From Chondrosia reniformis (taxonomy: Eukaryota; Porifera; Demospongiae; Chondrillida; Chondrillidae), in the NCBI GenBank assembly GCA_947172415.1, contig OX359189.1:580501-644500 (forward strand): 64,000 bases of DNA, given 5' to 3'. The first letter of the stretch is position 1. Each line of letters starts with the position of its first letter. Of this stretch, positions 1 through 64,000 are shown one piece after another. Below the pieces are notes generated by a model that was not told the origin of the DNA, ran no database searches, and saw nothing but the letters and a program-made list of their open reading frames with translations. The translations under genes were made by a program, and so were the position numbers.

Positions 1-3000
1 CTGCCCTCCTTGGACAGGGGTTTGTCTGCCTTACTGTTGGCGGTCTCGCTCTTTGGCATTTGCTTCTCTGCCTTGCTCCCTTCACTTGTAGGAGAGCTGA
101 CCCGAGCTTCTCCTTCCTTCGGAGGGATCTCGTCATCCTCAATGATGCAGTACTCTGAAATGAGACGCCTTGTTAGTGGTGTCTGCTCCTCTTTGATATC
201 GAGTCTTTTGAAGACATTTTCGCTCTTGATAGTGAGACCTGGTTGGAACATGGCTGGACCAATAGGAAAGGACTACTCTTACAGTATGGCTGGACCAATA
301 GGAAAGGACTACTCTTACAGTATGGCTGGACCAATAGGAAAGGACTACTCTTACAGTATGGCTGGACCAATAGGAAAGGACTACTCTTACAGTATGGCTG
401 GACCAATAGGAAAGGACTACTCTTACAGTATGGCTGGACCAATAGGAAAGGACTACTCTTACAGTATGGCTGGACCAATAGGAAAGGACTACTCTTACAG
501 TATGGCTGGACCAATAGGAAAGGACTACAGTGAAACCTCTCAATAACGGACAAGTTGGTGCAAAGGGACTTGTCCACTATTCGGAGGTTGTCCTTTACTG
601 GGAGGTTTTCATAATAAAAGCTTTATATATGTATACAATGCTATCTGAAACGGGTTCAGCCGTACGTACATTACTTCATTAGTACATTCAAGATTAGTCG
701 ATAGGACGCTTTACTTCGTTAACAGCTCCATCAATACTCGGTGAGAGGCGTCCCTCGTTATGTACGGAAATCGTTCAGTTTTATCTGACTGCAACCGTAG
801 CTAGATAAGGCCCTCTTTGTCCGTTAATAGAGTTTTTTTGTATTACAAAACGTCCTTGAGATCGGGCAGAGTGTCTGTTATCCGGAATTTGGAGGTTGTC
901 CGCTATTTGGGAGTTGCTAATGTACTAATTGTATACAAAAATAAGTTGGTACATTGCATGCTGTCCGTAATACGGAGACTGTCCGCTATTGGGAGTGTCC
1001 GTTAATAGAGGTTTTACTGTACTCTTACACTGCAAGTCATAAGTTTATTTCCTAACAGTGTGAATGTAATAGTCATCACTAAAATAAATAGGATGCTAGG
1101 CAGTTTAATGTAAGTATGGTTTAGCAGATAAATAGTGTCTAAAATGATAAGACAAAAGAGAATAGAAATGACTATGAACCAAAGTGTTAAATGCAGTCAG
1201 TGATAAACAGTGGGATCCAAATGGAATACATTACAAACAAGATTTACCTCCAACAAGATTCCAAGTCCTTATGCTCCCATCTGAGTGGCTGCAACCACAT
1301 GTAAACAATATGCATAAACAAGATGAATAAACATCAACAAGATGAATAAATAAATAAGATGCATAAATACAGACAGGGGATGACAACACTGTCGTTACTT
1401 GTGTAAGGCAGGCAGGCAGGCTACCAACTCACCCTGTAACAACAATGTCAGCACCATAGCGCTTGTTACCATGTTCACCCCACTTCCCGCCATTCAACTT
1501 CAAAGGCTGCAACAAACAAGTAAACAATGTAGCAGACACACCCACATAGTACAGACACACCCATTTAGGGCAGACACACCCATTTAGGGCAGACACACCC
1601 ATTTAGGGCAGACACACCCATTTAGGGCAGACACACCCATTTAGGGCAGAGACAACTGATTAGCGTAAGTCATACCTCCTATGTTATATACACTGTTGGT
1701 GCTTAACACAAGTGTGCAAGGCTATAGGTCAAATTAAGTACCTGTTTATTAATCTTTTCCTTCACTTCCTGCTTAGACTTGAGTGATGTAATGGTAGATA
1801 AGATGTCATCAGACACATTACTAAAGACACTTATGGTAGTGATGTTGGTATAGTGGAAATCTAAAGTGTGAGCAATGGTCAGTTGGGAGTGCCTCTTGTC
1901 CGTCAAATCAAAAGCTAGCAGCTCCTTCTCGCACAGCACCACAAGAGCATGAGGGTCTTGAGGCTCTGAGGGACGAGATGGATTGACAACTTCAAAAAAG
2001 ACTATTTTATAGTCCGAGATTAATCTCCTTACATAACACATCAATAGAATCCCTTTGAAATTAATTAGTTATCATATTTTATCTGATATGGCAAAGCACT
2101 CTCAGAATACATACAAATTGATATTTTGTAATATTCCCAAACCATGAAAAATCTGAAAAATCTTTGCATGATTCCTAAATACCAAAACCTACTGTTTTTA
2201 TCATCTAACAGAAAGTTAAATTATGAGCTGTACAACAGAAATGTGCAGCTCAGTGTAGAAGAAGAAAGAGAAGGACTATGTTCCCATCCAAAGCTATATA
2301 TTGTGTGCGTCTAGGCAAAGGAAATATGGCGTCTTTGATAATTAATACACTTACCATCTAAATAAGGTGATTGGTCAATAATTACAAAATCCTTTATAGG
2401 ACTGTCCAGCGTGAAATGGGAACCACCAGATTTGGTATTAAAGATTCCAATTTGTCTAGCAAGCGGTTTGTCATCGTGGTACACGCCCCCACCAGCTGTA
2501 ATAATCAAGGGAACTCCCCTAAATGGAAGAGACAGGGAAAGGGTGACAAACACTCCTAAGAAGGAGAGAGTGGCTATTAAAAGGTCCACAGAGATGAGAT
2601 TACTGATCAGAGATGAGATTACTGATCAGATGATGATGATGGTACATTCCTCGGAGGAATCGTTGTCTGGTTCAGTGAAGTACACTCAGAAAGAGAGTAT
2701 TGCCATGAGTCAGTTGTAGATAACTCACTTTATTTTTACCTGACTAATTAACAAAATAATTGTACGTACGTATATATATATGTGCCTCTTACTCTTTTCT
2801 CTTGATCCACTGGATTCTCTTAATCTCCTTGCAGGGGGTGGTACTCTGTTTCTTAGGGGCTTTGAGGCCTGCAGCCAAACACCATACAGATAGGTACACA
2901 CCCACCCACTGAGGATTAATATATATACCACACCCACCCACTGAGGATTAATATATATGCCACACCCACCCACTGAGGATTAATATATATGCCACACCCA

Positions 3001-6000
3001 CCCACTGAGGATTAATATATATGCCACACCCACCCACTGAGGATTAATATATATGCCACACCCACCCACTGAGGATTAATATATATGCCACACCCACCCA
3101 CTGAAGATTAATATATATGCCACACCCACCCACTGAGGATTAATATATATGCCACACCCACCCACTGAGGATTAATATATATGCCACACCCACCCACTGA
3201 GGATTAATATATATGCCACACCCACCCACTGAGGATTAATATATATGCCACACCCACCCACTGAGGATTAATATATATGCCACACCCACCAACTGAGGAT
3301 TAATATAAATGCCACACCCACCCACTGAGGATTAATATATATGCCACACCCACCCACTGAGGATTAATATATAAATGCCACACCCACCCACTGAGGATTA
3401 ATATATATGCCACACCCACCAACTGAGGATTATTATATATGCCACACCCACCATTTAAACAAGGCTTGTACATGGCATCAGGTTTGGACGTGGTTTTGAG
3501 GTTCCAAGCACACATTGTACCATCAGTGTAGCCGGCATAGAAGAGCTTTCCTAGGTCTCCCCAACACAGTGAAGACAGCCTCTGAAAGAGACGGAATAAA
3601 CAATTTCCTTTACTCAGCTCAGCAGAAAGAAGAGAACAATATATTACTTTCCTAGATGAATAACTTGGTGTATATGTACATTCACATAAAGCTTATATTA
3701 GATAGGTTTGGATAAAGATAAGTAATTTGTGTATCTCCATCTCAAGTGTGGCTAAATGAATCTCTAAAGTTGTGGCAATGGAGTTGATGGAACTTATGGA
3801 GGAGGCAAAGTGTCCCCCCACCTTGTCAATCTGGTATTTCTGAACAATGCCTTTCTGTAAGCTCCATAATGCCACTAAACCATCAGCCAATCCAATCAGT
3901 ACCTACAGAGCACATGCATTACTTGTACATTTACATACATTAGTGGTCTGTAATGTACATTAGTACAAAATGTCACACACGAATACATACTTTATCCTCG
4001 TCCCATGGATTGGTCAAAATGTCTACTACATAACCTTGTCTGAATCCACCACACCTGAATAAGTACAAAAAATTATTATAGGGATTTACCCATAATGTGT
4101 TTCCATGGCATCAAATTCAAACACTTTAATGACTCACATCTTGTTCCATGGAATAGTATACCCAGCCAATTGCATTGTATTGAGGTTAAGAATATATACA
4201 TCACCTCCGGCACTTCCAATAAATGCCCAGCATGAGTTGTACTGCACTGAAAAGCATGTCGGCCTGGAAAATAGATTTAACTACATTAGGGGACACAGCC
4301 TAAAAAGATTAACTTGTGAAAGAAAAAAGAAATTTAAAATAATGATACAAATATCACATTGTTAATGGCAACTTGATTACTAAACAGTTAGTATCATACT
4401 TGGAGTTCTGAGCTGATGCAAACTCCAACTGGCCAATTATGTGAGGCAATTTGCTCTCACTCTGTCCCTTCTCCTCCCTCTCAGGACACTCCCAAAGATA
4501 GATCACAGAGTTGCTGCACAGTGTTAGCAACTGAGCCTGCACACACAACAACAGCCAACCTTAAAGATTCACTGTAACTAGATATCACAAACTGAAACCA
4601 CAAGTGTTTAAATATTACCTATTTCCATCTGTTATTGAAAGATTACCAACAGAAATCAAGTACTACCCAAGGGGGTGCACCTGGGGTGGTTTGGTATACT
4701 GTATACTACCCAAGGGGGTGCACCTGGGGTGGTTTGGTATACTGTATACTACCCAAGGGGGTACACCTGGGGAGGTTTGGTATATTGTTCAAAATGGTAC
4801 CTTAGTAGAGATGAAAGCCATCTTGAGGACCTCCGGATTGTCAGGATGATAGAAGTGGCACTCCATCCCTGGTTTACCTAATGTGGACTTTAGGTTAAGG
4901 AACTGACTCACATCAGTCCGTGTCAAAACAGCTGCTGAAATGATAATTTAATCAAAACACACACCACACACTACCGAGATTCCTGTGACTCTGGTACACT
5001 AACAAGACAAGCTCACTGGGAAACTGCAACTCAAGCAGATTGCTCTTCCTTCCTCAATTATCAAGAAGAAGACCTCCCTCTACCATCTGCCCTGACCCTC
5101 CCACAATGTCCCATCCCACCCAACCTCCCATCCCACCCAACCTCCCTCTACCATCTGCCCTGACCCTCCCACAATGTCCCATCCCACCCAACCTCCCTCT
5201 ACCATCTGCCCTGACCCTCCCACAATGTCCCATCCCACCCAACCTCCCTCTACCATCTGCCCTGACCCTCCCACAATGTCCCATCCCACCCAACCTCCCT
5301 CTACCAGAAATATCTCGAGGCTGGGGGATGGAGCATACGTGGGTAACTATACTTTACAGTGACAAAGGTATAATTACTTCTTCAGTAGTTGATTGCTTAA
5401 CCCAAATTATTGTAATATTATAATAATCTGGAAATATAAAACCATTTAAAGTAACTGAAATAAAGGGTGTTAAATTTAACACAATATTTAGCATAACTTG
5501 GCCCCATTGTAAGAAGTAAAATATGTCTTAGCAGAATGGACTCTCAATAGCACGATGTAGATACTGTCCCATACACCTTAATTACTGACTATCACAATCC
5601 TATCACCAGATCGGAATGGCAAGCTTGTCTAACCTGTTTATTGATAAATATTTGGCAAAGTGTGGAAATACCCAGAAATGGACTATATAGTATCTCGTAC
5701 TGCATCTGTAGACGTATTCCACTCGCAGTCACTTGAGATTGAAATGGAAATGTACAAGAACACCTCTGTGTAGATTATTGTCATTAGCTGTATACAGGTA
5801 CATAGCAGACTGATATAGGGAATTAGATGATGGAAAAGTATGTATATATATCTAAGAGGATTCCTGAAGTCTGCATATATTTGAAGGATCCTGTACACTT
5901 CCAGAAAGACTTCCAGAAAGACTTCCAGAAAGACTTCCAGAACGACTTCCAGAAAGACTTCCAGAAAGACTTCCAGGGTCACTGATGAAGGGTGGCATTC

Positions 6001-8854
6001 CTAGAAAGGACACATCAGCTTTACCATTTAGAAGTATAAGTAGAATTCAATTAATTAGTTTAAGAATTTAACTAGTTCATTTTATAATTAATTAGTTATT
6101 CAATAAATTAGTAGAAACAAATCTTAATGGTGACCCATAACTACAACTCCTTGTACAAAGCCATTGTCAAAGGTAACACTAATCAATCAATATTGTCAAC
6201 TTATGAGATATTAATCACGTGTTCAATAACTTCAAAGTGAAGACGGTTGCTATTTCAACAATAAGTGATTATTAGTACAATAACACATATTTTAGGATGT
6301 ACGTAATGAAATAATCAAGGCATAACTTAGTTTGTAGGGTAAGGGGGCGTGACTTAGTTTGTAGGGTAAGGAGGCGTGACTTAGTTTGTAGGGTAAGGAG
6401 GCGTGACTTAGTTTGTAGGGTAAGGAGGCGTGACTTAGTTTGTAGGGTAAGGAGGCATGACCTAGTTTGTAGGGTAAGGAGGCGTGACCTACCTAGCTTG
6501 TAGGGTAAGGAGGCGTGACCTACCTAGCTTGTAGGGTAAGGAGGCGTGACCTACCTAGCTTGTAGGGTAAGGAGGCGTGACCTACCTAGCTTGTAGGGTA
6601 AGGAGGCGTGACCTACCTAGCTTGTAGGGTAAGGAGGCGTGACCTACCTAGCTTGTAGGGTAAGGAGGCGTGACCTACCTAGCTTGTAGGGTAAGGAGGC
6701 GTGACCTACCTAGTTTGTAGGGTAAGGAGGCATGACCTACCTAGCTTGTAGGGTAAGGAGGCGTGACCTACCTAGTTTGTAGGGTAAGGAGGCATGACCT
6801 ACCTAGCTTGTAGGGTAAGGAGGCGTGACCTACCTAGTTTGTAGGGTAAGGAGGCATGACCTAGTTTGTAGGATAAGAAGTTAAGGTATTAAAAGGATAT
6901 ATCTTGACCATTCCATGAAAGTTTCCAATAGCTATTAGCCCCTGCTGAGTGTCGGCAGCTATACAGGTGGGTAGCTCAGGAAATCCAAACCGAAAGGTCT
7001 AAGGAAAGAAAGACAATGCCATCAAATACTTGCTGAATAGAACACTCCTTGAACTGCATCCAGTGAAATAAAATTAAAACGGATGTGAAAAGCAAGGAGT
7101 CTGAAAAGTAGCGAGGTCAAACTGGAGTTCCTAGGAAGACGAATGACAGGAAAATCAGATGCGATTCAAAGGAAACCATTGAGTGTATTCTTAGCAATTC
7201 AAGCACGTCTCAGTGCACATGCAGCTAGGGGTGCAAGGGTCAGAGTACAAAGGTGGAGCTCTGATAAATTTTACTCTCCAAAAAACTGTAAAACTATAAA
7301 AAAAACTATTTAAATATGTATTTTTATGCAACTACCATGTTACTACACTAATTATTGTATATGGTAAAGTAATACAATTAAACAAACTGACAATTGAAGA
7401 CTTTTCTTTCAGCAACTACTTTCAAAGTGGGTACTAAGTATTGGCAACGCAAGGGTCTGACCATCACCTAGTATACTACAGTGAGTTGTCATAGTTACCA
7501 GACATTAGGATATTTCCTTAATGTCACCATAAACAAGTTATACGACCAAAACACTACAAGCTATACAGTACAATACACTCCGCTACCGTCTGAAAATTAG
7601 CACCAATCAACCTTGACTTACAAAACATAACACCAGCCTAGACTACATATACGAGTGTGAGGCTAACTATATGAGTGTGAGGCAAACTATATGAGTGTGA
7701 GGCTAACTATATGAGTGTGAGGTTAACTATATGAGTGTGAGGCTAACTATATGAGTGTGAGGCAAACTATATGAGTGTGAGGTTAACTATATGAGTGTGA
7801 GGCAAACTATATGAGTGTGAGGTTAACTATATGAGTGTGAGGCAAACTATATGAGTGTGAGGTTAACTATATGAGTGTGAGGCAAACTATATGAGTGTGA
7901 GGTTAACTATACGAGTGTGAGGCAAACTATATGAGTGTGAGGTTAACTATATGAGTGTGAGGCTAACTATATGAGGAACTATAAAGAGGAATAGTACATG
8001 AATAATATTTCTGTTTATACGGTTGATGCACATTTGAGGCCAAGTAAACACAATTAGACTAAAACACCAATTTCCTAAATTATAAGCAGAGAAGACCTAC
8101 GGAGCTTTGGATGAGGATACAGTCTCTAACCAACGTTTCCTCCTTTCTACACTAGACCACCTCCTTCTACGTCTATAATGCCTAGAGAGTAGATATTAAC
8201 TGCAATGTCCCCTTTCACCTTATCAACTAAGTTTGGACACTCAAGGTAACTTTCTAAAAGGATTTTAATGTACTTTAAATGGATCCACATTTAATTATCA
8301 CCAAACACTACTAATCTCGTGTGCCCACATCATTAATATTGTGGATACAAGAGAAGCTTTATAAGAATACTAGTCTGTACTATTATATTGGGATTGGTAA
8401 AGTTTGATTTAATGCATTATCATTACGGAGAGATTAATGAAAATACAGTTATGTACAAACAACATGTAATAAATGAAGTACAAATTACTACTGCAGAAAC
8501 TCCTAATACCCTTGAACTGAATCTTACATGCTTCGGAGGGCACACAAAATAGTGAAACGTCTATTTTTCAATTTGATACTAGCTAAAGACACTTTCTGTT
8601 TTATTTTAATTGTTCCATAAAATATCAGTCACTATCATATATCTGTTCAATAGGACCTTCATTTATTATTTGTCATTTCTACGAACTACTATTTTACGCG
8701 TTGATTTGTGGATATACGATGTGCGCTTCGTATTCAACCATTTTTAACGTCTTGGTCGACTTACCTTTTCCAGGCCAAATTCGTCTGCACCTAAATGGTC
8801 AGGTATTTTTTCCAGATTCTCCCCTATAAACAGTTTGCGCATAAATTGATCCAT
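1..8854 (-). CDS. Tomosyn/Lgl-family WD40 protein (STXBP5-like), 5' complete, 3' cut by window
   Basis: Family role: WD40-propeller proteins that bind syntaxin/SNAREs and regulate exocytosis (tomosyn) or polarity (Lgl). Coding exons, 5' to 3': 8854-8765, 6998-6901, 4882-4801, 4536-4400, 4263-4138, 4054-3991, 3902-3822, 3581-3452, 2868-2793, 2518-2355, 1989-1742, 1506-1433, 1288-1248, 238-1 (last one runs off the edge). All phases join, giving about 549 residues. Family blocks are visible: GFPELPTCIAADTQQGLIAI, KILGKPGMECHFYH, AGYTIPWNKM, VLIGLADGLVALWSL, DPHALVVLCEKELLAFDL and a WPINGG-like LNGGKWG block followed by VVTGHSDGSIRTWNL. The GYxxxWNK segment favours tomosyn over Lgl. The N-terminus is short (30 codons in exon 1). 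The SNARE-like tail, if present, lies outside. The last exon (charged, Lys/Glu-rich) is the least certain. Intron 2 is a U12 AT-AC intron. It shares a 317-bp divergent promoter region with IFT88. Confidence 0.85.
250..528 (+). repeat. 36-bp minisatellite, about 7.8 copies
   Basis: Nearly perfect copies of a unit starting ATGGCTGGACCAATAGGAAA. In the last visible intron of the tomosyn-like gene, ending about 12 bp from its acceptor. Because 36 is a multiple of 3, all frames stay open and produce false ORFs. Confidence 0.97.
1552..1648 (+). repeat. 19-bp minisatellite, 5 copies
   Basis: Unit CAGACACACCCATTTAGGG in intron 11 of the tomosyn-like gene. Confidence 0.95.
2890..3450 (+). repeat. 32-bp minisatellite, about 17 copies
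   Basis: Unit CACACCCACCCACTGAGGAT plus TAATATATATGC. Fills intron 8 of the tomosyn-like gene and supplies that intron's donor site. Confidence 0.97.
4661..4785 (+). repeat. 43-bp minisatellite, about 3 copies
   Basis: Unit beginning TACTACCCAAGGGGGTGCAC, in intron 3 of the tomosyn-like gene. Confidence 0.93.
5080..5305 (+). repeat. 51-bp minisatellite, about 4 copies
   Basis: Pyrimidine-rich unit beginning CCCTCTACCATCTGCCCTGA, inside the U12 AT-AC intron. Confidence 0.95.
5898..5977 (+). repeat. 12-bp minisatellite, about 6.5 copies
   Basis: Unit ACTTCCAGAAAG inside the U12 AT-AC intron; one copy has C for A. Confidence 0.93.
6326..6880 (+). repeat. 27/31-bp minisatellite, about 18 copies
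   Basis: Unit TAGGGTAAGGAGGCGTGACC with a 4-bp length variant (ACCTACCTAG versus ACTTAG). Variants are clustered, showing local spread. It ends about 20 bp from the AT-AC donor. Confidence 0.96.
7646..7972 (+). repeat. 20-bp minisatellite, about 16 copies
   Basis: Unit ACTATATGAGTGTGAGGCTA with GCTA/GCAA/GTTA variants alternating. Intron 1 of the tomosyn-like gene. Confidence 0.96.
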
Positions 8855-9171
8855 TCTCGAGGTCCGTCTTCCTTAGCTCACTTGAACCATATTTCCGACA
8901 TTGAGTGGCAAATAGCTCTTCCTTACGAACTTATGAGCCAGCGAATTCATTTACTGTGAACAATATAAATGATTACTGTGCATAAGATTTAGTATAAGAA
9001 GATTTCCCCTCTTACATCATATAAAACGAGTCATGTGATTACGCTTACAGCATGTGACTCGTACCCAGTCCCAACTTCCGTAAAAATGTCTGATGTCCGC
9101 CATTTTGTTTACTGTTTCTTTGTAGCTATGGTTACTAGACTTAAAATGGCCGCCTCCTCTTTGTAAAAGCA
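8855..9171. promoter_or_regulatory. Divergent promoter between tomosyn-like gene and IFT88, with X-box-like site
   Basis: Only 317 bp separate the two start codons, so 5' UTRs and promoters must share this stretch. At 9122-9135 the near-palindrome GTAGCTATGGTTAC resembles the RFX X-box (GTTGCCATGGAAAC-type), matching at about 10 of 14 positions. It lies about 37 bp before the IFT88 start. RFX control of IFT genes is known in animals; its use here is inferred. Confidence 0.4.
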
Positions 9172-12100
9172 ATGAGTGCAATGAATCAGCTTCGCCTAGC
9201 TCCCGATGATGAAGGAGATCTTTACTCTGGTTTCGAATTTAGTGATAATTTAATTTATGTAAGCAATAGAGTATAGTCGATTTAGGCGACTTATCCATAT
9301 TCAATTATTCTGTTTTAAGGATCTCGATGAAGATGCTGGCTTACAGCAAGCCATTCAGACAAGCTATGGACAGAGGCCTCCAATACCAGTACGAATGCGT
9401 GAAATAGACATAGTCACTTTGTCTTAAATGTTCTGTTCGTTCTCATCTAGGCAGCTACGGGTAACAGAATGCAGCAGGTGGGATCTGTTAATGTTAGTAA
9501 GATTTGTGTCTCTTAGTTGGATATTTAGTTATCCAAGGGAAATCCCCTTTGTTCCTTGATCTCATGTATCAAGTGTAGCTGCATGGCACTTGAACAGATG
9601 TTCTTTTGTGTTCTTTTACAGAGAGGGGCCAGTCGGGGAGGAAGACTAATGACAGGGGTTGCCTCTGTAAGTAGGAGCTACATAATTTAATGTCTCACTC
9701 ATCTCAACCATTAATGTACTGTCTGTAGGACTCTGGTCAGGCTCGACCTATGACCTCTATCAGGGGGGCGGGGTTTGCCGGTGGTGAGCATGTACACATA
9801 TACTGTTATACATTCATTGTGTCATACGTGAGCTGTGTCAAGTGATGCACCTCAACTTTATATCAGGTGTGTCGCAACAGTTTGATCCTCTGAAGCAGAC
9901 AGCCTCAAAAGGGACAGCCCCTCCACTTGAGAAACCAGAAGAGACACCAGAGGACCTGATCAAGCAGATGGAGAAGAAGGTTAACAGGTTGATAGAGGAC
10001 AGTGTTGTAGCAGCCGGCGATGGTAACTACCAGCTGGTCAGTTCCTCCCTGTAGATGCACATCAGTGTGTACCTGTAGTGACACGTCTGTAGGCTCTGGA
10101 CAAGGCTAAGGAATCTGGGAGGAAGGAGAGGCAACTCTGTCGACAGAAGGAACAGAATGGCATGAGCGATCAAATCAACTTGGATCTCACCTATGCTGTA
10201 CGACAATGACTCACTGACCACCTGTAGCGTGCACTGACTGCCTGTAGCGTGCACCGACTACAGTGTAACCTGTATGAATGGTTACCTATCTAGGACAGTC
10301 ACTTGCTTAAAGTGGCCACTTTAATTAGGTCACAAAGTTTTACACTACATACATACATATAGATTGACATTACCTCATTGTACAAAGTGCATACATAATG
10401 TACGTACGTAGGTACTGCTCAACCTAGCCATCCAGTTTCAGGCCAGTCACATGTTCACGGACGCCCTCAACACCTACCTGCTGATTGTTAAGAACAAAAT
10501 GTTCAGTAACAGCGCTCGTCTGAGGATTAACATGGGAAACATATACTACGAGCAGAGAAAGTATCCTCAAAGTATCAAAATGTACAGAATGGCTCTGGAC
10601 CAGATACAGAACACACACTCCATCTTAAGGTGAGCTTGTCTTCAAATGCTAAAATGACATGTTACTGGTTGAACAGCAAAATAGATACATTAATACTCTA
10701 CCAATAATTATTCTAACTGCATTGAACTTATTATTTGCACGGTTCATCTTCTGACTTCTTGGTAGGTTGAAGATCCTTCAGAATATTGGTGCCGTGTTTA
10801 TAAAGATGGGTCAGTATACGGATGCCATATCCACTTATGAACACATTATGAGTGAAAAGCCAGACTTCAAAACAGGTTTGTGCTTACATACTGATTCATA
10901 CCCTAGCTACTGGCTAGTATGAGATAGGGTCATTTGACTACACTGGACACCTCTTGTATGTAAAATGAACTTAATTAAGACCCGGCATTAGGTCCATACA
11001 TCCCAGATACCAATCAATATTGTATACAAAATTACTGGCTGTAAAATAGTGCACCTACGTACCTACGTACATGAAAAGTCACCTCTCTAGGATGATCACT
11101 TGCTTAAGGTGACCACTTCAATTGAGCCCCAGAAATCATGCTACGAATGTTTATGCTTTTAAACTTGTGTACTGGGCTGCAGGTCTCAACCTGATCCTTT
11201 GCTATTGCGCAATGCGAGACAGAGAGAAGCTCAAGTCTGGCTTCAAGAGGCTGCTTGAGATCCCTCCTCCTGTGGATGATGACGACAGATATGTTGTTGC
11301 TGATGTAAGTGCGTATGTATAGTCTAGAAATATATAGCAATTGTAGTTTTGATAAAGGCTGCAATACAAGCTCAGGGCAAAATGGAAAAAAAGACAAAAA
11401 ATAGTATTTAGTCTTAGTGACTAAGTCACATGATGATCACATGATAATCAGGTGCAGTACTAATTCCTAAGTCTCTATAGGACTATTATCCAATAGTGTA
11501 CTTCATATAGAGGCAAAGGCAGTAGATGAGCCTTTAAAAGATAGTTTGACAACATCCATAAAAGGTAGAAGAGATCTTACTCTATCAAGTGATTGTCTCT
11601 TGCAGGAAGATGACCCTCAGCAGAGGCTTCTGGTTGAGATTATCAAAGATGACAGCCTGAGGAAGATTGAGGTGGAAGAGAAGGAGAAGGCAGAGCACTG
11701 CATCCTTACGTCTGCCAAGCTGATGGCGTCCATTATTCACAGCAATTTTGCAGCTGGTTTTGATTGGTGCATAGAGTGTGTCTCCACCTCACCATATGCA
11801 GAGCTGGCCAGCGAGCTAGAGATAGCAAAGGCCGTCACATTTCTCAAGGAGAGAGAGTTTCAGAAGGCCATCGAAACCTTGAAGGACATTGAGAGGAAGG
11901 GAACCAAAATGGAGGGGGCTGCTGCTACCAATCTCTCCTTCATATACTACCTGGTATGACTGCCTTGAAGGTAGCTCTCCCATAATGTGTGATAGTGTGA
12001 CTGTTTGGTCTCATCTCAGGAAGGGGAGGTACAGCAGGCTGAAAAGTATGCTTGTAAAGCAGTCTCCAAGGATACTTACAATCCCTATGGTAGGTATTTA

Positions 12101-15100
12101 AGAGCCTATGCTGGTAAATAGGGAAACTTTTAAGAGCCCACTCTATTAGCTGCCTAATGTATAAGAGCATAGGCTATTATTTGACGTTTAAGAGCCTAGG
12201 CTGTTAACTGTGTGACTAACCATTTCTTTACTGTAAAGCATCTGTATGTATCTACCACACTGTATGTATTTAAAAGTAGGGAGACTGCATAATTAAATTT
12301 GGTAATTGGATTAGACACTTCATTAACCAATTAATTAGTAGAGTAATACACCTCATACTGTAAGTGCCCTGGGCTTTTGTCTGTAGGACTATTAATACAG
12401 TTTTCTATATATATCTCTTCAAACGTTTTAAAGGATAAACTTTTGAGTGAATTACATTAAGGATTATAGAATAGACATGCATATGTTGTTATCAAGAAAT
12501 ATTAATGCTCTGGTCCTCGTTAGTGAATACATTATATGTAGTAACTGATATGCATCTTAGGAATTCATAAATTGTGTTAATGGTGCTCAGTACACCATCA
12601 GATTTAATTATGTGTGGTTTACCTCAATTGATATAACAAGTGATCAAATGATATAGTTTAAAATGATTAATGATTTCCCACTCCTACAATACAGTATATG
12701 TATACCTACCCATATATATGTACATATGTAAAATCTATTACCATTATTATTATTTCTGTACATCTAGCTCTAGTCAATAAGGGTAACTGTCTGTTTGCTG
12801 TTGAACAGTATGAAAAGGCACGGGAGTGTTATCAAGAAGCTCTTGAGTAAGCAATGGGAACCACAAGTGTATTGTCACTTTACCATATGTAATCTTGTAA
12901 TCTGATTGGCTGATGGTTTTCTGTAAATCAATTGGCTGGTGATCTTCTTTAATTTGATTGGCTGATGGTCTTGTGTAATTTAATTGGTTGGTGATTTTAA
13001 TCTGTAAATCATATCCTTTGTATAAAAAGTCTTAGCATATTTCAATATGTACATAAATGGACAAGAGTCTGACCAAAATGCCTACGTATGTCTAACATAT
13101 GTTTCATTTGATGTCAACTGGAGACCAACATCTGTTGTAGATAACCTGTAGTGAATGTTGTAGTTAGGTAAATTCATGAGCTGTATCTCTACAAAGGCTG
13201 ATCTAATTATGCTACCAGTTCATAGTACTTAAAATGAATTCCTTTGATATGTTGCTAGGATACCGGGATGACGCACAAAAGAATGTTAAATGACCATATA
13301 TGGTCATAATAGAGACCACTGTGACCCCAATGTCTATAACAACATGATTGTCCAGTAGCCTGATGGTTGGGAGAAGTCCTCCCACTCGCCCAGCCAATGT
13401 AGTCCTAAATATATTCTAGTGTGCCTACAATAACAAGTGAAATGAGCAGTACACAATTGGTATTGGGTGAATGCATGCTTTGTGGTACATGAACAGATAA
13501 AGGTGGACAATGGAACGTGAATTCCTTTCAAGCCCCTCTTTAGCTGGTTCATTCTTCAATATTAGCAGCTAAAGTCATAGCTGAACCAGTTTGTGTGTAC
13601 TTTCCATGACATGGATACAGTGCTAAGTGCGTGTTCTTCAGTGACCTTTTGTGTACCTTTGAAATGTAGTGAATGGAATTGTGTCATGTAGTGAATGGAG
13701 TTGTGTCATGTAGTGAATGGAGTTGTGTCATGTAGTGAATGGAGTTGTGTCATGTAGTGAATGGAGTTGTGTCATGTAGTGAATGGAGTTGTGTCATGTA
13801 GTGAGATGTTTTTGTGTGTACAGGATTGAGGCATCATGTTCTGAAGCTCGATTCAATCTTGGGCTGGTACATAAGAAGATGTCGCGGTTTGATGAAGCTT
13901 TAGATTGCTTCCAAAAGCTACACACAATTCTGAGATCTTCTCCTCAAGTCGTCTACCACATAGCAGATTGGTGAGTGTCAACACCTTGTCACAACCCTGT
14001 GTCCCTGTCACTTGTCACTTGTCTATATACTGTAGCTTTGACAAGCTGTACAACTTTAACCAGGCGACCGACTGGTTCCTCAAGATCCTCTCCCTCACAC
14101 CCACAGACCCTCAGGTGCTTCAGAGGATGGCAGACATGTTTGATGCGGACGGAGACAAGCCCCAGGCCTACCATTATTATTCCGAGGTTTGACTACAGTC
14201 GTCACTCCCACCCAGTCTTGATCAACACTAGCTAATCCTAGGAACTGAGATTTCGGGCTGTGTATGCATATAGTAGAGTTTCACTACAATATGCTTGTAT
14301 GTATACTTGAAGACATATAATGAATGTTTAACTGTACAAAAATACACAATGGCAAATAAGCAGAACGAAAATAGTTTATGTACATATACAATAGGTAGCC
14401 ATTATTTTTAATTGAGAATAAATACAAGTATTCTATTTTATATTTCAATTTCCAAATTTTATAATTCTCAATATTCTAAGAGTATGTATTTCAAAGCAAC
14501 TGAAATGGATAGCCTGGATAATTGGTGATATTGTATTTCTTGTTCTTTAGTCCTTTCGGTACGACCCTGCCAATATTGATGTCATATCATGGCTGGGAGC
14601 CTATTTCATGGAGGCCCAGTTGTCAGACAAGGCTGTTCATTATTTTGAGAGAGCTGCATTACTACAGTGAGTGTTGTTCTAAGTCCTGTGTGTATAAGAA
14701 TAACTTTAAAACACTATTTTGTTATAGATATGCCTCTTTTGTATATTTATGAGGTAATACCAATGCATATAGACATATATATCTAGTTCACAGCCTTTCT
14801 GTGTTCCTAAAATAGTAATTCTACATCTGGTCTACTAGTGGTGGCCATTTAGTGTTTGATGTGGGAGATTTGGGTCAATTAGTGTAACTATGTACTTGTA
14901 CCTATATTGAACCTTACCTTATAAGGAGTGTTATTCCTGTATGTATCTAATGTGTTCCTACTTATGTATAGGCCCAATGAGATCAACTGGCACATTCTAG
15001 TGGCTAGCTGTCACAGGAAGACTGGTGAGCCAATCAGAACATTCCAACTGGCAACAGCTGCTGTCGAGTGTGACACATGTCTCTGTGAAATATTTTGTGA

Positions 15101-15873
15101 GAAATGTGAATACTCTGTACTATGATGTTGTAGGCAATTATCAGAGAGCCCTTGAGACATACAGAAAGATTCATGAACACTTTCCAGAGAATTTAGAATG
15201 TAAGTTTTCACAGGACAGTAAGTTGATGTGTGCATACATACGTACATACGTATGTATATGACTGTAGTGTTAATCTGTTGTGTGTTGAACTAACAGGTCT
15301 CAAGTTTCTTATTCGCTTGTGCACTGATATGGGGCTCGCCAAACAGGCCCAAGAATATGCAGTCAAGTTGAAGAAAGCAGAAAAGGTCAGAAGATGCTTT
15401 CTGTTAATGTGCTTGTTTGAAGTTGTTTTGTTGTTTCATATATTATACAGAGAGAGGCCAGCGCTGACAGAAAGAAAAAAACCAGCAGGATCCCCAGTGC
15501 CGGCAGTGGTAAGCCATCTTACTACCTGTATATTGTCATCATCAGTTGACTATGGATGATGAATAATAACAATAATCACAGCTTTAGGATTGGCTTTGGA
15601 TCTGAAAGTCCCCTGTATATTGTTTTTATACTTGTATAGGTACATATATATGTAATATACGTATGTAAATGTCCCTCTCATGTAGACATGCAGTCTTTTG
15701 AATCAGGCACCTCCAGTGGGCCCAGTTCAGCCAAGAGAAGAGAGATTGATGCCAACTACCTTGATCCACTAGGTGATTTGCCTGAAAGGCCAAAGACATC
15801 TGTAAGATCCCAGAAACAGGAAGACAATGACTTTAATGATGTAGAACTCGGAGATGACCTCCTCCCAGAGTAA
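9172..15873 (+). CDS. IFT88: IFT88 (intraflagellar transport TPR protein), complete
   Basis: Core IFT-B subunit needed to build cilia and flagella; a tetratricopeptide-repeat scaffold. Exons: 9172-9258, 9320-9388, 9451-9492, 9622-9666, 9729-9783, 9867-10036, 10093-10197, 10412-10629, 10766-10875, 11183-11304, 11606-11953, 12020-12089, 12768-12846, 13824-13970, 14036-14186, 14551-14666, 14972-15024, 15134-15199, 15297-15385, 15451-15508, 15686-15873. All phases fit; about 795 aa, against roughly 820-830 in vertebrates. Diagnostic blocks: LAPDDEGDLYSG at the N-terminus, VKNKMFSNSARLRINMGNIY, AAGFDWCIECV, FDEALDCFQKLHTILR, and the acidic C-terminus FNDVELGDDLLPE. The ATG at 9172 is chosen because it precedes the conserved APDDE block; a second in-frame ATG lies at 9181. 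The exon 3 donor could instead be at 9478. Convergent with the transgelin gene 142 bp downstream. Confidence 0.96.
13668..13803 (+). repeat. 22-bp minisatellite, 6 copies
   Basis: Unit GTAGTGAATGGAGTTGTGTC plus AT, ending about 20 bp before IFT88 exon 14. Confidence 0.95.
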
Positions 15874-16014
15874 CAGTGTGAAATTTATGAGTATTGTCTG
15901 ATGTGATAATAATACCAGGGTTTTACTTGAACTAAATGATTATTTATATGAAAATAAGTCGGACTACATGTTACTCTTTGATGTATAAGAACAGCTTGAT
16001 TGTATACATCGGTT

Positions 16015-17526
<1,512 letters not shown>

Positions 17527-17678
17527 GGTTACTTTACTTCTTCTCTACTCGCGACTTCTTGGGGTTACACAAGTTCAACCACGTGAATGACGTCAGTTTA
17601 GATCATTTATAATCAATTACATTTGGTTCTAAACACATGTACAGTATAATAAAGAATGTGGAAATGAGTTCCCAGTCC

Positions 17679-18791
<1,113 letters not shown>

Positions 18792-19622
18792 CCTTCGGGT
18801 AAGCTGATATAAATATACTACTCACGGCAACTTGGAATCGCGCAAGGTCGATGCTGAGGGACGATTTGACGGCGCAATTGGTCTTTATATAGGCGCTGAA
18901 AATGCACTTGGATATACGTACGTCATTATTTGCGGTTATTCATATGCGAATCATACGAGTATGGACTATATTTGGGACCGCAGCAACTGTGTAATATGTT
19001 CTGAGAACCGTTCATACAGGCTCCTCAATTTTTGAGCAGAGATGGTGTTAAAGTCAAATTGGTGGAATCAAATAGACCATCTTTAACTACCTGGAGTGCT
19101 GAGATTGTCTGGGGTTGACATTATATATGCAAAGTAATATACACCCATCGTCTCCCTATACCAAATTAGGAAATCAAGTTGACTATTACCTGAGAAGCTC
19201 TATCCTCAACTGCCCCCATTTGATGTAATAGTTCCTGTACCATAAGTCTAGTACCCTGTGTTTGCAGACTCAAATACATGAATAATCTAAAATACCGTTT
19301 TCTTGTTACAGTTGAATGTTAATCATATTCTTAGGAAATGTTATTTAGATTATTCCTTGTTCAAAATCACTGTAGTAGTAAATTATAGCCAAATTGAAAG
19401 ACAATATGATTGTGGCTGTCAGATTAGTCTAGCAGAAAGCTAAGAAGCGGAGGGCGCCTTAATAAGCGCTTCGCTATGGTTGCGCAACTATTTAAAAAGG
19501 AGGGATTTTTCAATTTTAAATTTGAAGATGGCGTTTAAAAGTTTGACCTCGGAATTTAAAAGCCTTGTGGTGAACTCTTCTTGCTGAACTTAATTTTTTA
19601 ACTGTATTCTCGATCTAAAGAA
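18792..19622. other. Intergenic region, no gene recognised
   Basis: Lies between the divergent transgelin (copy 2) and CEP57 starts. I see no protein-like frame, tandem array or transposon end here; it presumably holds both promoters and 5' UTRs. Confidence 0.5.
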
Positions 19623-21891
19623 ATGGCGCGCCTGGATAGCGCAACTGGTGTTCCAAGAGAAGAGAAAAAAGAAGAGCAATCGACTGGCGACTTTTCCTTC
19701 ATGTCCAGTACTACTGATAGCAACTCGCATTATTCCCATCCTTCCAACCTGTCATCTAGCATTGTCTCCTATCGGATGCCCGGAAATGAGGGTCTCTTTC
19801 GAAAAAACTACGAGCCTTTCTCTCTTGAGGGGCTCCAGCGAAAGCACAATTCTGAAATGTCAGACAACAGAGATCATGGATGCATAGAAAAGCGAAACGA
19901 TAGCAAAGGTGCTGTCTGATATTTCTATACATCAATATGTTTATTTACTTTTGCCTGTCTGTTCTGTGCAGCTATGATTAACGCACTGAAGTCGCTGCAA
20001 GAGAAAGTACGAGCATTGGAGCTGGAGCGAGAGGCAGCTGCAACTCGCTACGAGAGAATGAGAGAGGACACGGCAGAGCATCTCAGACTGGCTTCTACTC
20101 CTCTCAAGAGGAGCCAGGTACGCAAAGAAAGAAGAGAACAGGATGATCACGATTTGAAGCTTAGCCAGAAGGCAGATTCAAATGCCGCTATCCTAAAGGC
20201 TCAGCTGTCCAATCAGGACAGAGAGTTGCACTACCTGAGGGAGGTGTTGCAAAAGACAGAGAAAGATAAGTTAGATTTGCAAGCTCACAATGAGGAGCTT
20301 ATCAGACAGCAATCAGAGCTGGAGGAGAAGGAGTTGAGGTTGAAATCCACAGAGCAACAGAGGCAACCTTCCAGAGCCCCTTTGCATCAGTTTGAGGAGG
20401 AGACAGGTCAGGTGGGCGATCAGAGAAGTCCACCAGTGTCTGACTTTACTCCACTGAAGCCCATTGGTAGCCATAGCAACCAGCATCTAGCAGAGATAAG
20501 AGAAGATTATGATGGACTGCATGGCAGACTTATTGAGTTGGAGAAAAAGTTAAAAAGAGAACAAATGGAGAGACACAGAATTCAAAATGATTATTCTTTG
20601 GTATGTAATGTTAATATAGGTAAAGGGGTTTCTGTAATTCCTATAAATTTGAATAAACTGGTTTCCTTTATCAAGCACCTGAACAGCTGCATGCATGCAT
20701 ACGTACATATGAGTGCATTAGGGAGTCCTTTCAGATGGTTACCATTTTTCATTTTTAGTATACTATTAAGCTAGAACCAAAACTGACAATAGCTGTAATA
20801 CCTACTAGCAATATTTACCTATATACAGACTAATATTAAAACCAACCTATAATTATAGGTGGACATCTGATTTAAATTTAATCTTAGTTGTATTGATATA
20901 TGTACATATTATTGTAAACTATAGTCACGTTTAACTCATTATGTTTAGAAAGTGGAGTTACATATCTCAAAAGTGTGCTTACATAAATTGTATGATTAAC
21001 GTAGTTACAGTCCTTGGCTGATGTGAACAGTGCTTTGGTGAAGCATGCCCCACAGAAGGAAAGGCCAACTGCCTCGGCTCCCTCAGGGAGGACTAGAACC
21101 AGAAAGAAAGTTAGTTTGCACTAAGAGTATTGCTTGTATACGTACTTGTACGTATGTAAGTGGAACAGATTTCATATGGATCCAGCAAAATGATTTGCTG
21201 CACAATCTATCTTGTAACAAAAGTATTTTTACTTTCAACCCTTGCCAGTCACTATTAGTAATAAGCCATGCTACATGACTGTAAATATTGATTTCTGATC
21301 AAGCTCATATTTTGTATGGCTATTGAGTTTGCATGTTACATTCCCATTCCCATTCCCATTTCCTCAGACTGCAGGAACAGTTCAGTTTGGAAAGCCAAAA
21401 CCAACTGTTCATTATCGTTTGGATTTAAGGGACGTACCCTTTGTATTAGGAACAGTAAGTCACATGATAGTCACATGATTATTAGTCAGTGTATGCAATC
21501 GGATGGTTTATATCAGTCCACAGGAGAATCTCACTCGGTCATCACAAACTGTCAAAAGGCAATATCATTAATGAAAATGCATAGTCGCACGTTGTGTGGA
21601 GCTATTGCGGCCTCATCTTTGGAGAGGTCTGCCTCACAAGACCGATTGAGGGCACAGCAGAAACTGAAGCAACAGAAAAAGGCAAAGAAAAAACTTAGAG
21701 GTACCAGGCCTGTGAGCGTCTCTGGAGGAGTGAATGCCTGTGATTTTCTGAAAGACATGTCACATTATGAAGATAGAGACTTGAGAAGCTTAGAGGAGAC
21801 TACTAGTCCAGTTAAAAAGAATTTTAATGTGTTGAAAAATGTGAAGCAACTCCAGAGTAGTCTAAAAAAGGATGATTTGATGTGGGAATGA
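19623..21891 (+). CDS. CEP57: CEP57 (centrosomal protein 57 / translokin family)
   Basis: Centrosomal coiled-coil protein; family members act in pericentriolar organisation, centriole engagement and microtubule anchoring. Exons: 19623-19908, 19972-20600, 21011-21109, 21368-21454, 21517-21891; 491 aa, against about 500 in human CEP57. Seen: AMINALKSLQEKVRALELER, the start of the conserved centrosome-localisation coiled coil; a long Glu/Lys/Arg/Leu-rich coiled coil; the microtubule-binding-domain signature HYRLDLRDVPFVLGT in exon 4; KAISLMKMHSRTLC; and a C-terminus ending LKNVKQLQSSLKKDDLMWE, like the family's short terminal block. The first about 90 residues are Ser-rich and unconserved. The 3' end is convergent with the AKR gene, 109 bp apart. 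Confidence 0.93.
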
Positions 21892-22000
21892 TAGTAGAAT
21901 TAGAGTTGACTGTTCTATTTTAAGTAAAACAGAATTATTATTGCACTTAAACTGATATGCACTATTAAAAAGGTATTTTTTTAGAAACTAAAGTAATCAA

Positions 22001-23442
22001 TCAGTTCATGTTTAATTTTTCCAATTCATGTTTGAAACGTTGCATCTCAACTCCTTCCCAGGTCTTTGATTTCAATGGCTTAAAGAAGTGCTCCAAAATG
22101 TACTTTTTTACTTCTTCCTCTTTCTCCGAGAGCCCATTGTATACAACATCAAGGTTCTTTTCCAGTATCTCCATGGTAACCATACTGGTTAACGTTGTAG
22201 CAACCTGCGGGTATTATATAACCAGTACAGTATGACTATACATATAAAATCATATATTAAACCAGCATAGTGTGACTATACTGCAGCTGTACATATAAAT
22301 TACTGACTCCTATGTGAAAATTATTAGTTACATTTTACAGCTCAATGTATGTGTATTAATTTCATTTTCAATAACAATGCAATATTTGTGAGATATCCTC
22401 ATAATGGACAGTCAGTCTACCACCAAGTGTTAATTGAAGAAGTGCCTTGAGATTATATGTCCAAGGAAGCCAAGAAGCATGTATAGATGTTCATCTAAGA
22501 GATTCTTTCATGAAGTCATAAGACATCTCCTCTTTCATTATCTAACCAATTATATACCTACACTCCCCCTGCACTCTAATCTACATCATTTGGCACATGT
22601 ACCTGTGGAGACTGTAGTGAGTGATCCATGGCTAGCCTAGATATATTGACTCCTTCCTGCTTGCAATGGACTACAGCTGCAGCGCAAGCCTGCCTTATCT
22701 CCTCAGTTGCCGGGTGCCACTCAGGAACTGGGGATTCAGTTAACAGTCCCATGGCAACCGGGGAGGCATTGACCACGCCCACTCCTCTCTCCTCAAAGAA
22801 GGGCAAGTAGTCAACGAGAGTGGAGTCATTTAATGTAAGGTGACAGTAACTCAACACTGTGTCAATCTGAATTGGGCTCTTTTCAATGACCTCCTTCAGG
22901 AATGGTAGCGGATATCCAGTGATTCCAATGTACCTGCACAGACCTGCATCTTTCAGCTCCTGCATCACCGGAAGGGCCTTGCTTACCACAAAGTCCACGT
23001 TCGGAGCAGATTCTATATTTGGAGCAAACTCAACGTCGTGTAATTGGAGGATGTCGACGTGTTCCAGCTGCAGCCTATGAAGACTCTCCTTAATGCTCTT
23101 CCGAATCCTTTCTGGACTAAAGTCAAACATTTTGCGAACGTCCTTTTCATATCGCCCGACCTTAGTTGTAATCCAATACTTATCTCTCGGAACTCCCTTC
23201 AACGCCTGACCGAGAAACTCCTCCGATTTTCCTTGACCGTACCAGGGCGCAGTGTCGATGAAGTTCACTCCGCGGCGCAGACACTCATGCAGAGTTTTCG
23301 TGGACTCTTCCGGGGTCATGTTGCCGTAAACATTCCCAAATCCAGACCCACCGACACTCAATAAGGACACTTGCATGTTGGTCCTTCCTAACGTCCGGTA
23401 TTTCATCCTCTCTCTCAGGGGATCTGCTACGAAAGAGCTCAT
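22001..23442 (-). CDS. Aldo-keto reductase, L-galactose dehydrogenase-like
   Basis: NAD(P)-dependent oxidoreductase of the AKR superfamily, closest by eye to the L-galactose dehydrogenase group (plants, and related animal proteins). Exons: 23442-22603 and 22204-22001; 347 aa, a typical AKR length. Catalytic tetrad positions are visible: Asp and Tyr in FIDTAPWYGQGKSEE, Lys in WITTKVGRYEKD, His in VDILQLHDVEFAP. Further family blocks: YRTLGRTNMQVSLLSVGGSG, LSYCHLTLNDSTLVDYLP and SPVAMGLLTES followed by PEWHPA. Substrate in this organism is unknown. It is divergent from the CEP85-like gene with 243 bp between starts. Confidence 0.93.
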
Positions 23443-23685
23443 TTCTCCTCACAAGAATGAAAGGCAGAGTAATCTCTAAACAAGATATTCATGAAGTCAT
23501 GAGGCCACTTGAAGGAAATCGTAAGGGAAGTCCCTAAAATCAAAGTCGGTACACCCGGTACCCAGCACAGTAGCCTACGCCTTGTAACACTGGCGCCATT
23601 TGTAAAAATTTGAAGTTTAGCCCATCCCCTAGACCCCTACATTACTTAGATAATTCGGAAACCTTATGACAGCGACCGACCCAGC

Positions 23686-26600
23686 ATGGCAGATCCTCGC
23701 GACATCTCTAAGCGCGTTTCGTACTTTCAAAAGGAAAGCTTAAAAGATGAAAGTAAGCTTTCAACAGTTACTTTATTGTACTTCCAAAGTGCCTTTTCTG
23801 GTGTTAGCTTTCGTATAATGTTTCCCTTTTTGAATAGCGCTATCTGTTCCTTTGTTTTATAAGCGTAAGATGATATTTGTGTTGGACCCTTTATATAGTA
23901 CCCGGTACAATCTCTGTGTGTATTTCAATCTCAGGATTACGCACTCCGCTGTCTCGAAGTGCTGCGTATTCTGACAATTTCGCCAAACTATCAACACCAG
24001 TGAGTTCTCGTGATATAGCCCAATGGCGAGATATGGTGGACCAACTCAGCCATAGAACCAACAATGAGGAAAACCCTCAATTATCTAAAGAGCAACCAGC
24101 TGCAGTGGAACCACTAGTGACTGGCTCCCAAGAGAGTGGCTATTTGTCTCATACGCCCACTGCCACAAGATGTCCGTCCTACGAATCTGAAGACCAACTA
24201 GATGTGAGGATACCAGAGTTATACGAAGACAATGCCTTGTATGACAGTTACCATGGTATCTGGGGAAAGAAGGACCAGGAGTGTTTTAATGAAGACTCCA
24301 CTCTCTTAATGACTCCTTTGGACCATGGAGGAAGACACTCAAGTGAGCATTCGTGGATTCCAGTGCCAGTGACAACACGGACACCTAATGCAATTCCTAT
24401 CTCTAAGAGGCTGAGCTTCATCCCAGCCCACCTGACCCGTCTGACCTACAGCGATCACTCCAACAGAGAACCACCAGTGGGAGCCGATGACATTGCTGGA
24501 TCAGCTTTAGGGTCTCCGGTCAGAAAGATTTGTAGATCTAATGCACTGAAACAGTCTAGTGAGGCCACCTCGACAGCACTGGGAAGCACTCAGGTCTCCA
24601 ACAGACAGACCCAAGCCAGCCATTTGTCACCGAGATTGTCATCAAGGAGTGATACTGTACTGACCACGCCCTTAACATCAACATTGGGGGATTCTGCAGG
24701 GTCTTCCCCTCTCCTAAGACGCAACTCACAGTCCAATTATTCCGACAAACTGGCAGGTTTGATTGGTGCAAAGGAAAAAATTATTGAGCAGAAAGACAGA
24801 ATTATAGAAAGGTCAGTGTGTGGGTGCGTATGTTATTAGCTGCAAGTTCAGTGCAATGTTTATACAGTAGCAGGTTATCTGGTAGTGTTATCAGTGAGAA
24901 AGTACACATTTATTATGAAAATGAGTAAAAGTTACAGTTCATAAAACTTCAGGTTTTTAAGTTGTGCATTTATGACTATTAAGAAAATTTGATGAACCTC
25001 ATTAGGCAAAAGATTACAATTGCCAGACTTCAGGAGGAATGTCAGCGACAAGAAGGTAAAGTGAAACAGTTGATTCAGGAAAAGACTATTTCTACAGCTC
25101 ATTCAGACTTGAGCAGAAGAATACAGGTACGTACGTATATATGTATATAGCAATAAATACAAAATACGTCTACATGTACTTATATGTACCATGTGTAATG
25201 AACTGTATACTTGTATTACAATATTGCTAATTAATTGATAACACTTATTTGGGTAGTAACCAATAATAGTAAAACGTAATAATGTGTAATAATGTGACAG
25301 CTTTTTAAGCCTTTAAGTAATTGAAAGTGAAAGTTATTATAAACTGGTGGTTCATTAGTACAGCATCAAGGATTGTGAATCAGTGTGGGGTTCTTCGGAG
25401 GCACACATAGAGGATTGTTGGCATTACACACATAAATTCTGTTTCTACCCTCAACTGTTACATGCTACATCACTCAGGATCATCAATGAATAACATTTTA
25501 TAAATTGTACACAAAATGGTACATAAAAATGAATCATTGTCTAATCTTTTCATTCATTTAATATCTATTATTTTTTTATTTTTTTATTTTTTTTGACAAT
25601 TAATAATGTATAATATTTATATACTGTACAAAATTAATTAAACAAAAACTAACAATTTAAGGGTTTAATAAAAGTTAAGTTCAGTTTCTCCTAATAACAA
25701 TAAACCACTAAACCACTAAACAACTTTAATATCTATTATTATTACTATATGTGTGTATTAATGTATGTAGGATCTAGAATTAGAGAACACGACATTGAGG
25801 TCTCGCCAAATGGATTTGAAGACTTGCAAGGATGCTGAAATAGACAAGTTGGAGAGTAATATAAGGTACAAAAGTGAGTGTCAGAATGAAATGAGTGACT
25901 CTAGGTTAGTTGATGTGTATAGGGCAATTGAAACGGAAATGGGTTCCATTAGCCAGTCATCGGAAGATAAATTAACAAGAAAAGACAAAGAAATTCTATC
26001 TTTGAAGAAGAAGGTATAGATTTGTTTACAAGAGATTACGTTGGTATTAATGCTTATTTTCTCATCAGTTGGAAGATTGTGAGGGATGTTTAGATTCAGT
26101 CAAAAGAGAATTAACTATTTCCAAGAGTGAACAAGAAGACCTGAGGTATATTACTCATCACTGTCATGTATGACTATAGAGCTATCTGTGGTAATATTTG
26201 TACAATGTATATTCTTTAGGACCAAGATTATAGAATTAAGCAAGTTATCAGATGAAGTTGATTTAGAAGACTACAAGAAGATCTATTCAGAGGTAGTTTG
26301 TTAGATTGGTGTACTATCCATTTCATCACTTCTCACTCCCTCTCCCTCTTGTTTCCTCCCTCCCTCTCCCTCTTGTTTCCTCCCTCCCTCTCCCTCTTGT
26401 TTCCTCCCTCCCTCTCCTTCTTGTTTCCTCCCTCCCTCTCCCTCTTGTTTCCTCCCTCCCTCTCCCTCTTGTTTCCTCCCTCTCCTTCTTGTTTCCTCCC
26501 TCCCTCTCCTTCTTGTTTCCTCCCTCCCTCTCCTTCTTGTTTCCTCCCTCCCTCTCCCTCTTGTTTCCTCCCTCCCTCTCCCTCTTGTTTCCTCCCTCCC

Positions 26601-29106
26601 TCTCCTTCTTGTTTCCTCCCTGCCTCTCCCTCTTGTTTCCTCCCTCTCCCTCTTGTTACCTCCCTCCCTCTCCCTCTTGTTTCCTCCCCCCTCTCCCTCT
26701 TGTTTCCTCCCTCCCTTTCCCTCTTGTTTCCTCCCTCCCTCTCCCTCTTGTTTCCTCCCTCCCTCTCCCTCTTGTTTCCTCCCTCCCTCTCCTTCTTGTT
26801 TCCTCCCTCCCTCTCCCTCTTGTTTCCTCCCTCCCTCTCCCTCTTGTTTCCTCCCTCTCCTTCTCTCTCTGAAGCTGGAAGAGATTAAAGGATTTAAGGA
26901 GAAATACCTGGCTCTCCAAAATAGAACTTCAGAGATTGAAAGTAGTCTTTCTCTAAGGTGTAACAGAGTTGATGAATTGGAATCTTTGTATCTCAAGAGT
27001 TCATCAGAGGCTAAAAGATTAAGCAGTGAGCAAGTTACTTTAACTGAACAGTTTCTAAAAACCCAAGGGGAGAACAAAGATTTATACAAAAGAGTGCTTT
27101 CCCTAGAAAAGGTTTGTATACTAGAATCAATGAGGTCATTCTGTCTAGGTGGACATTTTGGTTGCTGGTCTGGCTTGCTAGACTTGCACTTTCCTACCTA
27201 GAGAAGACTTACATTTCCTCAAATGTTGAATGGTGTGACTAGGAAGTCAGACGGTATTACTAAAACGCGGAATACGGAATAGCGGAATAACGGAATAGCG
27301 GAATAACGGAATAGCGGAATAACGGAATACGGAGAGGAAGTAATAAGACGAAGAAAAATGGCCGCTCCACGGGCGCGGCTCCATTTCGACGTAAAATACG
27401 AACGTGAAAGCGAAAGTCGAACGAAACGGAACGTGTAAGGGTTAGAGATCATCTACAAGCGGCCTATATCTCCATCACACGGCTACGCGTAACGGCTTAG
27501 GCTACTTCGCAATGACTAATACATATTTTCTCAGCATGTGTAATGGATGTAGACAGAAGTTCCCCAGGATGCCTTCTGGTTGCTATGCTGCTCCACCATA
27601 TAATATAGCCATTCAGCACATGGAAGAAAGGCAGTTCAATAGCCCAATCACAGGCATGCCGACAAGCAGAGCAGGCAATGCTTACTACCATGTATACCTG
27701 CCTTGCCTCAGAGTCAACTGGCCAGACTTCAAAGGGAATGAACTTGTCATTGACCCTGGCATCATGGCAAAACTACAGCCCGAACATAAGCACCTGCTCT
27801 TTGCAAACCTAGGCATAACATGTTAGCTAGCTATGTAACTATTCAACAAATGTCTTAGCTACAATTCATGAAGGACACGCACAATCAAGCCATTTAGCTA
27901 TCTAGCTATGTTCCAAGTAGGTAGCTGGCTAGCTATGCACGCTTGGCCAATTCGTTGGCCTAAACCGTTCGCGTAGCCGTGTGATGGAGATATAGGCCGC
28001 TTGTAGATGATCTCTAACCCTTACACGTTCCGTTTCGTTCCACTTTCGCTTTCACGTTCGTATTTTACGTCGAAATGGAGCCGCGCCCGTGGAGCGGCCA
28101 TTTTTCTTCGTCTTATTACTTCCTCTCCGTATTCCGTTATTCCGCTATTCCGCTATTCCGTTATTCCGTTATTCCGCTATTCCGTATTCCGCGTTTTAGT
28201 AATACCGGAAGTCAGACTAGTTCAATGTGTCCTACTTTGACACTTTCCTATTCACACCTTTGTTACCATAGAAATTAGTTGATACAGAAATGGAATTTCA
28301 AATGGAGCTGCAAGCTATGCGAAAGCGTCATTACAAGAAGTTTTCAGATGCCACTGAAACTATTCGAAAACAACACAAGGAACTTGCGAAAAAGTGTTCT
28401 TCCCTAGAACAGGAACTGGAGAAGAGCAAGGTAGCAAAGGTCACATGATCATCACATGAGGATCACATGATGTATACAAGGATTACCATATAAGGATAGA
28501 ATATTATGTACATTTCTCATAATAGGACACTGGAATGGTACTAAGTGATGAGGTACATTCCAACCAACTAATTATTAAAGATCTCAAAGACAGTTTGGAG
28601 TTGGCAATGTCCCACAATCAAGCACTGCTTGAAGAGCAGACTGGAATCCAAACTGGTTGCCATGGTGATCTACCAAGCAACAGTAAGGAGGCAGAGGAGC
28701 TCAATCAAGAGGTAAATGAAGATATTAACTAGAACTGTTTAATGGAAATATTTTCGATAAAATCCATTCTGTGTTGTGTTCCATACTAGCTACTTCAGTG
28801 TATATTGGAGCTGAAGGCGTTAATTAATGCAGCTCAGTCATTGGTTGACAGTAAAGAACCGAGTGTGACAGATCTCCTGGGAATCAGACGTAAGACTTCA
28901 CTTTACGTGCCACCTGATCTCCTGGAGACTTTTCTGGTTTATTTCATGTAGGGTCTGAATCTCGTGAAAGTTCTGCAAGTGCTTTTGATAGTGTAGAGGA
29001 CAAAGTTGGCGAGGTCAGAGATATGAGAAGGGCCATCGATGGTCTGCGTACCAAACTGGCAGACAAATTTGCAGCTGAGCTCGCTGGCTCATGTAACATT
29101 CAGTAA
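23686..29106 (+). CDS. CEP85/CEP85L-like centrosomal coiled-coil protein
   Basis: CEP85 family proteins localise to centrosomes and modulate NEK2/PLK4-dependent centriole events. Exons: 23686-23752, 23935-24811, 25006-25126, 25771-26013, 26069-26145, 26220-26292, 26875-27111, 28272-28430, 28526-28711, 28790-28889, 28952-29106; all phases fit, 764 aa (human CEP85 is close to this). Residues 1-290 are Ser/Thr/Pro-rich and probably disordered. From KLAGLIGAKEKIIEQKDRII on, it is almost continuous coiled coil. The assignment rests mainly on the C-terminus: SVTDLLGIRR, then EVRDMRRAIDGLRTKL and a final SCNIQ, like the LLGI and D-N/S-C-x-T/I-Q end of CEP85. Coiled-coil proteins are easily misassigned; another centrosomal coiled-coil family is the alternative. 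Intron 6 is a pyrimidine minisatellite and intron 7 holds a transposon. An AATAAA lies at 29556. Confidence 0.8.
26326..26872 (+). repeat. About 20-bp all-pyrimidine minisatellite, about 27 copies
   Basis: Unit CTCCCTCTCCCTCTTGTTTC with CCCTC/CCTTC variants. It fills intron 6 of the CEP85-like gene and runs straight into the acceptor at 26873-26874. Confidence 0.96.
27252..28207. mobile_element. MULE-like DNA transposon, non-autonomous, with long TIRs and 9-bp target duplication
   Basis: About 250-bp terminal inverted repeats: 27252-27501 and 27958-28207, ends CGGTATTACTAAAACGCGG. Flanking direct repeats GAAGTCAGA lie at 27243-27251 and 28208-28216; the ends are ambiguous by one base each side, so 9-11 bp. 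Long TIRs with 9-11 bp duplications are typical of Mutator-like elements. Within each TIR are short tandem CGGAATAA-type repeats. The element is CpG-rich, unlike its surroundings, and sits in an intron of the CEP85-like gene. Confidence 0.8.
27512..27826 (+). CDS. Small ORF inside the MULE-like element, possible zinc-binding fragment
   Basis: A 104-residue open frame between the TIRs, beginning MTNTYFLSMCNGC. It has CxxC near the N-terminus and YYHVYLPCL (H-x4-C) in the middle, a possible CCHC metal site. I do not recognise a transposase catalytic domain. It may be a remnant of the parent element's protein or a captured host fragment. An intact frame of this length can also survive by chance. 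Confidence 0.4.
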   Translation: MTNTYFLSMCNGCRQKFPRMPSGCYAAPPYNIAIQHMEERQFNSPITGMPTSRAGNAYYHVYLPCLRVNWPDFKGNELVIDPGIMAKLQPEHKHLLFANLGITC

Positions 29107-29740
29107 CTCAGTCATTCAACTCATCATCATGGATCAGGACCACCATTTTTAAGATCTTTTTATTTCTCCTTTGTTTAAGTATAAACTATTTTAATATACA
29201 AATTATTGTTCAACTTTGATCATCAAATGCATATTATGCAAACAATCAGTTCCTCCAGATATATATAATATGAGACTTAATTGTACATACCACTAAAGAT
29301 CTGTAACGACATTAACTGGTAATGCACCTCATAAAGATGTAACATTTGGTTATATGTACATTCATCGTAAATCTCTTATTCATTCTCATTTAATTTTGAC
29401 ACATAAAGGTTTTGTAATGCACACACCCTCCCTGCATGGCCCTGAACCTGGAAATGTACCATATTTAACACCCTGCCAGTGACTTGTAAACCCACCATGG
29501 GTTGGACTATTCTTTACTGATCTTTTTAGCATTGTTATATATAGTGTGTCACATTAATAAAAATCATTATAATTATTATTATTATTACTATAATTAATGG
29601 AGAAAAAAAAACAATTAAAGAGCACATTTCAGATATATAGTTGTATTAATTCTTATAGCAAAAGTGATTGTCATTGTACAATATTTACAGTAGTTGTTCA
29701 CTATATCGAGAAATTACAACTTGACTTAGCAATCCAATAT
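29107..29740. other. Convergent 3' region between CEP85-like and OSCP1
   Basis: No coding signal seen. Contains an AATAAA at 29556-29561, suitable for the plus-strand CEP85-like transcript, and AT-rich simple sequence. Confidence 0.5.
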
Positions 29741-32184
29741 TTATGGCTTTAGAAGATCAAAAAGGTCTTTATCAGCTCCTGTGTCATGAGACTGCACATC
29801 AAAATCTTCCATCAAACTGGACAACATCTGTTGGCTTGTCTAACAAGACAACGTACGTACATGAAGAAGATAAAATACTTTATATACACAAAATACTAGT
29901 ACAACTACCTTTTCTGTTGTCACTCTTATTACTCTGCTTGACTGGAGGCTGCATGAAAATGGACCAAAGAGTCCGGCTGAATTAACTGAGTGCCATGACT
30001 ATACTTCTATAATTAGTATAATTTTACCTTTCATCGTCTTCCTCATCAAATAAAGACAACCTGATTAGTTTGTCTGAAATCATAAAAGGAGTGAAAATAC
30101 TATTAACACTTATCACAGGAGCAACCAAGTCTTATAAAGGTACTACACAATGTACCTTCTCCTAATGAGTTAGATACTCCGATCAGTTGACCCAGGAGAG
30201 TCAACTCCATTTTGCCTCCACTTTGGGAGGACATCATCGGTTGCGCAATGTCTTCTTCTTTTGGCTGAACTACAGTCATATTCACTGTAGAATCATACCT
30301 TAAAAACAATTAGACCAATGGCTGTTGGTCAAGCTCATTGCTATAGATACCACTTAATTAAAGGAAGTTACTCTAAGGGCTTACATGTTGAGACCCAACC
30401 CAGTTCCTCTCTTCCCCTCCATTTCCAGTGATCCCAAGGGCTGGGGAGGGAGATAGCAGGGTGGCGGGACAAACTTGTGAGTCAAGTGAAGTACATCATT
30501 CTTAAAGTATCTACACACACAGAAGAGAGACAACAGTTAATTACAACAGAGAAGTAGCAACAGCTAAAAGAATGAACTAATTTCGGTGTCAAAGCAAACT
30601 AAGGTGATTTGGACATGACTTAATGCTAGGTTTGAATGAGTTAGTTTCATCAATAAATAAATGTTAATTCTTGTACTTTGACTTATAATTTAAGAGGTGT
30701 GTCTCAGTTTTGGTACAAAATATGTTTCCATGGAAATGAGGTGCAAGAGGATCTGACATACTTGATGCTTCCAGGCACCTCTGCCCACTGAGACACTGGC
30801 CTCACAGGTGGAATGACAAATCTACCGTTTTGGAGCTGCAACTTATCTTTCAAGAAGACGGACACTCGCTTGTTCATGTCTTGAAAGTATGCCAAAAGGA
30901 ACTGTCTTACCCGCCACATCTGGCCAGCAGACAGTTTGGCATAGTACTGCATTGATCAGAGACGAGGCCATTTTATTTGTACAGTTCCTATGTCATTTAT
31001 ATAACACAATATCTACCTCTTTGAATCGCATGCAAACAGTATTGATTCGGTCCAGGTGAGTCTGTGATGGCCTGACATAGGAGGACATTCCATCCAAATG
31101 GTTCATTGTGATTAGGAGCAGTTCCTCTGGTTTACGAGACAGCACTATCTACAGAAAGTGAAGAAACTACAGTCAAGTAAAAGGAACTTGGTTAGGAAGA
31201 GTTTACTAAACTAACCTGATATTTAACTGCCATTAACATTAGATCATACAGCTGTGGGAATGAAACATTTAATACATTAATTTAGAGTATAATTAATATC
31301 CTTTAGCTACTTTTGGAAATGAAATTTGTTGAGCAAGAATTACATCATAGGGGCATTAGGACACTGAATAATCAATTTATTTATACCCAGCATCAGACCT
31401 ATGATCAGACAACTGGACTAGATATATTTTAGAAAATTACCATTCTCATGAAATAGTTATTGTTATTGTATCCTATTTAAATTCAAAAGACAAAAATAGA
31501 CTCCCACTGATTAGAAACATTGCCAGAAATAGCTATCTACCCCAGTGTCTCAAGAAGAAATTTCATGCAAAAATATATTCATTGGTAATTAGGAAAATAT
31601 AATATGGCAATTTTAATCATCACAACAGTCTCCATCAGCCAGACCCTAGATAACCAGACCTTGTCCATACTGTTGGTATTCAGCCTCATGATGCTGGAAT
31701 GTGCCAAACGGTCAAATACTATTCTCAACTGGTCCTTCTTGTACATGACGTTGTAAATAAAGACCTCTTGCAAGCACCGCTCATCTAACATCTTTGACAC
31801 CAAGTCACACATGACTGCATGGGAGAAAATGCAGTGATAATTAAATCTGCGAACTTGTAAATCTAGTATATAGGCATTTTGCTTTATAGCTGAAGGCTTA
31901 TTATTCGCAATTTGCAAGAATTATTCAGAATGTATACTGATTAATTTGAATGAGTTCCAATTGCTCAAATAGTAATCTTGGACAAATCTGCTTTCAGATC
32001 TTCGGTTACAGTATAAAGTCACTAACAAATTTATCCAGCAAGTACCAGCCCCTACTTCTCATCCCCGCATACCTTTCCGTGATTTCTCATCTGGCACATT
32101 TTGCGCATGAAGCCTCTGGTGGATGATATAGATCATCTCTCCTCCGAGGTTCAAGTACATGATTGGTAGCAGACAGTTGGCCAT
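29741..32184 (-). CDS. OSCP1: OSCP1 (organic solute carrier partner 1 / NOR1)
   Basis: Conserved eukaryotic protein first linked to organic solute transport; also associated with ciliated cells. Exons: 32184-32073, 31814-31660, 31251-31216, 31148-31017, 30946-30762, 30510-30385, 30298-30156, 30073-30028, 29948-29909, 29839-29741; 357 aa, against about 380-390 in vertebrates. Seen: LPIMYLNLGGEMIYIIHQRL at the N-terminus, RIVFDRLAHSSIMRLNTNSM, KLYDLMLMAVKYQ (a 36-nt exon), RVSVFLKDKLQLQNGRFVIP, LGQLIGVSNS, LIRLSLFDEEDDE and a short acidic tail ending DLFDLLKP. For exon 9 the acceptor at 29949 was preferred because the upstream one (29976) shifts the frame. It is divergent from the helicase gene, 89 bp apart. 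Confidence 0.94.
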
Positions 32185-32273
32185 GGCTGCGATCAATGCT
32201 GCGATACACCCAAATGTGCTATCCTACCTTGTACGTAACGACGCCTGTGTTTGTGTATAAACTATATTTCGAA

Positions 32274-33596
32274 ATGTTAAGATGGATGCTCGGTGCTCGC
32301 TTGGGATTTACTCCAAGACACCTTCGCTTCTCCGAAAGGTTCTTTACTGAAAATCCTGAGCATAGAGAGGTAATTGAAGAACAAAGCTTCCAACGTCTAG
32401 GCGTCACCACTGCTCTATGTAGGAGGTTGAAGAACGAATTTGGGATAACTGATCCTATGGCGGTGCAGGAGGTCGCGCTGCCGATAACACTGAACAGAAC
32501 GAGCTGTATCGTTCAGTCTCAGACGGGAACGGGAAAAAGTTTAACCTTCCTTTTGCCAGCTCTACAAGATAGCACGCCGGGTCTGTCCACCCTCGTCCTT
32601 ACTCCTACCAGAGAACTGGCACATCAGTTGTTCTCCATGGCTACCTCGCTGGTGGGACACGGAAAGCGGAGTAAGCGAATTGGTCTAATAGTCAGTGAAT
32701 TAAAAGGCCTTGTCGACGATGAAGAGGAGGAGGGTAAAAGAGACGATGCGTCCTTTGACTCCAATGATCCACCTGATATCGTCATAGGAACTCCCAAAGC
32801 AATATTAGAAAAAACTAAAAACGGCCACTTGTCATTGAAGAGTTTGCGCAGAATTGTTCTTGATGAATGTGACAAAATCCTTGATCCTCTCCGGCCTGGT
32901 AAGACTCCTTGGCGGAAGGCGAGAACTAGGGAGTGGCATCCACGCCCAGGGGCCCTGGTGCTAATTGAGATTAAAAAAGTTTTGAAAAACAGGGAAATTC
33001 AATTTATTTGTACATCTGCAACTGCTGATCGTCTAATTAACAGTGAACTGAATAGCCTTGGATGGACAGAGAGGATGCAAACGGTAAATTGTTCTAAGCC
33101 CAAACGGGTGCCTGGCAACATCCAACATTGCTACATTGTCACAAACGACAAGGTAGCCACTATCGCTGAACTGATAGAAGCAGGGAGACACCCAGCACTG
33201 GCCTTCATCCATCGTCATGCACCCATTAACTCATTTATTGACGAGCTTCACAACAAGGACATACCAGCGGTTGCTCTATACAGCAAAACCACTGATTCAG
33301 AAATATATAAAGATTTTATTGGTCGCTTTAGGGCTGGAGCAATCAAGTTAGTGGTGGGGACTGAGGAGACTGTGCGAGGCCTAGACTTCCCTTGGGTCAG
33401 CAATGTCTTCCTTACAGAAGTGCCAAGAAACCCAAAGGAGTATATTCATCTCTGCGGCCGCGTGGGACGCATTGGAAGGGATGGCACTGCCATTGTCCTT
33501 GTGGATGAGGCAAAGAATGAACTTCCTCGACTTCTGAGACAGTATGCATCATTAGCAATTAATAATCCATGTAACTTGATGGATGATGTAGATTAG
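32274..33596 (+). CDS. DEAD-box-type RNA helicase with DECD motif, intronless
   Basis: SF2 RNA helicase, probably an RNA-remodelling ATPase. Motifs in order: Q-motif region (FQRLG then PMAVQEVALP), motif I SQTGTGKS, Ia PTRELA, motif II DECD in place of DEAD, motif III TSATA, motif V RGLDFP, motif VI HLCGRVGRIGRDG. I prefer the ATG at 32274 (440 aa): the N-terminus MLRWMLGARLGFTPRHLRF is basic and amphipathic like a mitochondrial presequence. The frame is open back to another ATG at 32163 (477 aa), but that overlaps the first codons of OSCP1. Being intronless among many-intron genes suggests a retrocopy origin or an old intronless family such as mitochondrial DDX28; orthology is not settled. 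Confidence 0.9.
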   Translation: MLRWMLGARLGFTPRHLRFSERFFTENPEHREVIEEQSFQRLGVTTALCRRLKNEFGITDPMAVQEVALPITLNRTSCIVQSQTGTGKSLTFLLPALQDSTPGLSTLVLTPTRELAHQLFSMATSLVGHGKRSKRIGLIVSELKGLVDDEEEEGKRDDASFDSNDPPDIVIGTPKAILEKTKNGHLSLKSLRRIVLDECDKILDPLRPGKTPWRKARTREWHPRPGALVLIEIKKVLKNREIQFICTSATADRLINSELNSLGWTERMQTVNCSKPKRVPGNIQHCYIVTNDKVATIAELIEAGRHPALAFIHRHAPINSFIDELHNKDIPAVALYSKTTDSEIYKDFIGRFRAGAIKLVVGTEETVRGLDFPWVSNVFLTEVPRNPKEYIHLCGRVGRIGRDGTAIVLVDEAKNELPRLLRQYASLAINNPCNLMDDVD

Positions 33597-34563
33597 AATT
33601 TTAAGTATATAGGAAATGTGATTGCCTATATTATTGTTTTAAATTCAACTATTATGTTTACCATGCAAATTTATAATTATATTTATCATAATATTTAATG
33701 TAATGGATAAAAATACAATTATATATATTAACAATTCCTTAGAGCTTATTGAATAATTCTGGTATACAAACTTATATGTATGAGGTGAACATGAACATAA
33801 AAATTTCAAAACTCCCATATGATTGAGGAAAATTTAAAATTTCTAGCGTTATGAAAAAAAAAAAAAAGCGCGTCCCAAGTGTGTTTGGATACTCAGTGGG
33901 TGGTTCCAAAGTAATCGCGATTTGCTGACGATAAGAAAAAAAGGAAAAAAACAGCGTTTGGACCGGTTTCCAAATCTTTTACAATAATCAGCGAAAAAAG
34001 ACCAGTCACGTTAGCCAGCAGAGACTGCTGTTACCGTCGAGCACCACGAGGAGGTGTGACTTGGATTTTGCTCGACGCAGGGAGTTCACGTTTACCATCC
34101 ACAATGCGAGCCGTCCTTCCATCGCTGGTCGTCTGGGGCCAGGATCGTTGGTAACGCCTAACTCGTGCAGTTTCAGCTTTGGTAGTCACAGAGTGACAGA
34201 ACCGGCCTTATCCCTCCCCGGGTTCCGTTGTATCGATAAATCGATAATTGGTGAGCACATCCCCATGGCACCAACCGATACAGGGCAGCTACGGAACCTA
34301 GACACTACCAAGCCAACGAGTAAGGACTTACTCCCTTACCCGAGGCTCCACGCTGGCAGGCCTGAATGGTCATGTTAAAATGGACTATTTATACTCAACT
34401 CTGTGTGATGAAAGTGAAAAAAGAGAAAAAAAACGATTGCGCTCGTAGTCGATCCAACTTTTGGCGTATTTGGTGGTATGGTATGCTTGCTTCTCGCTTC
34501 ACTGTACTACCGGTGCTCTTATGAATGACCAAATATTAACTTGTATATATATACAAAAGTGGT
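33597..34563. other. Intergenic, AT-rich then GC-richer repeat-like sequence
   Basis: 33597-33850 is AT-rich 3' flank of the helicase gene. 33850-34440 has A-runs around a GC-richer block unlike its neighbours. A 105-codon frame (34061-34378) has no recognisable protein character. Probably remnant repeat DNA; identity unknown. Confidence 0.4.
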
Positions 34564-34578
34564 ATGTTAAGCACCAGC

Positions 34579-35656
34579 TTAATATATAAACTGCACGTAA
34601 CATACGCCGCCAACAGGAAGCAATGGCTGCAGAACAACTCAAAGAGAGAATGCCTGACAGAAAGCGGAGAGCCATGACAGTCTCTGCAGAGAAGGGGGCC
34701 TCAAGCTGGCTCTCAACCCTGCCCATTGCCGATCATGGATTCACTCTGCACAAAGGTGCCTTCAGAGATGCCCTTTGCCTGCGATATGGCTGGAATCCAC
34801 ATCTCTTACCATCCCATTGCGTCTGTGGCCAAAGACTCACAATTGAACATGCACTCAGCTGTAGTCGAGGAGGATTTCCATCAATTCGACACAACGAGAT
34901 CAGGGACTTGACAGCCAATCTCATGAGTGAAGTCTGTTACGGAGTTGGCATAGAGCCCTGCCTACAAGCAGTTACAGAGGAACAACTGAAGCACAAATCT
35001 GCCAACAGGGAAGACGGAGCTCGCTTAGACATTGTGGCTGAGAACTTCTGGGGGAGAGATAGGCAACGCACATTCTTCGATGTCAGGGTTTTCAACCCCT
35101 TTGCGCAAAGCCACCTCAACACACCCCTAGCTCAGTGCTACCGAAAGCAGGAGATGGAAAAGAAGAGGACTTATGAAGAGAGGATCAGAGAAGTAGAGCA
35201 CGGATCGTTCTCACCACTGGTCTTCACAACAGCAGGAGGCATGGGAACAATGGCAACAGTGGTGTACAAGAGGCTGGCTTCATGCATTGCGGAGAAACAT
35301 GGCAAGCCATATGGAAAGACAGTGCATTGGCTAAGATGTCGACTCAACTTCTCGCTGCTGAGATCAGCAATCATGTGTTTGCGCGGCTCTCGCTCAGCCT
35401 GCCATCGCCCTGAATGTCCATGGTCCAGCGACACCATTGACCTTGCCTGCGCAGAAGGCAGGGTTCCCATGGACAACTAAACTCAGGCAACTAATCCAGC
35501 TAATCTTCAATAAAGAGAACCAACTGTTATATTATATTACTAACTACTTACTATATATCTATATTATATAAATATTATTGTATATATTTATTACTCTGTA
35601 TTATAAACAACTTCCTTTCGCTTAATATATAAACTATAACACTATTATTGTATAAA
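34579..35656 (+). mobile_element. 5'-truncated non-LTR retrotransposon insertion with 15-bp target duplication
   Basis: The block is flanked by identical 15-bp direct repeats ATGTTAAGCACCAGC at 34564-34578 and 35657-35671. Inside is one open frame for the C-terminal part of a retrotransposon protein, followed by an AT-rich tail. No reverse transcriptase is present, consistent with 5' truncation during target-primed reverse transcription. The empty site resembles a unit of the satellite at 36288-37650. Confidence 0.72.
34623..35480 (+). CDS. Retrotransposon protein C-terminal region, restriction-like endonuclease type
   Basis: 285 residues from the first ATG; the same frame is open upstream to about 34590, so the true protein began further 5'. 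Seen: EKGASSWLSTLPIADHGFTL, a zinc-knuckle CxC-x(7)-H-x4-C (CVCGQRLTIEHALSC) followed by PSIRHNEIRDL, then ARLDIVAENFW and FFDVRVFNP. This order (CCHC knuckle, RHN, then spaced Asp residues) resembles the restriction-like endonuclease tail of R2-type LINEs. The same protein block is common in invertebrate genomes as a repeat. Domain assignment is by eye; the exact clade is not known. Confidence 0.75.
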   Translation: MAAEQLKERMPDRKRRAMTVSAEKGASSWLSTLPIADHGFTLHKGAFRDALCLRYGWNPHLLPSHCVCGQRLTIEHALSCSRGGFPSIRHNEIRDLTANLMSEVCYGVGIEPCLQAVTEEQLKHKSANREDGARLDIVAENFWGRDRQRTFFDVRVFNPFAQSHLNTPLAQCYRKQEMEKKRTYEERIREVEHGSFSPLVFTTAGGMGTMATVVYKRLASCIAEKHGKPYGKTVHWLRCRLNFSLLRSAIMCLRGSRSACHRPECPWSSDTIDLACAEGRVPMDN

Positions 35657-35671
35657 ATGTTAAGCACCAGC

Positions 35672-36287
35672 CATACTTATTATACACTTCTCCGTATAGT
35701 ATTCCTTAGTACGGTCGTGGGGCTTTCCAAGTTTGTTTTTCGATGGCTTCGAGATATTAGTCGTTCTAATGCAAAAGGTTAAATAAACACATTCAAAAAG
35801 AAAGGAGAACAATCGGTTTTGGAAGGCGCTTTGCCTGAAGGTGCAGTTAACTTGGACTTGATCGTTTATGGCGAACTAGGTAATGTGCTCTGCATTAGGG
35901 AATGAATCATTAAATATCGAGGTTAGACTGATCGTTTTAATTCTGTCAGGATAGAAAAGCGTGGAACACATTGAAGCGTGGAACACATTGAAGCGTTGGT
36001 TAATCATAGCGACTCACAGCCAGGTTTAGCAGCACGTAGGCCATGCAATGACACAACTCCAATATGCGCTCGCATGTATAAACAATATATAGTCCGTATT
36101 TTTTGCTTTAAAACAAGACCGTGAATTCATATGCATACAATTTTCCATAATTATATCCTATATACTGCTCCCATTCTTCATCCACATGTACAAGTAGACG
36201 ATGCTTAACATTCAGTGTACTTTAAGCACCGGAAAGCAAATGGGAGTAGTTTGGGTCTGCAACTACTAAACCTACAGATGTATGATT
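35672..36287. other. Non-coding spacer between retrotransposon insertion and satellite
   Basis: No gene recognised. Contains a short duplication (GCGTGGAACACATTGAA, about 35960-35995) and one degenerate satellite half-unit (about 36200-36232). Confidence 0.4.
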
Positions 36288-37650
36288 AGCTGGTGCTTAA
36301 GCCAAAAAGTGGATTAAGCACCAGGAGGCCTATAGGAGCTGCAATGTGTCGTTTCAAGTCACCTCGATTGCATTTTCCAATAGTACCAGGCTTTCTGGTG
36401 CTGAAGACAAAAAGTGGATTAAGCATCAGGAGGCATATAGGAGCTACAGGGTGTCATTTTAAGTCACCTCGATTGCATTTTCCAATAGTATCAGGCTTAA
36501 GCAAAAAAGTGGGTTAAGCACCAGGAGACCTATAGGAGTTACAGGGTGTCATTTCAAATCCCCTCGATTGTATTTTCCAATAGTACAAGGCTTGCCGGTG
36601 CTTAAGCCTAAAAGTGGGTTAGGCACCAGGAGGCATATAGGAGCTGCAATGTGTCATTTCAAGTCACCTCGATTGCATTTTCCAATAGTACAAAGCTTGC
36701 CGGTGCTTAAGCCAAAAAGTGAATTAAGCACCAGGAGGCCTATGAGTGCATTTTCCAATAGTATAAGGCTTGCCGGTGCTTAAGCCAAAAAGTGGGTTAA
36801 GTACCAGGAGGCCTCTAGGAGCTACAGGGTGTCAATTTAAGTCACCTCGATTGCATTTTCCAATAGTACAAGGCTTGCCGGTGCTTAAGCCAAAAAGTGG
36901 GTTAAGCACCAGGAGGCATATAGGAGTTGCAATGTATCATTTCAAGTCACCTCGATTGCATATATCAATAGTACAAGGCTTGCCGGTGCTTAAGCCAAAA
37001 GTGGGTTAAGCACCAGGAGGCCTATAGGAGCTGCAAGGTGTCATTTCAAGTCACCTCGATTACATTTTCCAATAGTACAAACTTGCCAGTGCTTAAGCCA
37101 AATATTGGTTTAAGCACCAGGAGGTCTGTAGCAGCTGCAAGATGTCATTTATAATCCCCTGGATTGCATTTTCCAACAGTACAAGGCTTGCCGGTGCTTA
37201 AGCCAAAAATTGATTTAAGCACCAGGAGGTCTATAGGAGCTACAAGGTGTCAATTCAAGTCACCTCGATTGCTTTTTCCAATAGTACAAGGCTTTCCGGT
37301 GCTTAAGCCATAAATTGGATTAAGTACCAGGAGGCCTATAAGAACTACAATGTGTCATTTCAAGTCACCTTGATTGCATTTTCCAACAGTACAAGGCTTG
37401 CCGGTGCTTAAGCCTAAAATTGGATTAAGCACCAGGAGGCCTATAGGAGCTACAATGTGTCAATTCAAGTCACCTCCATCGCTTTTCCAATACAAGGCTT
37501 ACCGGTGCTTAAGCCATAAATTTGTTTAAGCACCAGGAGGCCTATAGGAGCTGCAAGGTGGCATTTCAAGCCACCTCGATTGCATTTTTCAATAGTAGGA
37601 GGCTTGCCGGTACTTAAGCCAAAATGTTGATTAAACACCAGGATGCCTAT
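36288..37650 (+). repeat. Hairpin-containing satellite, about 105-bp unit, 13-14 copies
   Basis: Each unit carries GGTGCTTAAGCC and, about 15 bp on, TTAAGCACCAGG, so GGTGCTTAA and TTAAGCACC can pair as a 9-bp stem. Between stems runs a conserved segment with GTGTCATTTCAAGTCACC and TTTTCCAATAGTACAAGGC. Some units are shortened. The core TTAAGCACC also occurs at 34564, 35657 and 36222. ORFs in the array are repeat artefacts. Confidence 0.9.
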
Positions 37651-38013
37651 TGGAGCTGCAGAACTTAATTATAATGCATGGTGAGAGATAGGGCAAATAT
37701 GAGTGAACAGTAAAATTTTCAAAACTCTTTGTGTATGATTTATGGTTGTGTGCGCATGCAGTCAAGAAGTATTAGCTTCATATCTGTCCATTTGACAGAG
37801 TTGCAGCACTAAAGGTACATTAGTATGGGTTTATGAACTTAATGTATGGTGAGAGATATATATTTAATTTTGAATATATACATACATATATCTGACTTAT
37901 AATCACAATATTATCATAAGTTTGACTTTATTTATTATATATATATTACAATTTGAAAAATAAGTTCAATGGTCAGTTAAAGTGGTTGGTTAAACTAAAT
38001 GAGTAAGAAAACT

Positions 38014-41000
38014 TTATATCAAATTTTCATGTACTAGAAATTGGTAAATAAATGTTGCACGTTTCTTGTTCATTCCAACAACTATTTTTTTGCTGGTTAA
38101 TCTTGAAGGAATTTCATTGGATAATGGTCTTAGCAGTACATTGGCAAATACTGATGCTACAAGGTAGGAAAATATATATATATAATACCACCAAAAGTAG
38201 TTGTATATTGAGTGTCTAAAATATAATATTCCTTGACTATATCAGAAGTGCATCCTAACTAAATAGCATTGTATGAGAACAGGGCAGGGGCGGCGGCAGA
38301 GGGGGGGCATAGTCCCTTCATTCTGAAGTTTAGCTCAGGCTCCCACTAATGAGAGACCTTTCAACAAATTCAGTAGTAGTAGTGTAGTGGTAGCAAAAAA
38401 GGTTTGCCACCCAGTTTCATGAAAGATGGAGCCCCCCACTTTTAAGGAGCTGCTGCCGCCCCTGAAGGGTCTTCCGTGCTTTTCTCAATTGGGCCAGACA
38501 TGCGGCTATTTCTGGAACAGCCAGACTTACATAAATGTCTTTTATAGAAATCATTATTCAAGATAAAAACTGAGGTCAAACACATGTGAACAGGAGGCCA
38601 AGAGTGGAATCACATACACATCAATAACGTATATATACAGCAAACAAATGATTGGATCTTCACTAGTTGCCATGGATACAAGAATAGCCTATGACACATT
38701 CACGTGGTGTTCCACTATTAGACTGAAATATCTTCCTATGAAACTTAGATATAAATCTGAGAATGAATTGGCTTGATGAAGTGATGTATGGAGCTTAAAT
38801 CTTGTGATAATATTAATCATATTTGTAATCATTCAGAATTAAAGACTCCACTTACCAACTATTTTTGGCTCACTCTTATTTGTATCTGAATTCTGTAAAA
38901 TTTCCTTTAAAAACACAATTATGGAAACAAAACTGTTTCTATGAATTTCAGGTAGTTCATGGAGTACCTGAAGAGAAATACAAGTAAACATTTGTCAAAA
39001 CATTTTCTGCATAATTCATTTGAAAGAGGCCCTATTTGGGGGTGGGAGGGGGGCTAACACAAATAATCAAAAATAGTCATCAAAAATGCAAAACATTTCA
39101 TAAAATGAATCAATTTACATATAGTGTTATTTACATATGCATGCCATCAAAATATACAACTACAAACCTGCCGACAGAGAACTGCATTGTTTGAGGCTTC
39201 TATACACTTTGCTTGAAGATTGTGAGGAATTATTGGTTCAGCCAGGGACTCTAGGAATAGTAAGAGGGCTTGAGCTACTGAATGAATAGATCCAGCTGGC
39301 AACACAAGTCAAGGAATAGAACCAGAATTGGAAGTGGACAACTATTTTACCAAGACTGAAAGAGTTGTCATGACTACTATCAAAAATAACACAATGGTGG
39401 AAATGAACATATTCCTCACAAGAGACTAGGAATGAACTGAAGCATTTGAGCCAAAGTGATTGGGTTCTATTTGATTGGTTGGCTATTGGATTGATTTGAT
39501 TGGTTAACTTTTGGATTGATTTGATTGGTTGGTCGGTTGGTATGTACATACAGTAGAACGTCGATTATCCGAACGTCAATTATACGAATCGTTGATTATC
39601 CGAACGTCGTCGCAAGATGCTGACTCAGCAAAATATGGCCGCCAACCAACGGAAGAGAACTATTAAGTGTAGACCAGAAGCTTGAGATCTGCAAGCGATT
39701 GAAGAAAGTGGCTACTATTACTTAACTTTCGAAGGAATTGAATATTGGGAAGTCGACGAGTTGTGATATAAAGCGAAATGAAGAAAAATTCGTCACTTTT
39801 ATTGAGAAACTGCTTGCTGTTTGATTATACGTACTTTTCGATTTTACGTACAGGCCAATCCCCAATTAGTTCGGATAATCGACGTTCTACTGTAGATAGG
39901 ATATTAGAAGGATACGCATAGCTTTGTTTGGCATATTATAATTATCCCCTTCATCTAGGAACTCTCTAATCTGTTCAATCTCTGAGTCCTTTCCTTGGGT
40001 GATAAACAGGCCTTCTTCATTGAAACCATCACTTAAGAGGCGTGAAGTCAATTGCCAAATCTCATAAGGTGAACCTGATCCACTGGACAACCTCTCCGGA
40101 TGCTTGTACTGTGCAGACAGAGTAACACGTGTGATAACATCACATGACTATCACATGTCCACCACATGGCTATCACATGTCCGCCACATGGCTATCACAT
40201 GTCCGCCACATGGCTATCACATGTCCACCACATGGCTATCACATGACCACTGCATGCCTACAATATACGATACTAACCAACTCAGCTATTTCCTGTTGAG
40301 GAACACTCCTCACTCCGCCCCTTGAGGCCATGTAACGTAGTACCCCAAGAGAAGCTCCAAAAGTGGAGAGTTGATAATTGCCATGAACAGTAATCTGTTA
40401 AAACACTGTTAAGAAATTTACACATAGACAACAAATGAAATTACTGACAACATAGTATGTCTTATTCACCCCATCCACCACAACTCTTGGAAGGGGCAAT
40501 ATTTCTGAGAGGGGGGGGGATACAAAGTAGTCCTTCCCATTCTCCAGGTGGAGCACCAGAATGTCCTCCAGTTTGTCCACACCCTTCGCAATCTCAGGAG
40601 CTATGTCAATGTTTACCTGAGCTATGAATACAAGCTTCTCAAAGTTCCCTAAAAACAGAAAATATTAAACTGCAAAAATGGACATTAAAGCAACAGTTAA
40701 TTACTAAAAATCATAGATAATTTTGAGATGAAAATAGATCCTTAAGAAGACGTAATACCTGTAAAATTGTTAAGATAGGCTTCTGTTTAACTATGAATTT
40801 TTGTGAAGATTTTAATTATTAAGAGCATTAAATTATTAGGATATACAGTAAATAAGTATTCTGGCGATAAATACAATCTCAACAAGTGATACAATCTCCT
40901 CTTAATGTTATCGCTATTCAAGTCCTTGATTGACCAAGGGAAGGGGAAGTACCTGGCCAAATGGAACCTTCTATAGGCCGTACTGTCAGCCAGGGATGGC

Positions 41001-44000
41001 ATAAGTCATTGTCGTCAGGGCTCTTCTTTTGGAAGCAAAAGTTAACTACTCCTCGGCCTGTGTTCGCTATGTGAACCTCCTTCACCAAAATCTGATTATA
41101 TTTCAGGTCACCAATATTAACCTAACAAAGCAAAGAGAAGTTACCTAATTTAGGGAGATAGTCCTAACGTCTCCTTCTTCAACTCACATCTTGAGTTTCT
41201 AAGTCTACCTGTGGTAGATAAGCGTTCTCCTCTTTATCCACCTGTCTAAAGACATCCTCCAACACTTGGGTTCTCTTTACCGGATCAACAACACTCAGTT
41301 CCACATCAAACAGAGCACTAACGGGTTTGTGGTCGCTAGTCCTCTGCTCCATATGACTCCTGTAAGTTACTAGAGTGGTCCTATCGCCCTTCCAAAGGAT
41401 CCGGTCACACCAGGCCGGTGGGCGCGCCTTCTCACTGAGGGAGAGAGAGAGGAGGTCCAAGATCTTGAGGATTCTAGAGTGATGGAGACTGAAATCTATC
41501 AGTCCTTACCTTGTGTCCCATCTATCAGTCCCCGTATCGTACTTATACGTTGGCTTGAAGTCTATCTTGCCCTCGGTGTAATCCTCAAAGACTTTATTTT
41601 CTCTTTTCTGTATGGTCAACTGTAAACATATGGATGGAAGGGTGGGTGAACAGGTGGTTGAGTGCGTGAGTTGGTGGGTGATTGGGCGGGTGGATGAATT
41701 GAAGGAAACAGTTACCTGGTCAAACTCTAAGAGTTTTTGAAGTTGAAAGTTATCAGAAAGCTTCTTTACCATTTCAGAATTAAAATGTTCACTTGTTTGA
41801 ATTCGATAGTTTAGATCTCCCAACCAAAACACAACACTACAGAACACACTCAAGCATACAGGTCTGTACATCCGTACACAACGCAGTGCATGCTCACTCG
41901 TGATTGTGGATCTCATGGGAACCCATCAGCATACGAGTTGAAATCTGTCGAAAGTCATCGTTTCTCTTCTCCACCTCATCCATGTGAGCGGCAAGGTGAC
42001 TATTGACGAAACAGAGCGTGGTCTCATGGCACTTCATTCTAACAGCCACACCCCCTTTGTTGCCCTGGAAACAGAAAGCACAAACAGGGATATCTTTAAA
42101 TTATTTTTTCTTCTCCTTCACTTCCCACCAGTGTCCTGCCTCTACCAATGTATACCTCAGTTCATCCCTCTCCTACTCCATCCCTCCCTCCCTCTCTCAC
42201 TCCATCTCTCCACCCTCCCCCTCGCTCTTACTCCATCTCTCCCTCTCCCTCTCCCTCTTACTCCATCTCTCCCTCTCCCTCTCCCTCTTACTTCATCTCT
42301 CCATCTCTCCATCCCTCCCCCTCCCCCTCCCCCTCCCTGTTCTGGATGCCAGAGACACACTCACTTACCAACATTCCCATGATTCCTGTCCTTACAGATC
42401 CACTCTCAACTTCTGATACGTAATCAGCCAAAGTGTGCTCCACGTAAACGAGCAGGAATATCCCCACCAGACGAATGGACCTAACCAACTTATACTTCCC
42501 CACTCTCTCTAGGGAATGTTGTAGTGCAGTACTCCATTCAGTCTCCCGTTCACTGTCCTTTCCAAATAAGACTTCAGCACTGAGATCTAACTCTTGAAAA
42601 CTACATTTTGAAAATTCAAAATTAGGTAACTCTACTCAATCTTTAACACATACCAGAGTCTTACCCAAAAGCAAAGATAGCCGGCTTTGGCAGTGCAAAA
42701 TTATTTGGACTTGTTTCTCTGAAATTTCTTTTACTGATTTCATAACCAACAAAATGTGTTAGCTTCTCTTCAACTCCTTTGCCATTCACATTCCAACTTC
42801 CAATGTAGATTCGATGTGGTTTTCTATCACAGAACCTGTCTCGGTTCCTTGCCATCTGGAGAGTGACCACTTTGTGTTGTGTTCGGAGGTACCTTGGGTC
42901 CCCGGTGAATACCTGGTGAGCTGTTGCCATGACCTCCTGGGGGTGGAGCTCCTCTGTCTCCTTTGGTTTACTAGAGGACTTTTGAGGAAACTTGATTTTG
43001 AGCCTGGGAGAATTGCTCTTCTTCTTCTTAATCTGATGTGGGGAACGTTTTATTCTTGTTTTATGTCCAGGACCTGATGACAGGGAGGAACTGCTGGTTG
43101 AGGCCTCAGGCTTCAGTCTATGTGCTACTAGGGGACTTTCCCTAGTGGTCACAGAATTATTGGTAGAATATTTCCAGTCTCTCTCGGAGGAGTTGAGAAG
43201 TTCGTGACAGTCACTGGCAACTAGGAAATGTTCTTTGTTTATCACAGCATTTGAACTAATTCCTCCACTGCGTTGCCTGGGAGAGAGGACACACACTTCA
43301 GAGTCGTCTGATCCATCCGAATTATTATTTACAAGCAAGTCTTGGTCAGACTGGTAATGTCGCCGTTGATTGCTAAATCCATCAGGGTTCTCCTCATCGT
43401 CTGTACTGCTGTCGGGAGTTAAAAGGTTAGAGTGTCTGTTATCTGGAGTCAGAGAACGCTGATGGCGAGGAGCAGATTTGAGAGGTTGAGATTCAGTTTC
43501 ACTTCCACTTGAGGCTAATGGATCAAATTCACTAATAACCATATCCTCTGAACCTGGAAGGAAGGGGTAGAAGGGAGGGGAGTTTTAAAAAAGTTGATCT
43601 TAAAGCCTTGATTATCACCATCATTTGACTCTGGGTTTTACCCCACCCACTCATGTCTCCTGAGGAGCTCAATGATCTAATGAGTGGAACCAACATTCAC
43701 TCAACGGATAAGGACCAATCTTTTGAAAATCCATACAGTTGGACTTGCTAAAATCTTTAATAAGAACACACAATCATATTTCTATAATCTTCCTTACAGA
43801 CAACTTCAGTCCTTCCTCTCTCATTTGGTTTAAAAATGTGATCCCACGGCCAATTGTCTAAAAGAAATACATGTAAATGTATAATGTAAACAGTAACGTC
43901 CATAAATAAATATAAATACAAACACATGTAAACATATGTAAACACAAACGTATGTAAACATATGTAAACATATGTAAACAAGTAAATAAAAGCATGTATG

Positions 44001-45231
44001 GGTAAACTTGTAAGTAGAAATGGATAGGCAAATGTAAACAGAGAACTTGTACAATATCCTTGTAATCAGCAATGGAGACTGGAAATGGAGTGATATTAGT
44101 GAAAAGGAGACAGTGACACAGATGTGAATATCAACAGTAGTGGGTATTCCTTTGAACGTTAATCTACAACAATAGAGTACTTTCTTGCTGTTTGCATTAC
44201 ACCTTTTGTAAAGGATTTTCTAAGTATAATCATTCAAAAGGAGTCATTCGAAGGTTCTATGTTTCCAACTATTCACTAACTATTCTTAATAAGATAGGTC
44301 AAAAGTACACAGATCAATACACTACACAACATTTCCTAGATATTACAGTATATAATAACTACATAATAGGGTTGAATAATACAGTAGCAATGATAATAAT
44401 TACACACATACGTAATATTATATGATTAATCTCTCCTGGAGCTATATACGTAATACATGACTACTACAAATGAAAGACTACATAGGAAAATTCATTGAAC
44501 AATTACATAAAAACATAAAGAATTATGACTTAAGATAAATTCTTAGAGCTTTGGATGAGGATACAATGAGACCTCTGTTCCTTTTTCCACTGGGCCAGAC
44601 AGCTGTTTCTGGGAAGTTCACCCTTCATCAGTGACCCTGGGAGTCTTTCTTTTAATTTCTTAGCTTCTAACACATCTAGTTCTATTACAATAACCTAGAC
44701 CTGGTATTACAATATTGAAGGACGTGAAATATACTATACAGTTCGTGGTCATTTCCAATTTACACTGGTGCACCTCCCCCACGTCACATGACTACTTTAG
44801 GGGTACAGTGGAATAGGCCTTCCAGCTGTGTTTTAGCGCTCCCTTAATTACAAGCTATTTATAGACTAACTTTTTATAGCAAACACTCAGTGTTTACAAT
44901 ACAGTGAATCTGAAAAGGCTGGTAATATTTTTGACAACTAACAATAGGAAAATCCTCCGTTCACTTACTCAATCCAGCTATACACCCTACTGCTACTCCT
45001 CCTAGCCTCTCCCCCCCCATATTCACTTGCCACACCAACTTAATGAACCGGTACAAATCACATAGACAAATAGGAATACTCACTTGAACCTCCATCCTCT
45101 TCAAAGTTAATTAGAGGGACATCCCCTTTATTGTCCTTGTCGTTGCCATTAGATACATTAGGGAAACATAGTGGATCTTTAACTGTATCAGACTGGCTGG
45201 GAGTCCCATTAGTCCCGCTTCTGTGACTCAT
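38014..45231 (-). CDS. OCRL/INPP5B-type inositol polyphosphate 5-phosphatase
   Basis: Dephosphorylates PI(4,5)P2 at position 5 in endocytic and ciliary membranes. Exons: 45231-45084, 43857-43798 (tentative), 43553-42665, 42600-42369, 42064-41898, 41836-41716, 41619-41510, 41434-41188, 41121-40953, 40648-40524, 40394-40278, 40108-39916, 39295-39168, 38967-38856, 38156-38014; 986 aa, near human INPP5B. Order: Ser-rich N-terminus (no PH domain seen); catalytic domain with [48 protein letters not shown] and [16 protein letters not shown] domain ([16 protein letters not shown] to [16 protein letters not shown]); RhoGAP-like domain from about 40108. The RhoGAP loop reads EEGLFITQG with no arginine finger, as in the inactive OCRL/INPP5B domain. 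The introns after 40524 and after 39916 look U12-type. OCRL versus INPP5B cannot be separated; this may be the pre-duplication form. Confidence 0.93.
38285..38464. mobile_element. hAT-like MITE (180 bp)
   Basis: Ends are inverted: CAGGGGCGGCGGCAG at the left, CTGCTGCCGCCCCTG at the right. CAGGGGCGG ends are common in hAT elements. No clear 8-bp target duplication is visible, so the class is tentative. It lies in an OCRL/INPP5B intron. Confidence 0.5.
39296..39915 (-). other. U12-type GT-AG intron in the OCRL/INPP5B gene
   Basis: Minus-strand donor GTATCCTTC at 39915 and branch site TTCCTTGAC about 13 nt before the AG at 39297-39296, both matching the U12 consensus. Splicing yields [17 protein letters not shown], matching the family's IPGSNHSVAEALL block. 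A pogo-like MITE is inserted in it. Confidence 0.88.
39551..39892. mobile_element. Pogo/Tigger-derived MITE (342 bp) with TA target duplication
   Basis: Terminal inverted repeats CAGTAGAACGTCGATTATCC at both ends, flanked by TA. Internally, about 39680-39820 on the plus strand encodes a CENP-B/pogo-type helix-turn-helix remnant ([10 protein letters not shown], then one in-frame stop, then [20 protein letters not shown]). The rest of the transposase is missing, so this is an internal-deletion derivative. Confidence 0.87.
40130..40258 (+). repeat. 22-bp minisatellite, about 5 copies
   Basis: Unit TATCACATGTCCGCCACATG plus GC in an OCRL/INPP5B intron; contains repeated CACATG. Confidence 0.92.
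40395..40523 (-). other. Probable U12-type intron in the OCRL/INPP5B gene
   Basis: Donor GTATCCCCC (first six bases match U12) and TTTCTTAAC about 14 nt before the acceptor, one mismatch from the U12 branch consensus. Splicing gives [15 protein letters not shown] as in the family. Weaker than the other two. Confidence 0.6.
42168..42345 (+). repeat. Pyrimidine-rich tandem array (CTCTCC-type)
   Basis: Units of about 27 bp such as TTACTCCATCTCTCCCTCTC in an OCRL/INPP5B intron between 42065 and 42368. Confidence 0.9.
44546..44662 (-). repeat. Dispersed repeat family copy
   Basis: Begins GAGCTTTGGATGAGGATACA, then CCACTGGGCCAGACAGCTGT, then CACCCTTCATCAGTGACCCT. Inverse orientation to the copies at 56586 and 57677. 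In the first coding intron of the OCRL/INPP5B gene. Confidence 0.75.
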
Positions 45232-45576
45232 TTCTGAGGACAGAAGAGAAAAGACAAAGAGTAAAGATTGGTCAAATATTACGTAATCAAGGAAGAATGG
45301 ACACTTAAAAATGTCTGTAACCAATCCAATCAACCATCTCACATTACTTTCTTAAATGTCTTGAAGAGTAATGGCAGATGAAACATTACACACATATGTA
45401 ACACAATGAGCTGAAAGTAACTGGATCCTTTGACTCTAGATGACTCACTCATAAAATGTCTCCTTCTCCAGTACAGGAAGTCAATGAATGGATTTCAAAC
45501 CAAACATTCATTTATATAACACATTTCTCAATAAACAATCATCAAAAAATATTATTAATCCATGTCTTTGTCTAGG

Positions 45577-45763
45577 ATACTCTAGGATACTCACAATATA
45601 CTCTAGGATACTCACAAGATATTCTAGGATACTCACAAGATACTCTAAGATACTCACAATATACTCTAGGATACTCACAATATACTCTAGGATACTCACA
45701 AGATACTCTAGGATACTCATAAGATACTCTAGGATACTCACAAGATACTCTAGGATACTCACA
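45577..45763 (+). repeat. 21-bp minisatellite, about 9 copies
   Basis: Unit TACTCTAGGATACTCACAAG plus A, upstream of the OCRL/INPP5B start. Confidence 0.95.
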
Positions 45764-46382
45764 AGTCATTTAAGACAAAAAGAAGAATTATTACTACAAG
45801 CCTGTTCCTTGTTAAAAGTATGTGGTCTACCGGTCTGTAGTCACCTCCTTCCCAGTTTAGTCTAATTACTAATGGTCACAACTACATTTCTAATCACATA
45901 AAGTCTACTTTCATTTTATCTCCCAAAGTCAGTAATTAAAGCAAGCCAGCTCTATAGCTTGTGTATAGACCATGAGGACAGCAGCCAGCGCATCCACCCG
46001 TAAAGTGTTGCTTCCTAGAGCCTACAGGCGATGCATTAAACCATAGATAGTCGAATAACAACTGTAAAATTTGCTATTGCCAAATTGAGAGAGACCAAAT
46101 CTTCTTAAATATTATATTTCAAAAGCAACGCTAATGTAACTGACTTTACAATAATAACATTCCAGCTGAAGAAGGAAATACGAGTTCCCACTCGAATCCC
46201 TCATCATACAATAACCTTTTAAAATAAACAAAACAAACTTGACCGTACGGTCAACATTAAATACCAACATTCAAGGGAACGGAAATGGACCAGATCTTCT
46301 AAACCCCAGATCAATCTCTCGATATTCGTAATTACCAAATTTACACTATCAAAACTTGATGATACAATTTTCAACGACCTAC

Positions 46383-46440
46383 CTTTTTCGATTCGATTTC
46401 TACTTTCTGAAACCACACGCCTACTTCTAGGTAGACATTT
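46383..46440 (-). other. Candidate 5' UTR exon of the OCRL/INPP5B gene
   Basis: The first coding exon begins at an acceptor (AG just 5' of 45233) only two bases before the ATG, so an upstream non-coding exon must exist. A good donor AAAAAG|GTAGGT at 46383/46382 follows about 60 bp of non-repeat sequence with only a tiny upstream ORF. It lies about 230 bp from the RAPGEF stop on the same strand. Inferred. Confidence 0.35.
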
Positions 46441-46667
46441 TCTTGAATGACGTCACTTTGTATTTTGCGAATATATTCTAATAATCCAGGAAATCGAGGT
46501 ACACATGAATAATATTAACCCATATATTATATATTATATATGTGACAAACATGAATATTAAATGCAAAAATAATGTCCAAAATAACTTTGGACAGAAACA
46601 AATTGACATGAAAAGTGTTCACAAATTAGTTGCATTCACGAGACATGCAGACAAAATTGATTGAATT

Positions 46668-49600
46668 TCAGTCTTTTTTCCGATTGACAGGAGGTGTGGT
46701 AGGAGGCGTGGTAGTACTTAGTAGAGGCTGTTTGATTTTGGCTGAGAAGAAACAACAGAACAAATCATCACTAAAGGTCTAGGAGATATGTTGCTCTAAG
46801 CAAGCTTACGTCTTTTCGGTTTGTCTGCTTCTATTGGAACCGATGATGTCCTCTGTATCTTGTTTACACTATTTTGGATGGCTGAGCCATTTGCTGATGG
46901 TTGTAGTTCCAAGTGAGGAGGTGATTGAGGCGGTGGAGGTGAGTCTGAGGAAGAGAAAGGACAGGACAGGTGAAATATTAATAAATATAAACAGGAAACA
47001 GGAAATTACACAGGAAACCCAGAAGCCACTTTTATAGGAACAACACATGACAGGAAGCCATTAACACAGGAAGAAGACAGAACAGGAAGTAACAGTTAAT
47101 CTTAAGGAATCAGGTTGCCTAGCAAAGGATTACCGCTTACCACTTGTTGGCGGTGATCCAAGGAGATTGTTAGCCGATGCTCGTCTCACTGTGGGAACAC
47201 TGCCACTACTAGTAGATGCAAAATGATGAGATGTCCGTTTAGAGGATGGGCTTTGCCCACTAGTTGCTGTCAATTTTGATTTCTTTACATCTATAGGAAA
47301 AGATTTAACGCTTTGTTCTTCAGATTAAACCTGAAATTGGTACACTAAAGAGTGACCATTTTGCAGATAAAACATACTTGTGTCTTCGTCACATCTCAGT
47401 CTAATGTCTCTAATGAGCTCGAGGTTCTTTACATCTTGTACCACATATGGCTCGTTCAGGTAAGCTTGGACTCGCTTTCTCATTAGTAGCTGAGGATGTT
47501 GAGGAGAAAGTACGTTTGACAGTACAGTAAAACACCCAAAGCAGTCTGAACCTACTTGTTCGTAGAGCTTGTTGAGGTTGAGGCTCTGGGTAATCCTCAA
47601 CCCTTTAGCTCTGCCGATGGACATTGCTCTTGAACCTTTGCTAATTGTCATTGAAGTGTAACTGGGACTGGGAGGCTAATTAAAAAAAATGGCAGACATT
47701 TGGGACTGGGAGGCTAATTAAAAGAAAAAATCTTCAAAGATTAAGAAGCTCCAAACCTCTAGTACTTTATTGCAGTAATTTTTGGCCAATCTTATCTCCT
47801 TTGCCAGTAATCGAAGTTTTTCAAAATTAATGAGTCCATTTTCCTTAGATTTCAAGCCTTCGTGATAGAATGTTAAATCTTTCATTATCAGTGGAAAAAG
47901 AGGAATCAGTGGTGAAGTACTGGCTTTTAACATTGAGCGATATTTTGCCATATTCCGAGATGGATCAAAAAAGTGTTCAATATCCTTTATGAAAGGAAAA
48001 TATTAAAGCATAGGTTAATGTTATTTTGAGAAATATGTAAAGAAATGAGACAGCAACTATAAATAAAGTTAGACAAACTTCTTTAAGCTTTTTGTGCCTC
48101 GTGGGTACCCGTTCCCAAGTTAGTCGCAAGTCTTGTACAACTGATCCATTCAAACCACTACATGATCACATGATAGTCACATGATAGTCACAAGGTAGTC
48201 ACATGATTACCACACACACACTCATCATACCTCATGATGGCAAAAGCACTATTATAATTCCCAGTTTCTTTACAGAATCCTACAGAAAGAAAGAAATATA
48301 ATCACCTAATGAATGCTGTTAAGTGAACCAACATGAGAGCGTACATACTTGCAATCTTTATCATCTTCTTAATAATTTTTATTCTTCTTTCCATATTAGG
48401 CTCAGAGACGACAGTTGTTTGAACCCAAAACGGCTCCAAGCTGGTCATCTAGGGACAGACAAAGTAGCTCAAGTTTATTGTAGAGTCCAACCTCAGGAAT
48501 GGGGAATGCTCACCGTTTGAAATCGCTCCAAGCTGTCAGTCGGCAGAATGGCTTGCAACTTGAAGAGGACACTAATAAACTCAGTGGGATCAATGGCTGC
48601 ATATACCTCAGATTGCTAAAGGAGGGAGGAAGAGAAATCCATATAATTAAAGTAATGTTAATAAGGTGAAACTATAGCTTTCCATAACTCTTATGCAATA
48701 GCGGACTAGTATTATGCAACAGTGGACTAGTATTATGCAACAGTGGACTAGTCTTTTGTAGCAAAGCTTTCTTTGACAAGACTATGTTACCTTCTTTGTC
48801 ATTTCATGAGCTAGTTCAGCTGAATCTAGTGTTAGGATGTCTCGATGGAGTTTACTCTCCTTTATCATCTGAGCAGCCACATCTCCTTGAATGAGTGACT
48901 CCAGGTAAGACATAGGTCGCAAGTATAACCTATATGTAAGTGAAGTAGTTGTCGTTCAACAGAATTTGGTTAATAATGCACGAACCTAACAGTGAATAGA
49001 TACTAACAGAAATTGATGAAGTATGTACGTACGTATGTGTGTACATGTACATTGAAGATAACCTTAGATGGGTAGAACTTAACCTTCATTATCCCAGGTA
49101 AACCACGCCCACTTTCCTACTACATAAGTCCTGCTCACAATCTCACCCAGGACACACCCACTATCTCTCCCAGGCCACACCCACTATCCCTCCCAGGCCA
49201 CACCCACTATCTCTCCCAGGCCACACCCATATTTCTTATATTTGTACAGGTTGGTACAGTTGCGAGATTGGTTAGAGTTACGTACCTGCTGTCCAGACCG
49301 GCAAAGTTGAACAAATCTGATGTGTTGAAACCAACTACAGAGTTTTTGATTGGTGCATCCTTCCCTTGAACAGTTACCATGGAGATGACATATTCCCTAT
49401 ATAATAACAGAGAACGAGAGCTCTTTAGACACTGAACTGAGGGGACCTAAACATGAATTACTTTGGGTTGTCACTCTCCGGATAAAATTCTGGTACTGCC
49501 TGTTCTATTAACTCTTTGACAGTGGTTTTCTGTAGCAAAGAGGTGGTAGGTACGTAGTGTAGATAGGTACAACTCACTGGAGCACGAAATGCTATTCCAC

Positions 49601-52600
49601 AACAACACTGAACTGACCTCCGTAATGCCAAATAGTTTATAGCTGTGGTCGGCACAATACACCTTGATAACCAGATAAATGGGAGCACTCCCATTAGATG
49701 AAGTGACAAAATTGACATTGCTTGCTGATGAGGATCTGTTTAGCTTCTTTTCAGATTTCCCTCCATCTGTATTGCCTTGGTTACCAAAGATCTCTGATGC
49801 CAGTGGCTGACTGCCTGCTCTCCTGCAGTAGAAGTGAGGATGTGTGGATGGGAGGATATGTGGATGGGAGGATGTGCGGATGGGAGGATGTGTGGATGGG
49901 AGGATGTGTGGATGGGAGGATGGCAGTACTTTGCTCTTTTCTTTGGCCTCGGTAGAGTTCCTAGTTTAGTCTTCAGTTTCCCAAATTGTCTCTGCAAATG
50001 AAACAACATTCACAAGTAGTAGCAGATCAGGTACACTCAGCCGGACCACTAAACCTGTACCTTCATGGTGTCTGTTAAATTAGGCTGCATTTTAGTAGTA
50101 GAGGCTGGGACAGAGGGAGTTCCCCCAATGGACTTCCTTTTTTCCAACCTCTCAGTGGGAATGGAGGTAGCAACTGGAGGTAACTTTGGACTTGTTTGTG
50201 CTCGTGGGCGTAGCTATAAGAAACAAGGTAACAGTTAGAAGCACATAACCACATCACAAGTGTCAGTCAATGCACACTGTACCTCAGCCTTGGGGGTTAT
50301 AAGAAACCTTCTATATTCTACATATCCGAAGTGAGAGACGTATTATGTGAATGCCAAAAGGAGTAAATTACTAATGTCATAATTGATACACATACGTACG
50401 TATCATCATAAGTGGTAGAGTGGAAAAAGAAGAAAAATTGGTATGAAAAACATTTCCTCATCCAAAGCTCTATAGATGTTCCCTACTGAATTCTAGGAAC
50501 AAGGCACTTGTGTCTATTCTATTTATATTTCCTAGCCTCATGTTCATTGTTATGCTAGTCACATCATATACACAATCTATATATACGTACACACACATAG
50601 GTTTGCATATCAACATATACAGAGAGTTCATTTCTGAATCGTCACTAACCTGGAATGTTACTTCTGACTTTGATTTTCAATTTGTAAGTGTTTTTGAGCG
50701 CTTTCTTCATGTTCTCCAGGTCATTGTAGCGTGTCTCCTTCTCATTAACAGACAGCAGCTGTAGAAATATACACAATACATGTAGCATGAGATTACTGAA
50801 TGCTCATTTACTAAACAAATGGTCACTTAATCTGACGAAATCATACCCTATTCTTATGCAATCATTAGACTAGGTCATGGGTGAAGAGTGAATTTCCAAA
50901 AACAGCTGCCTGACCCAGTGGAGATAGCCTTAAGAAGAAATGGATCCTTATCTAATGCTCTTACTTTAAAAGTCTTAGAGTGTTTAATTAAGGAAGACAA
51001 ATATTCATTTAATGGTTTAGCTTAATTATATTCATAGGTGATTAAAAATGGCTGATATTTGAGGGAGGATATAGGATACATGTACATACATATAAGAGAT
51101 TTGTTTTAATATTTCTTTTAATATAAGTCATACCTGATCTCCCACTCGCAAGCTCCTCTCTAAAGCCTGACTGTCCTCCTCGACTGACGTAACAAAGATC
51201 ATTTCTCCTCTAAGACCATAGCCATCAATTTCAAATCCTAAGGAAGATTTGCCTCCAGTGTTTGGTTCTCTTTCCTGAAAATGAGATCAGTCCAATATGA
51301 TAAGACAGTCTTCACAACATTCAAATTACCAACAATTTCAATTATTCTTGTTCTTCCTAATTCTCTCCTAAATTTTTCAATCAACCTGCTGGCTTCAAGA
51401 ATATTCTACAATGATTAATAAATAAAACAGCAGGCATCTTACATATCTACAAATCATTGACTAATTGAATGTCATATACGTATATTGCATCATCATTGCT
51501 TCGAATTGCATAATACGCCTGAACTTACAATGATGGCAAAACCACACAAAATGGCTGCCAATTCTCTCACCTCTTCCTTGTGGTACTCCTCAAACTGGTC
51601 CAGGAAACGTGTCATTGCTTCCTCTCCTGTGTCAAAGTCCCCAAAATGAGTACCAATCCAATGAAGCAGAATGTGAGTCACCTACACACGTACACACGTA
51701 CACACGTACACACTCAACATTCATCATTTACAATATACACACAGAAACATCTTTGGAAAGGGTGAGTCACTGAAGAAGACCCCCAGGGTCGAAACGTCTG
51801 ACAGAAAGAAGAATCTAAAAACTGCGTCTCTAGACACTCCCAAAGTCGAAAGATGACCCTTTCCAAAGATAAGTTCGACGCAGTTAGAAGAAATCCTTAC
51901 TCTATTACACAGAAACATGTCCCGATGTACATATATATAGAGTACTACACACAAATAATTAGCATACGTAGCACTATGTATGTACATTTGCAGCATCTGG
52001 TTACTGCAGATAACCACACATACTCATCTACTTTAGAGACGACTTACTCTACTTCGAAGGGCTACTCGTTCATTCCAAGCTTTTAATAGCTTTTCAATGA
52101 TTGGTTCTGAAGACTTTAGAAAGGTTCGATAGGTCAGTAGAAAGTCGATATGATAGTTGTCGTCCACAGTCTCCTCCATCAGATGGTCCAATAACCGATC
52201 TGGAGTCGCCTAAGAAAACAGTTCAGTAATATTGGAGATACGTACAACAGACAGGGTTTCTATTGAGGGGGGCAGAGGGGGATTTCCCCTTGAAAATATT
52301 ACCTCCCTTGAAGATAATCAAGCTGCTAACTTCTAATTTAATGGCACACAAAATAAAATTAGGTAGTCCCTTAGCAGTTTACTACACTGTGGAGCTCCCA
52401 ACCGCTTATGATACTTCTAAAGAAACCTGTCAGAGGAGACTGTATGAATGGCATACGTACTTCTACCACAAAGTAGCCTTCTCTCTTGAGTGATCGTGCC
52501 TCTGTTTGTCTCTTCTCCATAGTCATTTCAAGATCACCTGTAACCTCGTTGTAAATCTTCTTCATGTTCTCTTCCCCTTCAGTCAGAATGCGACTAAAGT

Positions 52601-55600
52601 CCTCCAGGAGTGCATAAGCGTACTGTACATGTCAGAGAGAAGGAGAGTGCTACTTAAGTATGTATCTTCCTTTAACATACTCTCAAAGTGATAACAAAAC
52701 CACAAGTATTCATTACTAAACTTTAAAAGGGAAAACATGAAAGTAAGAGTCACTGGGAGTGAACTCAGGAGAGTAACTTTCAGCCATTGATTGTTACCAT
52801 GGAAACATACACTTCTCCTCAATAGAAATGCAATACAAACCTGGCATTCCTTTGATGCTACAATGAGTCCACTCTGATGGTAGGTACGCAAGTTCTGTGT
52901 TATCCCGAAACAGTCACCAACGTGGTAGACCCTTTGAACTGTGCTTGCCCTCTTCCAACTCATCTCTCCGTTCAGGACTATGTACCACTTGTCTACGCTC
53001 TCACAGTCTCCAATGATCACTGTGTCTTCTTGCTCGACAGGCTCTTGTAATTGTAGACACTGCAGTAATCCTCTTTTCATATTTGGTGTGAAGGTAGAGA
53101 GGGCCGGTAATATGCTGGCAAATTCCTGATTTTTATCTGTAACAAGATATAAAGTGTACAGTCAAATATCTATGTATGCACATCCCTTTATATCCTCCAT
53201 ATTTCACTTACCGAAGCGTCAGATAAATATCTCAAGAAACAATGAAGAATGACTTACCAATATCTTCTTCTGTTCTTGTGTGCGGGTCCTTTGAAAGCAT
53301 ATCAATGAAATAATCTAAAGCACTTATGGTTGCCTGCAGAAGTTGATATAAGGCAATATAAAAATCAGCATTTTGAAAATAATATATATTTCAGAAATTA
53401 CACAATTAAAACTATACATATTAAGATGATGGAGAAACCATTTTATAGTCCTTATGCATACATATGTACGTATGTACTTATACTAGAAACAGCCGTTCAC
53501 CACAAACTCACATCTTCAGATAACTCTGACTCGTCATCATCTGAATCAACTGCAACACAGAATACACAAATGTAATCAGTTACCTCATGAACCAAACACA
53601 CATACATACATACATACATACATACACACATACATTCGTACATACATACGTACGTACGTACATTTACACACAAATACATATACATAAATTGCAGAAATTT
53701 TACTTACAACATCAGCCAAGCAGTGTAACATATTATTGTTCACTCATATGCATATACTGACATATATACTTGAATATAGTGTTTGCTACTATAAAGATAA
53801 AGGTTATTACCATGACTTTCTGATAGTGTGGTATCGTCGTCATAGAGACTACTAGCTCTGGCCTTCAACCATGAGTTCCCTAATGGAGAAGGTCCTCTAT
53901 CCATGACAGAGTTTTGGTATGCCTTATTCAAGCTTTCAGAAGACAGTGTTCTTGCTGAGAGCTGTGTTAGGTAGATGTTTGAGTGAGCTCTCTGCTCTTC
54001 TAATCAGAAAGAAAGAAGAGGAAATACAATAGTAGTTAATACATACGTACACACACCCACTCACACCCACATACATATACATACTCACTCACATACTCAC
54101 TCTCACACTCACACACTCACACTCATACTCACACACACACTCACACACATACACTGTATCTCACCTTCGTCCTCCTTTTTAATAGAATCTGGTATAGAAG
54201 GATCTGAGAATGGTCTGGGTACAGGCCTAGTCTCTGGCTCTCGGTCGCAGAGAATATCTTCAGAGTTGACACTATCTGGTATGGAGTCCGTACTCCGCCT
54301 CCTTAGAGAGTCTGGAGAGGGTTGACCATCAATCTGTCCGTCCAAGCTCTCCCCATCCGAGGGAATGATGACTGGTGGAAGGTCTTCTTCTATCCCATCA
54401 AACGGAATCTACAGACCATGTGTACATGTAGCAGTCTGGCTAGGTGAGACTAGCTTGTGTGTACATGTAGCAGTCTGGCTAGGTGAGACTAGCTTGTGTG
54501 TACATGTAGCAGTCTGGCTAGGTGAGACTAGCTTGTGTGTACATGTAGCAGTCTGGCTAGGTGAGACTAGCTTGTGTGTACATGTAGCAGTCTGGCTAGG
54601 TGAGACTAGCTTGTGTGTACATGTAGCAGTCTGGCTAGGTGAGACTAGCTTGTGTGTACATGTAGCAGTCTGGCTAGGTGAGACTAGCTTGTGTGTACAT
54701 GTAGCAGTCTGGCTAGGTGAGACTAGCTTGTGTGTACATGTAGCAGTCTGGCTAGGTGAGACTAGCTTGTGTGTACATGTAGCAGTCTGGCTAGGTGAGA
54801 CTAGCTTGTGTGTACATGTAGCAGTCTGGCTAGGTGAGACTAGCTTGTGTGTACATGTAGGTATACAAATTTGGTGGAGAAATATTCACATGTCGTATGT
54901 ACTGTACGCATGTAGGGCAATTGCAGGAGAGAGTCAATTATCCTAACATGTTGATTAACTGAATAGCATCTATCATTGCGCAATCACCACAGTCACTATG
55001 GGCACCATTGTGTTAGTCAATGGACTTCTCTTCAGACAGCAATTACTGCTTTAGAACAGGATTTGGGTCAACTGATTAATTTAGTAATCTGTTGATAAAA
55101 CCCAATGGTATTCATTGATTAGCACATTAACATAACCTTGCAGACTAGAAGACCCACCAGTGTTAGTGACTGTAATCAAATATAAAATCTATATAATTGT
55201 TGAAAGTTATGAAACTCACTTTCAGGAGTTCTGTTGCTTCTAAGACTAAACATTCACCACTTCTCCTCATACATTCAGCATCTTCATGTCCAACCCTAGC
55301 ATTGTGCAACACAGAGAAATACATACATGCATACTTTCTTTAAAGCTCTCTCCAGGTTTAGTTCCCCTATAGGCTTTTTTTACAGAATAAGCATAGCATG
55401 TAGGAAAATGGTATATTAGATTTTTCATACATACATACATACGTACATACATACAATGGCTACTATATATTCAAATTAAATGGTTCACTTCACAGACAAA
55501 CTCACCTTTCTCCAGGTGGAAAGAATCTTCCTCCAATCATTACACTACCTGTGAGAACGTAGTACCAGCATGTAGCAAGGTCACTGTACCTGAAGCAGAG

Positions 55601-58600
55601 AAAGAGATTGATTCTACAACATGTCCAGCGACATTCTGCATCGCTGTTTAGTTTATGTGAGGTGGAAATACACAGTTAGTACAAATGTACTAGAACAATA
55701 GGAACAGCCACACAACACTGCCTTTGATGTCCATCTCAAGTTCAGCTGTCGCTACTCAAGAGTACATCCCACATCTGTATGAGCCATTCCATTTACATTA
55801 TGGAGCTAATACTTTAGCTAGTTTAGCCATCTGTCTGGCTAAATGGTTGAAATTCCAAGGGGCTGATCATCTTTATAGAACACACACATACGAATGTGCA
55901 ATGTTATTGAGTTGCGTTTGTTATTGAAGCAGCTGTGGTATTGGCTACTCCAATCAGGTACATTATGGAATATTGGAAACTTGAATCACAGTATTTTCAT
56001 GTTGTTCAGTAATTTAAATTAATTCAGAAGACATATAATATGGCTGCCACCACCTCAAGTGAGGTCTGGCCTTGCCAGACTAGTAACTCACCTAAATAGC
56101 ACTAGATCTCTCTCGTAATATTCATAGGACATTCTTTTGACTTCATCACTATGGTAACGAGAGAAAATGAACTGCATAATGTACCTATCTGATGAAGGCA
56201 GATTCCTAACACAGGTAACAGAATTAGTAAACTGTATTCAGGTTACAGGTCTCTTTTTGGTTAAATGAGCAAGTAGAATCTCATGAATCTTCATAGTTTT
56301 GTGTGTAAAGGTGCCTTTGCAGTGGGAAATAGTGGTTCAGCTACATATGTATGTACTTTACATATGTAGGGAACCAGTGAAGTTCTTCATATATACGTAG
56401 GAAGGTATAACTTACACACACAGGTATACTGCCTACCTCAGCCTGCCATCTGTCTTATCCTGGAATTCAGGCAGTTTTCTTAAAACATGATATATGTACT
56501 CCTCATCCTACATTAATACAATTCATATGGCATATAAATGTAAACTAAAGCACTTGAATTTCATACAAGGGCTTGGAGAAGAAGTTAAGAAGCAAAGATG
56601 AAGGGTGGAATTCCCAGAAACAGCTGTCTGGCCCAGTGATGAAGAATAATAATAAAAGGATGGCCCAGGAGAGAAGAAGAAAAAAGAACAGTTATCCTCA
56701 TCCAAGGCTCTATAGGTTTTCCCAAAACAGTAATTCAAGGAATACATTCTATTCAAAGTACATTTCCTTAGACTAATATTGATGTCAACTAAAACGTTCA
56801 AAACTATACATACAGATATTATGGGATGGAGATCACTACGAAATGTCATAATATGTATTTTTTTATTTACAAGTAGCAATTACTAAAACACAATTTCCTC
56901 TCACAGCTAGCCCTTTATATCCAAGATGGCTACAGCTGGGACTCTGAAGGGACTGGCACTGAATGGTCAGGGCTGCATAGAGGGGATCCCCTAGGATTGA
57001 TTTTGTCCCCTCCCTAGACTTTTGGGAACCCCCTAAACTGCTTTAACACCCTCATACCATTGCCCCCGCTAAATTTTGAATATTTTCATTTTGCCCCCTC
57101 TGGCCCCAAGTTCTGCATACAACCCTGATGGTGGTTGTCAAGTGTTTTACATAAACTGGAATGTGTAGACTAAAAAAGAGTGAGGTTTTAAGTGAAAATG
57201 TTCACCAGATCTTGTCACCAAATTTATTAGTACTTACAATAGCTATCTTGTAGACTAGTAAAATGTACCATCCGCTGATGCTATAATTATAAATACTTTT
57301 GGCTATAATGACTTGATACGTACATCTACTTATCAGTAATTTGACAGATATAAATTCACAATCTCTCCCCAAATAATCAAATATGATGTCACCATGGCAA
57401 CCAACTAAATCCTACCAATGTAGTTGTTCTTTATAATGGAGTATTGACAAAGTGAACTAGTATGGTTTTAATTACTAAACATTTTCACTTTCAAAGCTTC
57501 CAAAAGGTTTCTATCTGATGGTACTTTAGAATTCAGGGAGGGTCAGTGTGGACATTGGTTTGTACTGTCAGTCAAGCAGCCGTCATTAATATTTAATAGT
57601 CAACCATAAATACTGCCTGTATTGCCTGCCTACATACGTTCAAGGACTCACAAAAGATCAAGAAGTAGACACAAAGATTCCCTGGGTCACTGATGAAGGG
57701 TGGAATTCCCAGAAACAGCTGACTAGCCCAGTGGAGAAGAAGAAGGAGAAAACTCTTGTACCCTCATCCAAATCTCTCACTAGGTTTAGTTCCCTATAGA
57801 CCTTTACTCTAAAGTAGATGTAGCATGTAAGAAAAATGGTGTATTGTATTATTCATGTAACTGCGTATCTCTTAGTTAAGCTGCAGCTGTCGTTCATTGA
57901 AACCACCCACTCAGTCTGTTTTAAGACCCCGAGACCTTAAATACAGACCATTTTCATCTCCTCCCTTACAATCCATTAACTTGAATCATATATATACATC
58001 TTGATAGTAAACAATTATATGTTTAAAATACAAGTTGACCATTCCTCTCTACAGTGTCAAAATATGTCTGGTAAAGGTAAAACAATTGGTAGTCATGGCA
58101 ACATTGTATGGTGTGTAAAAGTCTATCTTTAGTAAAAAGGATATATAAGCGCAATACATCAGAAAGTGTCCATATATGTATATACGTACGTATACAGACT
58201 ACACATTTACATACGTATCACAGAAATGCACTCCATGCCCAAATATAGCCTAAAGAGATCACTGTTATCCCAATGTGGTCAATATATGAATTCCTGACAT
58301 ATTCTACACTCTCAGGAATTCAGCTATGTAAACTGGATGTTCCACTTAGCAACCGCACACATCAACCTATACAGTACCACATGTCACAACAAGGTCAACT
58401 CGACTAGAATGTAGAGAGCAATGATAAGTATGCATGTACATACATATGTAAGTACATATGCTACTAATTGACAGATTTATTGCTACAAATATCCTCATGA
58501 GTATGTATCTAGAAAAATGATTATCTTTGAGCACCAACTACACTACTCAATACAGAAATTGAACATTTTGACCTTTACGCTTTCATCGGTGTTAATAGGT

Positions 58601-58975
58601 TCAATTTCTGTACCTAGTAGTGTGGCTGGTGCTCAAATATAATACTAAGTATGAATGCAACATAACCATTACCATTTACATACATTTACATATATCTATA
58701 TACGTACATACGTATGTCATAGGCTTAATATGTAAGATACAAATATATACGTACATATTATGATGCCAGTACAGTTCTACTGTGACGTGTTATACTTCCT
58801 CATTTACGTATCTGTTTAGACATTGATACATATGTTCATAACATGGACAAGTTCTTTGGTCAGTTTGACAGACAAGTGTTCTACACTAACAAACGTTATG
58901 AGTGATATGTTGACTCACTCCAGTGGACTTGATTGCCTTGATGAAGCGCGGAGTGAAGAGGCTGTTTCCCTCCAT
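46668..58975 (-). CDS. RAPGEF2/RAPGEF6-type Rap guanine nucleotide exchange factor (PDZ-GEF)
   Basis: Activates Rap GTPases in adhesion and polarity signalling. 32 coding exons (minus): 58975-58919, 56507-56437, 56148-56092, 55589-55506, 55295-55220, 54408-54165, 53999-53811, 53549-53512, 53333-53258, 53136-52841, 52622-52467, 52209-52048, 51681-51571, 51274-51134, 50758-50650, 50317-50283, 50213-50061, 49991-49930, 49822-49618, 49529-49462, 49396-49286, 48929-48791, 48615-48514, 48448-48349, 48279-48231, 48157-48079, 47984-47757, 47675-47556, 47489-47378, 47290-47141, 46944-46810, 46741-46668. All phases fit; 1262 aa. Order: N-terminal cNMP-like fold ([26 protein letters not shown]), acidic [12 protein letters not shown], second cNMP-like fold ([13 protein letters not shown]), RasGEF-N ([26 protein letters not shown]), PDZ ([15 protein letters not shown]), RA domain ([14 protein letters not shown]), CDC25 catalytic core ([59 protein letters not shown]), Pro/Ser-rich tail. 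This order is unique to RAPGEF2/6. Confidence 0.94.
49140..49228 (+). repeat. 23-bp minisatellite, about 4 copies
   Basis: Unit CCAGGCCACACCCACTATCT plus CTC, in a RAPGEF intron (49287... region to 48930). Confidence 0.88.
49836..49922 (+). repeat. 16-bp minisatellite, about 5.5 copies
   Basis: Unit TGTGGATGGGAGGATG fills most of the 107-bp RAPGEF intron between exons 49991-49930 and 49822-49618. Confidence 0.93.
51749..51870. mobile_element. Small palindromic-ended MITE-like element (122 bp)
   Basis: Perfect 15-bp inverted ends ATCTTTGGAAAGGGT / ACCCTTTCCAAAGAT. The interior holds GGGTCGAAACGTCTGAC. No certain target duplication. In a RAPGEF intron. Confidence 0.6.
54413..54858 (+). repeat. 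39-bp minisatellite, about 11.5 copies
   Basis: Perfect copies beginning GTGTGTACATGTAGCAGTCT, directly next to the acceptor of the RAPGEF exon 54408-54165. The unit is a multiple of 3 and creates a false 193-codon ORF. Confidence 0.97.
56586..56722 (+). repeat. Dispersed repeat family copy
   Basis: GATGAAGGGTGGAATTCCCA, GAAACAGCTGTCTGGCCCAG and CTCATCCAAGGCTCTATAGG in order, in the first long RAPGEF intron. Confidence 0.75.
56968..57127. mobile_element. MITE-like element (160 bp), CAGGG ends
   Basis: Inverted ends CAGGGCTGCAT / ATACAACCCTG, with ATGGT directly repeated on both flanks. The interior is C-rich. Superfamily uncertain. In the first long RAPGEF intron. Confidence 0.45.
57677..57778 (+). 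repeat. Dispersed repeat family copy
   Basis: GGGTCACTGATGAAGGGTGG, CCCAGAAACAGCTGACTAGC and CCTCATCCAAATCTCT in order, in the first long RAPGEF intron. Confidence 0.75.
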
Positions 58976-61900
58976 CCTGAAGGAGTCACTGTGACAGACA
59001 AGAAGACAAGATTATTAGGTACCATAAATACTTTATCAGTACTGTGAGCTGTAGAGACATTGAAAGGTAATTGCACCAAGACAGCACAAAGGCTGTGATG
59101 TGATAGAAATAATCACTGGGAGATATTACACTTGACCAACCAAGTGACTAAAGTCTAAATAGGGAGACCAAAGTCCTATTAAATGTACGTATTATGGAGA
59201 AACGTTATTCAGCTCACTAATGTAACACTACTATCAGGGTCTTCATACTGTAATGTATGCCTGTACGTACATACGTATTCGTATGAACGCAAGAGTAAGT
59301 TTGAATGCAAGAGTAAGTATGGACGCAAGAGTAAGTTTGAACGCAAGAGTACGTAAGTATGGGATAACAGAGAGGTCGCAGGTCAGTGAACTTCTGTTCA
59401 CTTCAACAAACTTTTCAATTCCAATAATATAACAATAACACATACGCATAACAAAAGTGATTTCAGAACAATGATGGTTACCATAGCGATCAGGCACTTA
59501 TTTAAGCAATTACAATTACATCAGAATTTCAAGAGTTCCATTCATGTCATACGTACATATGTAATTAGTTGCCCTCAATGGAACCAGTGCTCAGAAATGT
59601 AATTAATATATGTACGTATGCACATATATACCCATTGGGGCTCTAAATATAGATCCTATATATATAACACTAAAGTCAATAGTTCCAAAGGTAGTGGTCT
59701 CAAGCAGCCAGCACACACAAACAAGCAAATATGGCAGAAACATTACATAAGATGTATCCTTGGGGGGGGGGGGGGTGCTTATATGTTTTACCACTTGTGA
59801 ACTTCAGTTTTAAGAGCATGATTCACTTTCTTAACTGGTCGTAGCATCAGGTATAACTGACCAATCTATGAATGGTCTGTCTCCAAGGTAAAAGAATGAT
59901 TTGTCTGCAAAGAGTTGATTGTGTGCACTTGTGTGTACAGTGTCACACTTACGTACCTACCAAGGGCAAGCTGCCTGGAGTGTAGTCTCACTCCCAGGCA
60001 ACAGAAGCCTCACAAGGCTGTTGACCAAGTACTTTCCATTAGGTGGTGCCCAAAGAGTTAAATCAGATGGCAATCTTACCTCAGGATCTGATAAGTGCTA
60101 GATGACTTGTGTCCTCTATATCAATGCCCTTTCCAAAAAGGACAATTAGGAAACAGCTCTATTGAATTTCATAGACCTTTAACCAAACAAGTATTTAAAT
60201 TTCCTTGTCAGCAGGAGACTCCATAAAGGGACTATTTCCTTTGAAATGTATGAATTTGTGGTGTCACTGTTAGTACAAGAACTCTAGTATGAATAATCCC
60301 AACCCTATTTCCCAAAGACACTGAAATTCTGCATTAAAGTGACTTTTTATAACTTACGTAGATCAAATGATTAAAATGTACTACCATTCACAGATAACAC
60401 TTATGTATTACTGACACTAAATCAATACATAAATACAGATTTACTGAGAGGCCCCAAGTATGTATAACTATACCAGTGAAATGTATATAAATTTACTTGG
60501 AACAATGGATAGTATATACGTATAACATATTTATATTAGTATGGCAGTATTAGAAAATCAAGGAGATTGATTTGAAAGCAAAACCAACTGTCTTTGAAGT
60601 GCACATATAAACAAACTAAAAGTAATAAGACCATTTAGACAGAAGTTGAATGTACACATTTACCTTTAAAAACACGACAACATAACAACTGATATAATTT
60701 AGGAGCAATATAGGTCAAACTATGTACTAGAACATGACGCTGGACTGCCATGTTGTCCCTAAACAGAGACGTTAACGGTAAATCTGTACTTGATCTAATA
60801 AGAGTGCACCTACGTAGGTAGATCAGTGGTCAAAGGGGAATAGTAAGGAGAAGAGTAAAGCAAGCATCTATAAAATGTCAAAAAATCACGGATACACAAA
60901 TATAGCTAATCGTCAACTCTTCATGGTCAAACTTTAGTAAGAGTTACTGCCTGCATCCTAGCAACCCGTATCCTAGCAACATGTGTGTCCATAGCATGTG
61001 TGTAGCTCTGTGTGTGAAGGAGTCACTTGTGCTCAATAGACTGTCACTTTGAAAGCAAATATGCCCCATATTGAGTTGAATGGCACAAAATAAATTAACC
61101 ACTAGCAACAATGGTAAACTATTGTAAAACTACACATGTGAGCAATCAATGGCCAATCATTCATTTGGAACCACTGGAAGAGATAGATTAATTTGGGATT
61201 GACTTGACAGAAGTAGCAATAACCAAGACATTAAGTAACAAGAAGGTAACGGTACATGTTTTAAAGGTAAACATACGTTAAGATTAATAAGTTGCGTCAC
61301 TTTGATGTTAAAATTAGATTGTTTTCCTATTGGGAATAAATTAATTCATTGTTACAGTACTTGCGACTGGTTCATACTTGGAAAAATGTATTCATTGGAC
61401 GGAACAAGACTTTGAAAATCGACCACATATTCATCTTTAAGTAATTACAACAAATTACACACTTTCCCAAATCAATCAGGTACGCATATAGCCAGTCAAC
61501 CCTCAGGGAAATGTCGCAATCACAGCTATATTGGAAATTTTAAAATTTCCCAAATACAATTCTTAATGCCACTAGTCCTATCTGTGAGGTATTACTGAAG
61601 CAACAGAACTTATATATTGAAAGGTCGAACTGTTGAAATGATAAAGTGATTGTTGTTAAGATCTGCCTTAATATTGTTGCTATTATTTTCCTTAAACCAT
61701 TTCTGTTAAAGGTAGACTTATTCATACGTACCACTGGAGGCTACTGCGAGTAACTCTGTACTCGTTATAGTAGACAAACTAAATTATAGAGCGAGGCTGC
61801 GAAGTATTCATGTATAAATACATCCTCAGGACCTCTTCGAAGTTATAGGGTACCTCACATCATATATGCTCAGTCTTACCAGTGTATGTAAACATCTTCC

Positions 61901-62439
61901 TACTCGCCTAAACACACTTACGTACAACACTCTATTATGTGAACGACGCATTCTCACCTCGTAACAATTCCGTTTAGGACACACGGTGTGATTCGAGATA
62001 AACAAGAACGATCTTTTTGACCTTTCTTTTCTCCGCCCTCCTTCTTCAACAAATCTTGGAAATCTTTAAAAGCCTTTAATAAATCCACTTAACTCAACAC
62101 CTCGTATAGTTGGCCAAAGAACTCGTTACACTGAATCAACTGCGCCAGAATAGTTTGCCTATATTTGTAGTAGGCTATTCAATTATCAAAAAGACTTAAG
62201 ACCGTTCTATATTATCAACGTCACTGTCTGATGGCAATTCAATACGGAAGATTGTTCTAAAATGTACTTTCGCGATTCCTTCCTTTACTTTCCGTCAGCC
62301 ATTGTAGTGTCGGGGGTAGTACTAGAGAAAATTAATATAATAAATATAGTAATTCTTATCCATATAAAATAATATAAAATCCTCCTTAGTGTGTAAAAGT
62401 ATTGCTAGGGTATTGTGAATCGGATTCTAGGAAAGAGAG
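58976..62439. other. Long 5' flank between RAPGEF and RNF41, no gene called
   Basis: Must hold the 5' UTR exon(s) of RAPGEF, because its first coding exon starts at an acceptor about 14 bases before the ATG. Contains an 18-bp tandem repeat (59285-59352), a run of 14 G near 59762, and AT-rich simple sequence. One exon-like minus-strand frame (59968-60088) was not accepted. Confidence 0.5.
59285..59352 (+). repeat. 18-bp tandem repeat, about 4 copies
   Basis: Unit GAACGCAAGAGTAAGTTT with substitutions, in the RAPGEF 5' flank. Confidence 0.85.
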
Positions 62440-63393
62440 ATGGGATTTGATATAAACAGATTTGGTGGCGAAGTGGATGAAGAGTTAATCTGTTCTGTTT
62501 GTGGCGGCGTACTGGAAAGTCCCATGCAACTCCTTTCTTGCGAACACTGTTTCTGTAGTGATTGTATCAAAGAATGGTTGAAGCACCAACAGACCTGTCC
62601 AATTGACAGACAAATAGTCAACGAAAGTGACATTGTCAAACCGCCGCGCATTGTTCGCAACATGATTGGCAGATTGACCATTTCCTGTGACAACAAAGAC
62701 TTTGGCTGCATGGCTGAAGTCAAGTTGGACGCTTTAGAGGCCCATTTAAACGAGTGTCCTTTTAACCCAAAGAGACCAGTTCAGTGCGACCAAGGCTGTG
62801 GGTTAAGCATCCCCTTCGACGAGGTGTCCCAGCACAACTGCATTAGAGAGGCGCACAGGGTGGTGGGCGAAGAATCAAAGAAGATTGATGCTCTTCAGTT
62901 GAAGGTGCAGGAGCAGGATCGCGCCATACTCCACTTACAGCAAGAGGTGCTACTGCTGAAGGAACTGGTGCGAGGGTTTCGTATCCAAGGGCTGGCACGC
63001 GGGATTGGTACTGGGGATGATGTGGACCACGCCATGCAGACCGCTAAGTGGATGTCTACCCTCAAGATGGCGAAGGTGAAGCGCTGGGGAGGAATGATCT
63101 CCACACCGGATAACATCTTGCAAGCTATCATCAAACGAGCTCTTGTGGATAGCGGTTGCCCGCCACATTTGGTAAATGAACTTATGTTTAACTCTCATGA
63201 GAGAAAATGGCCGCAAGGATTAAGTACTTTGGAGACACGACAGACCAACCGTCGGAAATATGAGATGTATATTCCTCGTCGTATCCCTGGTAAACAGGCC
63301 ATTGTGATCATGGCATGTGAGAACGAGCACATGGGAGAAGCCTTAATAATGTCTCCTGGAATTGTTATGATATTTGCGCATGGAATTGAGTGA
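62440..63393 (+). CDS. RNF41: RNF41/NRDP1 RING E3 ubiquitin ligase, single exon
   Basis: RING-type E3 ligase; vertebrate NRDP1 ubiquitinates ErbB3, BRUCE and cytokine-receptor trafficking components. 317 aa, the family's normal length, uninterrupted by introns. Seen: MGFDINRFGGEVDEELICSV start; C3HC4 RING (CSVCGGVLESP, CEHCFCSDCI, CPIDR); a TRAF-like zinc finger region (CDNKDFGCMAEV, LNECPFNPKRP, CDQGCGLSIP); a coiled coil (about residues 145-185); and the C-terminal substrate-binding domain with RWGGMISTPD, LETRQTNRRKYE, KRIPGKQ-like RRIPGKQAIVIMACENEHMG, ending GIVMIFAHGIE. AATAAA at 63734 downstream. Confidence 0.96.
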   Translation: MGFDINRFGGEVDEELICSVCGGVLESPMQLLSCEHCFCSDCIKEWLKHQQTCPIDRQIVNESDIVKPPRIVRNMIGRLTISCDNKDFGCMAEVKLDALEAHLNECPFNPKRPVQCDQGCGLSIPFDEVSQHNCIREAHRVVGEESKKIDALQLKVQEQDRAILHLQQEVLLLKELVRGFRIQGLARGIGTGDDVDHAMQTAKWMSTLKMAKVKRWGGMISTPDNILQAIIKRALVDSGCPPHLVNELMFNSHERKWPQGLSTLETRQTNRRKYEMYIPRRIPGKQAIVIMACENEHMGEALIMSPGIVMIFAHGIE

Positions 63394-64000
63394 TTAAATC
63401 ATTTTGTGTTGTGTGTAAATTTGTGTAACTTTTGTTTTAAATATCCCCTTTACTCTTATGCATACATACATACCTACTTATATATATATATCTGTGGACT
63501 ACTTTTTCTGTATTGTGAATTGATTTGTAAACAAATGATTTTTACCCCATCAACCAAAAATATTGAAAATATTGTTTAACCAAAAATCTGACAAAAAATG
63601 GAATTTGAGTTGAAACTTATTTAAAAACTTATGGTTTGCATCAGAGTGATCTTGTTCAAATTGCTTGCATGCAAGAATCATCAAAACACATTAATATTCA
63701 TTATGTGAATTAAATGATATAAGTCATAAAATCAATAAATTCACCTGATGTTTACACTTGCAAGTGGCTTAGTAATCTGTATAGGCAATGTGTGTTTGTT
63801 GAAGAAGGGAGAAGGTTTAAGAGGGAGCAGAAGGTTTAAGAGGGGAGCAGAAGGTTTAAGAGGGGAGCAGAAGGTTTAAGAGGGAGCAGAAGATTTAAGA
63901 GGGAGCAGAAGGTTTAAGAGGGAGCAGAAGGTTTAAGAGGGAGCAGAAGGTTTAAGAGGGAGCAGAAGGTTTAAGACGGAGCAGAAGGTTTAAGAGGGAG
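63394..64000. other. RNF41 3' flank
   Basis: AT-rich with a polyadenylation-type AATAAA at 63734-63739, then a minisatellite from about 63795 to the edge. No gene seen. Confidence 0.5.
63795..64000 (+). repeat. 19-20-bp minisatellite, about 10 copies, continues past the window
   Basis: Unit GGAGCAGAAGGTTTAAGAG; early copies have one extra G. Confidence 0.96.

Follow-up and report, generated by a model that had tools for sequence, protein, structure and literature searches.

A very probable U12-type AT-AC intron in tomosyn of the demosponge Chondrosia reniformis, with sequence matches to the minor splicing machinery

We analyzed a 64,000-nucleotide stretch of the Chondrosia reniformis genome (C1:580501-644500), referred to here as the window. 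Its left part carries a gene that we modelled as seven minus-strand exons, from 8854 to 3822, with an open frame of 226 residues and introns of 1766, 2018, 264, 136, 83, 88 and 240 nt (n = 7); the features are listed in Table 1. The N-terminus of the protein contains an LGL-type WD40 block, which was matched by human LLGL1 (E 5.6e-16, residues 23 to 214) and LLGL2 (E 1.5e-14, residues 20 to 217). A Pfam search of the same region gave eight weak families, which were beta-propeller matches, none of them above the cut-off. About 3.5 kb beyond the left window edge we found a same-strand reading frame (C1:576634-577023) ending in an R-SNARE motif; the exons in between were only partly modelled. This frame was weak by score (Pfam Synaptobrevin 24.3 bits, just below the cut-off of 26.4), and its best match among solved structures was m-tomosyn (PDB 1urq, E 0.061), while VAMP2 gave E 0.42. 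LLGL proteins are not known to carry a C-terminal R-SNARE motif. Because of this, together with the R-SNARE motif downstream and m-tomosyn as top structural match, the gene is best called tomosyn (STXBP5), a name that fits the sequence better than LLGL.

Table 1. Positions of the tomosyn exons and of the elements of its second intron in the window
Feature	Position	Strand	Evidence
Tomosyn exon 1, with start codon (model)	8765..8854	-	
Tomosyn exon 2, ending in codon phase 2 (AT/)	6901..6998	-	
Tomosyn exon 3, completes the split codon, reads ILGKPGMECH...	4801..4882	-	
Tomosyn exon 4	4400..4536	-	
Tomosyn exon 5	4138..4263	-	
Tomosyn exon 6	3991..4054	-	
Tomosyn exon 7; gene appears to extend leftwards beyond the window edge	3822..3902	-	
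Predicted AT-AC U12-type intron, 2,018 nt, phase 2	4883..6900	-	sequence elements and protein junction
U12-type 5' splice site ATATCCTTTT	6891..6900	-	7 pairs with U11 5' end
U12-type branch site TTCCTTAAC, branch A at 4895	4894..4902	-	7 pairs with U12 snRNA
3' terminus AC, 12 nt past branch A (branch A to terminal C)	4883..4884	-	
Minisatellite, 31-nt unit, 17.9 copies, within the AT-AC intron	6328..6863	.	
Minisatellite, 12-nt unit, 6.7 copies, within the AT-AC intron	5897..5976	.	
Minisatellite, 51-nt unit (3.5 copies, 5126-5306) and 17-nt sub-unit row from 5109, within the AT-AC intron	5109..5306	.	

A plus-strand gene probably starts at window position 9172, head-to-head with tomosyn and approximately 320 bases from it; its first residues we take to be IFT88-like. 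Further along the window, at 34004-34076 (-), lies an HDV-like self-cleaving ribozyme. It matches RF02682 with 47 bits, above the cut-off of 44 (E 1.5e-5 at window scale), and the same region gave sub-threshold matches to RF00094 and RF01787. Minisatellites are dense in positions 1-9200, where there are 13 tandem-repeat rows, in part overlapping, whose units are between 12 and 51 nt long.

The intron between exons 2 and 3 carries the elements of the U12 class. On the minus strand, exon sequence ...GGTCAAGAT is followed at 6900 by ATATCCTTTT, which matches the donor consensus RTATCCTT, and the downstream exon begins with ATTAGGTAAACC at 4882. The branch site near the 3' end matches TTCCTTRAY. 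There is no polypyrimidine tract upstream of the 3' splice site: AACCTAAAGTCCAC scored -2.6, against 0.8 to 6.2 for the six U2 introns of the gene, in a simple pyrimidine scheme. Joining the flanking exons (98 + 82 nt) keeps the frame and gives ...HGMVKILGKPGMECH...; the junction splits a codon after two bases and restores K-I-L-G-K-P-G at a block that reads K-I-Y-G-A-P-G in LLGL1 and K-L-Y-G-A-P-G in LLGL2. Further, we scored all open, in-frame AT-AC, GC-AG and GT-AG pairs with a donor first base at 6960-6851 and a next exon start at 4950-4831, using human splice-site frequencies that were not fitted and scoring the product against human LLGL1/2. Among these 37 pairs the AT-AC pair ranked first (140), followed by another AT-AC pair (131), and the best GT-AG pair reached 117. 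In a looser scan, described below, the donor could also be paired with an AC 598 nt downstream through a TGCCTTGAT branch (locus L020).

We estimated how often such elements arise by chance. The window has two copies of the donor ATATCCTTTT, against 0.31 expected, and one of the branch TTCCTTAAC, against 0.68; single motifs are therefore not special on their own. A loose donor and branch with a matching terminus within 3 kb was found twice, in tomosyn and in an OCRL-like gene, compared with 0.42 per random sequence of 64 kb, so the motif pair alone would not prove an intron. The exact consensus pair was found in 0 of 100 random sequences built with the dinucleotide frequencies of the window. 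Because of this result and the fit to a conserved protein junction, we consider the intron call firm, and the intron is a good example of a class already known. With P120 intron F and the intron in domain-I segment-1 of Nav/Cav genes, which are U12 AT-AC introns of animals, it has in common the ATATCCTTT donor, a TTCCTTRAC branch at short distance and the AC end (consensus elements as in an excerpt of PMC6259924). It differs from them in host gene and species, in its length of 2 kb and in its three minisatellites, which make up approximately 40% of it.

The sequence-only reading had described a U12 AT-AC intron at 4883-6900 in a tomosyn-like gene, with a spliced product matching the conserved block, and this was confirmed: donor, branch and terminal AC at 12 nt are all as read, the in-frame product is the best of the 37 pairs against human LLGL1/2, and the N-terminal LLGL1/LLGL2 match and the R-SNARE frame with m-tomosyn as best match support the gene name. 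It had also placed the intron, at about 2 kb, among the longest of the locus, with three minisatellites inside. It is in fact the longest of the seven modelled, and tandem rows of 51-nt, 12-nt and 31-nt units were located within it. The statement that AT-AC U12 introns are rare in animals holds per genome, but AT-AC introns make up approximately 26% of human minor introns (excerpt of PMC10639083).

Other U12-type introns were found both in the window and elsewhere. The OCRL/INPP5B-like gene carries a GT-AG U12-type intron at 39296-39915 (-), of 620 nt and phase 1, which reads GTATCCTTCT...TTCCTTGACTTGTGTTGCCAG with the branch TTCCTTGAC; its spliced product matches human OCRL across the junction (E 7.5e-15). 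A pattern for short U12 introns gave 7 matches genome-wide and 6 for the reversed control, which is no excess. Four of the seven loci (L007, L010, L012 and L013) had a matching first base and terminus, and in three of the four a protein family spanned the junction. These were an AT-AC U12-type intron of 81 nt in a NUBP/CFD1-like gene (PDB CFD1, E 1e-26), an AT-AC U12-type intron of 83 nt in SHQ1 (Pfam E 1.6e-14; the PDB search gave none) and a GT-AG U12-type intron of 81 nt in CLP1 (PDB match, E 9e-23). L013 was dropped from the supported set, having no protein family across its junction, and L008, L009 and L011 were dropped for lack of a matching donor/terminus pair. A looser scan of 276,324 bases of loci returned eight rows, namely L007, L010, L012, L013, the LLGL-a gene described below and three with a TGCCTTGAT branch (L068, L034 and L020). 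A JNK-like locus was considered as a possible U12 host; its coding strand carries none of the U12 branch motif forms that we looked for. A calcium-channel domain I query found no genomic match and was uninformative.

In total six U12-type introns have protein support, three AT-AC (tomosyn, NUBP-like and SHQ1) and three GT-AG (LLGL-a, OCRL-like and CLP1), and all of them keep TATCCTT. Five were found through the donor motif and LLGL-a through protein homology alone; the set therefore leaves room for other donor types.

We searched the genome with the block of human LLGL1 and obtained two LGL-family genes in tandem on C4 (8.233-8.243 Mb; loci L034 and L033), approximately 9 kb apart on the same strand. 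LLGL-a is a clear LGL match, with 51% over 39 residues at E 3.2e-8. LLGL-b, a putative member of the family, is a weak one, with a best single-exon E of 0.0148 to the tomosyn query and 0.115 to LLGL1. Weak matches were also obtained at C9:118570 (tomosyn query) and at C4:2843202 and C9:80720 (LLGL1 query). In both tandem genes an intron interrupts the codon that is split in tomosyn, likewise in phase 2. That of LLGL-a, GT/GTATCCTTGA...GGCCTTAACGATTAATAAG/A, is a GT-AG U12-type intron of 299 nt, with the product ELRVYGRPGVEF; its branch, CCTTAAC, covers 7 of the 9 consensus bases. That of LLGL-b, GT/GTAAGTAGAG...GTGTGTAG with the acceptor end TTGTGTGTGTAG/G, is an ordinary U2-type intron of 223 nt, and its spliced product is EVRVLGRPGVEL. 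By eye, a second intron position is common to tomosyn and LLGL-a and absent from LLGL-b.

Since codon and phase are the same, the intron position is probably older than the split of the three LGL-family genes, unless insertion was repeated at one site. In the accepted view introns convert from the U12 to the U2 type (excerpts of PMC3584512 and PMC10639083), and therefore the ancestral intron was probably of U12 type. We infer that the common ancestor of the three paralogues may have had one U12-type intron, either AT-AC or GT-AG, which would have become AT-AC U12 in tomosyn, GT-AG U12 in LLGL-a and U2 in LLGL-b. AT-AC U12, GT-AG U12 and U2 introns at one homologous position have been seen in nature, as known from U12 subtype switching and U12-to-U2 conversion (excerpt of PMC3584512), but here the three states occur in paralogues of one genome.

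Parts of the minor spliceosome were sought in 117,379,552 bases on 15 contigs, where each snRNA search scored the best 39 to 48 candidates. One genomic match each was found for U12 (92.1 bits), U11 (89.2 bits) and U6atac (101.9 bits), all above the Rfam cut-off, and one for U4atac (46.8 bits, E 3.5e-5), below the cut-off of 53. U4atac and U6atac form a perfect 14-bp helix in stem II (-26.3 kcal/mol). The sequence of this stem departs from the Rfam consensus in both RNAs, the pattern that joint change of the two genes would give. The 5' end of U11 can form 7 pairs with the tomosyn 5' splice site; U12 likewise has 7 pairs with the branch site, where the A at 4895 stays unpaired. An upstream word, AACCACAAGTGTTT, is common to the four minor snRNA genes and starts at -56 to -62 (14/14 in U6atac, U11 and U4atac, 12/14 in U12). 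A match of at least 12/14 was found in 102 of 20,000 random 120-base stretches of the window, a rate partly raised because the window itself contains one perfect copy. Among the proteins, CENATAC gave five collinear exon matches on C1; depletion of CENATAC in human cells leads to retention of AT-AN minor introns (excerpt of PMC8280824). PDCD7 (PF16021) had no match in the genome and none in the controls of the search either, so this result is uninformative.

The window contains two copies of AACCACAAGTGTTT with at most one mismatch, compared with 0.07 expected: a perfect one inside the third intron of tomosyn, at 4596-4609 (+), and one with a single mismatch at 12859-12872 (+). No Rfam family was found beside the copy at 4596-4609.

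These matches suggest how the tomosyn intron could be processed. At the 5' splice site U11 would read CCUUUU; at the branch site U12 would pair with UUCCUU, leaving the branch A free. The U4atac/U6atac.U5 tri-snRNP would then join, U6atac would take over from U11 and the intron would be removed. Chondrosia reniformis thus appears, as far as its genome sequence can tell, to possess minor splicing machinery. The search for the four snRNAs that the sequence-only reading had suggested supported it in that U11, U12 and U6atac lie above the cut-off and U4atac, below it, nevertheless forms a perfect helix with U6atac. Its claim that the intron, if real, proves that this lineage keeps a working minor spliceosome is too strong, as DNA alone cannot show splicing and the sole U6atac found has an altered box.

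This U6atac lies at C13:6345854-6345975. Its bases 12-14 are GCC, compared with AAG in the Rfam consensus, and bases 1-29 have no other difference. In other respects it resembles U6atac RF00619, with a full-length match, partners for stems I and II in U4atac and an intact GAGAGAAGGUUAGCA. Facing positions 4-9 of the tomosyn intron, its box forms 4 of 6 pairs, with C6 and U7 mismatched, while the consensus box forms all 6; incomplete complementarity is a property of the U6atac found and not of the intron. Because all six U12 introns carry TATCCTT, C6 stands opposite C14 and U7 opposite C13 in each of them. We calculated pairing energies for three (tomosyn, LLGL-a and OCRL-like): -0.9, -3.7 and -0.9 kcal/mol for the sponge box against -6.6, -5.5 and -5.1 for the consensus, and -4.8, -5.5 and -7.8 kcal/mol against -6.9, -10.2 and -7.8 when longer stretches could pair outside the box. 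Pairing outside the box narrows the gap to consensus U6atac and closes it for the OCRL-like intron. When this U6atac was folded alone, bases 12-16 paired with the UUCGG region in a helix. A CC5/6GG splice-site mutant was partly rescued in human cells by U6atac GG14/15CC alone, and nearly fully with an added U11 suppressor (excerpt of PMC4980772), from which it follows that human U6atac G14/G15 face C5/C6 of the splice site. G14, which is changed in the sponge, is one of the two bases altered in those assays (same excerpt).

Tentatively, and with distinctly less than even confidence, we read this variant as the sole working U6atac, one without complementarity to C6/U7 alongside canonical U11 and U12-type 5' splice sites. 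That the working U6atac is another gene, a canonical copy in an assembly gap, on the other haplotype or in a stretch that the searches missed, is a serious contender, although it too falls somewhat short of an even chance. The assembly is incomplete (42 contigs in 14 scaffolds, primary k-mer completeness 69.43%; excerpt of PMC12181767), and the U6atac family search took just 46 of its 5,444 first-look candidates through to scoring. On the other hand, several features of the gene found speak against a dead copy: an intact upstream element (14/14), a TATA-like TTTAAATA, a 3' T run and a perfect 14-bp partner in U4atac. The family search found no second U6atac, and a pattern search that allowed up to 3 mismatches in the canonical box gave only the U6atac found and one place unrecognised by any Rfam model. 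As a control we sought U6atac of other species, which gave 0 matches in genome contigs and 1 in viral contigs, on a contig without an Rfam family.

The altered box also bears on how the tomosyn intron is spliced. It is conceivable, but improbable, that the intron is removed inefficiently, or is for the most part retained, and acts as a brake on tomosyn expression, the minor spliceosome being weakened by the U6atac change. The box is mismatched to the 5' splice site, and in a human minigene minor GT-AG sites win over AT-AC sites in direct competition (excerpt of PMC8280824). However, with the intron retained the frame would pass from K-I into YPFNTLTSYPTN and then reach a stop codon, and TATCCTT sites are kept in six genes, a persistence which suggests continued selection. 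We consider it very unlikely that the major spliceosome removes the gap by GT-AG splicing, from a GT at 6908 to an AG whose last base is 4888. This in-frame, open reading is the best GT-AG pair, and its acceptor score of 0.7 is just below the range of the six U2 introns of the gene, but its donor ATG/GTCAAG scores -2.4, compared with -0.6, 0.7, 2.2, 4.0, 4.7 and 8.5 for those introns (human frequencies). Its product, HGM-STLGKPG, has S-T in place of V-K-I, where LLGL1/2 have VKI and IKL, and it explains neither the exact U12 elements nor the U12 intron at the same position in LLGL-a. Removal of the AT-AC intron by the major (U2) spliceosome, which does act on some AT-AC introns in humans (excerpt of PMC8280824), is hardly credible, given that the U12 branch site lies at 12 nt, that the donor is identical to the U12 consensus and that there is no pyrimidine tract. 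The best explanation, which we hold with high confidence, is a real AT-AC U12-type intron in Chondrosia reniformis tomosyn, presumably removed by the minor spliceosome.

In the literature that we searched, we found no report of U12-type introns in sponges, although earlier reports may exist elsewhere, and nothing that links STXBP5 or LLGL1 to U12-type or minor introns or Amphimedon to U12-type introns. The available excerpts of PMC10639083, PMC2846911 and PMC7367187 contain no mention of 'sponge' or 'Porifera'. Transcriptome data went into the published annotation of C. reniformis (excerpt of PMC12181767).

If the variant U6atac is indeed the only working one, the exchange of U11 for U6atac would depend on a smaller number of base pairs, on proteins or on a different RNA contact. 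This would be contrary to the human rule that pairing of U6atac with the 5' splice site is required, and the need for this pairing would become testable in a natural variant. In the tomosyn/LGL trio, a single genome shows the same intron position in three different states. The tomosyn intron, the four snRNA matches, CENATAC and the six protein-supported U12-type introns together point to a minor-splicing system, at the level of sequence, in a demosponge.
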